Positions 1-64,000 of a stretch of DNA of 64,000 nucleotides are shown piece after piece. The first letter of the stretch is position 1; every line of letters begins with the position of its first letter. Both the position numbers and the translations under genes were made by a program. The DNA is from Pelovirga terrestris (GTDB taxonomy: Bacteria; Desulfobacterota; Desulfuromonadia; Desulfuromonadales; Geopsychrobacteraceae), in assembly GCF_014773365.1 (NCBI RefSeq), contig NZ_JACWUN010000013.1:1-64000 (forward strand). The letters run 5' to 3'. The notes beneath the pieces were generated by a model, which saw nothing but the letters and a program-made list of their open reading frames with translations, did no database searches and was not told the origin of the DNA.

Positions 1-123
1 CACCTAAACAACGAACAGCCAATCAGCAGCACACAACGCTGCTGATTGGCTGTTCCATCATTTATCTTGGTCAAGCTCCGTCAATTAGCGTGGTCAGTCA
101 TCCCTCAATTACCGTGTTTACTC
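1..123 (-). mobile_element. Terminal part of an insertion element, cut by window edge (IS21-like end?)
   Basis: The minus-strand reading frame of a GNAT toxin gene stops abruptly here, and the sequence becomes two near-identical direct repeats, tcaattagcgtg at 81-92 and tcaattaccgtg at 105-116, 24 bp apart. Multiple short direct repeats inside the end are typical of IS21-family elements (family knowledge); a perfect hairpin at 13-55 lies further in. No transposase is visible because the window starts inside the element. The assignment to IS21 is inference; another insertion sequence would fit as well. Confidence 0.4.
13..55. repeat. Perfect 18-bp inverted repeat
   Basis: Arms 13-30 and 38-55 are exactly complementary around a 7-nt loop (acacaac). 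There is no T tract on either side, so it is not a standard intrinsic terminator. It lies inside the putative insertion-element end and may be a structural part of it, for example to block read-through transcription. Confidence 0.5.
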
Positions 124-213
124 TCACCTTGTGAGATAGTCGTCCAGGTCCTGCTCGCCGCAGCTAAAACCTTCGCGATCGTGTCCCCGCGAAAGGAGTT
201 CGATGCAAAGCAT
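124..213 (-). pseudogene. Truncated GNAT toxin (TacT-like), N-terminal 29 residues only
   Basis: The ATG at 213-211 directly follows the antitoxin stop codon, the normal coupling of DUF1778-GNAT toxin-antitoxin operons. The frame encodes a 29-residue peptide containing LSRGHDREGFSCG and then LDDYL, which matches the conserved N-terminus of TacT-type acetyltransferase toxins that acetylate aminoacyl-tRNA (family knowledge). It ends at a TGA where insertion-element-like sequence begins. The acetyl-CoA binding core is missing, so no activity is expected. The antitoxin is therefore an orphan here. Confidence 0.6.
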
Positions 214-483
214 TTATAGCCGCTCCTTATGAGTGCGGAAGGCCGTGAGCAATTTCTCGTTCGGCGCCGGTGGGTTCTCAATCTCGTCGAAAAACCGCTT
301 CGCTGCCTCCATATCCAATCGAATAAAGTTTTCCTCCTCGATCACTGTCCGCGCTCGATCGAGTGCCGACTGAACTAGAAATTGATTAATCGTCGCACCG
401 CACAACTCGGCAGCGCGGGTGAGGGTCTCGTAAACGTGCTCGGGCACTCGTGCTGAAATGCGTGTTTCGACTTTTACAGCCAT
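214..483 (-). CDS. DUF1778 (TacA-type) ribbon-helix-helix antitoxin
   Basis: 89 residues from ATG 483. This start is chosen because ggaggt lies 6 nt upstream; an upstream in-frame ATG at 528 has no comparable ribosome binding site. The N-terminal ETRISARVPEHVYETL strand-helix pattern followed by a helix around GATINQFLVQSA is the ribbon-helix-helix DNA-binding domain of DUF1778 antitoxins. The C-terminal tail (NFIRLDMEAAKRFFDEIENP) is the segment that wraps the cognate GNAT toxin in this family. It would repress its own promoter and neutralise a TacT-like toxin, but that toxin gene immediately downstream (124-213) is truncated, so this antitoxin seems to have outlived its partner. Confidence 0.88.
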   Translation of the reverse strand: MAVKVETRISARVPEHVYETLTRAAELCGATINQFLVQSALDRARTVIEEENFIRLDMEAAKRFFDEIENPPAPNEKLLTAFRTHKERL

Positions 484-504
484 GATGTCTACCTCCATGT
501 ATGG

Positions 505-570
505 GTTGATCAACTGTAACGTTAACATGGTGGTGCCATATTGGCAACACTATGGTTCATTTTGGAACCA
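505..570 (-). promoter_or_regulatory. Probable autoregulatory operator region of the DUF1778 antitoxin
   Basis: Upstream of the antitoxin start there is a perfect palindrome gttgatcaac (505-514), a near-palindrome tgccatattggca around 535-547, and tggttc/gaacca arms around 552-570. Clustered palindromes in front of an RHH antitoxin are the usual operators for self-repression (inference). From about 571 to 824 I see no convincing gene or other feature. Confidence 0.35.
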
Positions 571-824
571 CCAGTTCTTCAGTGCATACGCGCTCGCATA
601 GATCCTGGCCTTGACGTTTTGATTGGTTGCCAATTGTCACGACAATGCACACGACTAGCAATGGATTAATCTGTTCTCTGACCGGCCAATCCATTCATCT
701 CAATGGAAGACCATAAGAACAGAAAGTTCCCGCCCGGCGATCCAGGCTGGGATTTCTGATGATACAGGGTTGGTGAGAAATACCCATTCAGGTAAATTTC
801 AACCCTCAAAATAAGGCAAGATGA

Positions 825-1079
825 TCTATAAGAACACGACCTCCTTCTACTAAACCGCGTAGCGTGGACCTGAGTCTTTATTATCAATCCCTGATCACCG
901 AAGCCTTGCGCCGGTGGGAAGATGGAAATCCATCCGGCACGGCCCGAATGCTCGGCATCAGCTCCCCGCCACTGCACAAACGTCTCAAACACACAAGACA
1001 ACAACTGAAGCGCTACCGACTGCCCCCCCCTCACCTGATTTTCTCGCAACGCGTATATCAACTAAAGCTGATATTTTAA
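825..1079 (+). pseudogene. Remnant of the Fis-type HTH end of a sigma-54 activator
   Basis: An open frame free of stops from 825 contains ITEALRRWEDGNPSGTARML followed by GISSPPLHKRLK. This has the layout of the C-terminal Fis-like helix-turn-helix of NtrC-family enhancer-binding proteins (leucine helix, GN.s.aA..LGIs...L..rLk). No AAA+ domain precedes it and the downstream residues lose the pattern, so I read it as a decayed fragment. A start could be GTG 864, but no ribosome binding site is visible. It lies just upstream of a sigma-54 promoter, which may or may not be coincidence. Confidence 0.4.
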
Positions 1080-1162
1080 CTTTAGTTGATATACGCATAT
1101 TGCTTAATGATTTCGTGTTCTTATGTCGATTTTTCTGAATTTGTTTCAACTTTAGTTGAAAT
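1051..1162. promoter_or_regulatory. Three copies of an AACTTTAGTTGA-type palindromic motif
   Basis: Arms 1051-1067 and 1080-1096 are a perfect 17-bp inverted repeat (gcgtatatcaactaaag and its complement) separated by 12 nt. About 55 bp downstream tttcaact/agttgaaa forms a further palindrome near 1145-1162. All three share the core aactttagttga. They lie about 65 to 170 bp upstream of a sigma-54 promoter, the position expected for enhancer-binding-protein sites, so binding sites for a sigma-54 activator are a reasonable inference. The factor is unknown. Confidence 0.45.
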
Positions 1163-1224
1163 TTCCCTTAACAGATTCAATTTATGAAATCAATAATTAC
1201 AGGTAGATAGACACTTTCCAGGTT

Positions 1225-1240
1225 TGGCACCAACCTTGCT
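1225..1240 (+). promoter_or_regulatory. Sigma-54 (RpoN) -24/-12 promoter
   Basis: TGGCAC at 1225-1230, five bases, then TTGCT at 1236-1240. This is a perfect match to the consensus TGGCAC-N5-TTGCW. Transcription would start near 1250, so the downstream gene cannot begin at the ATG at 1253; ATG 1307 becomes the best start. Palindromes upstream at 1051-1162 could be activator sites. Confidence 0.75.
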
Positions 1241-1306
1241 AACTATATCAGCATGGGCCGACGTAGCTCAGTACGGCTCACCATGAATCACAGCAACAGG
1301 GCGACG

Positions 1307-2182
1307 ATGAAAAAAACCATTCTTATTTATGAACCGCATTGTGAACAGATGCCGCGTCTGGTCTTTCTGCTTCATCTGGCAGATATCAGCTGCATCCATG
1401 CGCGAACGGTCGACGAGGCCATCAACTGGCTGTCCGCCCACCGGTTGCAGCTCAGCACCTTTGACCTGTTCCTGATCTGCTCATTTAGCCGGAGCACGCC
1501 CGAGCAACAACTGCTGCTGGTTCTGGGGGACGTGTCCCTGCCAGTCGTTTTTTTGCAGCGAGGAAATAGCCCTCTAACTGACCTGTTCGATCAAAATGGC
1601 ATCATCTGCCACCCCGAGGATCTGCTTACCTGTATCAATGACTGCTTATCGTCAACCACCCATTCAACCCAAGGAGAAACGATTATGACCGCCCCGGAAG
1701 AAGTCAACCGAGACCTGTCTTCGATCAATGAAGACTCGATGGAAGGGATGTACTTAACCTTCGATCTGGCCAGCGAAGGTTATGGCCTGGAAATCCGCCA
1801 TGTCATCGAGATTATCGGCATTCAACCGATTACCGCAGTGCCTGATCTGCCTGATCACGTCATCGGCGTGCTGAATCTGCGCGGCAAGGTAATTCCGATC
1901 ATCGATGTGCGCCGCCGCTTTGGTTTGCCCCATCGCGATCATGATGATCGCACCTGTATCGTTGTCGTCAATGTCAATGAAAATTCCGTCGGCCTGGTGG
2001 TGGACAAGGTCAGTGAGGTCATCACTATTCCCGCCAACGAAATCGAGCCCCCCCCTGGCACGAATCGCAATGGAAAACGGTATATCGCCGGCATGGGCAA
2101 GATCGGCCAGCAGGTCAAGATTTTGCTGGATATTGAAGCCCTGCTCGAAGATGAAGAGCTGGACGAGGTGGCAGCAGCTTAA
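1307..2182 (+). CDS. cheW: Pseudo-receiver fused to a CheW chemotaxis coupling domain
   Basis: 291 residues from ATG 1307, chosen because the sigma-54 promoter puts the transcript start near 1250 and aggg lies just upstream. Residues 1-125 have receiver-like alternation (TILIYEPHCEQ..., DLFLICSF) but lack the acidic pocket and phospho-acceptor Asp, so this half is probably not phosphorylated. Residues ~135-285 are a typical CheW domain (YLTFDLASEGYGLEI, GVLNLRGKVIPIIDVRRRFG, VGLVVDKVSEV), which links methyl-accepting proteins to CheA at the inner membrane. A good internal ribosome binding site (aaggag) precedes ATG 1685, which would yield a stand-alone 165-residue CheW, so two products from one frame are possible. 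The MCP gene at 2411 is its probable partner. Confidence 0.8.
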   Translation: MKKTILIYEPHCEQMPRLVFLLHLADISCIHARTVDEAINWLSAHRLQLSTFDLFLICSFSRSTPEQQLLLVLGDVSLPVVFLQRGNSPLTDLFDQNGIICHPEDLLTCINDCLSSTTHSTQGETIMTAPEEVNRDLSSINEDSMEGMYLTFDLASEGYGLEIRHVIEIIGIQPITAVPDLPDHVIGVLNLRGKVIPIIDVRRRFGLPHRDHDDRTCIVVVNVNENSVGLVVDKVSEVITIPANEIEPPPGTNRNGKRYIAGMGKIGQQVKILLDIEALLEDEELDEVAAA

Positions 2183-2211
2183 ACGCAGCTAACCCTGGAG
2201 GAGGAAACCAT

Positions 2212-2307
2212 ATGAAAGATTATTCAGGGGTGGTGGCAGAAAAGGATGCGTTCGGTGTGTTGATATTGGCGCATACGACGTTGCTCATCATCTACCTTCT
2301 TATTTGA
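2212..2307 (+). CDS. Small ORF of 31 residues with a hydrophobic C-terminus
   Basis: ATG 2212 is preceded by ggaggaggaaacc, one of the strongest ribosome binding sites in the window. The product has a charged N-terminus (MKDYSGVVAEKD) and a hydrophobic tail (VLILAHTTLLIIYLLI) that could insert in the membrane. It lies between the CheW and MCP genes in the same orientation. I do not recognise a family. It may be a real micro-protein or the start of a gene lost by deletion. Confidence 0.35.
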   Translation: MKDYSGVVAEKDAFGVLILAHTTLLIIYLLI

Positions 2308-2309
2308 TC

Positions 2310-2368
2310 GACGAGGAATCTCTCGTCAGTGACTGTCAATTTGCGAAAACCGCAAGGAAAAACAGTCA
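2310..2368 (+). promoter_or_regulatory. Folded leader in front of the MCP gene
   Basis: Three consecutive pairings are visible: gacgag/ctcgtc (2310-2315, 2322-2327), tgactgt/acagtca (2330-2336, 2362-2368), and ttgcg/cgcaa nested inside (2341-2345, 2351-2355). They end about 40 nt before the MCP start. No known riboswitch consensus is recognisable, including c-di-GMP class I. It could be a processing or stability element. Confidence 0.35.
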
Positions 2369-2410
2369 TTACTACATCTATCTTGAGGTTATGAGGAAAG
2401 GAAAATTACC

Positions 2411-4603
2411 ATGTTGAACAAGTTAAAGTTAGGAGCAAAAATCGGTTTGGGCTTTGCAGCGGTACTGGCCATTACCCTGGCTCTGGGGCTGGTTGCTTAT
2501 TACCAGATGGCTGATGTGGAAGAAGAGTCAAGCCTGCTGGCCAATGAACATGTCCCTGGAGTGGAAGTTGCCAATGAAGTTGAGCGCGCCGCCTTGCAAA
2601 CCATGTATCAGATTCGCGGTTATGTATTTACCGGGGAACAGCGTTTTCTCGATGCCGGGCGCAGCAATATTGCCAGGGTACGTAGTGAATTGGAGCGGGC
2701 AGTGACCCTGGCCGACAAATCAACGGATCTGGCAGCACTGAAGCAAGATGCCGTCAGCGCGCAGAAGCTTGTCGCTGATTATGCTCGAATGGTTGATCAG
2801 GCGGAGGGATTGCAACAGCGCATCAATGCCAATCAGCAGCAGATGCTCTCGGCCGCCAGCGCCTTTATCGAAAATATTGAGAAGTATATTGCAGCTCAAA
2901 ATCAGGATCTCGACCGCCAGGTAAAAAACAACGATAACGCTCAGGTCCTGTTGCGGCGCATTAAGCGCATCAACGATGGCAATGAGATCATTGACCTCGG
3001 CAATGAGATCCGGCGAGTGGCCTGGCAAGCCCAGGCCCAACGCAACCCACAGATGGTACGTGACCTGCAGAGCGACTTCACGAAGCTCCTCGGACTTATC
3101 GACCCCCTGTTGGCCGACACAACACAACAGCACAATCGTGAGCAACTGACCGGCGTCCGTCAAGCAGCCGCCAATTACCAGACCGCCACGAATAATATGC
3201 TGGATAACTGGCTGCAGAATGAAGCCCTTATGGCCCCGTTAATCGAGACTGGAACCGCGGTCACCATCGCAGCACAAAATTCTATTGAGCGGGGGATCGA
3301 CACGACAATGGAAGTGGCCAACGCCAACGCCGCTGACTTATCCCAGGCCGAACGGATCATGCTTATTGGTATCGCTATCGCCCTGCTTATCGGTGCCGTT
3401 ATCGCCTGGTTCATTACCCGCTCCATCACCGTCCCGATCCTGCGCGGGGTGAATCTGACCCAGGAGATCGCCAAGGGTGATTTCAGCATGCGCCTGAACA
3501 TGGATCGCCAGGATGAAATCGGTATCCTCGCCAACGCCCTTGACGGCATGGCCGAAAATCTCTCACGCAACGCCGATGTCGCCGAGCAGATCGCCGATGG
3601 CAACCTCAATGTCGAGGTGCAACTGGCCTCGGAAAAAGATCAGCTTGGGTTGGCCCTGCAGGGCATGGTGCTGAACCTCAACGATATTTTAGGGCAGATC
3701 CAGGTCGCCGGGGAGCAGATCGCTTCCGGTTCCGGTCAGGTCGCCGATTCCAGTCAGGCCCTGTCGCAAGGGGCCACCGAATCCGCCAGTTCACTGGAAG
3801 AAATCTCCGCATCGCTGAATCAACTCTCATCGCAAACCGGCACCAACGCCGAAAACGCCAACACCGCCAATCAGCTCTCCACGGAAGCCCGCAACGCCGC
3901 CGAACAGGGCAGTCAGAAGATGCAGGAAATGGTCGCGGCCATGACCGAGATCAACGACGCCGGGCAGAGTATCTCCAAGATCATCAAGGTCATCGACGAG
4001 ATCGCCTTCCAGACCAACCTGCTCGCCCTGAACGCCGCCGTTGAAGCCGCCCGCGCCGGTCAGCACGGCAAAGGCTTTGCCGTGGTCGCCGAAGAAGTAC
4101 GCAACCTCGCCGCCCGTAGCGCTAAGGCGGCGGCAGAGACCAGCGAACTGATCGAAGGCTCAGTCCAGAAAACCGCCAACGGTACAGCAATCGCAGGTCA
4201 GACCGCCGAAGCGTTGCAATCCATCGTCAGCGGGATCGGCAAGGTCACCGACCTGGTCGCCGAGATCGCCGCCGCCAGTTCCGAGCAGGCCCAAGGGGTC
4301 AGCCAGATCAATCAGGGCATTACCCAGATCGACCAGGTCACCCAGCAGAACACCGCCAGTGCCGAAGAAAGTGCTGCCGCCTCGGAAGAGCTGTCCGGTC
4401 AGGCTGCGCAGATGCGTGAGATGCTGATGCGCTTTACCTTAAAGCATGGCAGCAGCGCCCACTCCAACGTTCGGGCCGTGCCGCAGAAGAATGCCGCAGC
4501 AAAGAAAAGCGGCTGGGGTGAATCGGCACCGGCACAACCACAAAAGAAGATTGCCGCCAAACAACCCATCGCCCTGGATGATGATGAGTTCGGCAAGTAC
4601 TAA
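2411..4603 (+). CDS. Methyl-accepting chemotaxis protein, large helical sensor domain
   Basis: 730 residues. Transmembrane helices lie at about 11-30 and 318-337, enclosing a ~285-residue all-helical periplasmic region of the size of helical bimodular (HBM) ligand domains (inferred from length and helix pattern only). HAMP follows at ~338-392, then a second HAMP-like stretch, and the long cytoplasmic coiled coil with the conserved hairpin tip [20 protein letters not shown] near residue 530-550 that contacts CheA and CheW. The C-terminus ends DDDEFGKY, with no classical NWETF-type CheR-docking pentapeptide. ATG 2411 has gaggaaagga upstream. It directly follows a CheW-domain gene, a natural partner; no cheA or cheY is present in this window. 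Confidence 0.95.
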
Positions 4604-4636
4604 CAAAGACGTCTGGTCTGTTTGACAATCCCCTTC

Positions 4637-4663
4637 TCCCCGCTGCATAACGTGCAGCGGGGA
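4637..4663 (+). terminator. GC-rich hairpin between MCP gene and next gene
   Basis: An 11-bp perfect stem (4637-4647 with 4653-4663, loop taacg) lies 28 nt before the next start codon. There is no T run after it, so it is more likely a partial terminator or an mRNA 3'-end stabiliser than an efficient terminator. Confidence 0.4.
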
Positions 4664-4690
4664 CAGTTTCACAAGGTAAAGGAAGACATC

Positions 4691-5089
4691 ATGGCAGTAA
4701 AAAACATGTGGGGGGATATCAACGACATGACCGATCTACGGACCCCGCACGAGATCATTGAAGAGCAGGGGCAGGTTCTGTCGGAGATGACCAAGGGAAC
4801 CCTGGAGTTGAAGGTCGAGCGCAAGCAAAGTAACACCGTCTTTAATTACGACGTGTTTATCTCGCTGCCGGCCATGCAATACAAACAGCGAATATTACGC
4901 CTGATGCATGACATCAAGCTTTATCCTGCTAATCTCTACGATGAGCAGGGAACCAACGAGTACCGTTGTAAAAACCAGGAAGAATTCGAAGACAACCTGG
5001 GTTCCATTCTTTCCGCGAGTGAAACCAAAGTTATTATCAGCGGCCTGATGGCCCAGGCACGCCTGAACAGTAAGGACGCTCTCGTCTAA
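4691..5089 (+). CDS. Conserved-looking protein of unknown function in the chemosensory cluster
   Basis: 132 residues from ATG 4691 with aaaggaag 7-8 nt upstream. A longer frame to 4622 would run through the GC-rich hairpin and is unlikely. The protein is soluble, with no signal peptide or membrane segment. It begins MAVKNMWGDINDMTDLRTP, continues with a charged strand pattern (GTLELKVERKQSNTVFNYDV) and ends with a helical segment (ILSASETKVIISGLMAQARL). I do not recognise a family. Position directly after the MCP suggests a role in the same sensory pathway, but nothing in the sequence proves it. Confidence 0.7.
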   Translation: MAVKNMWGDINDMTDLRTPHEIIEEQGQVLSEMTKGTLELKVERKQSNTVFNYDVFISLPAMQYKQRILRLMHDIKLYPANLYDEQGTNEYRCKNQEEFEDNLGSILSASETKVIISGLMAQARLNSKDALV

Positions 5090-5245
5090 ACTACGACTTG
5101 CGGGGCTTGGAGGATTTCCAGCCGATTCCCACGCGTGCCGTAATGCAAGATGACAGTTAACCCGGCATCATCATGTGCCTCGTGTCACCGAAGAGGGGTA
5201 ACTCGTTGGTTGCGTTTATTGTGCTACCCCGTTGGAGTAACAATC

Positions 5246-5629
5246 GTGCAGAAGCTGCTTTTCCTCAAACCGACCCGCTGTTGGGCCTTTTTCCTGCTCA
5301 TCCTGCTGCTGTGGCCGGGCCTGGTGCAGTCCGCAAACACAGGTGTTTGCAGTGCGGATTTGTTTCAGCACCGTGGCGTCGTCATGCTGCTTATCGATCC
5401 CGAACAGATGGAGAGAATTTTCGGCATTTTTTCCCAGCTTGATGCGCGCAGCGAAGGGATCGGTCTGGGGTTGGCCTTGGTTAAAAAAGTCGTTGAAAGC
5501 TATCAGGGACGAATCTGGGTGGAGTCCGGCGGTCCGGGTCAGGGCAGTTGTTTCAGGTTTACCTTGCCGGGGGCTGCGCGCTGTGACCCATCGGCTACCG
5601 GCAAAGAACGGCTGCTTTTTGCAGCCTAA
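5246..5629 (+). pseudogene. Internal-deletion remnant of a secreted-N-terminus sensor histidine kinase
   Basis: From GTG 5246 (ggag 8 nt upstream) the frame gives 127 residues. They begin with a signal-anchor ([20 protein letters not shown]), then the opening of what looks like a PAS-type sensor ([15 protein letters not shown]), and then jump directly into the last part of an HATPase_c domain: [20 protein letters not shown] and [17 protein letters not shown]. The G2 box ([11 protein letters not shown]) is present, but the HisKA domain, N box and G1 box are gone. The join at ~residue 49 is in frame. The tail closely resembles the kinase ending at 15536. It cannot bind ATP or autophosphorylate. 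The frame is intact, so a small secreted or membrane product could still be made. Confidence 0.6.
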
Positions 5630-5638
5630 AGAGGACTT

Positions 5639-8600
5639 ATGGATCAAACTACGACTCGCATCCTGATCGTTGAGGACGAACAATCCCATGCCGAGGTGAT
5701 CAAGCGCGGTCTGCTGGCCTACAGTGCCGCGGCGGAGGTCGTTCTTGCGCACAGCTTGCAGCAATGCGCCAAAGAAATTGAGGCCTGTTGTCCTGATCTG
5801 CTCCTGCTGGATCTGAATCTGCCGGACGGTAGCGCGATTGATTACCTTAAAAAAAACCAGGATCAGCGTCCTTACCCGGTACTGATCATGACCTCTCAGG
5901 GCAGCGAAGCCCTCGCCGTCGATGCGCTGAAATCCGGGGTGCTCGATTATATCGTTAAAAGCCCTGAATCCTTTGCCGCGATCCCGCGGATCATCGAGCG
6001 CTCCCTGCGTGAGTGGCGAAACAAACAGGACCACCACAACGCGCTGCTTGCGCTGCAAGAGAGTGAACTGCGTTTTCGCTCCCTGTTGGAGGATGTCAGC
6101 TCTGTTGCCGTCCAGGGATACCGCGCCGATGGGACCGTTTTTTACTGGAATAATGCCTCGCAAGAATTGTACGGATATTCCGCGGCAGAGGCGTTTGGGC
6201 AGCACCTGTGTGACCTGATCATTCCGGAATCCATGCAGCAGGATGTTCATGCGGCAATGACGACGATGGTACACACCCGTCAACCCATCCCTCCGGCCGA
6301 ATTGGCCCTGCGGCACAAGGATGGAACGGACGTTTTTGTTTACTCCAGTCATACCGTCAACTGCCTGCCGGGTCAGCCACTGGAAATTTACTGTATTGAT
6401 ATGGATATCAGTGAACGCAAACGCCACGAAACGATCCTGGCGGCCCAGTTGCGTTTGAGCCAATACTCCCTCAATCACACCACCGAAGAATTGATTCAAT
6501 CCTTTCTAGACGAAGCTGAGAAGCTCACAAACAGCCAGATCGGCTTCTTTCATTTTATCGGGGAAGATCAGCAGTCATTGCACCTGCAAGCCTGGTCACG
6601 CCGTACCACGACAGAGATGTGCAAAACGGTGCCGGAACAACGCCATTATCCCCTGCCTCAGGCCGGGGTCTGGGCCGATTGTGCCCGCGAAAAAAAGGCG
6701 ATCATCCACAACGATTATACCCGGCTAGCGAATAAAAAAGGGCTGCCCGCAGGGCACGCTCCGGTCATTCGGGAACTGGTTGTGCCGGTTTTTCGTGATG
6801 CCAAGATTGTGGCGATGGTTGGCGTCGGGAACAAACCGAACAACTATCTGACAGCAGACCTGGAGATTATCCAGAAACTGGCTGATCTGGCATGGGATCT
6901 GATTGTTCGCAAGCGCACCGAAGACGACGTGTTACAGGCCCGCAAGGAATGGGAAGCAACCTTTGATGCCATGACCGATATGGTCACCATCCATGACCGG
7001 CAGATGCGGATCGTGCGCTCCAACAAAGCGGCTCGTGACTTTGTTGGTGGCAGCGCAGAGGAGCTCATCGGCAAGCTATGTTGTGAGGCGCTGTGGAATC
7101 AGGTGGGAATCTGTCAGGATTGTCCGTTGGCACAAACCATCAGCGATGGACAACACCATTCCAGTATCATCAGCTATGCCGCCGATACGATGTATTTTCA
7201 TGTGACCACATCGCCCCTGTCGACATCTGAAGCAGAGCCATATTTTATCCATGTCGCGCGCGATATCACCAACAGCAAAATGGCAGAACGTGAACTGCGC
7301 AAACTTGGGCTGGCCATTGAGCAGAGTCCGGCATCGGTGGTGATCACCAACGTTGATAGAGAGATTGAATATGTCAATGCCCGCTTTACCGAAGTGAGCG
7401 GCTATGACAGAGCCGAAGTGCTCGGGCAAAACCCCCGTATCCTCAGCTCCGGCGTTGCCGATATTGTTGACTACCATCAGCTCTGGGCGCATCTGAAGGC
7501 GGGTGAGCAATGGCAGGGAGAATTTCTCAATAAACACAAGTCCGGGCGGCTATTCTGGGAGCGCGCGATGATCTCGCCCTTGCGTGATGATCAGGGACAG
7601 ATCACCCATTATGTCGGCGTCAAGGAAGATATCACCACGCAGAAGACCTATGAAAAAGAGCTCGAATATCAGGCCACCCACGATACCCTGACCGGTCTGG
7701 CGAACCGCGCGCTCTTAAAAGATCGCCTGACCCAGGCCATCTATTACGCCCAGCGTTCCAAGCGCATTGTCGCCGTCGCCCTGCTTGACCTTGATCGTTT
7801 CAAGGTGATCAATGATACCCTCGGTCATGCCACGGGTGACACACTGCTCTGCCAGATTGCCGACCGGCTTCAAAGCGCTGTGCGTGAAACCGATACAGTG
7901 GCGCGCTTTGGCGGTGATGAGTTCATGGTGTTGTTGACGGAGGTCGCTGCTGCCCAGGATCTGAGCCTGGTCATGGAAAAAATAGTGCAGATTTTTACCC
8001 AACCTTTTGAGATGGAACAACGCCAGTTGATGCTGTCGGCGAGCATTGGGATCAGTTCCTACCCGCAGAACAGCCCGGACCCCGAGACCTTGATCCGTTA
8101 TGCTGATATCGCCATGTACCAGTCGAAAAAATCCGGCAGTGCCTTTTCGTTTTACAACGACGAGATGGATTCATTTGCTCTGGATACCCTGAATCTGGAG
8201 CATGATCTCCATGGTGCTCTGCAGCGTCAGGAGTTTTGCCTGCATTACCAGCCCAAGGTTGACCTGACAACCGGCACCATCAGGGGCTGTGAAGCGCTGT
8301 TGCGTTGGCAGCATCCCGAGTTGGGGATGGTTTCCCCGGGGCAGTTTATCCCCCTGGCCGAAGAGACCGGCCTGATTGTCCCCATCGGCACCTGGGTACT
8401 GGAACAAGCCTGTCGTCAGAGCCTGGCCTGGCAAGCCGCCGGATTGCCGCCGATCCAGATTGCCGTCAACCTCTCTGCGCGCCAGTTCCGCCAGGGGGAT
8501 CTGGCGGCCACCGTCAACACCCTTCTAAGTCAATCAGGGCTCGACCCGAGCTTGCTTGAGCTGGAATTAACCGAAAGCATGATCATGGATGATCCCCAGG

Positions 8601-9007
8601 GAGCCCAAACCGCCCTGCTTGCGCTGAAAAAACTGGGGGTCTCATTAAGTCTGGACGACTTTGGTACCGGCTATTCGAGTCTGAACTATTTAAGTCGCTT
8701 TCCGGTAGACCATTTGAAAATTGATCAGAGCTTTATTCGCGATATCGGCACATCTGCTGCCCGCACCGCGGTTGTGTCCAGCATTATTGATATTGCTCAC
8801 AACCTGCAGCTCACAGCCATCGCCGAAGGGGTCGAGACGGCAGAACAACTGGCGTTTCTGATCACCAACAAGTGCGATGCCATGCAGGGGTATCTGTTCA
8901 GTAAACCTGTGCCGGCAGATGACATGGCCCGACTGTTACAGCAGGGCACCTGTTTACATGACCAGGTAGCCGGAGGCTCCGCAGAAAAAAATCATGTTTT
9001 TTTGTAA
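5639..9007 (+). CDS. Receiver-PAS-GAF-PAS-PAS-GGDEF-EAL response regulator
   Basis: 1122 residues from ATG 5639 (gagg upstream). Order: receiver at 8-120 with phospho-acceptor in [12 protein letters not shown] and conserved Lys in YIVKSPE; PAS ~140-260; GAF ~275-415 ([14 protein letters not shown]); two PAS domains ~430-665; GGDEF ~675-845; EAL ~850-1095. The cyclase motif GGDEF is intact and an RxxD inhibitory site (RETD) lies five residues before it, so product inhibition is expected. The EAL domain has [20 protein letters not shown] and AEGVET, so the phosphodiesterase half also appears competent. It could make or degrade c-di-GMP depending on phosphorylation and ligand input. Its cognate kinase may have been the one lost at 5246-5629, or the one at 13317. 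Confidence 0.95.
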
Positions 9008-9068
9008 CTAGAGCCTGTCCCAATTAGCGCAAACGTACTGTCTATCTGCGATAGCAGGATAAAATAAT

Positions 9069-9102
9069 CCACTAAAGGAGGCATTTTTGCCTCCTTTAGT
9101 GG
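9069..9102 (+). terminator. 15-bp stem-loop after the GGDEF-EAL gene
   Basis: Arms 9069-9083 and 9088-9102 are perfectly complementary with a tttt loop. The stem is strong but the T run is in the loop rather than after the hairpin, so termination efficiency is uncertain. It lies 62 nt past the stop codon. Confidence 0.55.
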
Positions 9103-9150
9103 ACACAGACACCTTATAATCTTGTTGCCACACGAGAAAAAAGGCGACCT

Positions 9151-9395
9151 ATGAAAAATATCGCATTTCAAACTGAACTTCGTCCAGAACTTCCTGTTGT
9201 TTTCGGTGCAAAAGAGTGTTGCTGCGCGATGCGACACGGACTCTTATCAAGGCGATTGCCCTGATTCGCGACCAGGAGTTAAGACACCGCATGGGCGATC
9301 CAAAAAAATTCCTGCGAGAGATTCAGGGATTACTCCAGACACTATTTTTAGCCATTTCAAACAGAACCGGTCTGTGTTACGTAAGCCCTTCATAG
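9151..9395 (+). pseudogene. Frameshifted remnant, possibly of a mobile-element gene
   Basis: ATG 9151 opens a frame beginning MKNIAFQTELRPELPVVFG. A frame change near 9220-9240 is needed to reach a second coherent stretch (TLIKAIALIRDQELRHRMGD, then FLREIQGLLQTLF) that ends at TAG 9393. The first part faintly resembles the start of some transposases, but I am not sure. The rest of 9103-9552 holds nothing else I can support except the ribosome binding site of the next gene. Confidence 0.3.
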
Positions 9396-9552
9396 TATCG
9401 ATACCGTGCCGTAGTAGAGCGTTGGTTTTACCACGGACACTAAGCTGAGGGGGCTGACTTGCTAAAGAGAGTGAGCGCAATCAATTGCCTGGCGGAGAAC
9501 ATCAGTACCGGCGTGGCGTTGACCCAATCCCCCGCAGTGAAGGACCAGATAA

Positions 9553-12500
9553 ATGACACCAGATAGTGAACCTGGGAAGAACGCCGCCGTGAAGTTGCCT
9601 CCTAACGCCAAGATCGACATGATCCCGGATCTACCCAACACCGCCATTGCTGAGCAACCTGAGCCCAGTAAGTGCGCAGAGGGTTTTTCTATTGTGGGCA
9701 TCGGGGCTTCGGCCGGTGGGCTGGAGGCGATCGAGGCTTTTTTTGAGGCGATGCCGGTGGATAGCGGCATCGCCTTTGTCGTTGTGCAACATCTGTCGCC
9801 CGATTACAAGAGCCTGATGGTTGAACTGCTCTCGCGCAAGACCGCTATCCCCGTTCAGCGTGCCGAAGATGGGATGCGGGTGGAAGCAAATAATATTTAT
9901 CTGATCCCTCCCAAAAAAACCTTGACCGTCTTTCACCAACGGCTCTTGCTTGAGGATAAAAAACCGCGTGAAAGCAACAGTCTGCCCGTCGATATTTTCC
10001 TGCGTTCCCTGGCCGATGATCAGGGTGAGCGCGCGGTCGCGGTAATCCTGTCAGGAACGGGTAGCGACGGCACACGTGGGGTGCGCGCGGTCAAGGAAAG
10101 CGGCGGACTGGTGATGATCCAGGACGAAGACAGCGCCAAATTTGACGGAATGCCTCGTGCCGCCGCTTCGACCGGCCTGGCCGATTTCATCCTGCCCCCA
10201 CACAAGATGCCGTCGCAATTGCTGGCCTGCCTGCGTCATCCTTATGCGGCGCGCCAGGACCGCCAACGTGAGGCTCTCGCGGAAGAAACCGGGATGACGC
10301 GATTGTTCTCATTGCTGCGCGCCAAAACCAAGGTCGACTTTACCTACTACAAGCCCAGTACCATTGTCCGGCGGGTTGAACGCCGTATCGCCGTCACCCA
10401 GTCTGATGACCTCGATGCCTATGTCCGCTATGCCGGGCAGACGCCGGCCGAGGTCTCCGCGCTCTACCGCGAGTTACTCATCGGTGTGACTAATTTCTTT
10501 CGGGACCCAACCGTTTGGGCCCTCCTGCGTGAGCAGATCCTGCCGAAGCTCTTTACGGACAGCAACAAAAGTGAAATGCGCTTTTGGGTGGCAGGGTGTT
10601 CAACCGGAGAGGAGGCCTATACCCTGGCGATTATTTGCCGTGAAGTCCTTGAGGCCACCGGGCTGGCACGCGACATCAAGATCTTTGCGACCGATATTGA
10701 TCGGGATGCCATTACCAAAGCGGGCATCGGCCTGTATCCAGAGAGTATTACTGCTGACTTGACCCCGACGCTGCTGACCAAATATTTTCACCGGCGTGGC
10801 GACGACTATCAGGTCACCCGAAGCCTGCGCGAGATGGTGGTCTTCGCCCAGCACAATCTGGTCAAGGATCCGCCTTTTCCGCGGATTGATATGGTCAGCT
10901 GTCGCAATCTGCTGATCTATCTGCAAACCAACCTGCAGCGCCGTGCCCTCGAAATGTTCGCGTTTTCCCTGCGATCCGGAGGCATCTTGTTGCAGGGAAC
11001 CAGCGAGACCGTGGGCGAGATGGACACCTACTTTCAAGCGATCGACCGCAAGGCCTGTATCTTTCAATCCCTCGGTAAGGCTCAGGTCCGCTCCTCACCG
11101 GCAGATTTGCAGCTACTAGCGCCCAGGGAGCACACACGGGCACCGGCAACCCCCAGCTTTAGCAGAGGTAGTCGCTCAGCCGCGCGTGGGCATGAGCGCC
11201 TGCTTGAGCGCCTGCTTGATTCACTGTCCGAGTTGTATGTTCCGCTGGCGGTCATCGTCGATGAAAATCTCGAAATGCTCCATACCTTAGGCAATCCCAG
11301 CGGCGTTTTCAGGGTTCCGGCCGGTCGCGTTGTTTACGACATCTCGAAAATGGTCGAACGGGAACTGGCTATTCCTCTGGCCACTGGGATTCAGAAAGTG
11401 CTGCGCTCGGGTGAGGAATTGATCTACTCCAATGTCCGATTGCACGAGGGCGACACCGCGCGCAAGATGCGCCTGCGCATGCGCCCCCTGACCGGCAGTA
11501 AAAATGACGAGGATCTGGTGGTCGTGTTCTTTGAGGACATTCAAGAGCATCGTAGCGATGAAGGTGACATGCCGGATGAATACGATTTGGATGCCGAAAC
11601 GCTGCAGCGCCTGCAGGATTTAGAGCAGGACCTCCAGTTCACGCGCGAGAACCTTCAGGCGACTATCGAAGAACTTGAAACCTCAAACGAAGAACTGCAG
11701 GCCACCAACGAAGAGCTGATCTCCAGTAATGAAGAACTGCAGAGCACCAATGAGGAGCTGCAAAGTACCAACGAGGAACTTTATACCGTCAACTCGGAGT
11801 ACCAGAGCAAGATCATCGAGCTGACCGAAGCCCGTAACGATGTCGAGAATCTGCTCTCAAGCTCGCAGATCGGCACCCTGATCCTCGACGAGGACATGCA
11901 GATTCGCCACTATTCACCACAAACAGCCGAGGTGTTTAATCTGGTTGAAAGCGATATTGGTCGGCCGTTGCAGCACTTGTCGCACAGTCTATGCGACCTG
12001 GACGCGGTGGAGATGGCCCGCAAGTCGCAGCAGCAGGAGTGTACGATCGAGCGTGAGGCCCGCAATAAAGATGGCCGTTGGTATCTGGTACGGGCGATGC
12101 CCTATCACATCGGCAATCAGATGGTGGCAGGCGTGGTGATCACCCTGGTTGAAATAACCAAACAAAAGCTGGCGTTAGAAGCACTGCAAAGCAAAGAACA
12201 TGACTTAAAAGAATCACAGCGTATTGCTCATGTTGGTAGTTGGCGCCTGGACGTAGCAACCAATGAGGTAAGCTGGACCGAAGAGCTCTACAAAATGTAT
12301 GGCTTCGATCCGTCGCTTCCGGTGCCACCCTATACCGAACACATGAAGCTGTTTACCCCTGAAAGCTGGGAGAGGCTGTCCACGGCCCTGGCCCATACCA
12401 GTCAGACCGGGATACCCTACACCCTTGAACTGGAAACCGTAAAAAAAGATGGAACGAACGGATGGATGTGGGTGCAGGGCGAGGCCGAAGTAGATACGGC

Positions 12501-13320
12501 AGGCAAAGCGGTGGGAATCTGGGGCGCTGCCCAGGATATTACCGAGCGCAAGCAGACCGAAGAAATGCTCACCAAATTGCTGCGTGCGGTTGAGCAAAGC
12601 GTCTCCACCATTGTTATTACCGATATGGACGGGAACATTGAGTATGCCAATCCGCAGTTTGAAAAAACAACCGGATATAGCGTTGAAGAGGCTCTCGGAC
12701 AGAACCCCCGCATGTTGAAATCCGACCACACAAAACCCCAGGAGTATCAAGAACTCTGGGAAATGATTTTGTCGGGAAAAGAGTGGCGCGGTGAATTCCA
12801 CAACCAACGCAAAGACGGGTCAACTTACTGGGAATACGCCACCATCTCACCAATTCGGGACACAACCGGAAAAATAACCCACTTTCTCGCCGTCAAAGAA
12901 GATATCACCGCACGGATCGATTATGAGAAGCAATTCAAGCGCAACCAGGCTCAACAGCGCCGTCAGCGCGAACTGTTGGATGCGGCTGAAAAAGCTGCAC
13001 ACATGGGCAGTTGGTCATGGGATCTGAAGGCCGACAGCATGACCTGGTCCAACAACCTCTATCGACTGCTGCAACGCGATCCGAAACAAGGCGTGCCAAA
13101 CTTTTTCGACGATGGCACCCTCTTTACGGCCGAATCGCTGGAACAACTCCAACAGGCGCTAGCGGATGCCAGAGAAAACGGAGCCTCTCACCAGTTCAAG
13201 CTCAGCGTCCTGCGCAGCGATGGCACGACCAGACCGTATATGGCCAGCGTCAAGACACAGGTCGACGACGCCGGTACGGACTCTCACCTTTACGGGTCAC
13301 TGCAGGAGATCCAACCATGA
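9553..13320 (+). CDS. CheB-CheR fusion with PAS domains (methylesterase-methyltransferase)
   Basis: 1255 residues. CheB methylesterase at ~40-225 has the catalytic Ser in [11 protein letters not shown], His in [10 protein letters not shown] and Asp in [10 protein letters not shown]. CheR methyltransferase at ~235-500 has the SAM-binding [24 protein letters not shown] and [14 protein letters not shown]-like region follows, then a long coiled coil (~690-770) built of repeated EELQ(A/S)TNEEL units, then four PAS domains to the end. There is no kinase domain in this chain. The stop overlaps the start of the next gene (ATGA at 13317-13320), which supplies a histidine kinase. It may adjust receptor methylation or act as a scaffold in a non-chemotaxis pathway, as proposed for other CheBR-PAS proteins. 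Start ATG 9553 has aagga 9 nt upstream. Confidence 0.94.
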
Positions 13321-15536
13321 GCCCGGAACCGATCAGTATGACCGAACAGCTGCGCAGGCGGGCAGAGGATCTACTTGCCCAGGCCAGTGAACATTCTCTG
13401 CCGGCGGATATTGATGATATTAGCAAGTTACATCAGGAACTTGCGATCCACCAGGCCGAACTTGAACTGCAGAATGAGGAGTTGCGCCATACCCAATTGT
13501 CACTGCAGAAAGTGCGCGATCGCTATGTCGAGCTTTACGAATATGCTCCGGTCGGATATGTCCTGTTAGATGCGACCGGGATTATCCGTCATACCAACGC
13601 GACCTGGCGTACCATGCTGAAACGGCCCGACGATGATTTTCGCGGGATCCCCTTCGCCGAAACCCTGATGGAAAGTGACGCTCGGGTCTTCCTGTCGCGC
13701 TTTCGCTCCTTGTTTCACAACCCTGCCGACAAGCACATCGAGTTACAGATCAAGCGTCATCAGACCAAACCCTTCTACGCACACATTACCGCCAAACGCA
13801 CCATCAGTGAGGGCACTAAAAACGATAACAATGAACTCATGATCATCGTGAGCGACATCAGTGAGCGCAAGCAGACGGAACTTTATCGCGATATCGGGCG
13901 GGAGATTCTGCAGATTCTTAACGAGCCCATCGACCTGAAGGAGTCCATCCAGCGCGTCCTCACGACCTTAAAAATCCGGACAAAGGTAGATGCCGTGGGC
14001 CTGCGCCTGTTGGAGGGGGAGGATTTCCCTTATTTCGCCCAGGACGGGTTCCCTGCGGATTTTTTGCAGACGGAAAATATCTTGCTCGAACACAGCAAAG
14101 ATGGCGGCGTGTGCCGGGACAAGGATGGCAATGTCTGCCTGGAATGCACCTGCGGGCTGGTGATTTCCGGCAAGACCGATGCTTCCAACCCGCTCTTTAC
14201 TAAAGGGGGAAGCTGTTGGAGCAACAACTCTTTCAGCTTACTTGACCTGACATCCGATCAGGACCCGCGGATGCATCCGCGGAACAACTGCATCCATCAG
14301 GGCTATGCCTCTGTGGCCTTGATACCGGTTCGGACGAAAGAACGCATCGTGGGGCTCATTCAGCTGAATGACAAACGCCAAGACCGTTTCACCCTTGAAA
14401 TTATCGAAATGCTGGAAGATATCGCCGCCCATATTGGATCAGCCCTGATGCGCAAACAGGCGGAAGGGGCACTGCGTGAGAGTGAGGAACGTTTTAAGGC
14501 TCTTCATAATGCCTCATTCGGTGGTATCGCCATTCACGACCAGGGCCTAATCCTCGACTGCAACCAGGGGTTGTCGGATATTTCCGGGTTTGGTCTTGAT
14601 GAACTTATGGGCATGGATGGGCTTCTGCTGATTGCCGAACAGTCGCGCGATGCCGTGATGAACTATATCCGTTCCGGCTATGAGAAACCATATGAGGCCT
14701 TCGGGTTGCGCAAGAATGGAGAGGAATACCCCCTGCAACTTGAAGCCAGAAGGATTCCCTACCATGGCAAGATGGTTTGTATAGTTGAATTCAGGGATAT
14801 CACCGAGAACAAACAGGCCCGGTTAGCTCTGGACCAAAAAAATCAGGAGATGGAACAATTTGTTTACAGTGTTTCCCATGATCTTAAAAGCCCCCTGGTG
14901 ACCGTAAAGACCTTTGCCGGGATGCTGCAGCAGGACCTGCTAGGTGGTGATCAGCAGCAAATTAACGACGACCTGAACTATATCGAAAGGGGTGCCGACA
15001 AGATGCAGCGTCTTCTCGATGCTCTGCTGCAATATTCGCGCATCGGCACCGGGGATTCACCGGCACAGTGCCTGTCAGCTGATCAACAGGTTCAAGACTG
15101 TCTAGGCGCTTTAGCAGGCATCATACAGCAGCATCAGATTCAGGTATCTACCGGCAAGCTGTCCTGCCTGTTACACGGGGATCCCATGCATTTCGGGCAG
15201 ATCTGGCAGAACCTGATTGAAAATGCTGTTAAGTATCGGGGCAACCAACTCCGGCCTCACATCGAGATCGGGGCAACCCAAGAAGGGCAAGATGTTGTTT
15301 TTTATGTCCGCGACAACGGGATGGGGATTGCGCCCGAGCACAGTGAGCGCATCTTCAATCTGTTTTCCCAGCTCAATCCGGGGAGCGACGGCAGTGGGTT
15401 GGGGCTGGCCCTGGTGAAAAAGATCGTCTCTATCTATCAGGGTCGCATCTGGGTAGAATCAGCAGGGGAGGGGCAAGGAAGCTGTTTTAATTTCACCCTG
15501 CCGGAAGCAACAATCCATACCGAGACAACAACATGA
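13317..15536 (+). CDS. PAS-GAF-PAS sensor histidine kinase
   Basis: 739 residues starting at the ATG that overlaps the preceding stop (ATGA), implying translational coupling to the CheB-CheR fusion. A helical leader (LHQELAIHQAELELQNEELR) precedes PAS at ~70-180. A GAF domain follows at ~190-380 with a cysteine-rich insert (GGVCRDKDGNVCLECTCG) that could bind a metal or respond to redox. A second PAS lies at ~390-500. HisKA has the H box YSVSHDLKSPL; HATPase has N box LIENAVKYRGN, G1 RDNGMGIAP and G2 [11 protein letters not shown]. There is no membrane segment, so it is cytoplasmic. With the CheBR partner it forms the usual two-gene CheBR/kinase unit; the receiver protein at 5639 is a plausible target. 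Confidence 0.94.
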   Translation: MSPEPISMTEQLRRRAEDLLAQASEHSLPADIDDISKLHQELAIHQAELELQNEELRHTQLSLQKVRDRYVELYEYAPVGYVLLDATGIIRHTNATWRTMLKRPDDDFRGIPFAETLMESDARVFLSRFRSLFHNPADKHIELQIKRHQTKPFYAHITAKRTISEGTKNDNNELMIIVSDISERKQTELYRDIGREILQILNEPIDLKESIQRVLTTLKIRTKVDAVGLRLLEGEDFPYFAQDGFPADFLQTENILLEHSKDGGVCRDKDGNVCLECTCGLVISGKTDASNPLFTKGGSCWSNNSFSLLDLTSDQDPRMHPRNNCIHQGYASVALIPVRTKERIVGLIQLNDKRQDRFTLEIIEMLEDIAAHIGSALMRKQAEGALRESEERFKALHNASFGGIAIHDQGLILDCNQGLSDISGFGLDELMGMDGLLLIAEQSRDAVMNYIRSGYEKPYEAFGLRKNGEEYPLQLEARRIPYHGKMVCIVEFRDITENKQARLALDQKNQEMEQFVYSVSHDLKSPLVTVKTFAGMLQQDLLGGDQQQINDDLNYIERGADKMQRLLDALLQYSRIGTGDSPAQCLSADQQVQDCLGALAGIIQQHQIQVSTGKLSCLLHGDPMHFGQIWQNLIENAVKYRGNQLRPHIEIGATQEGQDVVFYVRDNGMGIAPEHSERIFNLFSQLNPGSDGSGLGLALVKKIVSIYQGRIWVESAGEGQGSCFNFTLPEATIHTETTT

Positions 15537-15681
15537 GGTGCAAAAAACCATAGTGTCTTCAGAGGATGAGTCTGCTCTTGTGGCACTTATGTGCTTGGCG
15601 ATCAGGACGGAATTCCCTGGTGATGCCGGCCTGACAGGAATTGAGTTGGATTGAATGTAACTTTACTATTTGGTCAAGCAT

Positions 15682-16314
15682 ATGGAAATCGCCTCTCTTA
15701 CCACGTACCTGATCGCCATCACCCTGCTGACTATTACGCCGGGAGTCGACACCATGCTGGTCATCCGCAACACAGCCCGCGGCGGCTGGTGCGACGGTGC
15801 AGCCACCAGTCTTGGCATCTGTTCCGGCCTCTTTATTCATGCAGTAATATCTGCGGTTGGCATCTCAATCATCGTACTACAGGCGGCCTGGGCGTTTAGC
15901 GCTCTGAAGCTGGCAGGGGGCGGGTACCTGATCTGGCTGGGGTTCATCAGTTGGCGAAAGGTTCTTAGACATGATTCCTTCCAACTCGATAACGGTGCCC
16001 CGGTGAGAGGAGCTTTTCGCGTCATCCGGTCTTTGCAGGAGGGCTTTCTCTCCAATGTGCTCAATCCCAAGACGGCCATCTTTTATATGGCGTTCTTACC
16101 GCAGTTCATTGATCCCATCGGCTCAGCACTGATGCAGTCGCTGTTTCTTGCCGGACTGCATTTCATTATCGCCATGATCTGGCAGTGTTTATTGGCGTTG
16201 ATGGTCAAACAGTTCAAGGCCTGGTTGCAGCGGCCAAGGGTCCGTCAGCTCTTTGATGGTTTCACGGGAACTGTGATGATCGGTCTCGGTTTGCAGGTGA
16301 CCACGGAGGTTTGA
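15682..16314 (+). CDS. LysE/RhtB-family amino-acid exporter
   Basis: 210 residues from ATG 15682; a TTG four codons earlier is possible but less likely, and no strong ribosome binding site is visible. About six hydrophobic helices, beginning YLIAITLLTITPGVDTMLVI with the conserved P-G-D/P-x signature of LysE/RhtB transporters, then GFLSNVLNPKTAIFYMAFLP, the second family signature. It would export an amino acid or small zwitterion through the inner membrane; the substrate cannot be read from sequence. It converges with the ppx gene, 14 nt apart, with no terminator visible between them. The upstream gap 15537-15681 holds nothing I can identify. Confidence 0.88.
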   Translation: MEIASLTTYLIAITLLTITPGVDTMLVIRNTARGGWCDGAATSLGICSGLFIHAVISAVGISIIVLQAAWAFSALKLAGGGYLIWLGFISWRKVLRHDSFQLDNGAPVRGAFRVIRSLQEGFLSNVLNPKTAIFYMAFLPQFIDPIGSALMQSLFLAGLHFIIAMIWQCLLALMVKQFKAWLQRPRVRQLFDGFTGTVMIGLGLQVTTEV

Positions 16315-16328
16315 TCTTGGTCAAAAAA

Positions 16329-17891
16329 TTAGTCGCTGCTCTTGGCAGAAATGAGCAGAGGCCGATCAAAGGCCTGTTCAAACAAATCAGATTTGCTGCG
16401 AGCGCCATAGAGTTCTACCGACATTTCCCGCGGGCTCTTGAGGGTCATTTCAAGGTTTTTATCGGTCAATCGGCACTCCAGTTGCTTTACCTGGCGATTA
16501 CGCCGCCGATCAAGGCCGTCCGCCAACCGCACGATGCCACCGAGGCGGCGCACCAGTTGCTGATCATCCGGACATAAGGCGGCAAAACTTTCATGGCTGA
16601 TCTTCGGTTTGGCTTTGCGGTGATAGCGGGCAATGTTGGCGATCAGTTCTCGTTCGCGCGGGGAAAAGCCGAATAGATCCGCATGGCGGATCAGGTGATA
16701 GGTATGGCGGTGGTGGCGATCATAACTGATGAAGTAGCCGATATCATGAAGCAGGCTGGCGGCGATCAGCAGGTCGTGGTGGCGTTCATTGAGTTCATAG
16801 CCGGCAGCAACGGCGGTAAAGATGGTTTCTGCCAGATGGCAAACCTGTTTGGCGTGCTGTTCGTCAAAGCGACAGGACCGGCCGAACTCGATCAGCGCTT
16901 CACGCCAATCCCGTGAGGGTGCGCGTAACGGCAGCAGTTGACGTTGCTGCAAGCTGTGAAGAATCAGTCCCTCGCGGATGCCCTGACCGTTGATTCGCAG
17001 CAGATTGGTGCGCAGTCGCCGCATCAGCTCATCAACCACCACCATGCCGGCAAGGATAATATCGGCACGCTCGGGATTAAGTCCGGGAATCAGCAGTCGC
17101 TCCTTCTGGCTTTTGCGGGCAATCATCGCCAGCATATGTACGACTTCAGAGTGGAGCACCTCATAGCGATGCACCGATTCGTACTGTTCCCCGCGCATCG
17201 CCATAATCATGCCGGCGATGTTGGTCATGGTCCCCCCGGAGCCGATCAGGCAGGAGACCGCCAGTCCTTTGCCGATGCCATGGGTTTTGAGCTCCTTGCG
17301 TACCAGCTTGCGTACCTTGTCGAGTTCACTACTGGTGACCGGGTCGTGGGTAAAACAGGTTTCAGTCAGAAAGACCGCCCCCAGATCCAGCGAGATCAGA
17401 TGCTCGGTGTGATCTCCAACCGCGACGATAATTTCCACACTGCCGCCGCCAATATCGGCCATGGCAAAGCGCTGTTGATCCATGGTAAAATTATGGAGAA
17501 CGCTTAGTGCGGCGAGTTCGGCTTCCTGCTCGCCGCTGATCACATCGATGGTCAGACCGGTTGCGGCTTTGACCTGAGTGAGAAAGCTCGTCTGATTACC
17601 TGCCTTGCGTACCGCGCTGGTGGCAACTACCGCGGCGATCTCGGCCCCAAGCCCGGCGCAGATGCGCTTCATCCGCGTTAACGCATCGATAGCACGCCGG
17701 GTCGCGGCATCACAGATAATCCCGGTTTCACTCAATCCTTCACCCAGGCGGGCCTGCGCTTTTTCATCATCGAGAACACGAAAGGTGCCCTGGGTATCGG
17801 CTTCTACCACAATGCAGCGGATCGAGTTGGTGCCGATATCGATGGCAGCCAGGCGCGTGGTTGCCGGCAGGGCGGCGTAATGATCGGTCAT
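16329..17891 (-). CDS. ppx: Ppx/GppA phosphatase (exopolyphosphatase)
   Basis: 520 residues. The N-terminal ASKHA-fold ATPase/phosphatase motifs are clear: AAIDIGTNSIRCIVVE, MADIGGGSVEIIV and IGSGGTMTNIAGM. The C-terminal ~200 residues are an HD-like domain (ASLLHDIGYFISYDRHH), as in long exopolyphosphatases. It releases phosphate from polyphosphate and/or converts pppGpp to ppGpp; which activity dominates cannot be told here. It is divergent from ppk across a 214-bp intergenic region, which pairs synthesis and breakdown of polyphosphate. Confidence 0.93.
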   Translation of the reverse strand: MTDHYAALPATTRLAAIDIGTNSIRCIVVEADTQGTFRVLDDEKAQARLGEGLSETGIICDAATRRAIDALTRMKRICAGLGAEIAAVVATSAVRKAGNQTSFLTQVKAATGLTIDVISGEQEAELAALSVLHNFTMDQQRFAMADIGGGSVEIIVAVGDHTEHLISLDLGAVFLTETCFTHDPVTSSELDKVRKLVRKELKTHGIGKGLAVSCLIGSGGTMTNIAGMIMAMRGEQYESVHRYEVLHSEVVHMLAMIARKSQKERLLIPGLNPERADIILAGMVVVDELMRRLRTNLLRINGQGIREGLILHSLQQRQLLPLRAPSRDWREALIEFGRSCRFDEQHAKQVCHLAETIFTAVAAGYELNERHHDLLIAASLLHDIGYFISYDRHHRHTYHLIRHADLFGFSPRERELIANIARYHRKAKPKISHESFAALCPDDQQLVRRLGGIVRLADGLDRRRNRQVKQLECRLTDKNLEMTLKSPREMSVELYGARSKSDLFEQAFDRPLLISAKSSD

Positions 17892-18033
17892 GGTCTTTTC
17901 CTCATGGCGCCGGGTACAAATCGTAGTAGAATGTTTGTACAGTCATCAATGGGTCAGATTGTTGTTTTTCATCTTAACCTATCAGTCTGACCTATTGCCA
18001 TGATTTGGGTCGAAAGTTGGGGAAAAAACAGCT

Positions 18034-18052
18034 TTCTCACACAATTCTCACA
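18034..18052 (+). promoter_or_regulatory. Pho-box-like direct repeat upstream of ppk
   Basis: ttctcaca occurs at 18034-18041 and again at 18045-18052, exactly 11 bp apart, the spacing of PhoB half-sites. It lies 54 nt before the ppk start between the divergent ppk and ppx genes. ppk is a Pho-regulon gene in many bacteria (established), so PhoB control under phosphate limitation is a reasonable inference; the half-site differs from E. coli CTGTCAT. Confidence 0.45.
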
Positions 18053-18105
18053 TAGACGGGCTAGGGTGGCGCGGAATTTCCCCATAATATCATCAGGAGA
18101 GTCAG

Positions 18106-20292
18106 ATGTCTCATCCGCCTGCGTTGCTACCGCCCGTTTCTTCATCATTGTCCAGACAGGAGAGTCCGGTGCCGGCCGAAAAAAAAGAGTTTGATCTAGG
18201 CGACCCCTCCCTCTATCTCAACCGGGAACTGAGCTGGATGGAGTTTAATAACCGGGTGTTGAGTCAGGCCGCGGATCAACGGCTGCCCCTGCTGGAACGG
18301 GTCAAGTTTCTAGCGATCTACGGCTCGAACATGGATGAGTTTTTCATGAAACGCATCGGTGGCCTCAAACAACAGGTTGCCGCCGGTATTCAGGATACCA
18401 CCGTCGACGGCCGTACCCCGCGTCAGCAGATCGAAGCCTGTTATCAAACCTTGATTGACCAGAGCGTTCGGCGTGAACAGACGTTAAAAGAGTTGCTTAG
18501 AGCGCTGGCGAAGGCAGGTATTGAGATCCTTGCCTATCATGAGCTGGAACCTGGCGAACAGAAGGCCTTGCGCAGTTATTTTTACGATAACCTGTTTCCG
18601 CTGATTACTCCACAATCGGTTGACCCGACCCACCCCTTTCCCTTTATTTCCAATTTGTCCCTCAATCTGTTTGTCAAGCTGCGCTATCCCGGTGACAAGG
18701 AGATTTCCCTGGCACGGGTCAAGGTGCCGGTGGGTGCCGGTGCTAATCGTTTTCAGCAGGTTGGACAGCAGGGGCACCGCTATGTCCTGCTCGAAGAGAT
18801 GATGGAGCAAAACCTGGATCTGCTCTTTCCGGGGATGGAGATTCTCAGTTGTGAACTATTTCGTGTTACTCGCAACGCCAATACCAGCAAGGATGAAGAG
18901 CACGCCGATGATCTGCTTGAATTGATTGAGTCCACCCTGCAACACCGTCGGGTAGCCCCTATAGTGCGTTTGCAGGTGACACCTGATGCGTCTGCTGAGT
19001 ATCGTGGGCGTTTGGCGGCTGAGCTGGGTCTTAACGAAGAACGGGACGTTTTTGTTTCTGAAGGAATGCTCGGCTTGCGCGATCTGTGGGAGTTACATCA
19101 CCTGGAGTTTCCTGCCCTTAAAGATCCGCCCCATCACCCCATTGATCATCCGTTGCTGACCAGGGAGCGCAGCATCTTTCATTGTATCCGTGATCAGCGT
19201 GAGATCCTGCTGCAACATCCCTATGAGTCCTTTTCTTCATCGGTTGAACGCTTTCTGCACGAGGCCGCCGGCGACCCCAAGGTACGTGGCATCAAAATGA
19301 CCTTGTATCGTACCCACCCCAATAGCGGTATCATCAACTATCTGATTCGCGCTGCGCGCAACGGCAAGCAGGTGGCGGTGGTGGTGGAACTCAAGGCCAG
19401 CTTTGATGAACAGGCCAACATCAAGCTTGCTACCCGTATGGAAGAGGCGGGCATTCATGTGACCTATGGTGTCGTCGGATTGAAAACCCACGCCAAGATG
19501 ATTCTGGTCATTCGTGAAGATTACAAAGGGTTGCGCCGCTATGTGCATATCGGCACCGGCAACTATCATCCGGTTACTGCTCGGCTGTACAGTGATCTGG
19601 GGCTGTTGATCTACGATAGGGATGTGGGTCGCGATGCCACCGAGCTGTTCAATTACCTGACCACCGGCTTTACCCCCAAGCGCAACTATACCCGCCTGCT
19701 GCCGGCCCCAAAAATCCTGAAAAAAGCCCTGCTCGACAAAATCGATCGGGAAATCGCCTGCCATGTCGACAACCGACCGGCACGGATTGTTTTCAAGATG
19801 AATGCCCTGGAGGATGTGCAGATTGTCCGCGCCCTCTATCGCGCCTCACAGGCTGGAGTCAGGGTCGATCTGCTGGTGCGCGACAGTTGTCGCGTTCGAC
19901 CGGGGATTGTCGGTCTGTCGGAGAACATCCGGGTGGTGTCAATCGTCGGACGTTTTCTTGAACACGCCCGTATGTACTATTTTCACCATGGTGGCGAACA
20001 GGAGTTGCTGATCGGCTCGGCTGATGCGATGAAGCGCAACCTTGAATTCCGGGTGGAAGCATTAATCCCGGTCAGTTCCCCCGATTTGCGGCAGCAACTG
20101 CTGGAAATGATGGAACGTCAGTTAGACGATCGGGTCAATGGCTGGCAGATGCAACCCGACGGCAGTTATCGCCTGCATGAACCACGTCCGTGCAAAGGGG
20201 TAGCGGGAAGCCAGGAACAGCAGATCAAGCTGGCGGAAAAGCGCGTGCACCAGGTGCAACGTCTGCGTAAGCGCAAGGCGCGGCAGGCCTAG
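18106..20292 (+). CDS. ppk: Polyphosphate kinase 1
   Basis: 728 residues, the usual PPK1 length. It makes polyphosphate from ATP reversibly. N-terminal domain: LYLNRELSWMEFNNRVL and YGSNMDEFFMKRI. The phosphohistidine loop is present: KTHAK (H462) and HIGTGNY (H481), 19 residues apart exactly as the two essential histidines in E. coli PPK. ATG 18106 has aggaga upstream. A Pho-box-like repeat sits in the promoter, and ppx is divergent. Nothing looks unusual. Confidence 0.96.
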   Translation: MSHPPALLPPVSSSLSRQESPVPAEKKEFDLGDPSLYLNRELSWMEFNNRVLSQAADQRLPLLERVKFLAIYGSNMDEFFMKRIGGLKQQVAAGIQDTTVDGRTPRQQIEACYQTLIDQSVRREQTLKELLRALAKAGIEILAYHELEPGEQKALRSYFYDNLFPLITPQSVDPTHPFPFISNLSLNLFVKLRYPGDKEISLARVKVPVGAGANRFQQVGQQGHRYVLLEEMMEQNLDLLFPGMEILSCELFRVTRNANTSKDEEHADDLLELIESTLQHRRVAPIVRLQVTPDASAEYRGRLAAELGLNEERDVFVSEGMLGLRDLWELHHLEFPALKDPPHHPIDHPLLTRERSIFHCIRDQREILLQHPYESFSSSVERFLHEAAGDPKVRGIKMTLYRTHPNSGIINYLIRAARNGKQVAVVVELKASFDEQANIKLATRMEEAGIHVTYGVVGLKTHAKMILVIREDYKGLRRYVHIGTGNYHPVTARLYSDLGLLIYDRDVGRDATELFNYLTTGFTPKRNYTRLLPAPKILKKALLDKIDREIACHVDNRPARIVFKMNALEDVQIVRALYRASQAGVRVDLLVRDSCRVRPGIVGLSENIRVVSIVGRFLEHARMYYFHHGGEQELLIGSADAMKRNLEFRVEALIPVSSPDLRQQLLEMMERQLDDRVNGWQMQPDGSYRLHEPRPCKGVAGSQEQQIKLAEKRVHQVQRLRKRKARQA

Positions 20293-20293
20293 A

Positions 20294-20333
20294 TCCCCAC
20301 TCCCCACTCCCTACTCCCTACTCCCTACTCCCC
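20294..20333. repeat. Heptanucleotide tandem repeat (cctactc)n
   Basis: Five to six direct copies of a 7-mer (cccactc, then cctactc) fill the space between convergent ppk and the response-regulator gene. They overlap the last bases of the response-regulator frame, whose stop codon lies inside the repeat. Copy-number change would alter or extend that C-terminus. Confidence 0.75.
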
Positions 20334-20795
20334 ATTTGTCCCCAGACCTTGACGAATGGACTGACTGAAGGATCGTACCGTAAAGGGTTTGGTCAGTACC
20401 GGCAGGCCTTCTACCTTCGGGCAACAACGTAACCCCAGGGCCATATCATGGGCGGTTGAAAGTAGTATCCTGGTGGCGGGATGGAGCTGCCTGATCTTGG
20501 CGAGAGTTTTCTCTGCCTCCGCCACCTGATAATCTATTTCCACATCAAAAACGATAATATCAATCTGTTCAAGTTGACATTGTGCCAGAATCCGGGCGCC
20601 ACTGCCGGCAGTCAGGACCCGGTAGTTGAGGTTCTCGAGCAATGTTTTGCCCAGCTTGAGCAGGGTTGGGTCTTTTTCTGCCAGCAGCACGGTCTCCCCC
20701 TCTCCGTAGGCGATGGGAGCCTCTGGGGTAAAAGCACAGTGAGCCCACCCCTGAGCCCAGTGCTGGGGTAGTTGAGGTTTGTTCTGGTCGGTCAT
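20325..20795 (-). CDS. Single-domain response regulator
   Basis: 156 residues from ATG 20795 (a start at 20819 is possible; ribosome binding sites are weak for both). After a ~35-residue proline-rich N-terminus comes a receiver domain: ETVLLAEKDPTLLKLGKTLL with the acidic pair reduced to E-K-D, phospho-acceptor Asp in IIVFDVEID, and the conserved Lys in VLTKPFT. There is no output domain. It could pass phosphate to a partner protein. It is convergent with ppk and divergent from the flagellar operon; a link to motility is possible but unproven. Confidence 0.8.
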   Translation of the reverse strand: MTDQNKPQLPQHWAQGWAHCAFTPEAPIAYGEGETVLLAEKDPTLLKLGKTLLENLNYRVLTAGSGARILAQCQLEQIDIIVFDVEIDYQVAEAEKTLAKIRQLHPATRILLSTAHDMALGLRCCPKVEGLPVLTKPFTVRSFSQSIRQGLGTNGE

Positions 20796-20938
20796 GATTG
20801 CGACATATCCTGTGGTCAAGGCAGCGTTCCAGCAAGAACTATTTATAGAATATCATTTGTAGTAGCTAACAAGATGAAAGTCAACCCTGTATGCTGTCGG
20901 CGTTCCTAAAAAAGACTATGACACGTTCCAGAAAAAAC

Positions 20939-20966
20939 TAAAGAAGACCATCAATGCTGTCGATAA
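20939..20966 (+). promoter_or_regulatory. Sigma-28 (FliA) promoter of the flgM-flgK operon
   Basis: TAAAGAAG at 20939-20946, 12 nt, then GTCGATAA at 20959-20966. The consensus is TAAAGTTT-N11-GCCGATAA. The same 12-nt spacing is seen in the fliC and fliD promoters of this window, which strengthens the call. It lies 48 nt before the first gene of the operon. Confidence 0.6.
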
Positions 20967-21013
20967 CAGTCCCATAGAGCAAAACCTATACATGGACAAC
21001 AGGGAGGTTCGCC

Positions 21014-21556
21014 ATGGCCCAGCAGATCGATCCGACCGGTGGCTCCAAGCCATTGAATGCTCCGCTACAGGGAGAGAAAGCCCAGCACAAGCCGGCGCAC
21101 CAGCCGCCGACCGGTGGCTCAGACCGGGTTTCCCTGGGAGAAAATAACAAGGCGCAAGCAACCTACGGACCGGGTCTGAACGTGGCAGAACCCTATGAAC
21201 TACTAAGGCAACTGGTGGTAAAAACCCTGCTGGATCAGGGCGCCGCCGGCCAAGTGGATACCGGCCGTGAGATCATCGATCTGGCTACCCTGACCCCCGA
21301 ACAAGCCCAGGCCCTGGTGGCTGATGACGGTTATTTCGGGGTGGAGCAGACCTCGGACCGGATCGTTGATTTTGCTATCAATGCCTTTGGTAGCGACCCC
21401 GGTAAATTACAGCAGATGAAAGATGCCATCGACAAGGGCTTTAACGAAGCACAACAGGCTTTTGGCGGGGCCTTGCCGGAAATATCACAGAACACGTACG
21501 CAGCCATTATGGAAAAACTGGACACCTTTGCTGCCGGTTTTGACCAGGAACAATAG
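21014..21556 (+). CDS. Flagellar-operon protein of unknown function
   Basis: 180 residues with a strong ggagg upstream. The N-terminal ~55 residues are low-complexity and Pro/Gly/Gln-rich; the rest is helical (PYELLRQLVVKTLLDQGAAG, LTPEQAQALVADDGYFGVEQ, then FAINAFGSDPGKLQQMKDAI). It is the first gene after a sigma-28 promoter and 9 nt ahead of flgM, so it belongs to the late flagellar operon. I recall similar proteins beside flgM in related bacteria but know of no assigned function. Confidence 0.75.
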   Translation: MAQQIDPTGGSKPLNAPLQGEKAQHKPAHQPPTGGSDRVSLGENNKAQATYGPGLNVAEPYELLRQLVVKTLLDQGAAGQVDTGREIIDLATLTPEQAQALVADDGYFGVEQTSDRIVDFAINAFGSDPGKLQQMKDAIDKGFNEAQQAFGGALPEISQNTYAAIMEKLDTFAAGFDQEQ

Positions 21557-21565
21557 GAGTTGGTT

Positions 21566-21856
21566 ATGGTCGATCGAATCGTTGGACATAGAGGATACGG
21601 ACCTGTCGGGCAGATGGGGCGAACTGACAAGGCGGCCAACGTCAAGAAAAATGACGGCGGCAAACAAACCGATCGGGTCGATTTTTCCAGTGCCTTAAAA
21701 GATGCTGAAAAAGTTGGCGCCGCTACATCCGCTCAGGAGACTGCCCGTATGGACAAGATCGCAGCACTCAAAAGCCAGATTCAGGACGGCAGCTACAAGC
21801 CTGACCTGAACAAGGTCGCTGCCAGTCTGCTCCCCTTTTTGATGCGGGAGAGCTGA
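21566..21856 (+). CDS. flgM: FlgM, anti-sigma-28 factor
   Basis: 96 residues from ATG 21566, with agg-ag 7 nt upstream; a TTG at 21560 is also in frame. The N-terminus is disordered. The C-terminal helical region (ARMDKIAALKSQIQDGSYKP then DLNKVAASLLPFL) is the FlgM signature that binds sigma-28. FlgM holds FliA inactive until the hook-basal body is finished and is then exported. It is the second gene of a sigma-28-driven operon, giving the usual negative feedback on late genes such as fliC and fliD in this window. Confidence 0.9.
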   Translation: MVDRIVGHRGYGPVGQMGRTDKAANVKKNDGGKQTDRVDFSSALKDAEKVGAATSAQETARMDKIAALKSQIQDGSYKPDLNKVAASLLPFLMRES

Positions 21857-21858
21857 TC

Positions 21859-22212
21859 ATGGCCGATCCCCAGGTCAGACAAGCCCTGGAGCGTCTGCTT
21901 GAGTTGCTCGGCCAGGAACGCGAAGCGGCCCAACACCTCGACATGGAAGGGCTGCAGGCGATCGTTGCCGACAAGGAAGCCTTGCTCAAAGGGCTGGTTA
22001 TTGCTCCCGAGCAGGTTGATGGATTAGAGGATCTGCTCAAGCAGATCGACCACGAAAATCGCCGCAACGCTTTTTTGCTGTGGACCGGACTGAACTGGGT
22101 ACGTGATCTGATGGGGTTTTTCGGTAAAGCCGCCATGCCGCAAGTTTATGGCGGTTCGGGTCAGTCCCGCACGCTGCATCAGGGTGGGCGACTGCTGTCA
22201 GGAAAGGTGTAG
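21859..22212 (+). CDS. flgN: FlgN, export chaperone for FlgK/FlgL
   Basis: 117 residues, starting 2 nt after the flgM stop. It is an all-helical protein of the FlgN family (ALERLLELLGQEREAAQHLD, DKEALLKGLVIAPEQVDGLE). In the family it binds the C-termini of the hook-associated proteins FlgK and FlgL and delivers them to the export apparatus. Its position directly before flgK and flgL supports the call more than the sequence itself, which is poorly conserved in this family. Confidence 0.82.
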   Translation: MADPQVRQALERLLELLGQEREAAQHLDMEGLQAIVADKEALLKGLVIAPEQVDGLEDLLKQIDHENRRNAFLLWTGLNWVRDLMGFFGKAAMPQVYGGSGQSRTLHQGGRLLSGKV

Positions 22213-22215
22213 ATC

Positions 22216-23868
22216 ATGGGTGGACTCAACGCTGCGCTGAATTCCGGCCGCACCTCATTACAGACCAACCAAAAAGCGATCGAGATCACCGGTCTGAATG
22301 TCGCCAACGTCAATACCGAAGGCTACTCGCGCCAGACCCCCCATCTGACCCCCTATCCGGCCTTGGCTTTTGGTGATTTTTTTATTGGTACCGGTGTCAC
22401 CGTCGGATCGGTTCAGCGTTCTCATGATGTTTTTCTTGCCGGTCAGATCAAAGACAAGTCGATGGAATTCGGCCTCGAGAACAGCATGCTTAACCCCTTG
22501 GCCGAACTGGAGCGCGTCATCGGTATCGGCGAAGGCAGCCTGTCGGATGAGTTTGACCAGTTTTTTGATGCCTGGCGGCAGCTCTCCACCAATCCCGGCG
22601 GTGAAGTCGAGCGGCAGGCGGTCCTGCAGCGTGGCGAGTTGATCGGCCGCGCCTTCTCCAATATCTATCGCGAAATTCAGCAATCGGTGAAAAATGTCAA
22701 CAGCACCATCACCTCCAAGGTTGATGGCGTGAACCTGGCCCTGGAAGAAGTCGCCCAGCTCAATACCCGGATTTCGGCGCTGGAGATGTCCGGTCAGGAT
22801 GCCAACTCTGACCGTGACCGGCGCGATGTCCTGCTCAAGAGCCTCGCTACCAGTATCGGTGCCACCACCTTTGAAACCTCCACCGGTGCCGCTTCGGTGC
22901 AGCTGCCCAACGGTATGCCCCTGGTGGAAATGGGGAAGGCCAATCAGATCAATGCCGTCTTTTCCGGAACCGATGTCAACCTTGAGCTGAGTTTTGGCGC
23001 ATCGACTCTGCCCCTTGACCGAAACGCTTTAGGTGGTGAATTCCGTGGTCTTTACGAAGTTCGCGATGTCATGATCCCTGATGTCGTCAACCGTCTGGAT
23101 CAGCTGGCCTATTCCTTTGCCACCGAAGTCAATGCCATGCATGTCAGCGGAAGTGGGTTGGAACCCAACCCGACTAGCAACCTTAGTTTTTTCGAACCAC
23201 CGAGCAGTCACGTCAGTCAAAGTTATCCTGCCATCGGCAATTTTGGGAATGGTCAAATAGTCCTTACCGTAGGCAATGGTGAACCAACAATCATCACTGG
23301 TTTAAATTCACTGGAAGATATTATCGGGGCCATCAATGATCCTGATGACGGCATTGCCGGGATTACTGCTGAGATCAATTCGAACAATCAGCTGGTTATT
23401 CGTTCGGTGTCAGGTGCCAACGTCAAAATCGATGCCTCGGGTCTTGCAGGTGGTACTTACGCTCCACCAACCTTCAGTTCACAAGACTATTCTTCCAATC
23501 TGAAACTCGCCATCAGCGAAACCAAACAGATTGCTGCAGGAACTGGTTCCGCTCCCGGCGATAACACCAACGCCCTGGCGATTCTGCTGCTGGAGCAAAA
23601 GCAGACCTTGGGCAATGATACCTTCGTCTCCTTTTACGGCAAGATCGCTTCCGCCGTCGGGGTCGAGGCCGCCCGTAACCGTCAGGCCGCCCAGGGGTTT
23701 AAGGACAGCCTGGTGCAGTTGGAAAACATGCGTGACGGTGTTGACGGCGTATCGCTGGAGGAAGAAATGATCAACCTGCTCAAATATCAGCGTGGTTTTG
23801 AAGCCTCGGCGCGCTTTTTGTCGACGGTTGATGAAATGATGGCTACTCTGATGACCCTGAAGCGCTAG
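22216..23868 (+). CDS. flgK: FlgK, hook-associated protein 1
   Basis: 550 residues. The N-terminus has the axial-protein motif QTNQKAIEITGLNVANVNTE GYSRQ (residues ~16-40), and the C-terminus has the matching helical part (VSLEEEMINLLKYQRGFEAS ARFLSTVDEM). The central part is β-rich. It forms the first hook-filament junction ring. It is 4 nt after flgN and 9 nt before flgL, clearly one operon. Length and termini are normal. Confidence 0.95.
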   Translation: MGGLNAALNSGRTSLQTNQKAIEITGLNVANVNTEGYSRQTPHLTPYPALAFGDFFIGTGVTVGSVQRSHDVFLAGQIKDKSMEFGLENSMLNPLAELERVIGIGEGSLSDEFDQFFDAWRQLSTNPGGEVERQAVLQRGELIGRAFSNIYREIQQSVKNVNSTITSKVDGVNLALEEVAQLNTRISALEMSGQDANSDRDRRDVLLKSLATSIGATTFETSTGAASVQLPNGMPLVEMGKANQINAVFSGTDVNLELSFGASTLPLDRNALGGEFRGLYEVRDVMIPDVVNRLDQLAYSFATEVNAMHVSGSGLEPNPTSNLSFFEPPSSHVSQSYPAIGNFGNGQIVLTVGNGEPTIITGLNSLEDIIGAINDPDDGIAGITAEINSNNQLVIRSVSGANVKIDASGLAGGTYAPPTFSSQDYSSNLKLAISETKQIAAGTGSAPGDNTNALAILLLEQKQTLGNDTFVSFYGKIASAVGVEAARNRQAAQGFKDSLVQLENMRDGVDGVSLEEEMINLLKYQRGFEASARFLSTVDEMMATLMTLKR

Positions 23869-23876
23869 GTGATGCC

Positions 23877-25034
23877 ATGAAAGCAACCCAAGTAACAACC
23901 TATCGTAGTTTGCAGAACTTTCTTGATCGCACCAGCGACCGGTTGTCCACCCTGCAGCTGCAGGCGGCAACCGGCAAGAAGCTCAATCGCCCGTCTGACG
24001 ATCCGACAGCGATCAGCCCGGTCTTAAGTGCGCGGACCCAGATTCAGGCTTCTGATCGTTACATCGAAACCATTGCCACCGGCCTTGACCGGATCAACAA
24101 CATGGACGGTTATCTCGACGGCATCGGCAACACCATGATTCGTTTGAAAGAGATTGCTATCGCGGCAGTTAACGGGGCCGTCAGTGATCAGGATTTGCAG
24201 ACCTATGCGGAAGAGGTCAAACAGTTGCGCCAGAGCCTCATTGCCGACGCTAACGCCCAGGTTGATGGCAAGTACCTGTTTGCCGGATTTAGTGAAAAGA
24301 CAGAACCCTTTTCCTTGAATCCGGATTACCCCGGCAATCCCGATTATCCCGCAGCAGGCGTGGCTCAATCTGTTGCTGTAGCACCGCCTTTATCCGGTCC
24401 GGCAGTGCTGTTGGATGGCGACACCCCGGTGACCTCTCTTGTGGTACCGAACCAAGGCACATGGACTCTGGATACAACAAATCCAGCAGAATATGCCCTG
24501 ACCTTTACCCCTGTGCCGGGCTTTGTTGGAAATGCATCTATTAGCTATACACCAACCGGTGATATTGCTGATGCTGTTACCATTGACTACTCCCCGCCTT
24601 CGCCGGTCCTTTACAATGGTGATCAGAGCGATGTGCAGTTTGAGATTGCCCCTAATGAGCTGATTACCGTCAATCTGACCGGCCAGTCATTGATGATGGA
24701 GCCTAACGACATATTTAGCATCGTTACGAATCTGATAGAGGCGCTGGAGTCAAAAGATCAGACGGCTGTTCAGGGACTGATCGATCCGCTGGAGGATGCC
24801 GCCAACCAGATCCGCGGCGAGCGCAGCTTAAAAGGAAATATCGGCAAACGTCTTGAAGTTGCGGGTTCACAGATGGAAAAAATCAAGATTGATATGGAGG
24901 CCTTTCGCTCCCGGTTTGAAGATGCCGATATCATTGAAACCATCACCCAATTGCAGCAACAGGAGCAGAGCTTCCAGGCGGCCTTGAGTGTGACGGGTAG
25001 GGTGTCGAGCCTGTCGATACTGGATTACATTTAA
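23877..25034 (+). CDS. flgL: FlgL, hook-associated protein 3
   Basis: 385 residues. The N-terminal region (LQNFLDRTSDRLSTLQLQAA TGKKLNRPSDDP) and C-terminal helix (TQLQQQEQSFQAALSVTGRV) are flagellin-like, as usual for FlgL. The middle (~140-250) has a β-rich insert that includes a segment resembling a bacterial Ig-like fold (TWTLDTTNPAEYALTFTPVP), so it is longer than the common ~300 residues. It forms the second junction ring. Last structural gene before the csrA-fliW pair. Confidence 0.93.
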   Translation: MKATQVTTYRSLQNFLDRTSDRLSTLQLQAATGKKLNRPSDDPTAISPVLSARTQIQASDRYIETIATGLDRINNMDGYLDGIGNTMIRLKEIAIAAVNGAVSDQDLQTYAEEVKQLRQSLIADANAQVDGKYLFAGFSEKTEPFSLNPDYPGNPDYPAAGVAQSVAVAPPLSGPAVLLDGDTPVTSLVVPNQGTWTLDTTNPAEYALTFTPVPGFVGNASISYTPTGDIADAVTIDYSPPSPVLYNGDQSDVQFEIAPNELITVNLTGQSLMMEPNDIFSIVTNLIEALESKDQTAVQGLIDPLEDAANQIRGERSLKGNIGKRLEVAGSQMEKIKIDMEAFRSRFEDADIIETITQLQQQEQSFQAALSVTGRVSSLSILDYI

Positions 25035-25039
25035 AAAAT

Positions 25040-25152
25040 AGCCACCAAGGCCCCAAGAACACCAAGACAATCTGTTTTTAAAAAAAAATAGAATTTCTTG
25101 AAGTCTTGAATATGAAAAGGCCTCTCTTGGAGCCCTTCGTGTCTTGGTGGCT
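25040..25152. repeat. Dispersed CCACCAAG...CTTGGTGG inverted element, copy 1
   Basis: The ends agccaccaag (25040-25049) and cttggtggct (25143-25152) are inverted copies, and the interior also has related ccaagaacaccaag / cttcgtgtcttgg segments. Related elements lie at 47874-47965 and 60504-60608. All three are intergenic. It could act as a bidirectional terminator or be a non-autonomous mobile palindrome. Confidence 0.65.
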
Positions 25153-25211
25153 GGATTTTCTTCTAACCCGTACGCGGAGGCGGTACGGACAAACCCGCCA
25201 GGAGGCACACT

Positions 25212-25454
25212 ATGTTGGTACTGACACGCAAGGCAGGCGAAGGCATCATCATCGGTGATGATGTCAAAATCACCATCATCGAAGTAAAAGGCGGCGGTAT
25301 CCGCATCGGCATTGATGCTCCCCGCGACATGAAGGTTCATCGTCAGGAAGTCTACGACAAAATCAAACAGGAGAACCAGGAGGCAACACAATGGCACATC
25401 ACGGATCTGAACGAGTTGAGCAGCATGCTGAAGTCCGGGAGGAAACAACCATGA
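25212..25454 (+). CDS. csrA: CsrA, translational regulator
   Basis: 80 residues with cccgccaggagg upstream. The β-strand core MLVLTRKAGEGIIIGDDVKI and APRDMKVHRQEVYDKI contains the RNA-contacting Arg near the end of the core (PRDMKVHRQEV). CsrA dimers bind GGA motifs in mRNA leaders, and candidate sites occur in the fliC leader at 35550-35585. The C-terminal tail is ~20 residues longer than in E. coli CsrA, as in FliW-regulated CsrA proteins where this tail binds FliW. Its stop overlaps the fliW start (ATGA). Confidence 0.95.
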   Translation: MLVLTRKAGEGIIIGDDVKITIIEVKGGGIRIGIDAPRDMKVHRQEVYDKIKQENQEATQWHITDLNELSSMLKSGRKQP

Positions 25455-25888
25455 AAAAAATTCAATCCCGTTTTGGTGAAATTGAGTACGATCCAACGAA
25501 CATTCTTCATTTTCCTGAAGGTCTCATCGGTTTTGAAAATTTGCGTGATTTTGTGGTGATGCCTAATGAAAAAGAAGGCCCTCTGTTCTGGATCCAGAGC
25601 GTGGAAGACCCTCATGCTGCCTTTATCCTCACGGATCCGGCCGACTTTTTTTATGATTATAAGGTGATTCCGGATAATCGTGAACGCCGGAAACTTGGCA
25701 TTACAAATGGTGAACCCTGTCTGGTGTGCAGCATTGTTTCCGTGTCGGCTGAACGCAAGATTACTATGAATCTGGCGGCACCGGTGCTCTTTGCTCCTGC
25801 AACCAACAAAGCCCTGCAGGTGATTCTGGAAGGGACGCAGTTCAGTCCGCGAACACCATTGCCCGAGGTTGCGCCGGCAAAAGAGTAG
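25451..25888 (+). CDS. fliW: FliW, CsrA antagonist and flagellin-binding assembly factor
   Basis: 145 residues from ATG 25451, overlapping csrA by 4 nt and preceded by gggagg. Family motifs: RFGEIEYDPTNILHFPEGLI GFENLRDF and FWIQSVEDPHAAFIL. In Bacillus, FliW binds either CsrA or flagellin; when flagellin is exported FliW is freed, sequesters CsrA and releases hag translation (established). The csrA-fliW overlap here and the CsrA-like sites upstream of fliC suggest the same circuit. A clear terminator follows at 25911. Confidence 0.94.
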   Translation: MKKIQSRFGEIEYDPTNILHFPEGLIGFENLRDFVVMPNEKEGPLFWIQSVEDPHAAFILTDPADFFYDYKVIPDNRERRKLGITNGEPCLVCSIVSVSAERKITMNLAAPVLFAPATNKALQVILEGTQFSPRTPLPEVAPAKE

Positions 25889-25910
25889 AGCGAACCAATG
25901 ATTGATAAAG

Positions 25911-25950
25911 AAAAAATCCGCTGCAGCCAATGGTTGCAGCGGATTTTTTT
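25911..25950 (+). terminator. Intrinsic terminator after fliW
   Basis: Arms 25911-25925 (aaaaaatccgctgca) and 25935-25949 are perfectly complementary and end in a run of seven T. This is the strongest terminator in the flagellar operon and marks its end; the accessory island starts right after it. Confidence 0.9.
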
Positions 25951-26000
25951 GTAGGACCCGCCCGATTATTTAATATCTGAATCAACATCCATACCGCTTA

Positions 26001-26225
26001 GGTCGCGGCCCTCTTCGACAGGCTCAGGGCATCGCCCGCACTCCGCTATCCTTTTGGCAAGCGCTCCAAAAGGATGCAAAAGAGCTTGCCACTGGCGTGG
26101 GGCGACTTGTGGTGTGCGGGAGGCGGATTAATTTTCGCCGACCGTTTTAAGCGGTTGGCCGCTGCCACTTTTCACGGAAGGCAAAAAGCGCCCCCTCTCG
26201 CTGCGCTCGCCAGGGGATGCAGTGA
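26001..26225 (+). repeat. Partial copy (A0) of the ~640-bp composite repeat
   Basis: It contains the left hairpin (atccttttgg ... ccaaaaggat), the block ccactggcgtggggcgactt, the segment gcggattaattttcgccgac shared only with unit A1, and the hairpin cgccccctctcgctgcgctc. It stops before the central part of the unit. Small open frames in it are by-products of the repeat. Confidence 0.75.
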
Positions 26226-26242
26226 GAAGCGCCGGTTACTGA

Positions 26243-26611
26243 TTATGATTCTTTGACCCGATAGATCCCGCCGTGGGCTTCGGTATCGGCGCGGTGGGCT
26301 TTGATGTCAATAGCAATGGCGTCAATTTTTTGGCTTAAGCTGTCTTCGACGCTGTCGATTTTGCTGTCAAGCTGATCGATTCTCCCGCTCAGATGGTTAT
26401 TGACGGTGTCGATCTTGAAGTCGAGGTGGGTTATGTCTTGTTTGAGCTCATCTCTGATTTCGTGCATTTCCCTGCGCAAAATGACCTGCCCATCGGCAAT
26501 CAGGCCGATTTTCAGGTCGAAGTTTTCACTGATCGCTGTGACATGTCTGGTGAGTTCAATGGTCTGGTTTTTCAGCAACTGATCAAGATGATCCTTGTCT
26601 TCATTGGTCAT
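26243..26611 (-). CDS. Coiled-coil protein, short paralogue of the gene at 41213
   Basis: 122 residues from ATG 26611 with ggaggg 5 nt upstream. N-terminus DQLLKNQTIELTRHVTAISE NFDLKIGLIADGQ, then a coiled coil with hendecad-like spacing (RIDQLDSKIDSVEDSLSQKI), ending HRADTEAHGGIYRVKES. The same N- and C-terminal blocks flank a much longer hendecad array in the protein at 41213-41770. There is no signal peptide or membrane segment. Function unknown. It is wedged between repeat A0 and a GTAGGGGCG element. Confidence 0.75.
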   Translation of the reverse strand: MTNEDKDHLDQLLKNQTIELTRHVTAISENFDLKIGLIADGQVILRREMHEIRDELKQDITHLDFKIDTVNNHLSGRIDQLDSKIDSVEDSLSQKIDAIAIDIKAHRADTEAHGGIYRVKES

Positions 26612-26692
26612 GGGTTCCCTCCGGTGTTGGTTGAAATGACTTGCTATGATAGCGATGATGATTGATCGGGGCAATGGTGTTTTTTTGATGAT

Positions 26693-26767
26693 GTAGGGGC
26701 GGGATTCATTGCGCCTCGGTGGTTTAATGACACCATTACAAGCGGGCGTGATGAATCCCGCCCCTAC
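26693..26767. repeat. GTAGGGGCG...CGCCCCTAC palindromic element, copy 1
   Basis: Inverted ends gtaggggcgggattcat and atgaatcccgcccctac enclose a short variable centre (about tggtttaatgacaccatta). The same element recurs at 29922-29988 and 38946-39014 and has the form of a non-autonomous dispersed palindrome. Confidence 0.75.
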
Positions 26768-26802
26768 CGCAAAGCACACCAACATTGATTGATGTTCCCA
26801 TA

Positions 26803-28106
26803 TCAGGGGCACGGCGCGCCGTGCCCTGCCGAAGGGTGGTCTCTGGGCCTGCCGAAGGGTGCCCGCCCGATCATCCCACGTCAACACCAACATCAAGGTC
26901 GCGGGGTCGCGGCCCCGCACTCCGCCATCCTTTTGGCAAGCGCTCCAAAAGGATGCAAAAGAGCTTGCCACTGGCGTGGGGCGACTTGTGGTGTGCGGGA
27001 AGCGGATTAATTTTCGCCGACCGTTTTAAGCGGGTGGCCGCTACCTTTTTTCACGAAAGGCAAAAAGCGCCCCCTCTCGCTTCGCTCGCCAGGGGGTGCC
27101 GCGTGTACGTTCGCTGGTAAATGCTTAAACCGGGGAAGATGACGGTTACTTTTACTTCGGCGTCATTCCCGCGCCGGCGGGAATCCAGAAGGGTCGTTAC
27201 CCACCATCAGAAAAATCGCCGCAGCGGCCAGCCGTCATAGGCCCCTCAGCGCTTGCGCGAAGGGCGGCCAGGTTAAACATGTTGGTCAGATGACTATCAC
27301 CGTACTGCACCTTCCTGCCAGATCAACGCGCCATAACCGTCTATCTCAAGTTGCCCCACGCCAGTGGAGCAGTTTTTGCTTACTTTTTGATGCTGTAAAA
27401 AGTAAGGCGCTCGGCGGTGCGCGAACCGCCGGTTATAGAGGTTTTCCCGTAGGGGCACGGCGCGCTGTGCCCTTTATCCTGAGCCTGCCGAAGGGTGCCC
27501 GCCCGATCATCCCACGTCAACACCAACACCAACATCAAGGTCGCGGGGTCGCGGCCCCGCACTCCGCCATCCTTTTGGCAAGCGCTCCAAAAGGATGCAA
27601 AAAGAGCTTTCCACTGGCGTGGGGCGACTTGTGGTGTGCGGGAGGCGGTGCATTTGATGACGGCAGATGACAGCGGGTGGGTGCTGCCGTTTTTCACGGA
27701 AGGCAAAAAGCGCCCCCTCTCGCTGCGCTCGCCAGGGGGTGCAGCGTGTACGTTCGCTGGTAAGGGCTCGGTCCGGTAGTCATGACGGTTATTGTTACTG
27801 CTTTCCCGCACCGGCGGGAAACCAGAAGACTCGTGACCCACTATCAGCCAAATCGCCGCAGCGGCTAGCCGTCATCGGCCCCTCAGCGCTTGCGCGCAGG
27901 GCGACCAGGTTGAAAATAGAAATTCGCTGAACATCACCATTCAGCAGCTGCCAGCCAGATCCCTGCGCCATAACGTCTATTTCACGTTGCCCCACGCCAG
28001 TGGAGCAGTTTTTGCTTACTTTTTGATGCTGTAAAAAGTAAGGCGCTCGGCGGTGCGCGAACCGCCGGTTATAGAGGTTTTCCCGTAGGGGCACGGCGCG
28101 CCGTGC
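26803..28106 (+). repeat. Composite repeat array A: two ~640-bp units in tandem
   Basis: Units A1 (26803-27448) and A2 (27449-28084) plus the first bases of a third. Each unit starts with an aggggcacggcgcg palindrome, then a left hairpin (A1: 26926-26936 with 26945-26955), the block ccactggcgtggggc, a central part with several hairpins including attcccgcgccggcgggaat, the inverted block gccccacgccagtgg, and a right hairpin (A1: cttacttttt 27379-27388 with aaaaagtaag 27397-27406). No transposase or convincing coding sequence is present; open frames up to ~150 codons differ in phase between copies. Array A abuts and truncates the HEPN gene at 28110. Confidence 0.85.
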
Positions 28107-28109
28107 CCT

Positions 28110-28388
28110 TTACCGTGCTAGATTGGCATTGATGCCGAAATAGTGATGGGCGAGGACATTGCGAAAGTCTTTCATGGTGCGCCAGGGGATGTCTGAAAAT
28201 TGTTGCTGAATTTGGGGAGAAACACGACCGGCGGCCTCCCCGATAATTTCCAGTTCGCGGATTGACGCCGAGAGTGTTTTGCGGTCGTTAATAAAGCGTT
28301 CAAAGCTGATGTCCTTGACAAAGGATTGAATCGCTTCAATTGAATCGAGAATATCCTTCAGATATAGGAGACTGTCTCGATCAGACAT
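28110..28388 (-). pseudogene. HepT-type HEPN toxin with truncated C-terminus
   Basis: 92 residues from ATG 28388, overlapping the mntA-like stop. The HEPN/DUF86 core is intact, including the ribonuclease/AMPylation motif RX4HXY (RNVLAHHYF). After FGIN the family sequence normally continues for ~20 residues (as in the intact copy at 45889), but here repeat-array sequence (gggcacggcgcgccgtgccc) begins within a few codons of the stop. The catalytic motif survives, so partial activity cannot be excluded. MntA would AMPylate the Tyr of this motif in the family. Called a pseudogene because of the lost C-terminal helix. Confidence 0.65.
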
Positions 28389-28671
28389 AGATAATCTCCT
28401 TTGTTATTCGTTCTTTCAGCTCCGGACGGAGATTAGACAGGAGCCCGAGGTCGATTTTTTTTTGTAGATGATCTTCCAGGAAATGCAACGCGCCAAAATA
28501 ACTATCGGCGATATGTTGGGTGTCCATTTCAATAGCGATGTCGATGTCGCTGTGGTCATCGGCGTCACCACGGGCATAGCTGCCGAACAGGCCGATTTTA
28601 ACCACCCCGAAACGTTGCGCCATTTCATCTTTATGGGTTGCCAAAAATTCGGTAATTTCTTCGGTTCTCAT
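28381..28671 (-). CDS. MntA-type minimal nucleotidyltransferase antitoxin
   Basis: 96 residues. The MNT signature GLFGSYARGDADDHSDIDIA IE gives the GSx10DxD metal- and nucleotide-binding site. MntA antitoxins transfer AMP to the HEPN toxin encoded next to them (established for MntA-HepT). It overlaps the HEPN start by 8 nt. Its first ~50 codons and upstream region are almost identical to a second copy at 29710-29892. Ribosome binding site is tccttgg-type complement (ggagagtgggct) upstream of ATG 28671. Confidence 0.88.
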   Translation of the reverse strand: MRTEEITEFLATHKDEMAQRFGVVKIGLFGSYARGDADDHSDIDIAIEMDTQHIADSYFGALHFLEDHLQKKIDLGLLSNLRPELKERITKEIIYV

Positions 28672-28721
28672 AGCCCACTCTCCTTGGTGTTAATGGAATA
28701 TTATCATGACCCTGAAGGATT
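28539..28721. repeat. ~183-bp duplicated segment, copy 1
   Basis: It covers the 5' part of the mntA-like gene and its promoter region and matches 29710-29892 with about two mismatches. Same orientation. This is a segmental duplication or gene-conversion tract. Confidence 0.85.
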
Positions 28722-28734
28722 ATCCGGGCAATGG

Positions 28735-28801
28735 CATTGATGAATCCCGCCCGATCATTCAACGTCAACACCAACATCAAGGTCGCGGGGTCGCACGGAC
28801 G
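28735..28801. repeat. Fragment of the composite repeat
   Basis: The segment cccgatcattcaacgtcaac followed by accaacatcaaggtcgcggg matches the first part of the ~640-bp unit and then ends abruptly. It lies between the duplicated segment and hipB. Confidence 0.6.
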
Positions 28802-28862
28802 GTCGCTAGCAGTCCCATTCCTGAACGGTAAGAAAACCTTGCTTTCCATGTACTGACAGACT

Positions 28863-28884
28863 ATTCTTACCGAAAAGGAAGAAT
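28863..28884 (+). promoter_or_regulatory. Operator-like inverted repeat before hipB
   Basis: attcttacc and ggaagaat form an imperfect inverted repeat around gaaaa, 18 nt before the hipB start codon. HipB-type antitoxins repress their own operon through palindromes in this position (family knowledge). Confidence 0.4.
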
Positions 28885-28902
28885 TTAAGGGGGTATGGTC
28901 GC

Positions 28903-29157
28903 ATGAACAGCACAGCCACACTGTACGGGAAGATTCCTGACGTTGCACAGCTTGGCAAACTGATCCGGCAGGTACGCAAGGAACAGGGACTTACCCAGGA
29001 GGAACTCTCCGCCCTTGTCGGGGTTGGACCAAGGTTAATCGGGGAAATTGAGCGGGGAAAAGCCACTGCGGAAGTCGGTAAGGTGTTTCAGTTGTTAAGC
29101 GGTTTAGGGTTGACTGTTGCCGTTCATCCCCGCTCAATCAACGATGTGCGGGAATAA
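28903..29157 (+). CDS. hipB: HipB-type HTH antitoxin
   Basis: 84 residues with gggggt upstream. Xre-type helix-turn-helix: LGKLIRQVRKEQGLTQEELS ALVGVGPRLIGEIERGK. The C-terminal β-strand LGLTVAVHPR is typical of HipB, which dimerises through it. It would bind the palindrome at 28863-28884 and neutralise HipA. The hipA gene that follows 3 nt later is cut short, so this antitoxin has no full-length partner here. Confidence 0.85.
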   Translation: MNSTATLYGKIPDVAQLGKLIRQVRKEQGLTQEELSALVGVGPRLIGEIERGKATAEVGKVFQLLSGLGLTVAVHPRSINDVRE

Positions 29158-29160
29158 CCC

Positions 29161-29688
29161 ATGGCAAATCCGGAGTATCTTCAGGTCTATCTGAATGACC
29201 GGTTGGTCGGAACACTAAGACGAGTAAGCGCAGAACTGAGCTTTGCTTATGACCGCAAATGGCTTGGCCATCCCCAAGGTCATCCACTGTCTCTCTCCCT
29301 GCCCTTGCGTGAAAGCTCCTTTAGCGATCAGCAAACGCGGATCTGGTTTGGGAACCTTCTGCCGGAAGGCGATGTTCTTTCTGCTGTTGCCCGTCGTCTG
29401 GGTCGGAGCACGGGTGACGTCTTCGGCTTGCTCGCTGATCTCGGCGGCGAATGCGCAGGTGCCGTTCGGTTACTGCCGCCTGACCGTGAAACATCAGACA
29501 GCGGCCACTACCAACAGCTCAGTGAAAAAGAACTTTATCAAATTGTCACTGCGGATCCACCTCAGCCGTTACTGGCGGGGGAGTCCGGCGTGCGCCTGTC
29601 CCTTGCCGGGGCGCCAATGTCTATTTTTTTGCCGAAGGTTTCTTCCAGATGGCGTTTAAGCGCTAGAAAGTTGTGCAAATTCTTTTGA
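29161..29688 (+). pseudogene. hipA: HipA kinase toxin, N-terminal third only
   Basis: Residues 1-~150 match the HipA N-terminal region (LQVYLNDRLVGTLRR, LSLSLPLRESSFSDQQTRIW FGNLLPEG, LGGECAGAVRLLP, and ESGVRLSLAGA). At about 29612 the sequence switches to the antisense of an mntA-like gene, and the last ~25 codons (MSIFLPKVSSRWRL...) are not HipA. The kinase active site and ATP-binding residues are absent, so it cannot phosphorylate GltX. Family length is ~430 residues. Confidence 0.8.
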
Positions 29689-29843
29689 TCGGCGGCCATT
29701 TCGATGGCAATGTCTATGTCGCTGTGGTCATCGGCTTCACCACGGGCATAGCTGCCGAACAGGCCGATTTTAACCACCCCGAAACGTTGCGCCATTTCAT
29801 CTTTATGGGTTGCCAAAAATTCGGTAATTTCTTCGGTTCTCAT
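29562..29843 (-). pseudogene. Second mntA-like nucleotidyltransferase, 3'-truncated
   Basis: The first ~49 residues (MRTEEITEFLATHKDEMAQR ... GSYARGEADDHSDIDIAIEM) are nearly identical to the protein at 28381-28671. The following part differs (KNLHNFLALKRHLEETFGKK IDIG), and the frame then runs into antisense hipA sequence (APARDRRTPDSPASNG). So two genes end at the same breakpoint near 29612. The catalytic GSx10DxD site is complete. No HEPN partner follows. Confidence 0.7.
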
Positions 29844-29892
29844 AGCCCACTCTCCTTGGTGTTAATGGAATATTATCATGACCCTGAAGGAT
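29710..29892. repeat. ~183-bp duplicated segment, copy 2
   Basis: Near-identical to 28539-28721, in the same orientation, including the start, ribosome binding site and upstream region of an mntA-like gene. Confidence 0.85.
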
Positions 29893-29921
29893 TCTTCGGG
29901 CCACGGTAATGTTGTGATGAT

Positions 29922-29988
29922 GTAGGGGCGCAATTCATTGCGCCCAGATGTTGCTATTACAAGCGGGCGTGATGAATCCCGCCCCTAC
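29922..29988. repeat. GTAGGGGCG...CGCCCCTAC palindromic element, copy 2
   Basis: gtaggggcgcaattcattgc at the left and gatgaatcccgcccctac at the right, with a centre (ttgctattacaagcgg) close to copy 1 at 26693. It separates the truncated TA genes from the wHTH-nucleotidyltransferase gene. Confidence 0.75.
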
Positions 29989-30084
29989 CGCAAAACACCC
30001 CAGAATGGATAGATTTGCCCGTAGAGGCGACATCGATCATTTTGTACTTGATTTCAGGACAGTCGTTCTTTAATTTAGTACACT

Positions 30085-30663
30085 ATGGTGAATGCAACTA
30101 ATCTTTTATTTGGCAAGACCCGTCAGGCCATACTGTCACGGTTATTTGACTTGCCGGTATCCAGCCTCTATGTGCGAGAACTTTCTCGCCACACAGGAAT
30201 CAGTCCCGGAGCTCTACAGCACGAACTAAAACAGTTGCTAGCAGCGGATCTGATTCTCCGTGAACAGGACGGTAATCGCGTAACCTATCGAGCCAATACC
30301 ACGCACCCCATCTACCCGGATCTGCTCAACCTGGTGCGCAAAACCTGTGGGCTTTCCAGGCAGATTAAAGGCGCTCTTGAGCCATTGGCAGATCATATCG
30401 AATTTGCAGCCATTTACGGATCAACTGCAAAACATAGAGACCATTCCCGCAGCGATGTTGATCTTCTGATTGTTGGTCAGGTCAGCCTCTCGCAGATTCT
30501 TGATGCAGTCAGTCATCTGGAGTCTCAGTTTGATAGGGAAATCAATGTCCGCGTCTATAGTCCAGAACATTTTCGGCAGTTCCGTCACGAGGAGCAGAAT
30601 TTTCTTCAAGCGGTGCTCGCGGGACCACTGGAAATCCTGATGGGGGGAATCAATGACACTTGA
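30085..30663 (+). CDS. Winged-helix DNA-binding protein fused to a nucleotidyltransferase domain (antitoxin)
   Basis: 192 residues. Residues ~5-80 form an ArsR-like winged helix (RQAILSRLFDLPVSSLYVRE LSRHTGISPGALQHELKQL). Residues ~105-180 are a minimal nucleotidyltransferase with IYGSTAKHRDHSRSDVDLLI. The next gene, overlapping by 11 nt, is a HEPN-like protein. This makes a TA pair in which the antitoxin carries its own repressor domain (inference). There is no Shine-Dalgarno sequence before ATG 30085; ttgatt (30048-30053) and tttaat (30069-30074) could place the transcript start at or next to the ATG, so a leaderless mRNA is possible. Confidence 0.85.
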   Translation: MVNATNLLFGKTRQAILSRLFDLPVSSLYVRELSRHTGISPGALQHELKQLLAADLILREQDGNRVTYRANTTHPIYPDLLNLVRKTCGLSRQIKGALEPLADHIEFAAIYGSTAKHRDHSRSDVDLLIVGQVSLSQILDAVSHLESQFDREINVRVYSPEHFRQFRHEEQNFLQAVLAGPLEILMGGINDT

Positions 30664-31081
30664 AAATCTGATCGGCAGGGGGCTTGAGCACGAACCCTCA
30701 AGAAAACCGGAAATACAACGGTTGCTTGAAAAGATTGCAACTAAATTGACGGACTCCCGGAATCAAACAGTCAGCCTTGAAACACGATTCGATATCGCCT
30801 ATGAGGCGTTGTTACAGATTGGTCTGGTTGCTCTCAGGAGTCATCATCTGCGGCCAAATTCCCGCGGAGGCCACCATGTCATTGCGTTACAAACTCTGCC
30901 ATTGACGATCGGTTATCCACGGGAAAAACTTCGGTTATTGGAAGAATTTCGCAAACAGCGCGCCGCAGGGCTCTACGATGGTTCGTTTACTCCGAGTGAG
31001 AGCGAATTAAACGAACTGATTGCCGTTGTTTCAGAACTTCAATCGTTGTTAATGTCCTGGCTCAGCAGAAAAAGCATTTAA
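30653..31081 (+). CDS. HEPN-like putative toxin paired with the wHTH-nucleotidyltransferase
   Basis: 142 residues, starting inside the end of the previous gene. It is helical, with RFDIAYEALLQIGLVALRSH and then LRPNSRGGHHVIALQTLPLT. The R...GGHH segment resembles the motif region of SAV_6107-like HEPN proteins (from memory, uncertain). HEPN proteins of this kind act as ribonucleases or AMPylation targets when paired with nucleotidyltransferases. The pair appears intact, unlike its neighbours. No terminator is obvious; repeat remnants follow from ~31195. Confidence 0.7.
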   Translation: MTLENLIGRGLEHEPSRKPEIQRLLEKIATKLTDSRNQTVSLETRFDIAYEALLQIGLVALRSHHLRPNSRGGHHVIALQTLPLTIGYPREKLRLLEEFRKQRAAGLYDGSFTPSESELNELIAVVSELQSLLMSWLSRKSI

Positions 31082-31194
31082 TGTGGTTGTGCTCAATCAA
31101 AATTTGTCGCCTGTCATAAAAAGAAACTGGAGGGGTTCGTAGGAGGATTGGCTCCTTCCGCACAGGAAAATCGGGCGAGGCATGCTACACCCTA

Positions 31195-31345
31195 AAGGGG
31201 ATGGGCCAGGGGATGCCGCGCGTACCTTCGCTGGTCAATGCCCGAACCGCCGGTGATAAAGGTTCCCCCCGTAGGGGCACGGCGGGCCGTGCCCTTTACC
31301 GTGCCCTGCGGAAGGGCGGTCGCAGGGCGTGAAACAATTGTGGAC
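31195..31345 (+). repeat. Decayed fragment of the composite repeat
   Basis: ccaggggatgccgcgcgtac and then cttcgctggt, cgaaccgccggtgataaagg and cgtaggggcacggcgggccg match consecutive parts of the ~640-bp unit with the centre deleted. The 31082-31194 stretch before it holds nothing recognisable. Confidence 0.6.
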
Positions 31346-31357
31346 TCATCCGCGGAG

Positions 31358-31672
31358 TTAATGGGGGCAGATTTTTAGCTGCATTTGCTCGCTTGTACTG
31401 CACACTTTGAGGATACCAACAAAGTTTTGCAGTGTTGGGTTGCCGCCAGAGCCGAGCATCCGGCGAATGCTCTTCTCGTCCTTGTGTAATTGATCTGCAA
31501 CAACGGGAAAAGAACCGGTCGCATTGAGATAATCTTTGATCAGGCTTTTTCCCGTATCAATATCCCCTTCCAACAGGGCATTGGTGGCTTCGATAATAAG
31601 CTCTTCGCGAAAGGCTTTATCCTGCTTGGCTCGTTCCATGACGGTTTCTTTGAATTCTCTAGAAAGGGGCAT
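31358..31672 (-). CDS. HTH-type antitoxin of a HigBA-like pair
   Basis: 104 residues from ATG 31672 with a perfect aaaggaggg upstream; a longer upstream frame overlaps the toxin and is not used. The N-terminal helix region (SREFKETVMERAKQDKAFRE) and C-terminal helix-turn-helix (NATGSFPVVADQLHKDEKSI RRMLGSGGNPTLQNFVGILK) match antitoxins that accompany HigB/RelE-type killer proteins. It starts 1 nt after the toxin stop, the toxin-first order of HigBA. It should bind the toxin and the shared promoter. Confidence 0.85.
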   Translation of the reverse strand: MPLSREFKETVMERAKQDKAFREELIIEATNALLEGDIDTGKSLIKDYLNATGSFPVVADQLHKDEKSIRRMLGSGGNPTLQNFVGILKVCSTSEQMQLKICPH

Positions 31673-31673
31673 G

Positions 31674-32006
31674 TTACCCTCCTTTTTGCGCTTTTTTGCG
31701 TTGTTTAAAATCATTCCAGCGTTCCTTGGCGGTAGAGACATCCTGCTGCTGGCGTTTTTTTGTGCCTCCAGCCAGAAGAATAACCAAATGGGGTCCATCA
31801 TAAGCAAAGTAGATGCGATACCCAGGACCAAAATCGATTTTGTACTCGTAAACTCCGGAACTCACGGACTTCACGTTTGACGTGTTGCCCCGCGCAAGCC
31901 TTGTCAGGGCAACGGTTATTTTAGCCGCTGCTCTGGCATCGAGTGCTGAAAACCAGCCCTTGAAGGGGCTTATCCCTTCGTTGGTTACATACTCGTGGAT
32001 GTTCAT
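31674..32006 (-). CDS. RelE/HigB-type addiction-module killer protein
   Basis: 110 residues from ATG 32006 with ggaggggg upstream. Family pattern: FKGWFSALDARAAAKITVAL, RLARGNTSNVKSVSSGVYEY KIDFGPGYRIYFAYDG, and LILLAGGTKKRQQQDVSTAK. Proteins of this group cleave mRNA, usually on the ribosome (family knowledge). Toxin gene comes first, with the antitoxin downstream. Both genes look complete, so this is the one apparently functional standard TA pair inside the island. Confidence 0.88.
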   Translation of the reverse strand: MNIHEYVTNEGISPFKGWFSALDARAAAKITVALTRLARGNTSNVKSVSSGVYEYKIDFGPGYRIYFAYDGPHLVILLAGGTKKRQQQDVSTAKERWNDFKQRKKAQKGG

Positions 32007-32127
32007 TCCCCCTCCTAATCATAACTAATAGTAACATATAAGTTACCAAATATAAATATGTCGATGTTGTCTGGAATAGTAATTTTTGGATATGACGACA
32101 AGGGGCGGTGTCTCATCCCGGTTCCCC

Positions 32128-35100
32128 GTAGGGGCACGGCGCGCTGTGCCCTTTATCCTGAGCCTGCCGAAGGGGGCCCGCCCGATCATTCAACACCAAC
32201 ATCAAGGTCGCGGGGTCGCGGCCCCGCACTCCGCCTGACTTTTTGGCAAGCGCTCCAAAAAGTCAGCAAAAAGAGCTTTCCACTGGCGTGGGGCGACTTG
32301 TGGTGTGCGGGGGGCGGGGCATTTGATGACGGCAGATGACAGCGGGTGGGTGCTGCCGTTTTTCACGGAAGGCAACAGGCGCCCCCTCTCGCTTCGCTCG
32401 CCAGGGGGTGCAGCGTGTACGTTCGCTGGTAAGGGCTCGGTCCGGTAGTCATGACGGTTATTGTTACTGCATTGCTATTCCCGCGCCGGCGGGAATCCAG
32501 AACACTCGTGACCCACTATCAGCCAAATCGTCGCAGCGGCCATCCGTCATTGGCCCCTCAGCGCTTGCGCGAAGGGCGACCAGGTTGAAAATATGAATTC
32601 GCTGAACATCACCGTTCAGCCGCTGCCTGCCGGATCCCTGCGCCATACCGCCTACCTCACGTTGCCCCACGCCAGTGGAGCAGTTTTTGCTTACTTTTTG
32701 ATGCTGTAAAAAGTAAGGCGCTCGGCGGTGCGCGAACCGCCGGTTGTAGAGGTTTTCCCGTAGGGGCACGGCGCGCTGTGCCCTTTATCCTGAGCTTGCC
32801 GAAGGGTGCCCGCCCGATCATCCCACGTCAACACCAACATCAAGGTCGCGGGGTCGCGGCCCCGCCCGCCGCCTGACTTTTTGGCAAGCGCTCCAAAAAG
32901 TCAGCAAAAAGAGCTTTCCACTGGCGTGGGGCGACTTGTGGTGTGCGGGGGGCGGGGCATTTGATGACGGCAGATGACAGCGGGTGGGTGCTGCCGTTTT
33001 TCACGGAAGGCAAAAAGCGCCCCCTCTCGCTGCGCTCGCCAGGGGGTGCAGCGCGGACGTTCGCTGGTAAATGCTTAAACCGGGGAAGATGACGGTTACT
33101 TTTACTTCGGCGTCATTCCCGCGCCGGCGGGAATCCAGAAGGGTCGTTACCCACCATCAGAAAAATCGCCGCAGCGGCCAGCCGTCATAGGCCCCTCAGC
33201 GCTTGCGCGAAGGGCGGCCAGGTTAAACATGTTGGTCAGATGACTATCACCGTACTGCACCTTCCTGCCAGATCAACGCGCCATAACCGTCTATCTCAAG
33301 TTGCCCCACGCCAGTGGAGGCGTTTTTGCATCCTTTTGACGCCTATCAAAAGGATGGCGCTCGGCGGTGCGCGAACCGCCGGTTGTGAAGGTTTTTTGTA
33401 GGGGCGATTCATGAACCGCCCGATCATTCAACGTCAACACCACCACCAACACCGCGGGGTCGCGGCCCCGCCCGCCGCCATCCTTTTGGCAAGCGCTCCA
33501 AAAGGATGCAAAAAAGCTTTCCACTGGCGTGGGGCGACTTGTGGTGTGCGGGGGGCGGAGCCATGTTCGTCGGTAGTCGTAAGCGGGTGGGTGCTGCCGC
33601 TTTTCACGAACTGCAACAGGCGCCCCCTCTCGCTGCGCTCGCCAGGGGGTGCAGCGCGGACGTTCGCTGGTAAGGGCTCGGAACGGTAGTTATGACGGTT
33701 ATTGTTACTGCATTGCTATTCCCGCGCCGGCGGGAATCCAGAACACTCGTGACCCACTATCAGCCAAATAGCCGCAGCGGCCAGCCGTCATTGGCCCCTC
33801 AGCGCTTGCGCGCAGGGCGACCAGGTTGAAAATATAAATTCGCTGAACATCACCGTACAGCCGCTGCCTGCCGGATCCCTGCGCCATAACCGTCTATCTC
33901 ACGTTGCCCCACGCCAGTGGAGCAGTTTTTGCTTACTTTTTGATGCTGTAAAAAGTAAGGCGCTCGGCGGTGCGCGAACCGCCGGTTATAGAGGTTTTCC
34001 CGTAGGGGAACGGCGCGCTGTGCCCTTTATCCTGAGCCTGCCGAAGGGTGCCCGCCCGATCATCCCACGTCAACACCAACACCAACACCAAGGTCGCGGG
34101 GTCGCGGCCCCGCACTCCGCCATCCTTTTGGCAAGCGCTCCAAAAGGATGCAAAAGAGCTTTCCACTGGCGTGGGGCGACTTGTGGTGTGCGGGGGGCGG
34201 AGCCATGTTCGTCGGTAGTCGTAAGCGGGTGGGTGCTGCCGCTTTTCACGAACTGCAACAGGCGCCCCCTCTCGCTGCGCTCGCCAGGGGGTGCAGCGCG
34301 GACGTTCGCTGGTAAGGGCTCGGAACGGTAGTTATGACGGTTATTGTTACTGCATTGCTATTCCCGCGCCGGCGGGAATCCAGAACACTCGTGACCCACT
34401 ATCAGCCAAATAGCCGCAGCGGCCAGCCGTCATTGGCCCCTCAGCGCTTGCGCGCAGGGCGACCAGGTTGAAAATATAAATTCGCTGAACATCACCGTAC
34501 AGCCGCTGCCTGCCGGATCCCTGCGCCATAACCGTCTATCTCACGTTGCCCCACGCCAGTGGAGCAGTTTTTGCTTACTTTTTGATGCTGTAAAAAGTAA
34601 GGCGCTCGGCGGTGCGCGAACCGCCGGTTATAGAGGTTTTCCCGTAGGGGCACGGCGCGCTGTGCCCTTTATCCTGAGCCTGCCGAAGGGGGCCCGCCCG
34701 ATCATCCCACGTCAACACCAACATCAAGGTCGCGGGGTCGCGGCCCCGCACTCCGCCTGACTTTTTGGCAAGCGCTCCAAAAAGTCAGCAAAAAGAGCTT
34801 TCCACTGGCGTGGGGCGACTTGTGGTGTGCGGGAGGCGGTGCATTTGATGACGGCAGATGAAAATGGGTGGGCGCTGCCGCTTTTCACGAACTGCAACAG
34901 GCGCCCCCTCTCGCTGCGCTCGCCAGGGGGTGCAGCGCGGACGTTCGCTGGTAAGGGCTCGGAACGGGGGAAGATGACGGTTATTGTTACTGCATTGCTT
35001 TTCCCGCACCGGCGGGAATGACGCAGGCGCGTGACCCACTTTCAGCCAAATCGTCGCAGCGGCCAGCCGTCATTGGCCCCTCAGCGCTTGCGCTCAGGGC

Positions 35101-35310
35101 GACCAGGTTGAAAATATGAATTCGCTGAACATCACCGTTCAGCCGCTGCCTGCCGGATCCCTGCGCCATACCGCCTACCTCACGTTGCCCCACGCCAGTG
35201 GAGCAGTTTTTGCTTACTTTTTGATGCTGTAAAAAGTAAGGCGCTCGGCGGTGCGCGAACCGCCGGTTCTAAAGGTTTCACCGTAGGGGCGAGGCATGCC
35301 TCGCCCCGGT
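32128..35310 (+). repeat. Composite repeat array B: five ~640-bp units in tandem
   Basis: Units B1 32128-32759, B2 32760-33397, B3 33398-34001, B4 34002-34643 and B5 34644-35282, then the start of a sixth. Within each unit a left hairpin, the block ccactggcgtggggc (B1 32280-32294), an interior of ~370 bp, the inverted block gccccacgccagtgg (B1 32664-32678) and a right hairpin recur in order. B1, B2 and B5 have the left stem ctgactttttgg/ccaaaaagtcag; B3 and B4 have catccttttgg/ccaaaaggatg. The right stem is cttacttttt/aaaaagtaag except in B2, which has catccttttga/tcaaaaggatg. B3 and B4 are almost identical over ~500 bp. No gene is present. The array ends ~50 bp before the fliC promoter. Confidence 0.88.
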
Positions 35311-35355
35311 TGCTCCCCCCATAATAGCCAAAGCAACATTATTTCACTTTTTCCC

Positions 35356-35383
35356 TAAAGTTTTTCTAAGGCCCGGTCGAAGA
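35356..35383 (+). promoter_or_regulatory. Sigma-28 (FliA) promoter of fliC
   Basis: TAAAGTTT at 35356-35363 is a perfect -35 match. After 12 nt, GTCGAAGA at 35376-35383 is a weaker -10 match to GCCGATAA. Spacing is identical to the promoters at 20939 and 41884. The transcript would have a leader of about 200 nt. Confidence 0.65.
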
Positions 35384-35549
35384 GCCAACCACGGGGAAAT
35401 CATCCGCAGAAAGGCAGGTGAGCTAAGCAAGGTAACAGCAAGGTAACAGGTCCATATCGGGCCATGTCGGAAACACCCCGCGCGAGTCCATTGCAACACC
35501 GCAGCACAGTAGACCGGCCAAGCAGCATGTTGCTGCAACGCCAACACCC

Positions 35550-35585
35550 TTTGGGCACGGAAGCCCAAACCACACTCATGGAGGA
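35550..35585 (+). promoter_or_regulatory. Candidate CsrA binding sites in the fliC leader
   Basis: Site 1: arms tttgggc (35550-35556) and gcccaaa (35563-35569) form a perfect stem that presents acggaa in the loop, the ideal CsrA target (GGA in a hairpin loop, preceded by AC). Site 2: atggagga (35578-35585) overlaps the Shine-Dalgarno sequence of fliC. Two sites at this spacing, one covering the ribosome binding site, repeat the plan of the Bacillus hag leader. csrA and fliW are encoded at 25212-25888. Confidence 0.65.
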
Positions 35586-35590
35586 ATATC

Positions 35591-38500
35591 ATGGCCTTAA
35601 CAATTAACACCAACGTAGCGTCCCTCAATGCCCAGCGTAACCTCGGTGCATCCCAAGCCAACCTCAACAACTCGATGCAGCGCCTGTCATCAGGTCTGCG
35701 GATTAACTCCGCCAAGGACGACGCCGCCGGTCTCGCCATTTCCGACCGCATGACCGCCCAGATTCGCGGCCTCAACCAGGCAGCCCGTAACGCCAACGAC
35801 GGTATCTCCCTGGCGCAAACCGCTGAAGGCGCCCTGCAAGAGAGCACCAACATTCTCCAGCGTATGCGCGAGCTGGCCGTACAGTCCGCCAACGATACCA
35901 ACACCGCCTCCGACCGTCAGTCCCTGCAAGCTGAGGTTTCCCAGCTGATTCAGGAGCTCGACCGGATTGCCGTCACCACCCAGTTCAACGGCAAGAACCT
36001 GCTCGATGGCAGCATGGCAGGCGAAGCTAATATCGCTACCTTCCAGGTGGGTGCCAACGCAGGTACTGACCAGACCATCAGCTTTGATATCAAGGGCGCC
36101 AAGGCTGAAGACTTAAGTGTCGTCGGGCGCAATATCACCGCCGGTAGCACCGCCGAAGGCCTCAACATTCAGGGCGCTATCGAAGCCGGTTCCTTCAGTG
36201 TCAATGGCACGCTGGTCGGCGAATCTGCTTCCGCCAGCGCAGCTGATGTCGCCGCTGTCATCAACGCCGCCGCACAAACCGCTGCTAATGACAACACCGT
36301 CAACGTTGCTACCGCGCAAAACGTACAGGCGTTTGATTTCAACGTTGTCGAGCTGCAAGCTGCTGCTGCCGAAATGGGAACAGCTGGCGAAGTTGTCTCC
36401 GGCGCAGAAGTAAATGCCAGTGTTACCATTAATGACGCCCTTGAAATTACCGCAGTGGCCGTAGGTGACGCCGGTAACGATATCGCAATAAATTTGGTGG
36501 CTAACACCGCTACTGAGGATATCTATGAATCAACAACCCTGACCTTCCAAAACATGGTAGCGGGCGATTCGGTCACCGTTGGTGGCTTGACCCTGACGGC
36601 AACAGGTGCTGTTACTGCTGATGAAGTCGCCACATCCTTTATCTCTGGCGATGCACACGCTAACGCTGGTTTTGCCGGTGAGTTGGCCGCAGGTTGGGCA
36701 GCCACAGCCGTTACGGATGAAAATGATGATCCTATCGTAAATCAGGTAGCCTTTACCTTTAATGAGATCGGCGATGTTGACGATCTTGAGTTCAGTTCCA
36801 CTGGGGTAGCACCCGCCGCACCAACAGCTACCAATACTAATGAAGAATTAGAAGTCACCTTTAACGCATTAGTCGCCGGTGAGTCAGTCACCGTTGGTGG
36901 TTTGACCCTGACGGCAACAGATGCTGTGACTGCTGATGAAGTCGCCGCATCCTTTGTTTCTGGAACGGCACACGCTAACGCTGGTTTTACCGGTGTGTTG
37001 GCCGAAGGCTGGGTTGTTGCTGCTAGCGATACTCCTAATGATAGAGCTACATTTACCTACACCGCCGCAACTGGTGATGTCGACGACCTGACGTACAACT
37101 CTGTTGGTGCGGCACCAACCGTTACTGCCGACCACTTAAGTAATGATGCCCCAGTTGTCACCTTTGGTGCCTTGGCTAACGGCGAGTCGATCACGGTTGC
37201 GGGCTTAACCCTGACGGCAACAGATGCTGTGACTGCTGATGAAGTCGCCGCATCCTTTGCTTCTGGAACGGCACACGCTAACGCTGGTTTTACCGGTAGT
37301 CTTGAGGGTTGGACTGTCACAGCTACTTCTACTGATACCGTTACCTTCGACCGCGGCGTTGACGTCGTAGGCGATATAGAGGTTTCATCGGCAGGTGCAG
37401 CAATAGCTGTAACCTCAAGTAAGACTGATGGTGAAACCAGCCTTGAGTTTACTGCCTTGGCAGAGGGTGAGTCTGTGACCGTGGCCGGCTTGACCCTGAC
37501 CGCGACAGATGCTATGAGCGATGCAGAAGTCGCTGCTGCCTTCGCTGATGGCAATTATGACACCTTTGACACAAAAGGGACTTTTGAAGGCGAGCTGGTT
37601 GGCTGGGCAGCTGGGTCTAATACTGGTGCCGCACTTAGCTTTACCAGAGACACTGCCGAGGGTGATCTGGCAGCAACAACAGAAGGCGCAGAAATTACCT
37701 TGGACTCAGTGGTAGTTGACGGCGCTGATGCGGGTACCAGCGTGGTGGTTAATGAGGATGGTGACGCTATTACAGTCACCTTTGCCGCCGATGCAACCCT
37801 TGACGATATTATAACGGCTCTCAACGGAGACACCGAGGCTGCTGCCCTGGTAACTGCTGCTTTGGCTGAAGAAGCGGACGGAACTGTGGCTGCTCAGGAA
37901 ACGACTGCCACTTTAGCAGGCGGTGTTATCAATTCACTGGCTATCAACATTAGTGATGAAGAAGCTGCCCTGGTAGATCAACTTGGCATCACCCTTGATG
38001 GCGTAGCTGTCGATTTTTCTGACATCGATTTCTCTGCGGTGACTACAGGTGCTGAGCTAGCGACAGCTCTGAGTTCAATCGACGGACTCAGCGCAAACTA
38101 CGCAAATGGCGACCTCACCCTGAGCACTGCGGAAGAAACCGTACTTGGTATCGAAGATGATGCTTATGCATTGTCAAGTAGTGCCGGCGATGGTACTGCA
38201 CTTGGCACCTATACCATTAATCTGGATAACAACGAGATTGATGTTGCCGCTTCTGTAACGGGGCTGTCAGTAACAGCTGATGACGTTGTTAGTGCTATCA
38301 ACGCTGCAGAAATTACAGGACTCACTGCAACCCTCAACGACGATGGACAAGTACAAATTACTAAAGATGACCATACGTCGTTCTCCTTGACCGAAACGAT
38401 CCAGCTGGATGGCGCAACGGATGCTGCTGCAAATGCTGGGTTGGTAGGGGTTGATCATGAAGAGAGTGCCTTCAACGGTCATGTGGTTCTGAACAGCAAT

Positions 38501-38890
38501 TCAGCTATTGTTCTTGAAGAAGTCGAAGTGGGTGCCCTTGCAAACGCCGGCCTGAGCGAAGTCGGTAACGGCACCACCACCATCGACAATGTGAATATCT
38601 CAAGCCGCGAAGGTGCGGTTGAGGCCATCGGTTCCGTTGATGCCGCCCTGCAGCAGATCGACAGCCTGCGTGGTGACCTTGGTGCGGTTCAGAACCGTTT
38701 TGAAAGCACCATCTCCAACCTGATGAACGTCTCCGAGAACCTCTCCGCTGCCCGCAGCCGGATTCTCGATGCCGACATCGCCATGGAAACCTCTAACATG
38801 ACCAAGCAGAACATTCTGCAGCAAGCTGGTGTGTCGATCCTGGCACAAGCAAACCAGGCACCGCAGTTGGCCCTGAGCCTGCTCGGTTAA
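35591..38890 (+). CDS. fliC: Very large flagellin with repeated insert domains
   Basis: 1099 residues, more than twice a usual flagellin. The conserved ends are intact: N-terminal ~1-170 ([42 protein letters not shown]) and C-terminal ~1020-1099 ([20 protein letters not shown]). The centre contains four ~100-residue repeats at about 314-410, 418-510, 519-610 and 616-700, each with (E/D)[15 protein letters not shown]...DEVA and ending G..GW, followed by segments that look like flagellin hook IN motifs. These would be surface-exposed D2/D3-type domains. The ribosome binding site is ggagga, inside a probable CsrA site. A sigma-28 promoter lies at 35356. Confidence 0.95.
36532..37690 (+). repeat. 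Four in-frame repeats inside fliC
   Basis: Repeat starts fall near 36532, 36844, 37147 and 37438 (periods about 310, 303 and 291 bp). The second and third share a ~90-bp stretch that is almost identical at DNA level, including cctgacggcaacagatgctg and ggcacacgctaacgctggtt. This points to recent duplication or recombination within the gene. Confidence 0.85.
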
Positions 38891-38899
38891 TAACCTGAC

Positions 38900-38927
38900 G
38901 TAAGGGCACGGCGCGCCGTGCCCTTAC
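38900..38927 (+). terminator. 28-bp perfect palindrome after fliC
   Basis: gtaagggcacggcg followed directly by its exact complement, 10 nt after the fliC stop. It is the same core as the palindrome that opens each ~640-bp repeat unit. It could form a hairpin at the fliC mRNA 3' end, but there is no T run. Confidence 0.55.
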
Positions 38928-38945
38928 CAGGGTAATACCCCAAAC

Positions 38946-39014
38946 GTAGGGGCGCAATTCATTGCGCCCGCATTGGGGCAAAGATTAACAGGGCGTGATA
39001 AATCACGCCCCTAC
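38946..39014. repeat. GTAGGGGCG...CGCCCCTAC palindromic element, copy 3
   Basis: gtaggggcgcaattcattgc at the left and gcgtgataaatcacgcccct plus ac at the right, with a divergent centre. It lies between fliC and flaG. Confidence 0.7.
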
Positions 39015-39095
39015 GGAAAACACACACCGGGAATCGGCTTCATAACCGGTTCCCGGCTTTTCCCGTTACCGACGGGAAGCCTTATGGAGGACATT

Positions 39096-39452
39096 ATGAA
39101 CGCTGAGAGTTTAGTTAGTACCAGTACCCAGGGAGCAGGTCAGTCATCCTTGAGCAAAGGCGCGGATCTGATCAACGAGGCCCGCAAGCAGAAGCAGGAT
39201 GCCCCCCAGGACAGCGGCAACAAGCAGCAGAAGGTTCAGCCGGAAGAATTGCTGCAGCAGATCAACGCCCTGACCGAAGATGGCATTTACAGCGTGCGGT
39301 TCGAAAACGACAAGCCCAGCGGCAGCATGGTGGTGAAGATTGTTGATCGGCAAACCGATGAGGTGATCCGCCAGATTCCAGCGGAAGAAGTAATGAACCT
39401 GACCACGCGCATGAACGATCTACGCGGTAACCTGGTTAATGCCGAAGGATAA
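39096..39452 (+). CDS. flaG: FlaG family protein
   Basis: 118 residues from ATG 39096, which has ggagg 5 nt upstream; an ATG at 39084 overlaps that site. The N-terminal half is polar and low-complexity. The C-terminal half has the FlaG pattern YSVRFENDKPSGSMVVKIVD RQTDEVIRQIPAEEVMNL. FlaG lies next to flagellin genes in many bacteria and affects filament length in some; its exact role is unsettled. A terminator follows. Confidence 0.9.
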   Translation: MNAESLVSTSTQGAGQSSLSKGADLINEARKQKQDAPQDSGNKQQKVQPEELLQQINALTEDGIYSVRFENDKPSGSMVVKIVDRQTDEVIRQIPAEEVMNLTTRMNDLRGNLVNAEG

Positions 39453-39561
39453 TCGCATGTGTTGCGGTGAGAAGGATCTCAGGGTGCCGGGGCGGCGCTG
39501 ATTGACACTTCGCCCCTGCACCGGTTTTACCCCGCCATGCAGCCACCACAAAAAACGCAAC

Positions 39562-39595
39562 AACCCCCGCGAACAGCTGTTCGGTCGGGGTTTTG
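39562..39595 (+). terminator. Intrinsic terminator after flaG
   Basis: aacccccgcgaacag and ctgttcggtcggggtt form a stem with one internal mismatch region, followed by TTTT. It lies 110 nt after flaG; the intervening sequence holds nothing recognised. Confidence 0.65.
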
Positions 39596-39633
39596 GTGTT
39601 TGGTAAGATCGATAAAAACCTTGAAAAATATGA

Positions 39634-39692
39634 GCCGCGATGAAAATCTATCAGAATCTGATGGTAGGGTTTTGCAACCATAAAATTCTTGA
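39634..39692. repeat. GCCGCGATGAAAATC repeat, copy 1
   Basis: gccgcgatgaaaatctatca followed by gaatctgatggtagggttt. Copies 2 and 3 are at 39756-39812 and 40447-40490. Flanking sequence in copy 2 (aaagccc ... ggctttaa) is complementary, so the element is a loose hairpin. Confidence 0.7.
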
Positions 39693-39755
39693 AAGTTTTG
39701 CTTGTATAGATGTTCATAGATTGTGATAGCGGCTAAAAAGTCTTTAAAAGCCCTT

Positions 39756-39812
39756 GCCGCGATGAAAATCTATCAGAATCTGATGGAAAGGCTTTAACAC
39801 CATAAAATCTTG
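39756..39812. repeat. GCCGCGATGAAAATC repeat, copy 2
   Basis: Same core as copy 1 over about 35 bp (gccgcgatgaaaatctatca, gaatctgatgg) and a shared accataaaat tail. It precedes the 3' end of a RelE-type toxin gene. Confidence 0.7.
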
Positions 39813-39862
39813 AGGATATTGATAATACAGATACTCTGGCCGAGTAGTCATCAAGGGAGGGG

Positions 39863-40132
39863 TCAGGGGAACCGGCGGTAGATATCTTTGCGGTGCAGAA
39901 AACGGATAACCTCGATATGATCTTCAGCAAGTTTGATTCCCAAGCGATAGTCACCCGAACGTAACCTGTAATAGTTACTGTATCCCTGCAATTTGCGCAC
40001 ATGATCCACGTCTGTCAAAGACGTCGCGTTTTGCAGTGTGATGAGTAGGGTCTTAAGCTCATTCTTAACCTGCGACAGATGCCGGATTTTATCGATATCT
40101 TTATTGAAGCTTTTTGTGAAGATCAGCCGCAT
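39863..40132 (-). CDS. RelE/ParE-superfamily toxin
   Basis: 89 residues from ATG 40132, which begins 1 nt after the antitoxin stop. Pattern: MRLIFTKSFNKDIDKIRHLS, VRKLQGYSNYYRLRSGDYRL GIKL, IEVIRFLHRKDIYRRFP. The YYRLRSGDYRLGI strand pair and C-terminal R-K-D-Y/I-YR are typical of RelE-like mRNA interferases. A longer frame to 40198 overlaps the antitoxin and is rejected. The gene is complete. Confidence 0.88.
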   Translation of the reverse strand: MRLIFTKSFNKDIDKIRHLSQVKNELKTLLITLQNATSLTDVDHVRKLQGYSNYYRLRSGDYRLGIKLAEDHIEVIRFLHRKDIYRRFP

Positions 40133-40133
40133 G

Positions 40134-40337
40134 TCAGCTGTCCAGCTTGTCCCAGATAGTGCTTTCAGAGACATGTTCTCCAGTGTCTCCCGCTTCAATG
40201 GCCAGCCCCAGATTCAGGTCAAGAATGGCTTCGGAGATGGTGTCCTCCAGAAACTCTTTGTTGTCAACCAAGACCGAGGTAATGGTATCCTTGATGATCC
40301 GGCGCAGCTCATCCTTATCAATAACGATGTCGCTCAT
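40134..40337 (-). CDS. Antitoxin of the RelE-type pair
   Basis: 67 residues from ATG 40337 (aaaggg upstream); ATG 40370 is an alternative. Acidic helical protein: MSDIVIDKDELRRIIKDTIT, VDNKEFLEDTISEAILDLNL. It has no clear DNA-binding motif. Position and spacing, with the toxin immediately downstream, identify it as the cognate antitoxin. It lies between copies of the GCCGCGATG repeat. Confidence 0.8.
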   Translation of the reverse strand: MSDIVIDKDELRRIIKDTITSVLVDNKEFLEDTISEAILDLNLGLAIEAGDTGEHVSESTIWDKLDS

Positions 40338-40446
40338 ACCGACCCTTTCTATTTTGAAAGTTTTCTTCATTGTAACAGATTATTGATGCAATCGTGAAAT
40401 CTATCTTGGGTGTGATTCGTCATGCCCTGAGTCTTCAAAGGCCTAT

Positions 40447-40490
40447 GCCGCGATGAAGGTCTATCAAGGTCTGATGGTAAGGCTTATAAA
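40447..40490. repeat. GCCGCGATGAAAATC repeat, copy 3
   Basis: gccgcgatgaaggtctatca followed by aggtctgatggtaaggct; more diverged than copies 1 and 2. The three copies bracket the RelE-type pair. Confidence 0.65.
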
Positions 40491-40563
40491 GGCATTTTTA
40501 TTTGGTAGTTGTGCTGCAAAAGTGCTACATTGTCATGGAAACATGAAATGCAAGGAGGAATCG

Positions 40564-40848
40564 ATGCCAACCACGACCATTCGCATGCCGGAAGCCCTCA
40601 AACAGCGCATCACCAATGCCGCAAAAAGAACTGGGACGACCCCTCATGCCCTGATTCTTAAAGCTGTTGTAGAAAAGGCTGAACAAGAAGAGCGGCGTGC
40701 TGCTTTTGAGCAGCTTGCCGATGAACGCTATGCTGCGATTGTTGCCAACGGCGAAACCATCCCTTGGGAGGCGATGAAAGACTGTCTTGAGTCGCGTCTG
40801 TCCGGTGTGGCAACCGCTACGCCGGCGCCACGAAAATTGGGCAGCTGA
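40564..40848 (+). CDS. CopG-like ribbon-helix-helix antitoxin
   Basis: 94 residues from ATG 40564 with aaggagg upstream. MPTTTIRMPEALKQRITNAA KRTGTTPHALILKAVVEKAE is a ribbon-helix-helix domain. The C-terminal region would wrap the toxin. The ParE-type toxin gene begins 2 nt after its stop. An upstream in-frame extension from 40453 runs through the GCCGCGATG repeat and is not used. Confidence 0.87.
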   Translation: MPTTTIRMPEALKQRITNAAKRTGTTPHALILKAVVEKAEQEERRAAFEQLADERYAAIVANGETIPWEAMKDCLESRLSGVATATPAPRKLGS

Positions 40849-40850
40849 TC

Positions 40851-41141
40851 GTGCCGCAGATTGAACTGGCGCCCCAGGTCGCTGATGATCTGGACCGTAT
40901 CGTTCATCACCTCACCTCCCACGCAGCGCATTCCGTCAACGAACAGTTACAAAGTATTATGGCGGCCATGTCCCTGCTGGAGCACAGTCCGCTGATTGGG
41001 CGACCAGCCGCAACAGACATGCGCGAACTTGTCATTGGCCGCCGTAGCCGTGGTTATGTTGCGCTATATCGTTATGTCGCTGAAATAGATACAGTTTTTG
41101 TTCTTGCGCTCAAAAGTCAATGTGAGGCGGGGTATGCTTGA
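40851..41141 (+). CDS. ParE-family toxin
   Basis: 96 residues from GTG 40851, 2 nt after the antitoxin stop. MPQIELAPQVADDLDRIVHH LTSHAA, LLEHSPLIGRPAATDMRELV IGRRSRGYVALYRYV and DTVFVLALKSQ match the ParE/RelE fold: N-terminal hairpin helix, central P-x-x-G-R-P, REL strand and terminal strand. ParE toxins poison DNA gyrase (family knowledge). The pair looks complete. Confidence 0.87.
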   Translation: MPQIELAPQVADDLDRIVHHLTSHAAHSVNEQLQSIMAAMSLLEHSPLIGRPAATDMRELVIGRRSRGYVALYRYVAEIDTVFVLALKSQCEAGYA

Positions 41142-41212
41142 TATGTGGACTAATTTGTCCGCGACCGCCCGGTTGATTATGTAGATGGGGCGGTTTACGA
41201 ACCGACCTGAGA

Positions 41213-41770
41213 CTACCCCTCCTTGACGCGATAGATCCCGCCATGGGCTTCGGTATCAGTGCGGTGGGCTTTGAGATCAACGGCGACACTCTGGATGTGC
41301 TCGGTCAGGTTGGCTTCAACGCCGTCGATTTTCTGGTTCAGGTTGGTTTCAACGGTGTCGATTCTCTGGTTCAGGTTGACTTCAACGGTGTCGATTCTCT
41401 GGCTCAAGTTGGTTTCAACGGTGTCGATTCTCTGGCTCAAGTTGGTTTCAACGGTGTCGATTCTCTGGCTCAAGTTGGTTTCAACGGTGTCGATTTTCTG
41501 GTTCAGGTTGGTTTCAACGGTGTCGATTTTTTTGCCTAGATGTTGGTTGACCGTCTCGATTTTGAAGTCGAGCAGCGAGATATCCTGCTGGATATTTACC
41601 TTGAAATCACTCATTTCCCGGCGCAGATTTTCTTGTCCTTCGGCAATCAGGCCGATCTTTAGATCGAAGCTTTCACTGATGGCCTTGATATGTCTTTCAA
41701 ACCGTTGATCGAATTCAGTGAGTTGGTTTTTCAGCAATTGTTCCAGACAGGTTTTTTCTGAGCTGGTCAT
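41213..41770 (-). CDS. Coiled-coil protein with seven hendecad repeats
   Basis: 185 residues from ATG 41770 (ggagg 8 nt upstream); ATG 41785 is possible. N-terminus EQLLKNQLTEFDQRFERHIK AISESFDLKIGLIAEGQ matches the protein at 26243. The centre is seven successive 11-residue units of the type DTVETNLSQRI, encoded by 33-bp DNA repeats. The end (DLKAHRTDTEAHGGIYRVKE) again matches the 26243 protein. Eleven-residue periodicity favours a nearly straight or right-handed coiled coil. Function unknown; similar proteins of varying length are scattered in bacteria next to TA-rich regions, but I cannot name a family. Confidence 0.78.
   Translation of the reverse strand: MTSSEKTCLEQLLKNQLTEFDQRFERHIKAISESFDLKIGLIAEGQENLRREMSDFKVNIQQDISLLDFKIETVNQHLGKKIDTVETNLNQKIDTVETNLSQRIDTVETNLSQRIDTVETNLSQRIDTVEVNLNQRIDTVETNLNQKIDGVEANLTEHIQSVAVDLKAHRTDTEAHGGIYRVKEG
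41299..41531. repeat. 33-bp tandem repeats encoding 11-residue coiled-coil units
   Basis: About seven copies of a 33-bp unit (core ggtttcaacggtgtcgatt). The middle copies are identical, so unit number can change by slippage without breaking the frame. Confidence 0.85.
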
Positions 41771-41883
41771 GTTTCCCGCCTCCATGTACGTCTCCGCTGT
41801 GTGTTGGTATGGAAGGGCATCATAGCCCCGATGGCAGACAGGGGCAAGGTTGAAAAAATCGCGCCTTCCCCCTCCTCTTTTGC

Positions 41884-41911
41884 TAAAGTTTCCCTTTGCT
41901 GTGGCCGATAG
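41884..41911 (+). promoter_or_regulatory. Sigma-28 (FliA) promoter of fliD-fliS-fliT
   Basis: TAAAGTTT at 41884-41891, 12 nt, then GCCGATAG at 41904-41911. This is the best sigma-28 match in the window (15 of 16 consensus positions). It lies 46 nt before fliD. Confidence 0.8.
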
Positions 41912-41956
41912 GTATCCTGAAGCAAGTTTTTACCGGGGAAACCCAAGGAGTTCATT

Positions 41957-43426
41957 ATGGCAGAAATATCCTTTGGCGGTCTGGCGACGGGGTTACCCAC
42001 CGAGGATATCGTTGCCGGGTTGATGCGCCTTGAGCGCCGCCCACTGGAGCGCCTTGAAGCGCAAAAAGAGTACGAGGCCACACGGCTGAAGGCCTACGCC
42101 CAGCTGCGTGATCTGCTCGATGGGCTGCGTGGGGCGGTGGCGAATCTCAATCTCACCAGTGATGTGCGTACCAGCAAGGTCGAGGTACCCGCCAATGCGC
42201 CCTTTACCGCCACCAGCAACGGCGCCCAGACCGGCAGTTATGATGTCGCGGTGGCCCAGCTCGCCCAGGTGCAAAAAAGCGTCAGCGCCGGGGTGGCTTC
42301 AACCACAGATAAGATCTTCGGTACCGGTACCCTGACCCTGGGGGATACGGTCATCACCATCGATGACAGTAACAATTCTTTAAGTGGGCTGGTCGATGCC
42401 ATCAATAAGCAGGCCGGCGATAGCGGCGTGCGTGCTGGCATCATCAACGATGGCAGTGGTGAGTCGCCCTACCGCATGGTGCTGACCGGGGATAACGCCG
42501 GCGTTAATTTTGACCCGGTGTTTGCTCTGCAGGATGGTGACGGGCAGGCCATCGATTTTTCCCTCGATCAGGTGCGCTCTGCTCAGCAGGCGGTGGCTTA
42601 TGTGGACGGCATCAAGGTGGTGAGCGATAGTAATACCTTGAGCGGTGTTGTCAGCGGCGTGACCATCAATCTTCATCAGGTCAGTGACCAGCTTGCCAAT
42701 GGCACACCGGAAGAGGGGGTGCCGGCGCATCAGTGGGCTGATCCGCCCCAGTTTCAGAGCAATGTGATGGCGGTGACTGCCGACACCTCGGCCTTGAAAG
42801 AAAAGATCACCAATTTTGTTGATGCTTACAACGGGGTGATGAAGTGGATCGCGGCGGGCTATGAGCGTTTTGCTGCTCCTGAAAGCGCCAGCGCTGAAGG
42901 CGATGAGAAGCCACCGGAAAATTTGAGCGATGTGCTGCGGGGGGACGCGACGGTCAATGCCGTCAAGCGTCAGTTGCAGGCCCTTCTGGGCAGCCCGGTG
43001 AATAGTGGCGGCCCACTGCAGGCGTTGTCGCAACTGGGAATGGCCACCAACCGCGATGGCACCCTGAATTTGAACAACAGCAGGCTTGATGAGCAACTGG
43101 AGAATAATTTTTCGGCCTTCACGGCCTTGCTCGCTGGGGACAATAACGTTGACGGGGTGATGAAAAAGTTTAACTTTGCCCTGCTTAAATTGACCGGCGC
43201 CCGCGACGGTATTTATGCCGCTAATCAGAGCCGTTACGATACCACGGTGCGGCGCATCGATGGGGATATTGCGCGCATGGAAATGTTGATGGATAAAAAA
43301 GAAGAGAGTTTACGGGCGCGCTTTGGCGCCATGGAGCTGCTGGTGAGCAGTATGAACTCGCAAAGCAACTTTATTACCCAACAAATGGATCTGATGAACA
43401 ATATGATGACCGGGAGAAGACGATGA
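41957..43426 (+). CDS. fliD: FliD, filament cap protein
   Basis: 489 residues with caaggag upstream. N-terminal FGGLATGLPTEDIVAGLMRL ERRPLERLEAQK and C-terminal helix pair (FNFALLKLTGARDGIYAANQ, ELLVSSMNSQSNFITQQMDL) are diagnostic, with a flagellin-IN-like centre. It caps the filament and helps flagellin fold. The stop overlaps the fliS start (ATGA). A sigma-28 promoter is directly upstream. Confidence 0.94.
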   Translation: MAEISFGGLATGLPTEDIVAGLMRLERRPLERLEAQKEYEATRLKAYAQLRDLLDGLRGAVANLNLTSDVRTSKVEVPANAPFTATSNGAQTGSYDVAVAQLAQVQKSVSAGVASTTDKIFGTGTLTLGDTVITIDDSNNSLSGLVDAINKQAGDSGVRAGIINDGSGESPYRMVLTGDNAGVNFDPVFALQDGDGQAIDFSLDQVRSAQQAVAYVDGIKVVSDSNTLSGVVSGVTINLHQVSDQLANGTPEEGVPAHQWADPPQFQSNVMAVTADTSALKEKITNFVDAYNGVMKWIAAGYERFAAPESASAEGDEKPPENLSDVLRGDATVNAVKRQLQALLGSPVNSGGPLQALSQLGMATNRDGTLNLNNSRLDEQLENNFSAFTALLAGDNNVDGVMKKFNFALLKLTGARDGIYAANQSRYDTTVRRIDGDIARMEMLMDKKEESLRARFGAMELLVSSMNSQSNFITQQMDLMNNMMTGRRR

Positions 43427-43884
43427 ATGCTTACGCCAATCAGATGAACCTCTACAAGAACGCCCAGATTCTCAACGCCTCTCCTGAGCAGATCCTGATG
43501 ATGCTCTACGACGGGGCCATCCGTTTTTGCCGTGAGGCGCAAGTGGCCATGGCGGCCAAGGATCTGCGCACCCAGGCGGATAAAATCAGTCGCGCCATGG
43601 CGATTGTCACGGAGTTCTCCAACACCTTGAATCGTGAGGTCGGCGGTGAGATTGCTGAAAACCTCGATGCCCTGTACGCTTTTATGAACCGCGAGCTGGT
43701 GCGGGCGAATCTGGAGAAGGATGCGGGGGGGGTGAAAACCGTGGAAGTGCTCCTCAGCGATTTGCGCGAAACCTGGGCCGAGGCCATTGACCTTAACCGC
43801 AAAGCCAGTCATCCGGTAGCGGCGACGCCACCGCCACCTGCTGACAATGATGAAAACCGCCCACGTTTTGTGGTATCCATGTAG
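43423..43884 (+). CDS. fliS: FliS, flagellin export chaperone
   Basis: 153 residues, coupled to fliD by ATGA. Signature: YANQMNLYKNAQILNASPEQ ILMMLYDGAIRFCREA. FliS keeps flagellin monomeric in the cytoplasm before export. The C-terminus has an extra Pro-rich tail (~25 residues), slightly longer than the family norm. With the unusually big flagellin here, FliS presumably still binds only the conserved C-terminus. Confidence 0.93.
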   Translation: MNAYANQMNLYKNAQILNASPEQILMMLYDGAIRFCREAQVAMAAKDLRTQADKISRAMAIVTEFSNTLNREVGGEIAENLDALYAFMNRELVRANLEKDAGGVKTVEVLLSDLRETWAEAIDLNRKASHPVAATPPPPADNDENRPRFVVSM

Positions 43885-43935
43885 GGGCACACTAAACTGG
43901 TTAAGCGTCTGCTGGGGGATGACAGGAATGTCCAC

Positions 43936-44334
43936 ATGGAAGTGATACTGAAACAATCCATCGAGCAATACCGGGTGATCATAGCGCACGCGCGCCATCT
44001 TGAACGCTTGTTGCAGAAGGCCGATCCGGAAGACCTGCAGACCTATACTGAGCGCTTGCAGCAGTTGCAGGACGCTGCCGGGGTCAACGATGAGCGCGTG
44101 TTTGAGCTGTATGCTGCTGATAGTGAATACTGGCAGCAGCACCCCCTGTTTATCGAGCGCAACGAACTGCTGGAGCAGATTGCTGAGTTGAATCATTTGC
44201 TATTGCCAAGAATTCGTGGGATCATGGCGGTCATTGCCAGCGAGTTGGCGCAAATCAAGAGCGGCCGTACTGCCGTTGCCGGTTATCATCGGCCTGTCAG
44301 CAAACTCCCCGTCGCCGCACGAGGGGTCGGGTAA
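43936..44334 (+). CDS. Small helical flagellar protein, probably FliT-like chaperone
   Basis: 132 residues with acagga upstream, 51 nt after fliS. It is all-helical and charged (IEQYRVIIAHARHLERLLQK, RNELLEQIAELNHLLLPRIR), with no membrane segment. Position after fliS and size fit FliT, the FliD chaperone, but the sequence of that family is weakly conserved, so the call rests mostly on context. A terminator follows at 44372. Confidence 0.65.
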   Translation: MEVILKQSIEQYRVIIAHARHLERLLQKADPEDLQTYTERLQQLQDAAGVNDERVFELYAADSEYWQQHPLFIERNELLEQIAELNHLLLPRIRGIMAVIASELAQIKSGRTAVAGYHRPVSKLPVAARGVG

Positions 44335-44371
44335 TGTCGTCGGAAACCTGATAGCCGCGTGATGAACACCG

Positions 44372-44421
44372 AAAATCCAGTAGTTATTCTTGTTGAGAGA
44401 TTGAACTAACTGGATTTTTTG
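44372..44421 (+). terminator. Terminator after the fliD operon
   Basis: aaaatccagtagtt and aactaactggatttt pair with one bulged base, followed by T residues. It ends the fliD-fliS-fliT operon. Beyond it, 44475-44491 holds a small palindrome (ctaaatt-ctg-aatttag) in an AT-rich stretch that is the probable promoter region of the PilZ genes. Confidence 0.75.
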
Positions 44422-44507
44422 TTGGCTCCTGACTCCTGAATTCTGTATTCTTTCTTACTTCTATATTATATATTCTAAATTCTGAATTTAGAGAAAAGTG
44501 CCACGCC

Positions 44508-45173
44508 ATGTCTGTACTCGATCATCTCCGGGATTACCGCGTCGTCAAGGCCACTCTGCCCCTTGAGGGGGGAAAGCATGTCCATCGGGACGGGGTCGCC
44601 CGGTTAACCTCTGGGCTGCAGTTTGAAATCACTTTTCTGCCCGATCAACTGGAACAACTTGCCCTCGATAAGGAAACAACCTGTCTGATCAGGCTTGATG
44701 TCGCCGGTGAACATCAGTCGATTACTGCGCGGATTGTTGATCAGCCGACACCTGAGCGGTTGCTGCTGGAGCAGGTTGAGAGCTTTGTTCATAAGCAGAA
44801 GCGTGAGTACTTCCGGATTGATGCCGATCTGTCGGTGAGCTATTGGGTGATCGATGAGGCCAATCCGGTGGCCAGTTCGGTGGCCTCTTCGGTGAATATC
44901 AGCGGAGGCGGTATTCGCCTGCCGGTGACGCAGAAATTGCTCGAGGGGGCGCGCGTTGGCTTTGAAATCGTCATTGATGAGCCGGCGGCAGTGATCGCAT
45001 GTGTCGGTGAAGTCGTAGCGTATTACGACAACGGAGATGGGCCGACGGCGGCCTTTAAATTTATCGGGTTGGAAGAAGAGGATCAGGACGCTATTGTCTC
45101 CTTTTGCCTCGCTGAACAGCGTAAGCAGTTGCGTCTCAAGGTCAAGGTGATTGGCCCCCCTTTACAGGAATAG
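44508..45173 (+). CDS. PilZ-domain c-di-GMP binding protein
   Basis: 221 residues. An N-terminal YcgR-like β domain (~1-95) precedes a PilZ domain with both c-di-GMP motifs: RxxxR in QKREYFRIDA and NxSxxG in VNISGGGIRL. It probably senses c-di-GMP and acts on the flagellar motor or another effector. A close paralogue begins 9 nt after its stop. Flagellar neighbours on both sides support a motility role. Confidence 0.9.
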   Translation: MSVLDHLRDYRVVKATLPLEGGKHVHRDGVARLTSGLQFEITFLPDQLEQLALDKETTCLIRLDVAGEHQSITARIVDQPTPERLLLEQVESFVHKQKREYFRIDADLSVSYWVIDEANPVASSVASSVNISGGGIRLPVTQKLLEGARVGFEIVIDEPAAVIACVGEVVAYYDNGDGPTAAFKFIGLEEEDQDAIVSFCLAEQRKQLRLKVKVIGPPLQE

Positions 45174-45182
45174 TGCGATCGC

Positions 45183-45839
45183 ATGTCGATTCTTGACCAT
45201 CTTGACGATTACCGTGTGGTAAAAATTACCCTGCCCATTGAGGGGGGTGCTGTCGCTCAACTCGATGCCGTGGCGCGGGTGACCAACGCGCCACAATTTG
45301 AAGTCATTTTTTTAAAAGGGCAGCTCAAGGAACAGGCCCTTGACCCCACCGTGTTATGCCGCCTCGCCTTTGACGTTGCCGGTGCCATCAAATCGATCCA
45401 GGCCCGTATTGATCATCAACCGGCCGCTGACAAGCTGGTGCTGGAGCTGGTGGAGTCTTTTTCCTATCTGCAGAAGCGTGAGTATTTCCGGGTCGATGCC
45501 GAGCTGGTAATCAGCTGGTGGCGGGTGGAGGATGAGGATGCTGCCCTCAACACGGTGCAGAGCATGGCTAATATCAGTGGTGGCGGAGTCCGTTTTCCGG
45601 TTGCTGAAAAAGTCGAGCGCGGCGAGCGGATCGGAATGAACATTCTGCTCCATGTCGATAAGCCGGTGATTGAGTGTGTTGGTGAAGTGGTCGGAAGTTA
45701 TCTCCTTGGCCGTGACCATTCCCTGGCACTGAAGTTTATTGCCATTGAACATGATGACCGCGATGAGATTGTTGCCTTTTGTCTGGCCGAACAACGTCGC
45801 CAACTGCGCCTCAAAGTTCAGGTGCTGGATAGTTTGTAA
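45183..45839 (+). CDS. PilZ-domain c-di-GMP binding protein, tandem paralogue
   Basis: 218 residues, similar to the preceding protein over the whole length (both start MS-LDHL.DYRVVK and end AEQR.QLRLKV). The motifs RxxxR (KREYFRVDA) and NxSxxG (ANISGGGVRF) are intact. The pair arose by tandem duplication; differences in the N-terminal domain suggest different partners or affinities. Confidence 0.9.
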   Translation: MSILDHLDDYRVVKITLPIEGGAVAQLDAVARVTNAPQFEVIFLKGQLKEQALDPTVLCRLAFDVAGAIKSIQARIDHQPAADKLVLELVESFSYLQKREYFRVDAELVISWWRVEDEDAALNTVQSMANISGGGVRFPVAEKVERGERIGMNILLHVDKPVIECVGEVVGSYLLGRDHSLALKFIAIEHDDRDEIVAFCLAEQRRQLRLKVQVLDSL

Positions 45840-45888
45840 CTTCCAGAATATAGAGAGTACAGTTCTGGGCCCGTCTGGCCGGCGCCAG

Positions 45889-46227
45889 TCAGTAAGTTTG
45901 TACCAGTTCTTTCAGCAGCGGTTTGATGGTGGGTATGTCCGTGTTTGCTGAGTCCCAGACAGATCCCATATCAACCCCGAAATATTGATGGATAAGGATG
46001 TCTCGCATTCCGGCCATATCCTTCCAGGGGATGTCTGGGTTCCGGTCCCGGGTGTCCATGGAGATATTTTTGGTAGCCTCACCTAAAATTTCTAATTGAC
46101 GGATAACTGCATCCTGATGCATGCGTGATGTAAGAAAATCATCATAAGCAATGCCAGCCAGGTAGGTCTCAATCTGGTTAATGGCATCAATAATATGTAA
46201 CAGATAGGCGTGATCGTCCCGGCTCAT
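45889..46227 (-). CDS. hepT: HepT-type HEPN toxin (complete)
   Basis: 112 residues, ATG overlapping the mntA stop by 4 nt. DUF86/HEPN fold with the RX4HXY motif in MRDILIHQYFG. The C-terminal part (VDMGSVWDSANTDIPTIKPL) is present, unlike the truncated copy at 28110. HepT is an RNase that is inactivated by MntA, which adds AMP to the motif Tyr (established for the family). Confidence 0.9.
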   Translation of the reverse strand: MSRDDHAYLLHIIDAINQIETYLAGIAYDDFLTSRMHQDAVIRQLEILGEATKNISMDTRDRNPDIPWKDMAGMRDILIHQYFGVDMGSVWDSANTDIPTIKPLLKELVQTY

Positions 46228-46511
46228 TGGTAGATAATCCGTTGCTGGGACTTGATGCTGTCAATCAGATAGGGGCTGATAGCTGCCTCTGTCAGCAAAT
46301 CCACCTCAAGACCCAAAGCTTCTGTTAGTTCGCGGCGGATGCGTGCCAGGGTCATCAGGCTTTTTCTTTCTGAAAAATTCACCAACAGATCAAGATCGCT
46401 GGCAGGTGTGGCTTCGTTCCGGGCGTAGGATCCAAAAATCCCCACTTGTGTGGCCCCGTATTGCCGGAGAATGCTGATGAGTTGTTGTTCCATCTCTGGA
46501 TTGGTTTTCAT
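46224..46511 (-). CDS. mntA: MntA-type nucleotidyltransferase antitoxin
   Basis: 95 residues from ATG 46511 (starts at 46547 and 46493 are alternatives; all ribosome binding sites are weak). Signature GIFGSYARNEATPASDLDLL gives the GSx10DxD site. Overlap with hepT indicates one operon. The pair is intact and is unrelated at sequence level to the mntA copies in the island beyond the family motifs. Confidence 0.88.
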   Translation of the reverse strand: MKTNPEMEQQLISILRQYGATQVGIFGSYARNEATPASDLDLLVNFSERKSLMTLARIRRELTEALGLEVDLLTEAAISPYLIDSIKSQQRIIYQ

Positions 46512-46604
46512 AGCTGCGCCGCTTAATATGATGTGAGTGATTCCCATACGTTACTTAGCGTTTGCCAAGTATAGCAACCACTATCAACAGAGTACAGCGT
46601 TAAA

Positions 46605-47624
46605 CTAAATCCGTCCTGCCATTGCCAGGTTGCCGGTCACGTTTCCCACCAGATTGCCTGAGTTAAACCGCGAACAAAAATCCCCTGTCACATCAGCAGG
46701 CAGTGATTCCGTGCCGTGCCAGATTTCCGTGCGGTTGCGCCCGTTACGCTTGGCGCGGTAGAGGGCCTGGTCGGCCTGTTCAATCATCAGCTCAACCTTG
46801 CCGCGATTCATGTCGGACGAGCTGCCGATGCCGATACTGACCGTCACCGGCTGGTGCTCTTGCGGCAGTTGGCGTGACATACCGGCAATAGTACGATGGA
46901 TGCGTCGGGCGAGGATCTCGGCTTCGCGCGCGGCGGTGTCGGGTAGAATCACGGCAAACTCTTCGCCGCCATAGCGACAGCAGATATCGGCATCGCGCGA
47001 TGATTTTTTAATCGCAGCTGCGACCTGCTGGAGGATATGGTCGCCGGCCTGATGGCCGTGGATGTCGTTCACTTGCTTGAAGTGATCCAGATCGATGAGC
47101 AGCAGCGAATAGGGGCTTTGCGTGCGGCGACTGCGGGCCATGGCCTGGGTCATGCTCAAATCAAAGGTGGCGCGGTTGCCAATCCGGGTCAAGGGATCGG
47201 TCAGAGCCATGCGCTGCAGTTCTTCCTGGGCATCGTGCAGTTCGCGCAGCCGTTCCCAGCGCTGCAGGTGGCGCTTGATGCGGGCACTGAGTTCCTGCTG
47301 ATCGATCTGCAGTTGCACGGCGTCGCTGGCGCCGAGTTCAAAGCCGGTAAGTACGCTCTGCTGGTCGTCAGCGAAGGCAATCAGCGGCAGATCATGCCAC
47401 TTTTTTTGGGCCTGCAGCCGGTTGATCCAACTATTTTCCGGGTGCAAGCGATTAACCGTCCAGCAGATCATATCGGCCGGCGCGCTTTTCAGGCGCCGAA
47501 ACAGATCGGCAATGGTAGCAATGGGGGTGATCTTGCTGAACAGGCCGGTTGCTGTCAGCTGCTTGACGATTTGCGTTTGCTGATTCGTGTCGTGAGCCAT
47601 GACCAGGGCAGTTGCGTTCTTCAT
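46605..47624 (-). CDS. Diguanylate cyclase with a degenerate receiver
   Basis: 339 residues from ATG 47624 (aaagg upstream); ATG 47651 also in frame. The N-terminal ~130 residues have receiver-like folding (ATALVMAHDTNQQTQIVKQL, LPLIAFADDQQS) but MICWTVNR replaces the phospho-acceptor strand, so normal phosphorylation is unlikely. The GGDEF domain has an active GGEEF motif and an RxxD inhibitory site (RDAD) five residues before it. It makes c-di-GMP, which the adjacent PilZ proteins could sense. Confidence 0.92.
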   Translation of the reverse strand: MKNATALVMAHDTNQQTQIVKQLTATGLFSKITPIATIADLFRRLKSAPADMICWTVNRLHPENSWINRLQAQKKWHDLPLIAFADDQQSVLTGFELGASDAVQLQIDQQELSARIKRHLQRWERLRELHDAQEELQRMALTDPLTRIGNRATFDLSMTQAMARSRRTQSPYSLLLIDLDHFKQVNDIHGHQAGDHILQQVAAAIKKSSRDADICCRYGGEEFAVILPDTAAREAEILARRIHRTIAGMSRQLPQEHQPVTVSIGIGSSSDMNRGKVELMIEQADQALYRAKRNGRNRTEIWHGTESLPADVTGDFCSRFNSGNLVGNVTGNLAMAGRI

Positions 47625-47873
47625 AGGGCGGCCTTTATTCGATGCGTTCATTACAATATCAATATCAGTGTATGTCAGGCTTTTCGGGTAGTGCTGAAAA
47701 AGTCTTTAGCTTTTTTCATCCTTATGCGAACCTTATGCCAGTTTTTATTATGCTGTTATTTCGGGATGTTCTGTCGGCGCTTGATGTTTTTTTGACGGTC
47801 TGTTGACGTTGGAACACCTCGACAGGGTCAATGTCACTGATTTGACAAGTCGATTCGGGTCTTTGTTCAATCT

Positions 47874-47965
47874 TTAGCCGCCAAGACTCAAAGAGCACCA
47901 AGAAGAGCGAGCCTGAGATCAGTTTTTATTGTTTTTCTCGGTGGACTTTGTGCCTTGATGGCTAA
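47874..47965. repeat. Dispersed CCACCAAG-type inverted element, copy 2
   Basis: ttagccgccaagactcaaag and ctttgtgccttgatggctaa form the inverted ends. It fills part of the 390-bp region between the divergent cyclase and fliK genes; the rest of that region (47625-47873, 47966-48014) shows nothing else I can name. Confidence 0.65.
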
Positions 47966-48014
47966 ACAGCGATTTTTCCTTTGATGCTGAGGGTAAAAGA
48001 CCGATAATAACCGG

Positions 48015-49844
48015 ATGGTCATCACCTCGATCCCTTCTCCAGCTAATCTGTTTCTGTTTCCTGCGCTGCCAACCGTCAGTACGGCCTCTGGTGTTGCCGC
48101 CGGTTTGCGCCCGGAACAGCTGGTGCGTGCTCTGGTCGTTGCGACCGAGGCGCGGGATGAGGTGCTGCTTGAAATTGGCAAGGAGCGCTTCCGTCCGGTA
48201 GGTGCCCGCCCGTTGCAGCCCGGTCAGGTGCTGGATTTACGCATTGTCCAGACCGCACCGCGGCTGGAGGCGCTGGTAGTGACTAATCGTCTGCAGGAGC
48301 AGTTAGCGGTGCGCTTGCCGGTCTTATCGCAGCCGTTTGACTGGTCCGGTCTGCTGGCGCGCTTGCAGCACCCGGCAACGTTCCAGCACTTACGGCCGGC
48401 AGAACAGACCCTGATCCATCAGCTGCGCCAGTTGCTCGGCCCCGCACCGGGAGCTGTTGCTCCGTTGCAAGAGCGAGTCGATCAGTTGGTCGCGCAACTG
48501 CGTGGGTTGCGGCAGGACGGTGAATTTTTTGGTCGTCCTGCAGCGCTACAATCTGCTGCTGCGCCACCTGGCCCTGTCGCTCTGCCGGCACCAAACTCTG
48601 CCGCGCTGGTGGCCACCACAGAACAGTCACGACTACTGGTTCAGCTGTTGGGGCGCTTGCAGGCACAATTGGTGCCTTTGGTCGAGCTGGGCGGCGAGAG
48701 GATGTCAAAAGATTGGCAGAGAGCCACCACCGAGGTTTTTGTCCAGTTGCGTCAATATGCTGACATCCGCTCCCTGCCGGCACTGCGGACCCCGGAATGG
48801 ACGCAGGCACTCCAATTGCTCCGTCACCATCCGGGAGTAACCGAACAGATTGCCGAGCAGGCAACAAAACTACTGGAACAACTCAAGCAACCAACGGGGA
48901 CAACACTAGTAGCGCCAACCCTGGTGCCCTCTGCTCCCCAAACCTCCACTGCCCAGCTGGTTGCGCCCAATTCCCCTATGCCCCTGTCACTCCCGCCGCC
49001 ACAGCAGGATGTTTATCGGGCGTTGCAACCCTTATTGCAGGAACTCAAAACCCTGCTGGGGGTCGGTAGCGATGCCCCACGCCTGACCCCGGCGCTGAAT
49101 GCCCCCCTGACGCCTGATCTGCTCGGGAAAATTGACGGACTGACTACCCAGATCCATCAACTGCTGACCCGCGAAGGGGTTGCGCCCCTGTTACAGCAGG
49201 GGCTGCAATTGGTGGCGATCCAGTTGCAGCAACTAACGGCAGCCCCCCCGGTTCCGGCCCAGGGTGAGGCGTTGGGGCTGTTGTCCCAGTTTTTCGGTCT
49301 GCACCTTGAGCGCGAGCTGCTGCTGGGCAAACAAAAACAGGCGCTGGCGAACCTCAAGCAGACCTTGTTGACCCTGCAGCAGAAAAGTGGTGAGGATCTG
49401 CGTGAGCCGCTCCAACGCATTGAGTTATTTCAGCTGTGTAAAGCCCGCTTGAGTGAGTCGCAATTACAATTTCTCCCTTTGCCGCTGGTGGGTTTGAGTG
49501 ATGGGTACCTGGTTGCCGGCCGCCGCGAGACCGAAGAGCAAGAACATTCTTCCCAACATCAACAGAAGGAAGTACAGATTTCTCTGTCGTTACGTCTCTC
49601 CAGCCTTGGTAGTATGCGGGTTGATCTGACCGTGCTGCCCGACCAGGGGTTGGTGGTGCGTCTGGCGTGTGAGGATCGCCACAAGATGGACTACCTCAAG
49701 GGGTGCGAAGAAGAACTCACCGGTGCCCTGACCCAGATGAAGCTCAGGCAGATTCACTATAGTGCTGATGTCCGCCACCCACTGAACCAACTGCAGCAAG
49801 CGCTATTGCCACACCAGACCACCTTGCTCGATACGAGGGCCTGA
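48015..49844 (+). CDS. fliK: FliK-type flagellar hook-length control protein
   Basis: 609 residues. The long Gln/Leu/Pro-rich body is typical of FliK rulers. A folded C-terminal domain at ~500-595 (ISLSLRLSSLGSMRVDLTVL, LVVRLACEDRHKMDYLKGCE) resembles the hook-length control domain that triggers the export switch. No clear ribosome binding site precedes ATG 48015. The next gene, overlapping by 1 nt, encodes an FlhB-C-like protein, the known functional partner of FliK in substrate switching. Confidence 0.8.
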   Translation: MVITSIPSPANLFLFPALPTVSTASGVAAGLRPEQLVRALVVATEARDEVLLEIGKERFRPVGARPLQPGQVLDLRIVQTAPRLEALVVTNRLQEQLAVRLPVLSQPFDWSGLLARLQHPATFQHLRPAEQTLIHQLRQLLGPAPGAVAPLQERVDQLVAQLRGLRQDGEFFGRPAALQSAAAPPGPVALPAPNSAALVATTEQSRLLVQLLGRLQAQLVPLVELGGERMSKDWQRATTEVFVQLRQYADIRSLPALRTPEWTQALQLLRHHPGVTEQIAEQATKLLEQLKQPTGTTLVAPTLVPSAPQTSTAQLVAPNSPMPLSLPPPQQDVYRALQPLLQELKTLLGVGSDAPRLTPALNAPLTPDLLGKIDGLTTQIHQLLTREGVAPLLQQGLQLVAIQLQQLTAAPPVPAQGEALGLLSQFFGLHLERELLLGKQKQALANLKQTLLTLQQKSGEDLREPLQRIELFQLCKARLSESQLQFLPLPLVGLSDGYLVAGRRETEEQEHSSQHQQKEVQISLSLRLSSLGSMRVDLTVLPDQGLVVRLACEDRHKMDYLKGCEEELTGALTQMKLRQIHYSADVRHPLNQLQQALLPHQTTLLDTRA

Positions 49845-50131
49845 TGACCAGAAACACGCAACCACTGCGGGCTGTTGCCCTGCAGTACGACCAGAAACCC
49901 CTCGCCGCTCCCAGGGTGGTGGCGGCCGGGCAGGGGGACTTTGCCCAACGCATTGTTGCCGCTGCCAGGGCAGCCGGGGTCGATATTGTTGAAGATCCCG
50001 ATCTGCTGGAGGTGCTGGGCCGGGTGCCGGTGGGGGAGGATATTCCGCCTGAGTTGTTTCAGGCGGTGGCTGAGATTCTCGCCTTTTTGTACCGGGTCAA
50101 TGGCCGCTTCGGGGTCGAAGAGGGGGATTGA
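49844..50131 (+). CDS. FlhB C-terminal-domain-like protein
   Basis: 95 residues overlapping the fliK stop (TGATG). It matches the cytoplasmic tail of FlhB: AVALQYDQKPLAAPRVVAAG QGDFAQRIVAAA, DPDLLEVLGRVPVGEDIPPE. The autocleavage NPTH segment lies upstream in full FlhB and is absent here, so this resembles the secreted/post-cleavage half as a stand-alone protein (FhlB/YlqH-like). It may substitute for cleaved FlhB-C in specificity switching together with FliK. Confidence 0.85.
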   Translation: MTRNTQPLRAVALQYDQKPLAAPRVVAAGQGDFAQRIVAAARAAGVDIVEDPDLLEVLGRVPVGEDIPPELFQAVAEILAFLYRVNGRFGVEEGD

Positions 50132-50180
50132 AAAATAACTTTACAGGCTCAATTTGGTTGGTGTATCTTCCCTGTTTCGC

Positions 50181-50268
<88 letters not shown>

Positions 50269-50355
50269 GATTTCAAACGGCTGAAAAATCCTCATCTGCT
50301 GCGTTTTGTTGTTTGACATTATCGATACGAGTTTGGATGTGTTGCCGGTAGAAGT

Positions 50356-50456
50356 GACAGCCGGGTCCTGCGCAACAGGCGGCCGTAAACCCCGTCAGGC
50401 CCGGAAGGGAGCAGCGGTAGCGGTTTGAATGTGTGCCGCGGGGGTGCCCGGCTGTC
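50356..50456 (+). ncRNA. ffs: Signal recognition particle RNA, small bacterial type
   Basis: About 100 nt closed by gacagccggg (50356-50365) and cccggctgtc (50447-50456). The conserved apical region ccgtcaggcccggaaggg and gcagcggtag contains the GGAA tetraloop and the Ffh-binding internal loops. Together with Ffh it targets membrane proteins. It lies 48 nt before dnaX. Confidence 0.95.
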
Positions 50457-50503
50457 TCTTGTATCGGCAATTTTTTTCTCCTTCCTCTGAAATAGGGTAT
50501 TTC

Positions 50504-52228
50504 ATGTCGTACCTGGTTCTGGCGCGCAAGTGGCGTCCACAGCTGTTCGACGATCTGGTCGGGCAGGAGCACGTCAGCCAAACCCTGAAAAACGCCATCA
50601 CCACCGATCGGGTGCATCACGCCTTCCTCTTTACCGGTGCGCGCGGGGTTGGTAAAACCTCGGCAGCGCGGATCTTCGCCAAGGCCCTGAATTGTCAACA
50701 GGGAGTAACCACCACCCCGTGCGGCACCTGTTCGTCCTGTGTTGAAATCACCTCCGGACAAGGGATTGATGTCCTCGAAATCGATGGCGCCTCCCACAAT
50801 GGCGTCGATGATATCCGCGAGCTGCGCGATGCGGTGCGCTACCTGCCGTCCCAGGGTCGCTATAAGATTATTATTATCGATGAAGTGCATATGCTCTCCA
50901 ACAGTGCATTTAATGCCTTGTTGAAGACCCTCGAAGAACCACCTGCCCACGTCAAGTTTATTTTTGCCACCACCGAACCTCATAAAATTCCCGTCACCAT
51001 TCTGTCACGCTGCCAGCGGTTTGATTTCAGGAAAATCGGCATCGCGGCGGTACAGGCACGCTTGCGCTACATCGCCGGCGAAGAGGAAATCACCATTAGT
51101 GACATCGGTCTGGCCGCTATTGCCCGTCACGGTGGCGGCAGTATGCGCGATGCCCTGTCGGCTTTTGATCAGGTGATTGCCTGCTGTGGCAATGAGGTGG
51201 CGGACGAGCCGGTGCAGCAGATTCTCGGCCAGGTCAGCAGCCAGCTGTTGCTCGATACCCTGGCCGCCATTGTCGAACGCGATCCCCCCAAACTGTTGAG
51301 GCTGGTGGCGCAGATCGATGATCTGGGCCACTCGTTCCGTCAGTTCTGTCACCAGCTGGTGGCGCTGGTACGCGGTCTGGTGATTCTCAAAGTGATCGCC
51401 CAGCCGGGTGAACTGCTCGATGTCAGTGAAGGGGAACTGGCCGAGTTGCGGCGCCTGGCCGAGCCCCGCCCCCTCGATGAATTTCAGCGGATACTGGCGT
51501 TTTTGCTTAAGACTGAAGCCGAGTTGGCGACGTCCTCTTTCTCCCGGCTGACCATGGAAGTGGCGTTGGTCAAGCTGGCAACGCTGCCCACCGGAATTGA
51601 TGTCGCGACCTTGATCCAGCGCCTGGAACGTCTGGAGAAAAAATTGCTGGCGCGGGTTGATTATTCTGCCCCCGCAGCGGTTGCCCCACCAGTGGTCAGC
51701 GAGGGTCACGGCGCGGCGCCTGCTGCTGTGAGCACGAGCCACGGTGCTGATCTTCCTCCCGAGCCACCGCCGCTACCGGAGGAGCCGGAGGAAAAAAAGC
51801 CTGATGCTCAGCCGGCTGAGGAGCAATCCGCAGGGAGCTGGGCAGGACTGGTAGCCTTTGTTAGAAATCGGCAGCGCCCGCGCATCTCATCGTTGTTGGA
51901 ACAGGCCAGCCTGTTGACCCTGGAATTGCCACTGTTGCGCATCGCCATGCCGGCCAAGTTTTTTGGGCTGGCCGATAGTGAGATGCAGCAGAATCTGCAG
52001 GGGTTGGCGGCGGAATATTTTTCTGTGCCGGTAACAATCGAGATGATCAAGGGAGCTCATGGAGAAGCCCAGCCCCCATCACTGCATGAGGAACGTGAGC
52101 GTCAGGAGACGGATCGCCAACGCAAGCTGCGCGAGAACGCCCTCGAACATCCACTGGTGAAATCGGCGCTGGAGATCTTTGGCGGCACGGTTGAGAAGGT
52201 GACACCCATCGATAAGGGTTTTGTCTAA
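50504..52228 (+). CDS. dnaX: DNA polymerase III subunits gamma and tau
   Basis: 574 residues from ATG 50504; an earlier in-frame ATG at 50429 lies within the SRP RNA and is rejected. Walker A GARGVGKTSAARIFAKAL, four zinc-site cysteines beginning CGTCSSC, Walker B IIIIDEVHML, sensor 1 TTEPHKIPVTILSRC. The hinge after ~400 is Pro/Glu-rich. A complete -1 frameshift signal lies at 51778-51820 and would yield a 433-residue gamma form. tau couples the replicative polymerases; gamma loads the clamp. The ybaB gene follows by 28 nt. Confidence 0.96.
   Translation: MSYLVLARKWRPQLFDDLVGQEHVSQTLKNAITTDRVHHAFLFTGARGVGKTSAARIFAKALNCQQGVTTTPCGTCSSCVEITSGQGIDVLEIDGASHNGVDDIRELRDAVRYLPSQGRYKIIIIDEVHMLSNSAFNALLKTLEEPPAHVKFIFATTEPHKIPVTILSRCQRFDFRKIGIAAVQARLRYIAGEEEITISDIGLAAIARHGGGSMRDALSAFDQVIACCGNEVADEPVQQILGQVSSQLLLDTLAAIVERDPPKLLRLVAQIDDLGHSFRQFCHQLVALVRGLVILKVIAQPGELLDVSEGELAELRRLAEPRPLDEFQRILAFLLKTEAELATSSFSRLTMEVALVKLATLPTGIDVATLIQRLERLEKKLLARVDYSAPAAVAPPVVSEGHGAAPAAVSTSHGADLPPEPPPLPEEPEEKKPDAQPAEEQSAGSWAGLVAFVRNRQRPRISSLLEQASLLTLELPLLRIAMPAKFFGLADSEMQQNLQGLAAEYFSVPVTIEMIKGAHGEAQPPSLHEERERQETDRQRKLRENALEHPLVKSALEIFGGTVEKVTPIDKGFV
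51778..51820 (+). promoter_or_regulatory. Programmed -1 ribosomal frameshift signal in dnaX
   Basis: A Shine-Dalgarno-like ggagg (51778-51782) lies 10 nt before the slippery heptamer A AAA AAG (51793-51799, in the dnaX frame gaa-aaa-aag). A hairpin ctcag-ccgg-ctgag begins 7 nt after it (51807-51820). Slipping back one base gives aaa-aaa-gcc-tga, so the product ends two codons later. All three elements match the layout of E. coli dnaX, where gamma is 431 residues; here gamma would be 433. Confidence 0.85.
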
Positions 52229-52256
52229 TTTACTCATTATTCATAAGGAGATTGTT

Positions 52257-52571
52257 ATGGCTAAGGGACTTGGTAACATCATGAAGCAGGCTCAGCAGAT
52301 GCAGGCAAAAATGGCCCGGATGCAGGAAGAGCTGGCCACCAAAGAGGTTGAAGCGACCGCCGGTGGAGGCATGGTGACTGCGCGGGTTAATGGCAAGCAG
52401 CAGTTGCTCGAGCTGAAAATTGAAAAAGCGGTGGTTGATCCTGAGGATGTTGAAATGCTCGAGGACCTGGTGATCGCGGCGGTTAATGAGGGGATGAAGA
52501 AGAGTCAGGAGATGGTACAGGAGGAGATGAGCAAGATTACCGGAGGGATGAATATCCCCGGGATGTTTTAG
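52257..52571 (+). CDS. ybaB: YbaB/EbfC nucleoid-associated protein
   Basis: 104 residues from ATG 52257 with aaggag upstream. Family pattern: LGNIMKQAQQMQAKMARMQE ELATKEVEATAGGGMV and the C-terminal EEMSKITGGMNIPGMF. The dimer binds DNA. It lies between dnaX and recR as in most bacteria. Intergenic 52572-52731 contains small inverted repeats (cctcaat/attgag; gtcgtttt/aaaacgac at 52663-52690) that may be a weak terminator. Confidence 0.95.
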   Translation: MAKGLGNIMKQAQQMQAKMARMQEELATKEVEATAGGGMVTARVNGKQQLLELKIEKAVVDPEDVEMLEDLVIAAVNEGMKKSQEMVQEEMSKITGGMNIPGMF

Positions 52572-52731
52572 CCTCAATAAAAAAAGATTGAGTTGATCCC
52601 TTTTTGCGTGGTAGAGTTCTTTTTGGTCAGACCAATGCGCCACCAATCTTTTTGGTCTCATTGTCGTTTTTTAGCGTCCCTGAAAACGACGTTATGAAAA
52701 GCACAAAGCGTTAGATTTCGGAGATAAAACT

Positions 52732-53331
52732 ATGCTAGGCTCCCTCCCGTCATTCGCTCGTTTAGAAGCTGAACTGGGGAAGTTGCCGGGAATCGGTGGC
52801 AAGACAGCGACACGTTTGGCTTTTCATCTGTTGCGCACATCGGAGTCTGAAGTCGCAGCATTAGCTGATGCTCTGCTGGAGATGAAACGCAACGTTCGCT
52901 TGTGTGAAAAATGCTTTCATGTTGCAGAAGATCGTTTGTGCGGGATCTGCGCAGCGGAGCAACGTGATCAGCGCCTGCTGTGTGTGGTTGAACAGCCTCA
53001 GGATCTGCTGGCGATTGAACGCAGCCATTCGTATCCTGGCCTGTATCATGTGCTGCACGGGGTCTTGTCGCCGCTGGACGGGATTGACCCGGAGGATTTG
53101 AAGATTCCCCAGCTTGAACAACGCCTCGCAGTGGAGCCCTTCGACGAGGTGATTATTGCCACCAACTTTAGTGTTGAGGGTGAGGCAACCGCCCTGTATC
53201 TGGCACGCCTGTGTCAGCAACGTGGGGTGCCGGCCAGCCGTCTGGCCCATGGTATTCCTTCGGGCAGTGGTTTGGAATATATCGATGCCGGTACGGTGCA
53301 GCATGCGGTCTCCGGTCGTCGCACATTATGA
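52732..53331 (+). CDS. recR: RecR recombination mediator
   Basis: 199 residues, standard length. N-terminal HhH region (ARLEAELGKLPGIGGKTATR LAFHLL), zinc finger CEKCFHVAEDRLCGIC, Toprim domain beginning LLCVVEQPQDLLAIE, and Walker-like C-terminus (ASRLAHGIPSGSGLEYIDAG T). RecR with RecO loads RecA on SSB-covered gaps. Ribosome binding site is ggag 9 nt upstream. Confidence 0.96.
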   Translation: MLGSLPSFARLEAELGKLPGIGGKTATRLAFHLLRTSESEVAALADALLEMKRNVRLCEKCFHVAEDRLCGICAAEQRDQRLLCVVEQPQDLLAIERSHSYPGLYHVLHGVLSPLDGIDPEDLKIPQLEQRLAVEPFDEVIIATNFSVEGEATALYLARLCQQRGVPASRLAHGIPSGSGLEYIDAGTVQHAVSGRRTL

Positions 53332-53365
53332 ACCAGCTTGATTTGTGTCATCAGTGACGTCCCTT

Positions 53366-53388
53366 TGTTCTTTTAATTGAAAAGAACA
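53366..53388 (+). promoter_or_regulatory. Palindrome between recR and the pyruvate oxidoreductase gene
   Basis: tgttctttt and aaaagaaca are perfect 9-bp arms around aattg, 31 nt before the ATG at 53419. It could be an operator for the downstream gene or a recR terminator; there is no T run after it, so operator is slightly favoured. Confidence 0.45.
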
Positions 53389-53418
53389 CCATTTACCTAA
53401 CTTACACAGGAGGTATGC

Positions 53419-56400
53419 ATGTCTCGGAAAATGGTCAATATCGACGGTAATGCCGCAGCGGCGCATGTTGCTCATGCGACCAATGAGGTGATTGCCATCT
53501 ACCCCATTACCCCGTCATCGGTCATGGGTGAGATCTCCGACGCCAAAAGTGCGGTCGGTGAGAAGAACATCTGGGGCTCCGTTCCCAAGGTGGTTGAGCT
53601 GCAGTCAGAAGGCGGTGCCGCGGGTGCTGTCCATGGTGCGTTGCAGGCCGGTGCGTTGACGACGACCTTTACTGCCTCCCAGGGACTGCTGTTGATGATT
53701 CCCAACATGTTCAAGATTGCCGGTGAATTGACCCCGACCGTCTTTCACGTGTCGGCGCGCGCTATTGCCGCCCAGGCGTTGTCGATTTTTGGCGATCACT
53801 CCGATGTGATGGCTTGTCGTTCCACTGGTTGGGTTCAGTTCTGTTCCAATAACCCTCAGGAAGTCATGGATTTTGCCCTGATCTCCCAGGCAGCGACCCT
53901 TGAGTCACGGGTGCCTTTCCTGCATTTCTTTGATGGCTTCCGTACCTCTCACGAAGTACAAAAAATCGAAGAGCTGACGCTGAATGACATGCGCCACATG
54001 ATTAACGACGATCTTGTCACGGCTCATCGTCAGCGTGCTCTGTCACCGGAGCATCCGAAATTGCGCGGAACCGCACAGAACCCGGATGTTTATTTCCAGG
54101 GACGTGAGACCGTCAATCCCTATTACGAAAAAGTTCCCGCCATCCTCAAGGCCCAGATGGATAAGTTTGCTGCCTTGACCGGCCGTCAGTACAATCTGGT
54201 TGATTATGTCGGGTCGCCCGATGCCGAGCGGATCGTGGTGATGATGGGTTCCGGCTGTGAGGCGATGGAAGAAACCATCAATTACCTGGTCTCTAAAGGG
54301 GAAAAGGTCGGTCTGATCAAGATCCGACTGTTCCTGCCGTTCCCGATTGAGGATTTCTGTAAAGCGATTCCGGCGACCACCAAGAAGATTGCCGTACTTG
54401 ATCGCACCAAAGAGCCGGGTTCCATTGGCGAGCCGCTGTATCAGGCGGTTCGGACGGCCATCGGCGAAGGCATGGTAGAAAAGATGACCAGCTTCTCCGG
54501 TTACCCACCGATTGTTGGTGGCCGTTATGGGTTGGGTTCTTTTGAATTTAATGCCGGTATGTGCAAGGCGGTTCTTGACAATTTACTTGCTGACAAACCG
54601 AAGAACCATTTCATCGTTGGCTTTAAAGATGACGTGCTTGGCAGCAGTCTTGATTTTGACAAGGACTTCCTCGTACCTTTTGATGGTTATGCGGCCATGT
54701 TCTTTGGTCTGGGATCAGACGGCACGGTTGGCGCCAACAAAAACTCGATCAAAATCATCGGTGAATGTACCGACAATAAGGTTCAGGCTTATTTTGTTTA
54801 CGATTCCAAAAAAGCCGGCAGCCTGACCACCTCACACTTGCGTTTCGGCAAAAACGAAATCAAGAGCACTTATCTGATCTCCCAGGCAGACTTTATTGCT
54901 TGTCACAACTTTTCCTTCCTGGAGAAGTACGACATGCTCAAGAGTGCCAAGCAGGGGGCAACCTTCCTGCTCAATGCGCCTTTCGGCAAGGATGAAATCT
55001 GGAACAATTTGCCGCAACTGGTACAACAGCGGATTATCGACAAGAAACTGAAATTTTATGTCATCGACGGCATTCATCTGGGTGAAGAGATCGGCCTCGG
55101 TGCCCGAATCAACGTGATTATGCAAACCGCCTTCTTCAAGATATCCGAGATCATTCCGGTCAATCAGGCGATCAGTCAGATCAAGGCTGCTATTGACAAG
55201 ACTTACGGTAAGGCCGGTGAAAAAGTTGTGGCGATGAACAAACGCGGCGTTGATGCCGCACTCGAACATATTTTTGAAGTTCAGGTGCCGGCTACTGCTG
55301 AAAGTTCTATTAAGATGCACATTGGTCAATGGGGCGACTACTCTGACATAGTGAAAACCACCCTCGGGCCAATTATCGACGGCGTCGGCCACGAGCTGCC
55401 CCTGTCAGCTATGCCGGATGACGGGACTTTCCCCACCGGTACCGCCGCTATTGAGAAGCGGAATATTGCCGTCAATATTCCGGTCTGGGATGAGAGCCTC
55501 TGTATTCAGTGTGGCATCTGCTCTTTTATTTGTCCCCATGCGGCTATTCGTATGAAGATTTACGACGAAAGTGTTCTTGCCGATGCGCCCGCAACGTTCA
55601 AGTCGGTCACTCCCAAAGGCAAGGACATGGAAGGCAAGCGCTATACGCTTCAGGTTGCTCCGGAGGATTGTACCGGCTGTGGCGCCTGTGTTTACAACTG
55701 CCCGGTCAAGAGTAAGGAAGATGAAAAGCACAAGGCGATCAACATGACCTTCCAGGCTCCACTGCGGGTATCGGAAGCTGCCAACTTCAAATTTTTCCTG
55801 GCGTTGCCGGAGACCGATCCTGCTCTGGTCAATCGCAGCACCCTCAAAGGGAGTCAACTGCTGCCGCCCATGTTTGAATTCTCCGGCGCCTGCGCTGGTT
55901 GCGGCGAGACCCCCTTTGTCAAGCTTTGCTCCCAGTTGTTTGGTGATCGGATGTTGGTGGCCAATGCCACAGGATGTTCCTCGATCTATGGTGGCAACCT
56001 GCCGACCACCCCCTGGACCACCCGCAAGGATGGCCTTGGACCAGCATGGAGCAACTCGCTGTTTGAAGATAACGCCGAGTTCGGCTACGGCATGCGACTG
56101 GCGGTTGATAAAAGTACGGAATATGCGCGCGAACTGCTTGAGAGTAACATCTCCTGTGGCTGTGCTGCCTGTAAGGGAACGGCTGATCTCAAGCGCAAGA
56201 TTCTTGACAGTGCCCAGGATACCCAGGAAGAGATTGAACTGCAGCGCGACCGGGTTGCCAAATTGCGGGCGATCCTGGAGAAATGTACCCATGAAACCGC
56301 CAAGCCGCTGCTGGTGAATATTGATTATCTGGTGGTCAAGTCGGTCTGGATTCACGGTGGCGACGGTTGGGCCTATGATATCGGTTACGGTGGTCTGGAT

Positions 56401-57000
56401 CACGTTCTCGCCTCCGGTGAAAATGTCAATGTTCTGGTCCTGGATACAGAAGTTTATTCCAACACCGGCGGTCAGGCATCTAAATCGACACCGCTGGGTG
56501 CCGTGGCTCAGTTTGCCGCCGGTGGCAAGCGCCAGCCGAAAAAGGATCTGGGGATGATAGCTATGTCTTATGGCAATATCTATGTCGCCAAGGTCGCTCT
56601 TTCCAATCCGGCTCAGGTGGTCAAGGCGTTCCTTGAGGCCGATTCCTATGACGGCCCTTCACTGATCATTGCATACAGCCACTGTATTGCTCATGGTATT
56701 GCCATGGACAGTGCGATCGAAGGCTGCAAGGAAGCAGTGGCTTCCGGTCACTGGCCGCTCTTCCGTTTTGATCCGCGTCTGGCCGATCAGGGCAAAAATC
56801 CACTCCAGTTGGACAGCAAAGAGCCGACGATCTCTTTCGAGGACTATGCTCTCAAACAGAACCGGTACCGGGTACTCAAGAAAGTTGCCCCGGAAGCGGC
56901 TCAGGGGCTCATAGAAGATGCCAACAAGATCACTTCCAATCGCTATCGCCTTTACCAGCAGATGGCGGAAATGAGCTACGGCGGCAATGAAGAAAAATAG
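53419..57000 (+). CDS. nifJ: Pyruvate:ferredoxin (flavodoxin) oxidoreductase, single chain
   Basis: 1193 residues with caggagg upstream. All domains of the fused enzyme are present: N-terminal pyrimidine-binding and pyruvate domain (ATNEVIAIYPITPSSVMGEI), γ domain, two 4Fe-4S clusters (CIQCGICSFICPHAAIR and CTGCGACVYNCPVK), and the TPP domain with GDGWAYDIGYGGLDHVLA, plus the proximal-cluster cysteines (GACAGCGETPF, CGCAAC). It interconverts pyruvate + CoA and acetyl-CoA + CO2 with low-potential electrons. Typical of anaerobes. A terminator follows. Confidence 0.96.
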   Translation: MSRKMVNIDGNAAAAHVAHATNEVIAIYPITPSSVMGEISDAKSAVGEKNIWGSVPKVVELQSEGGAAGAVHGALQAGALTTTFTASQGLLLMIPNMFKIAGELTPTVFHVSARAIAAQALSIFGDHSDVMACRSTGWVQFCSNNPQEVMDFALISQAATLESRVPFLHFFDGFRTSHEVQKIEELTLNDMRHMINDDLVTAHRQRALSPEHPKLRGTAQNPDVYFQGRETVNPYYEKVPAILKAQMDKFAALTGRQYNLVDYVGSPDAERIVVMMGSGCEAMEETINYLVSKGEKVGLIKIRLFLPFPIEDFCKAIPATTKKIAVLDRTKEPGSIGEPLYQAVRTAIGEGMVEKMTSFSGYPPIVGGRYGLGSFEFNAGMCKAVLDNLLADKPKNHFIVGFKDDVLGSSLDFDKDFLVPFDGYAAMFFGLGSDGTVGANKNSIKIIGECTDNKVQAYFVYDSKKAGSLTTSHLRFGKNEIKSTYLISQADFIACHNFSFLEKYDMLKSAKQGATFLLNAPFGKDEIWNNLPQLVQQRIIDKKLKFYVIDGIHLGEEIGLGARINVIMQTAFFKISEIIPVNQAISQIKAAIDKTYGKAGEKVVAMNKRGVDAALEHIFEVQVPATAESSIKMHIGQWGDYSDIVKTTLGPIIDGVGHELPLSAMPDDGTFPTGTAAIEKRNIAVNIPVWDESLCIQCGICSFICPHAAIRMKIYDESVLADAPATFKSVTPKGKDMEGKRYTLQVAPEDCTGCGACVYNCPVKSKEDEKHKAINMTFQAPLRVSEAANFKFFLALPETDPALVNRSTLKGSQLLPPMFEFSGACAGCGETPFVKLCSQLFGDRMLVANATGCSSIYGGNLPTTPWTTRKDGLGPAWSNSLFEDNAEFGYGMRLAVDKSTEYARELLESNISCGCAACKGTADLKRKILDSAQDTQEEIELQRDRVAKLRAILEKCTHETAKPLLVNIDYLVVKSVWIHGGDGWAYDIGYGGLDHVLASGENVNVLVLDTEVYSNTGGQASKSTPLGAVAQFAAGGKRQPKKDLGMIAMSYGNIYVAKVALSNPAQVVKAFLEADSYDGPSLIIAYSHCIAHGIAMDSAIEGCKEAVASGHWPLFRFDPRLADQGKNPLQLDSKEPTISFEDYALKQNRYRVLKKVAPEAAQGLIEDANKITSNRYRLYQQMAEMSYGGNEEK

Positions 57001-57028
57001 TCCTGGTTGACGTTAGATCATGAACAAA

Positions 57029-57068
57029 CAGGCCCCTGGTCGTTGATTGCCGGGGGCCTGAGTTTTTT
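57029..57068 (+). terminator. Intrinsic terminator after the pyruvate oxidoreductase gene
   Basis: caggcccc (57029-57036) pairs with ggggcctg (57053-57060), with additional weak pairing inside, followed by ag and six T. It isolates the oxidoreductase transcript from the next unit. Confidence 0.85.
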
Positions 57069-57085
57069 GCAGGAGGAATCAGTGC

Positions 57086-57112
57086 TTGACTTCACTATGG
57101 TGCTGTGATAAT
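57086..57112 (+). promoter_or_regulatory. Sigma-70-type promoter of the aminotransferase leader
   Basis: TTGACT (57086-57091) and GATAAT (57107-57112) preceded by TG at 57104-57105 (extended -10). The spacer is 15 bp, short, but the extended -10 compensates. It would start transcription near 57119, ahead of the leader peptide. Confidence 0.45.
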
Positions 57113-57145
57113 CAGGCTCCAGCTTTTTCCAACGAGGGACACCCC

Positions 57146-57223
57146 ATGAACCATCCATCTGCAGCGGCGGCACGAGCGTTGGTGGCGGCAATAATCCGCC
57201 GACAGTCTGTCCATCACCCTTGA
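57146..57223 (+). CDS. Alanine-rich leader peptide (25 residues) of an attenuator
   Basis: ATG 57146 has gaggga 8 nt upstream. The peptide reads Met-Asn-His-Pro-Ser, four Ala, Arg-Ala-Leu-Val-Ala-Ala-Ile-Ile, then RRQSVHHP and stop. Seven of residues 6-15 are... more exactly seven Ala codons lie at 57161-57190 within ten codons. It is followed by alternative RNA pairings and an intrinsic terminator just before an alanine-type aminotransferase gene. This is the arrangement of amino-acid attenuators such as those of ilv and his operons. No other function is likely for so short a peptide. Confidence 0.65.
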   Translation: MNHPSAAAARALVAAIIRRQSVHHP

Positions 57224-57294
57224 ACGGGTGTCGCCGCGCAGGTATGACAAGAATCAACCCGAGGCCATGGACAGATCGTCCGTGGCTTTTTTTC
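57206..57294 (+). terminator. Attenuator: antiterminator versus intrinsic terminator
   Basis: Terminator: gccatgga (57265-57272) with tccgtggc (57280-57287), one G-U pair, followed by seven T. Antiterminator: tctgtccat (57206-57214) is exactly complementary to atggacaga (57268-57276), which includes the terminator's left arm, so only one can form. The antiterminator's left arm lies over the last codons of the leader peptide, so a ribosome that finishes translation would cover it and favour termination. Confidence 0.65.
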
Positions 57295-57316
57295 TTGTGA
57301 TTTCAGGGAGAAAAAA

Positions 57317-58621
57317 ATGCGTAATAACATAGTGCATATCGGCGCCGGTGAGCTGAGCTACGAAATTCGCGCGATTGTCACTATTGCCGAAAAAATGCAG
57401 AAACTCGGCATTAAGACCAACATGGAAAATATCGGTGACCCGATTGCCAAAGGGGAGAAGATTCCCCTATGGATGAAGGAGATTGTTGCTGACCTGGCGA
57501 TGCAGGACTGTTCCTACGGTTATTGTGCCACCAAGGGGTTGCTGGAAACCCGCCAGTTCCTGGCCGATATGACCAACAAGCGCGGCTATGCCCAGATCTG
57601 TGTTGAGGATATCATCTTTTTCAACGGCCTTGGCGATGCTATTCAGAAGGTCTACGGGCTACTTAAGCGCGAAGCCCGGGTGATCGGGCCGTCACCAACC
57701 TATTCCACTCACTCCTCGGCAGAAGGTGCCCATGCCGGACTCAAGCCGGTGACCTATCGTCTGGATCCCGATAATCACTGGTACCCCAACATGGACGATC
57801 TGCGTCAATCGATCAAATACAATCAATCGGTTTCCGGCGTATTGATTATTAATCCTGACAACCCCACCGGAGCCGTTTACCCCGAGCGAATTCTCAAGGA
57901 AATCATCGCCCTGTGTAAAGAGTATGACCTGTTTTTGATCTGTGACGAGATTTATCATAACCTCTGTTATAACGGCATGAATACGCGGCCGATTTCCGAT
58001 CTGATTGGCGATCTGCCGGCTATTGCCATGAAGGGAATCAGCAAGGAGCTGCCCTGGCCCGGCTCGCGTTGTGGCTGGATTGAAGTGTATAATGCTGACA
58101 AGGATGAAACCTTCAAGCGTTATATCGACAGCATTATCAACTCAAAGATGGTTGAAGTTTGTTCCACCACCCTGCCGCAGAAGGCGATCCCAAAGATCCT
58201 GAGCCATCCTGAGTACCCGGTCTATCTGGCGGAGCGGCGGGATCGCTATGAGCACTATTCCAATATCGCCTATGATATGCTTAACGGGGTGCCTGGTCTG
58301 AAGGTCAACCGCACCAATGGCGCTTTCTATATGAGTGTGGTGTTTGAGAGTAATCGGTTGACCAGTACCCAGACCCTGCCGATCAAGAGTCCGGAAGTCA
58401 GGTCGCTGGTCGAACAACTGGTCGCCGCACCGGGAACCCAGACCGATAAGCGCTTCGTCTATTATCTGCTTGGCGCTACCGGGATCTGTGTCGTGCCGAT
58501 TTCTTCTTTCTGCACCGACGAGCGGGGGTTTCGGGTGACCCTGCTGGAGCGTGATGAAAAGGAATTTACCCAGATATTCACGACCCTTGCTGAAGCGATC
58601 AATACCTATCTTGAATCTTGA
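57317..58621 (+). CDS. PLP-dependent class I/II aminotransferase (alanine/aspartate type)
   Basis: 434 residues with cagggag upstream. Fold type I motifs: YGYCATKGLLETRQFLADM, NPDNPTGAVYPERIL (substrate/PLP contact), LICDEIYHNLCY (Asp to PLP N1), and the Schiff-base Lys in GISKELPWPGSRCGW. Closest in pattern to AlaA-like alanine or aspartate aminotransferases; the substrate is not certain. It is the first gene of an operon with gshA, 27 nt apart. Regulation by the upstream alanine-rich leader would fit alanine synthesis. The link with gshA is not explained. Confidence 0.9.
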   Translation: MRNNIVHIGAGELSYEIRAIVTIAEKMQKLGIKTNMENIGDPIAKGEKIPLWMKEIVADLAMQDCSYGYCATKGLLETRQFLADMTNKRGYAQICVEDIIFFNGLGDAIQKVYGLLKREARVIGPSPTYSTHSSAEGAHAGLKPVTYRLDPDNHWYPNMDDLRQSIKYNQSVSGVLIINPDNPTGAVYPERILKEIIALCKEYDLFLICDEIYHNLCYNGMNTRPISDLIGDLPAIAMKGISKELPWPGSRCGWIEVYNADKDETFKRYIDSIINSKMVEVCSTTLPQKAIPKILSHPEYPVYLAERRDRYEHYSNIAYDMLNGVPGLKVNRTNGAFYMSVVFESNRLTSTQTLPIKSPEVRSLVEQLVAAPGTQTDKRFVYYLLGATGICVVPISSFCTDERGFRVTLLERDEKEFTQIFTTLAEAINTYLES

Positions 58622-58648
58622 TGGCGTGTTTTTGAAAGGCCGGGCAGA

Positions 58649-60025
58649 ATGAGTCAACAGAAGGATCAGGCAGTGGTTGGCGCCAGCGATTATATCGAGC
58701 GTCCAGCGCAGTTGGTCGATTTTATTCTGCGCGGAGCGCGTCCGCGCGATGAGTGGGGGATCGGTCTGGAAACCGAAAAGCTGGTGGTCGATCGGACTAC
58801 CGGTGAAGCGGTACCCTATGAGCGCATCCGCGAACTGCTGGCACGTCTTGACGGGATTGGTGGCTGGCAGGGGGTTTATGAAGGGGACAACCTGATCGGT
58901 TTGCAGGGTAAGCGCTCATCGGTGACCCTGGAACCTGGCGGGCAGCTCGAGCTTTCAGGGAAATTCTGCTGCGATATTCACTGCAGCTGGCGTGATCTGA
59001 ATCGCTATCGCCAGCATATTGTTGCGGTTGGAGAGGAGTTGGGACTGCTGTTTCTAGGCCTGGGGACCCATCCTTTTACCCGCCTTGATGCGATCTCCTG
59101 GCTGCCCAAGGGGCGCTACAGAATTATGTCCCAGTATATGCTCAAGACTGGAGATATGGGACAGCGGATGATGAAGCAGACCGCCGGGACCCAGGTCAAT
59201 CTGGATTTCTCCGATGCTGCTGATCTCGCCCGTAAATTGCGTTTGTCCCAGCGCTTAAGTGCGGTAGCCTACGCGCTGTTTGCCAACTCGCCGTTGCTCG
59301 ATGGAGAACCGAGCGGGTTTCTGTCGACCCGCGGGGAGATCTGGTCACGTACGGATAACGATCGTTGCGGCTTGATTGAGGAATTGCTGAGCCCCGCTGC
59401 CGGACTCAATGATTTCGTTGCCTATGCCCTTGATGTCCCCCTCTATTTTATTGAGCGCAACCAGCAGTATGTTGATATGACCACCAGTCGTTTTACCTTT
59501 CGTCAGTTTATTGAGAGTGGCTGGAACGGCGAGGGCGCTACCCTGAAAGACTGGAATTTACACCTGTCGACCCTGTTTCCCGAGGTGCGGCTGCGCCCAC
59601 AGATTGAGGTGCGCAGTGCTGACAGTCTGCCGCCACGTTTTATCCCTGCCGTAGCCGCCCTGTATAAAGGGTTGCTCTATAGCGAAGATGCCTTGCAGGG
59701 AGCTGAGGCGCTGCTGATGGCTCTGTCGCGTGAGGACGTTGTCAGTCTTTACCGACGCTCTTGGCGGGATGGTTTCGCAGCCCGGTATTCAGGCGGAACC
59801 CTGGGCGAAATTATTGCTGCATTGCTCAAGCTGGCGCAAACCAGTCTGCAGCAGCAATTTGCCGCAGCTTACAGTGGAGCCGATGAGAGTCATTTTCTCG
59901 ATCCTCTGCAGGAACTGGTCGCACATCAGGAAACCCTGGCGGAGCGCCTGCTCAAGCGTTGGCCCGCAACCAGGGCAGAACAATTGCAGCTGCTGATTGA
60001 CCATTGCGGTTACCGGGCAAAATAA
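58649..60025 (+). CDS. gshA: Glutamate-cysteine ligase, plant/alphaproteobacterial type
   Basis: 458 residues. Motifs: WGIGLETEKLVVD near the start (metal/ATP-binding Glu residues), GGQLELSG, MKQTAGTQVNLDFSD, EVRSADSLPPRF. It makes γ-glutamylcysteine from Glu, Cys and ATP, the first step to glutathione. No gshB is in the window. The ribosome binding site is weak. Same operon as the aminotransferase. Confidence 0.92.
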   Translation: MSQQKDQAVVGASDYIERPAQLVDFILRGARPRDEWGIGLETEKLVVDRTTGEAVPYERIRELLARLDGIGGWQGVYEGDNLIGLQGKRSSVTLEPGGQLELSGKFCCDIHCSWRDLNRYRQHIVAVGEELGLLFLGLGTHPFTRLDAISWLPKGRYRIMSQYMLKTGDMGQRMMKQTAGTQVNLDFSDAADLARKLRLSQRLSAVAYALFANSPLLDGEPSGFLSTRGEIWSRTDNDRCGLIEELLSPAAGLNDFVAYALDVPLYFIERNQQYVDMTTSRFTFRQFIESGWNGEGATLKDWNLHLSTLFPEVRLRPQIEVRSADSLPPRFIPAVAALYKGLLYSEDALQGAEALLMALSREDVVSLYRRSWRDGFAARYSGGTLGEIIAALLKLAQTSLQQQFAAAYSGADESHFLDPLQELVAHQETLAERLLKRWPATRAEQLQLLIDHCGYRAK

Positions 60026-60075
60026 AAAATTATCTGGTTATCTATTTGACTCCAGTAAATCAGAAAACAGGATAT

Positions 60076-60169
60076 GGATTCTGCGACTACGCCTCGCTCC
60101 GCGCAGAATGACGCCCGTTTTTTTCATCAACGTCCTTCTGTGTCATCCTGCGCGAAGTCGCAGGATCCA
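60076..60169. repeat. GGATTCTGCGACT inverted element
   Basis: ggattctgcgac ... cgcagaatgac on the left and gtcatcctgcgcgaagtcgc aggatcc on the right are inverted, related copies enclosing ~25 bp. It has the form of a dispersed palindromic pair between gshA and tkt. Confidence 0.65.
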
Positions 60170-60212
60170 GATTATTAGCAAGTCGCATCGGTCGCGATCT
60201 TCTAACTGTTAT

Positions 60213-60464
60213 GCTGGAGCGAAGTGGATAACCAAAAAAAATTATTTCTGCGCTCCAACTGTGCATTGCCACAGTCGTTTTCTGCTGCTTCTGGATCGTC
60301 AAAATACGAAAAGGCACGTGGTGTTGCGGCACGTCGTTGGTTAATATCGGAACCATCAACAGCGTGGTGTGGCAGTCATTCTGTTGATGGAGAACGTAAC
60401 ATACCTCCTTTCCAGTACCGGGCCAGTGTCGGAACACCTCCTCCGACCCTGGCCCATTTTTTTT
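60213..60464 (+). ncRNA. Candidate structured small RNA with intrinsic terminator
   Basis: The segment has no convincing gene but shows consecutive pairings: ggagcg (60213) with cgctcc (~60255), ccatcaacag (60353-60362) with ctgttgatgg (60381-60390), and a strong final hairpin gggccag...ctggccc (60420-60455) followed by eight T (60457-60464). A terminator this strong in the middle of a 700-bp intergenic region implies a transcript ending there. No known RNA family recognised. The call is inference. Confidence 0.4.
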
Positions 60465-60503
60465 GTTTTCCACCTCCCGCATAACCGCTAAAACAGCTTG
60501 CAG

Positions 60504-60608
60504 GCCACCAAGGCACCAAGGTCTCCAAGAAAAACAGTCTGAGGCCTTTCGCAATAATCATAAACACCAGATTTTTTATTCTCTTGGTGGACTTGGAGTC
60601 TTGGTGGT
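60504..60608. repeat. Dispersed CCACCAAG-type inverted element, copy 3
   Basis: gccaccaaggcaccaaggtc and the right-hand cttggtggacttggagtctt ggtgg are inverted relatives of copies at 25040 and 47874. It lies upstream of tkt, after the candidate small RNA. Between 60609 and 60730 only the tkt leader and its ribosome binding site (aaaggag) are seen. Confidence 0.65.
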
Positions 60609-60730
60609 TGATTGATGGTGTCTTTTACTGCGAGCGGTTAAATATCTCTTTCTTGAAGACTTTTACTTGATTTGTCGTGGCTAAAACTGGTTGAATACGG
60701 TGCCTTAAAAAACCGCCAAAGGAGCCGCTC

Positions 60731-62722
60731 ATGTCCCATGTTCAACTGAATGACCCAATCGTCCGTGAATCCATTGATACCATCCGTCTGCTGGCCGCAG
60801 ATGCCGTCGAAAAAGCCCAATCCGGCCATCCGGGAACGCCGATGGAGGCTGCTCCCATTGCCTATCTGCTGTACATGAAATATCTGCGTCATAATCCCGG
60901 CAATCCTCACTGGGCCGGACGCGATCGTTTCATCCTGTCCTGTGGTCATGCCTCAGCCCTGATCTACAGCATGCTGCATCTGACCGGCTATGACCTGTCG
61001 CTGGACGATATAAAAGCCTTCCGCCAGTTTGGTAGCCGAACCGCCGGTCACCCTGAATTTGCCCATACGCCGGGGGTTGAAACCACCACCGGGCCGTTGG
61101 GGCAGGGGGTGTCGGTTGCTGTTGGTATGGCCATGGGTGGGCAGTTCCTTGGTGAGCAGGTCGACGCGGAATTGTTCGACTACCGGACCTGGGTATTGTG
61201 TTCCGATGGAGATCTGATGGAAGGGATTTCCGCCGAGGCCGCATCGTTAGCCGGTCACTTAAAGCTGGGGAAGCTGAACTATATCTACCTCGATAACAAG
61301 ATCACCATTGAAGGCGCAACCGAACTTGCCTTTAGTGAAGATGTCGGTGCCCGTTATCTGGCTTATGGCTGGCACGTTGAACGGGTGGATGGCGAAAACC
61401 TGGCCGAAATCGATGCCGCTATGGCCCGTGCATGGCAGGATAACCGTCCATCATTGATTGTCGCCCGTACCCACATCGGCATCGGTGCCCCCAACAAGCA
61501 GAATACAGCCGATGCCCATGGCGCACCCCTGGGTGCAGAGGAACTGGCGTTGACCAAGCAGGCCTACGGACGAGATCCGCAAGCCACCTTTGTGGTGCCC
61601 CCAGCGGTAGCACAGCATATGGGTTCCTGCCGTGAGCGTGGGGCCGCCCTGGAGCAACAATGGCAGCGCCTGTTTGACAGCAAACAAGATCAGCCGATGG
61701 TCAGCGCCTGGCAGCAGGCGGCACAGGGCAAACTGCCAAACGGCTGGGATGCCGAGCTGCCGAGCTTTGCGCCCGGCGATGGGGCCAAAGCGACCCGCCA
61801 GGCCAGTGGTGCGGTGATCAATGCCCTGGCGGCAAAACTGCCGTTTCTGATCGGCGGTTCAGCGGATCTGGCACCATCCAACAATACCGAAATCAAGAAA
61901 GCCGGTTCGTGGATTCCCGGTCGCAGTGATCGTAATATCCACTATGGTATTCGTGAACATGCGATGGGGGCCATTCTCAATGGTCTGTGTCATACCCCCG
62001 GTCTGCGTCCTTTTGCCGGCACCTTTTTTGTCTTTGCCGACTATATGCGACCGGCAATTCGCCTGGCGGCTCTGATGGGGCTTGATCCTATCTATGTCAT
62101 GACCCATGACTCCATCGGCCTGGGTGAGGATGGCCCGACCCATCAGCCGGTCGAGCATCTGGCCTCATTACGGGCGATGCCCAACCTGACCCTGATTCGT
62201 CCGGCTGACGCCAATGAGACGGTTGAAGCCTGGAAGGCGGCGATCATCAATCGCCGTGGCCCGACCATGCTGGTGTTGACCCGCCAGGGACTGCCGACCC
62301 TGGATCGCAGCCGTTATGGCGCAGCGGCAGGGGTGCAGCGCGGAGGTTATGTGCTGGCGCCGGAACAGGGCGATCTTCAGCTGATTCTGATTGCCAGTGG
62401 CTCCGAGGTTCAGCACGCCCTGGCAGCTCAGGAGACTCTCAAAGCTGAAGGGATCGGCACCCGGGTTGTCTCTCTGCCCAGTTTTGAACTGTTCGAAGCG
62501 CAGGACGCAGCGTATCGCGAAGAGGTGCTGCCCGCAGCCTGTGTTGCTCGGGTGGCGATGGAAGCCGGTAGCAGCTTTGGTTGGGAACGCTATGTCGGGA
62601 TGCAGGGACGCGTTATCGGGATGACGACCTTTGGTGCCAGTGCCCCGGCCGGTGCCCTGATGAAGCATTTTGGGTTTACCGCGGAGAATTTTGTTGCGGT
62701 AGCCAAAGAGCTGCTGGGTTAA
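60731..62722 (+). CDS. tkt: Transketolase
   Basis: 663 residues, normal length. TPP domain: VEKAQSGHPGTPMEAAPIAY, TGPLGQGVSVAVGMAMGG, CSDGDLMEGISAEAASLAGH; pyrimidine domain: YGIREHAMGAILNGL, DSIGLGEDGPTHQPVEHLA; C-terminal domain complete. It transfers two-carbon units between sugar phosphates in the non-oxidative pentose phosphate pathway. Strong ribosome binding site aaaggag. Stand-alone transcript with a terminator hairpin at 62785. Confidence 0.97.
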   Translation: MSHVQLNDPIVRESIDTIRLLAADAVEKAQSGHPGTPMEAAPIAYLLYMKYLRHNPGNPHWAGRDRFILSCGHASALIYSMLHLTGYDLSLDDIKAFRQFGSRTAGHPEFAHTPGVETTTGPLGQGVSVAVGMAMGGQFLGEQVDAELFDYRTWVLCSDGDLMEGISAEAASLAGHLKLGKLNYIYLDNKITIEGATELAFSEDVGARYLAYGWHVERVDGENLAEIDAAMARAWQDNRPSLIVARTHIGIGAPNKQNTADAHGAPLGAEELALTKQAYGRDPQATFVVPPAVAQHMGSCRERGAALEQQWQRLFDSKQDQPMVSAWQQAAQGKLPNGWDAELPSFAPGDGAKATRQASGAVINALAAKLPFLIGGSADLAPSNNTEIKKAGSWIPGRSDRNIHYGIREHAMGAILNGLCHTPGLRPFAGTFFVFADYMRPAIRLAALMGLDPIYVMTHDSIGLGEDGPTHQPVEHLASLRAMPNLTLIRPADANETVEAWKAAIINRRGPTMLVLTRQGLPTLDRSRYGAAAGVQRGGYVLAPEQGDLQLILIASGSEVQHALAAQETLKAEGIGTRVVSLPSFELFEAQDAAYREEVLPAACVARVAMEAGSSFGWERYVGMQGRVIGMTTFGASAPAGALMKHFGFTAENFVAVAKELLG

Positions 62723-62739
62723 ACAACGGCAAGGACGAT

Positions 62740-63031
62740 TTCGATCCCGATAGCGATTTCGATTTGGACATAGAACAATAAAAGCAGCAACGGGTGACCT
62801 CAAAAGAGGCCGCCCGTTGCTGTAAATAAAGACATCTTGATTCAGTCGAAATCGAAATCGGGATCGAAATCGCTATCGGCTTTGCTGTTTTTCGAAGTGT
62901 GCCTGATCCCCTCAAGTCAAATAACCCCCGTCAACCCGGACGAGGTAGCCGATCGCGAGGAGGTAAAAGTTTCAAGCTTCTCGTGTCGAAGTTCCAGGTC
63001 TTTTCGATCCCGATCCCGATAGCGATTGGGA
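62740..63031. repeat. GATTTC/GATCCC hexamer-type repeats in both orientations
   Basis: tcgatcccgatagcgatttc at 62741, its inverted relative gtcgaaatcgaaatcgggat around 62845-62879, and gatcccgatcccgatagcga at 63006-63026. They flank the tkt terminator and reach the 3' end of the next gene. No gene lies in 62723-63049. Confidence 0.7.
62785..62822 (+). terminator. Hairpin after tkt
   Basis: cagcaacggg (62785-62794) pairs with cccgttgctg (62813-62822); an inner cct/agg extends the stem. The following sequence is taaataaa, so the T tract is poor, but the stem is strong. Confidence 0.7.
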
Positions 63032-63049
63032 TATAGGACCTTTCAACAA

Positions 63050-64000
63050 CTAATGGGTCGGCGCAAAAATCTTGCCGGAGAGTACGCCCTTAGTGGTTCG
63101 CACCAGCACCAGGCCCCAGACCAACAGTAAAAAGGTAACGGAGTAATAGTAAAAGATTTCCATGATGGCGAAGCCACTGACCTGCCAGGCGATCCCCGAT
63201 GCTACCGCCAACGCCCCGGAAGGGAAGGTGAAGGCCCACCACGACAGAGCGTAGGGCAGTTCAATGCGGGTGAGGTAGTAGCAAGTGACGATCACTGCCA
63301 TGATGTGCCACCAGGCAGCAAATCCCCAGGTCATCATGATGCCGAAGTTACACAAAGTAACAATGACAGTAGGGTCGAGATTCATGTAGGAGTGATCGGA
63401 AAACAGATGGATGATTTTGAATAGAATCACGGCGATAATCGCAGGGGGAGCGATACCGATAAAAAAGGTCGCAGCAAAACGACTCATGGGGAGTTCATGG
63501 TAAATATAGCGGTGATACACGGCGGCACCGACAAAAATAAACAGAAACAGGCCGATACCAAAACTGGCTGTTGATACCGCAATAATAAACTCTGCCCTAT
63601 CTGGAAAGTGGGCGGCAAGTTCATAACCCGAAACCGGGATCAACAGTTTGGAAACCGGAGGGATATACCAGCCAAAATTTGCGTGCTGAAGCTTGATCTC
63701 TTGATGCCGGAAAATGTGGATCAGAATAATAAACCCCATGATATAGATGCCGGTAGTGCCAATCAGCCAGAGGTAATAGCCCAACTGCAAAGATATCTCC
63801 TGACTGAAAAACAGGGTCGGGTATTTTTTCAGGTTGAGGGCAAACAGAATCAGGGTGATCGGCATGGTCGGGAAAAAATTTGCCGCGACGGGGTGATTGA
63901 GATCCTTGCGGATGTTGGCCGGATAGGCAAAAAACTTGATGGTCCAGGGAATCATCAAGAGGACAAAAAGGACCACCGACAACAGGATAAAAAAGGTTGC
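63050..64000 (-). CDS. TDT-family membrane transporter (TehA/SLAC1-like), 5' end outside window
   Basis: At least 316 residues; the frame stays open to the right edge, so the N-terminus is missing. Eight or more hydrophobic helices are visible. Family pattern: NHPVAANFFPTMPITLILFA (conserved HP..xNFFPTMP), LIPVSGYELAAHFP, and FGFAAWWHIMAVIV-type helices. The family includes tellurite-resistance TehA, malate/C4-dicarboxylate permeases and SLAC1 anion channels; the substrate cannot be read here. It is convergent with tkt. Confidence 0.85.
   Translation of the reverse strand, partial: ATFFILLSVVLFVLLMIPWTIKFFAYPANIRKDLNHPVAANFFPTMPITLILFALNLKKYPTLFFSQEISLQLGYYLWLIGTTGIYIMGFIILIHIFRHQEIKLQHANFGWYIPPVSKLLIPVSGYELAAHFPDRAEFIIAVSTASFGIGLFLFIFVGAAVYHRYIYHELPMSRFAATFFIGIAPPAIIAVILFKIIHLFSDHSYMNLDPTVIVTLCNFGIMMTWGFAAWWHIMAVIVTCYYLTRIELPYALSWWAFTFPSGALAVASGIAWQVSGFAIMEIFYYYSVTFLLLVWGLVLVRTTKGVLSGKIFAPTH

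Follow-up and report, generated by a model that had tools for sequence, protein, structure and literature searches.

A conserved alanine-rich leader is predicted to act as a transcription attenuator of an AlaA-like aminotransferase operon in Pelovirga terrestris and related bacteria

The window analysed here, a stretch of 64,000 nucleotides of Pelovirga terrestris DNA (contig NZ_JACWUN010000013.1, positions 1 to 64,000), contains a pyruvate:ferredoxin oxidoreductase gene (53419-57000) ended by a strong terminator (57029-57060), which probably separates that gene from the leader transcript described below. The leader region consists of a short alanine-rich open reading frame (ORF) followed by an intrinsic terminator, behind which lie a class I/II aminotransferase gene and a gshA-like gene, the latter probably co-transcribed with the aminotransferase in the window. 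The features of the locus are as follows.

57086-57112, plus strand: promoter-like sequence TTGACT, 15 nt, GATAAT (extended -10 TGT), read from the sequence
57134-57139, plus strand: Shine-Dalgarno-like GAGGGA of the leader ORF, from the sequence
57146-57223, plus strand: leader peptide ORF MNHPSAAAARALVAAIIRRQSVHHP*, 25 codons, ATG 57146-57148, TGA 57221-57223, from the sequence and codon-level conservation
57161-57190, plus strand: putative regulatory Ala codons, 7 in 10 codons (leader codons 6-15), from the sequence
57173-57175, plus strand: rare but conserved Arg codon (CGA) within the Ala run, from comparison of homologous loci
57178-57203, plus strand: hairpin within the leader that resembles a pause hairpin (arms 57178-57185 and 57196-57203), from the minimum-energy fold
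57206-57214, plus strand: predicted antiterminator strand 2, within the last leader codons, an exact 9-bp complement in duplex analysis
57264-57293, plus strand: intrinsic terminator, GCCATGGAC (57264-57272), loop AGATC, GTCCGTGGC (57278-57286), T7 (57287-57293)
57267-57275, plus strand: predicted antiterminator strand 3, lying in the 5' arm and the loop of the terminator, an exact 9-bp complement
57317-58621, plus strand: class I/II aminotransferase, PRK06855 family, the putative regulated gene, from a curated family and its best solved relative (AlaA chain 4cvq)
58649-60025, plus strand: gshA-like glutamate-cysteine ligase, downstream of the aminotransferase, from a sequence match

A preliminary description of this DNA had reported a 25-codon ORF with a ribosome binding site and seven alanine codons in ten, and all of these were found to be present. 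No small ORF of the region reached at least 7 Ala in 10 codons in any of 5000 dinucleotide shuffles, and at least 5 in 10 was reached in 28 of 5000. Scoring of both window strands gave 37 terminator-like sites, and the leader's was the only one preceded by a small ORF with at least 5 Ala in 10 codons. The promoter-like sequence of the window, with its N15 spacer, was missed by the 16-18 nt spacing rule of the scanner; under that rule the window scored 8, and a score of at least 9 out of 12 was reached in 45 of 116 leaders versus 13% of shuffles. A Shine-Dalgarno-like 4-mer was found upstream of the leader ORF in 75 of the 116 leaders. In the window, the Ala run (57157-57173) can also pair strongly with sequence past the leader stop (57228-57246; z -2.4), and this is possibly a superattenuation helix. 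A 'protector' helix of this kind was detected (p<=0.05) in 9/32 loci of family f1 and in 1/84 elsewhere and, as it is not general beyond the window, was kept out of the mechanism.

The T-tailed terminator reported shortly before the gene is likewise in place, ending 23 nt from the aminotransferase ATG at 57317, and was also called by the scanner (stem 57261-57289). Its 5' arm and loop can form a second, mutually exclusive pairing with the leader. An exact 9-bp pairing of this kind had been claimed and exists, with its upstream strand inside the ORF and overlapping the final leader codons as described, but its partner is 57267-57275 and not 57268-57276. An exact complement of at least 9 nt to the terminator arm was obtained in 20 of 5000 dinucleotide shuffles.

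The best solved relative of the aminotransferase was the chain named glutamate-pyruvate aminotransferase AlaA (4cvq, E 5.9e-44), with the putative transaminase 1xi9 a close second, and its second-best curated family was alanine aminotransferase at a score under the cut-off (179.9 of 534 bits). The best named match, 99% identical, came from Desulfuromonadales MAG KA08. As the same genome encodes an alanine dehydrogenase and, besides the present gene, eight matches to the class I/II aminotransferase family, the AlaA-like enzyme need not be the sole route to alanine. The aminotransferase-gshA operon that had been proposed is probable for the window, where gshA follows, but is not constant elsewhere, with gshA after the aminotransferase in 73 of the 107 loci with enough sequence. 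Since Ala leaders were found also at loci where gshA is missing, gshA was rejected as the regulated function. A pyruvate:ferredoxin oxidoreductase gene lies upstream of the aminotransferase in only 12 of 112 loci.

The order was represented by 136 genomes, 118 of which had an ortholog of the aminotransferase, and these gave a set of 116 loci after three genomes without a gene start in the match were left out and with one genome contributing two loci. Under a fixed rule (a small ORF with at least 5 Ala in 10 codons, ending no more than 90 nt from a terminator), the Ala leader and terminator were present in 98 of the 112 usable order loci, and four more loci had 4 Ala. The other 10 comprised nine loci of family f7 (eight of genus g23, plus L082) and L074, which has an Ala-rich ORF and no terminator meeting the rule. 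Reading of the 300 nt before the gene in the nine f7 loci revealed no Ala leader, with L082 retaining an unrelated terminator-like hairpin. In eight loci of one f7 genus (L038, L042, L047, L048, L050, L057, L064 and L117), a promoter-like sequence TTGAC...TATG(C/T)TAACC lies near the gene without an Ala leader, and these loci look as if the attenuator had been lost. Two loci of genus g3 (L012 and L237) share an extra inverted repeat, CAGG..TTGACATAC..GTATGTC..CCTG, between terminator and gene, which may represent an additional promoter or operator.

In the rest of the class, the same rule found the architecture in 5/7 first loci and in 48/70 further loci, a set that includes four repeat loci from the earlier sets; the remaining 22 of these 70 include six with 4 Ala and one (L268) with only 121 nt upstream. 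Two orthologous loci without an Ala leader (L120 and L307, class genus g54) have in common a reading-frame end, GWLRWRDEDGRLTIG, just before the gene, which is perhaps the end of another upstream gene. The architecture extends over two large bacterial lineages allied to Geobacter and Desulfuromonas. Among 33 other loci of the phylum (taken from 51 phylum matches), it was absent from 28 and present in five (L132, L146, L152, L153 and L154), where an Ala-rich leader and a terminator precede the aminotransferase; in L146, two terminator-like hairpins follow one another. Of the named loci, which overlap with the order, class and phylum sets, 80 were collected and 36 of the 77 usable ones displayed the architecture, including those of Desulfuromusa kysingii DSM 7343 (L162) and Geotalea sp. 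SG265 (L232). Under the fixed rule it was found in 0 of 23 loci titled Desulfobulbaceae, Desulfobulbus, Desulfobulbales, Desulfocapsa(ceae), Desulfurivibrio, Desulfoprunum or Desulfobia, titles which we presume to denote Desulfobulbales-type taxa. In 20 relatives, no Ala-rich ORF was seen before alaS among small ORFs within 400 nt (maximum 4 Ala in 10 codons). As the loci were collected via the aminotransferase, and other gene associations were surveyed for alaS only, these counts leave room for leaders in front of other genes.

This arrangement would allow a simple switch, for which we infer leader translation, ribosome stalling, the alanine signal and the product of the enzyme. With ample Ala-tRNA, the ribosome would reach the leader stop codon and mask strand 2 in the leader tail, so that the terminator hairpin would form and transcription would halt before the gene. 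With scarce Ala-tRNA, the ribosome would stall in the Ala run and leave strand 2 free to pair with the 5' arm of the terminator (strand 3), so that no terminator would form. Antitermination would then permit transcription of the AlaA-like aminotransferase (and of gshA where present) and the formation of alanine from pyruvate.

In the alignment of related leaders that the preliminary description had suggested, the Ala codons were kept and base changes in them were mostly synonymous in order and class loci. Across eight groups, where single-base differences touched an Ala codon, Ala was kept in 684 of 714 pairwise codon comparisons, pairs that are not independent, compared with about one third expected at random (80/90 in f1, 74/87 in f3 and 475/477 in the other class loci). 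This analysis took all columns in the seven codons after the CGA-Ala anchor, whether Ala or not, from leaders that had to contain CGAGC and, within 18 codons, 5 Ala; in another codon analysis the columns were picked for Ala, so that codon positions 1 and 2 necessarily appear invariant. Within family f1, GCA and GCG are the only codons between which the core Ala columns vary. These two codons make up 67% of Ala codons in the leaders versus 28% in the gene (98% versus 35% in f1), a bias that would fit codons read by one tRNA-Ala isoacceptor. Among the 98 Ala-leader loci, Arg reached at least 5 in 10 codons in 9% and every other residue in no more than 2%, the loci having been preselected for at least 5 Ala, so that the 100% for Ala is uninformative by itself; the shuffles of the window region and the counts over loci not selected for Ala are the informative tests of alanine enrichment. 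Sensing of several amino acids (Ile/Leu/Val) was rejected because Ala alone is concentrated in the leaders.

A second conserved element lies inside the Ala run or just ahead of it. The Arg of the Arg-Ala core is encoded by CGA in 130 of the 137 loci with this core (228 loci scanned, including a few repeats), and CGA accounts for 124 of 2826 Arg codons (4%) in the adjacent aminotransferase genes. At the nucleotide level CGAGC is nearly invariant in the leaders, and the Ala codon that follows CGA is GCC in only 2/137, although the gene uses GCC more than any other Ala codon. CGA-GC was also found in three (L132, L146 and L154) of the six outlier loci examined, and a hairpin follows shortly after the conserved CGA in 108/135 loci versus 32% of shuffles, although in most loci the leader region taken as a whole hardly exceeds shuffles in folding strength (median z -0.6). 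We tentatively consider, at less than even odds, that CGA or CGAGC may be a second built-in signal besides the Ala codons, either a programmed slow step or an RNA element, by which ribosome and polymerase would be kept in step or the gain of the alanine response would be set; such a signal, if true, would be a design outside the textbook attenuator.

The nearly invariant CGA could also be a general slow point, and this bears on the possibility that the leader is a general sensor of ribosome stalling, of the type of antibiotic-inducible leaders or the whiB7 upstream ORF (uORF), in which the switch would report translation stress and the Ala codons would be one of many routes to a stall. The whiB7 uORF attenuator shares the logic of the present leader and is linked to alanine starvation in the available portions of the sources cited below. 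A general sensor appears improbable to us, however, as no amino acid besides Ala is concentrated in the 98 Ala-leader loci (chosen for Ala) and the downstream enzyme is AlaA-like rather than the product of a resistance or stress gene. Arrest peptides of the RAPP/RAGP type have Arg-Ala followed by Pro or Gly-Pro. The aligned leaders do not fit this motif, as I, F, L, M, N or T comes after Arg-Ala in most of them.

The two alternative RNA pairings were also compared across lineages. In 54 sister-lineage sequences, 94.6% of the cells of the terminator stem were paired and 9 of its 12 pairs showed double changes, a covariation that is partly by construction because the rows were chosen for having the hairpin. 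The antiterminator was paired in 74.5% of cells of the same set, compared with 29-49% when slid. Column covariation of the antiterminator was weak, its 6 double-change pairs being equalled or exceeded in 188 of 500 shuffles (10 of 500 for the covariation score), and by most measures it did not exceed that of shuffles. As duplex tests at single loci were just moderately convincing (p<=0.05 in 66/116 loci), we used permutation between lineages. With 43 hand-picked lineage representatives, the energy of each tail with its own strand 3 was -20.85 versus -17.60 (sd 0.40) for permuted partners, and 0 of 20000 permutations were as low. Of the covariation in both alternative stems that had been put forward as support, that of the terminator was observed, and the antiterminator is supported by the fit of own tails, with weak covariation in its columns. 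The median position of strand 2, counted from the end of the leader stop codon, is -24 to -6 nt, where a terminating ribosome would cover it.

The folding data were also weighed against a structured RNA without a translated leader (a riboswitch, a T-box or a protein-binding RNA), in which the GCN repeats would serve folding. The window leader does fold strongly (z -3.25) and CGAGC is conserved as nucleotides. The base changes in Ala codons, though, are overwhelmingly synonymous, and leader length and tail differ by lineage while start, stop and Ala run stay constant. A search against Rfam gave 9 matches with E no higher than 5 (best E 0.14), and no match to a T-box or any other family attained its gathering score. 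We regard such an RNA as very improbable. A constitutive early terminator or small-RNA gene with an incidental Ala ORF is hardly credible, for the terminator is indeed strong and widespread but neither a tail matched to its own terminator arm nor codon-phased conservation would be expected of it.

Marks of an attenuator found here are a short leader ORF with a ribosome binding site, alanine enrichment conserved as codons, a terminator between leader and gene, and a leader-tail antiterminator, the last resting on the 9 bp of the window and the permutation over 43 lineage representatives. A pause hairpin and agreement between the control codons and the product of the enzyme may be further marks. 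The amino-acid attenuation logic of the preliminary description is thus supported by the codon conservation, the terminator and the own-tail fit in relatives, and we give a probability of roughly 0.92 to the reading that the leader is a ribosome-mediated, alanine-specific transcription attenuator of the AlaA-like aminotransferase operon. As a conserved Ala leader and a switchable stop precede a probable alanine-making enzyme, cells most likely turn this enzyme on when alanine is short. The control of alanine biosynthesis is poorly understood compared with that of other amino acids, and a simple regulatory circuit for alanine is predicted here. Because the control codons name the likely product, the leader also suggests a functional assignment for an aminotransferase family that has so far had a generic name only. 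The spread of the element across two large lineages suggests that it is old.

Several known systems resemble this leader in part. Ala T-box riboswitches switch transcription on alanine or tRNA-Ala starvation through binding of the tRNA by the RNA; the predicted response is alike, but no T-box match at the gathering score was found here. The aspC motif SRC-45-1 likewise precedes a gene for a putative aminotransferase, directly at its start codon, and is presented in the available part of its source as a three-stem junction riboswitch candidate without a uORF (PMC11109978), so that it is set apart from the Ala leader by description and not by sequence. The whiB7/wblC uORF attenuator of Actinobacteria, tied to alanine starvation and the alanine biosynthesis gene aspC in the portions available of PMC10727445 and PMC13236596, likewise combines a uORF, a terminator and an antiterminator. 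It controls a transcription factor and answers antibiotics and other stalls, whereas here Ala-dominated codons precede the enzyme gene itself, and the gene after the leader encodes an aminotransferase and no WhiB factor. In Streptomyces lividans TK24, alaL before alaS encodes 6 Ala in 22 residues and is a predicted alanine-dependent attenuator, termed previously undescribed by its authors (PMC8079986, from the accessible text). The two share an Ala leader peptide and predicted alanine attenuation; the S. lividans leader, an RNA-seq-based prediction from one genome of an actinobacterium, controls alanyl-tRNA synthetase, while the gene downstream here is an aminotransferase.

The preliminary description knew of no alanine-specific attenuation. 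As far as the accessible parts of these sources go, alaL-alaS and the whiB7 uORF are two partial precedents, while for a biosynthetic enzyme none was found. In the open-access literature searched, where most matches took the form of listings, no alanine leader was described for Geobacter, for Desulfuromonadales or before an alanine biosynthetic enzyme. Attenuators for His, Leu, Thr and Trp are in Rfam, those for Ile/Val and Phe are also described, and Ala is not named in the available part of that source (PMC3766115); a Cys attenuator before cysS is described in the accessible part of another (PMC8632094). Judged by its sequence, the leader works like a classical attenuator, the alanine response itself being predicted. 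It resembles the trp, his, leu, ilv, thr and phe attenuators of Proteobacteria in its short control-codon ORF, terminator and leader-tail antiterminator, and differs from them in its Ala control codons and its aminotransferase target, so that alanine would become a further amino acid with its own leader-peptide attenuator before a probable biosynthetic enzyme.
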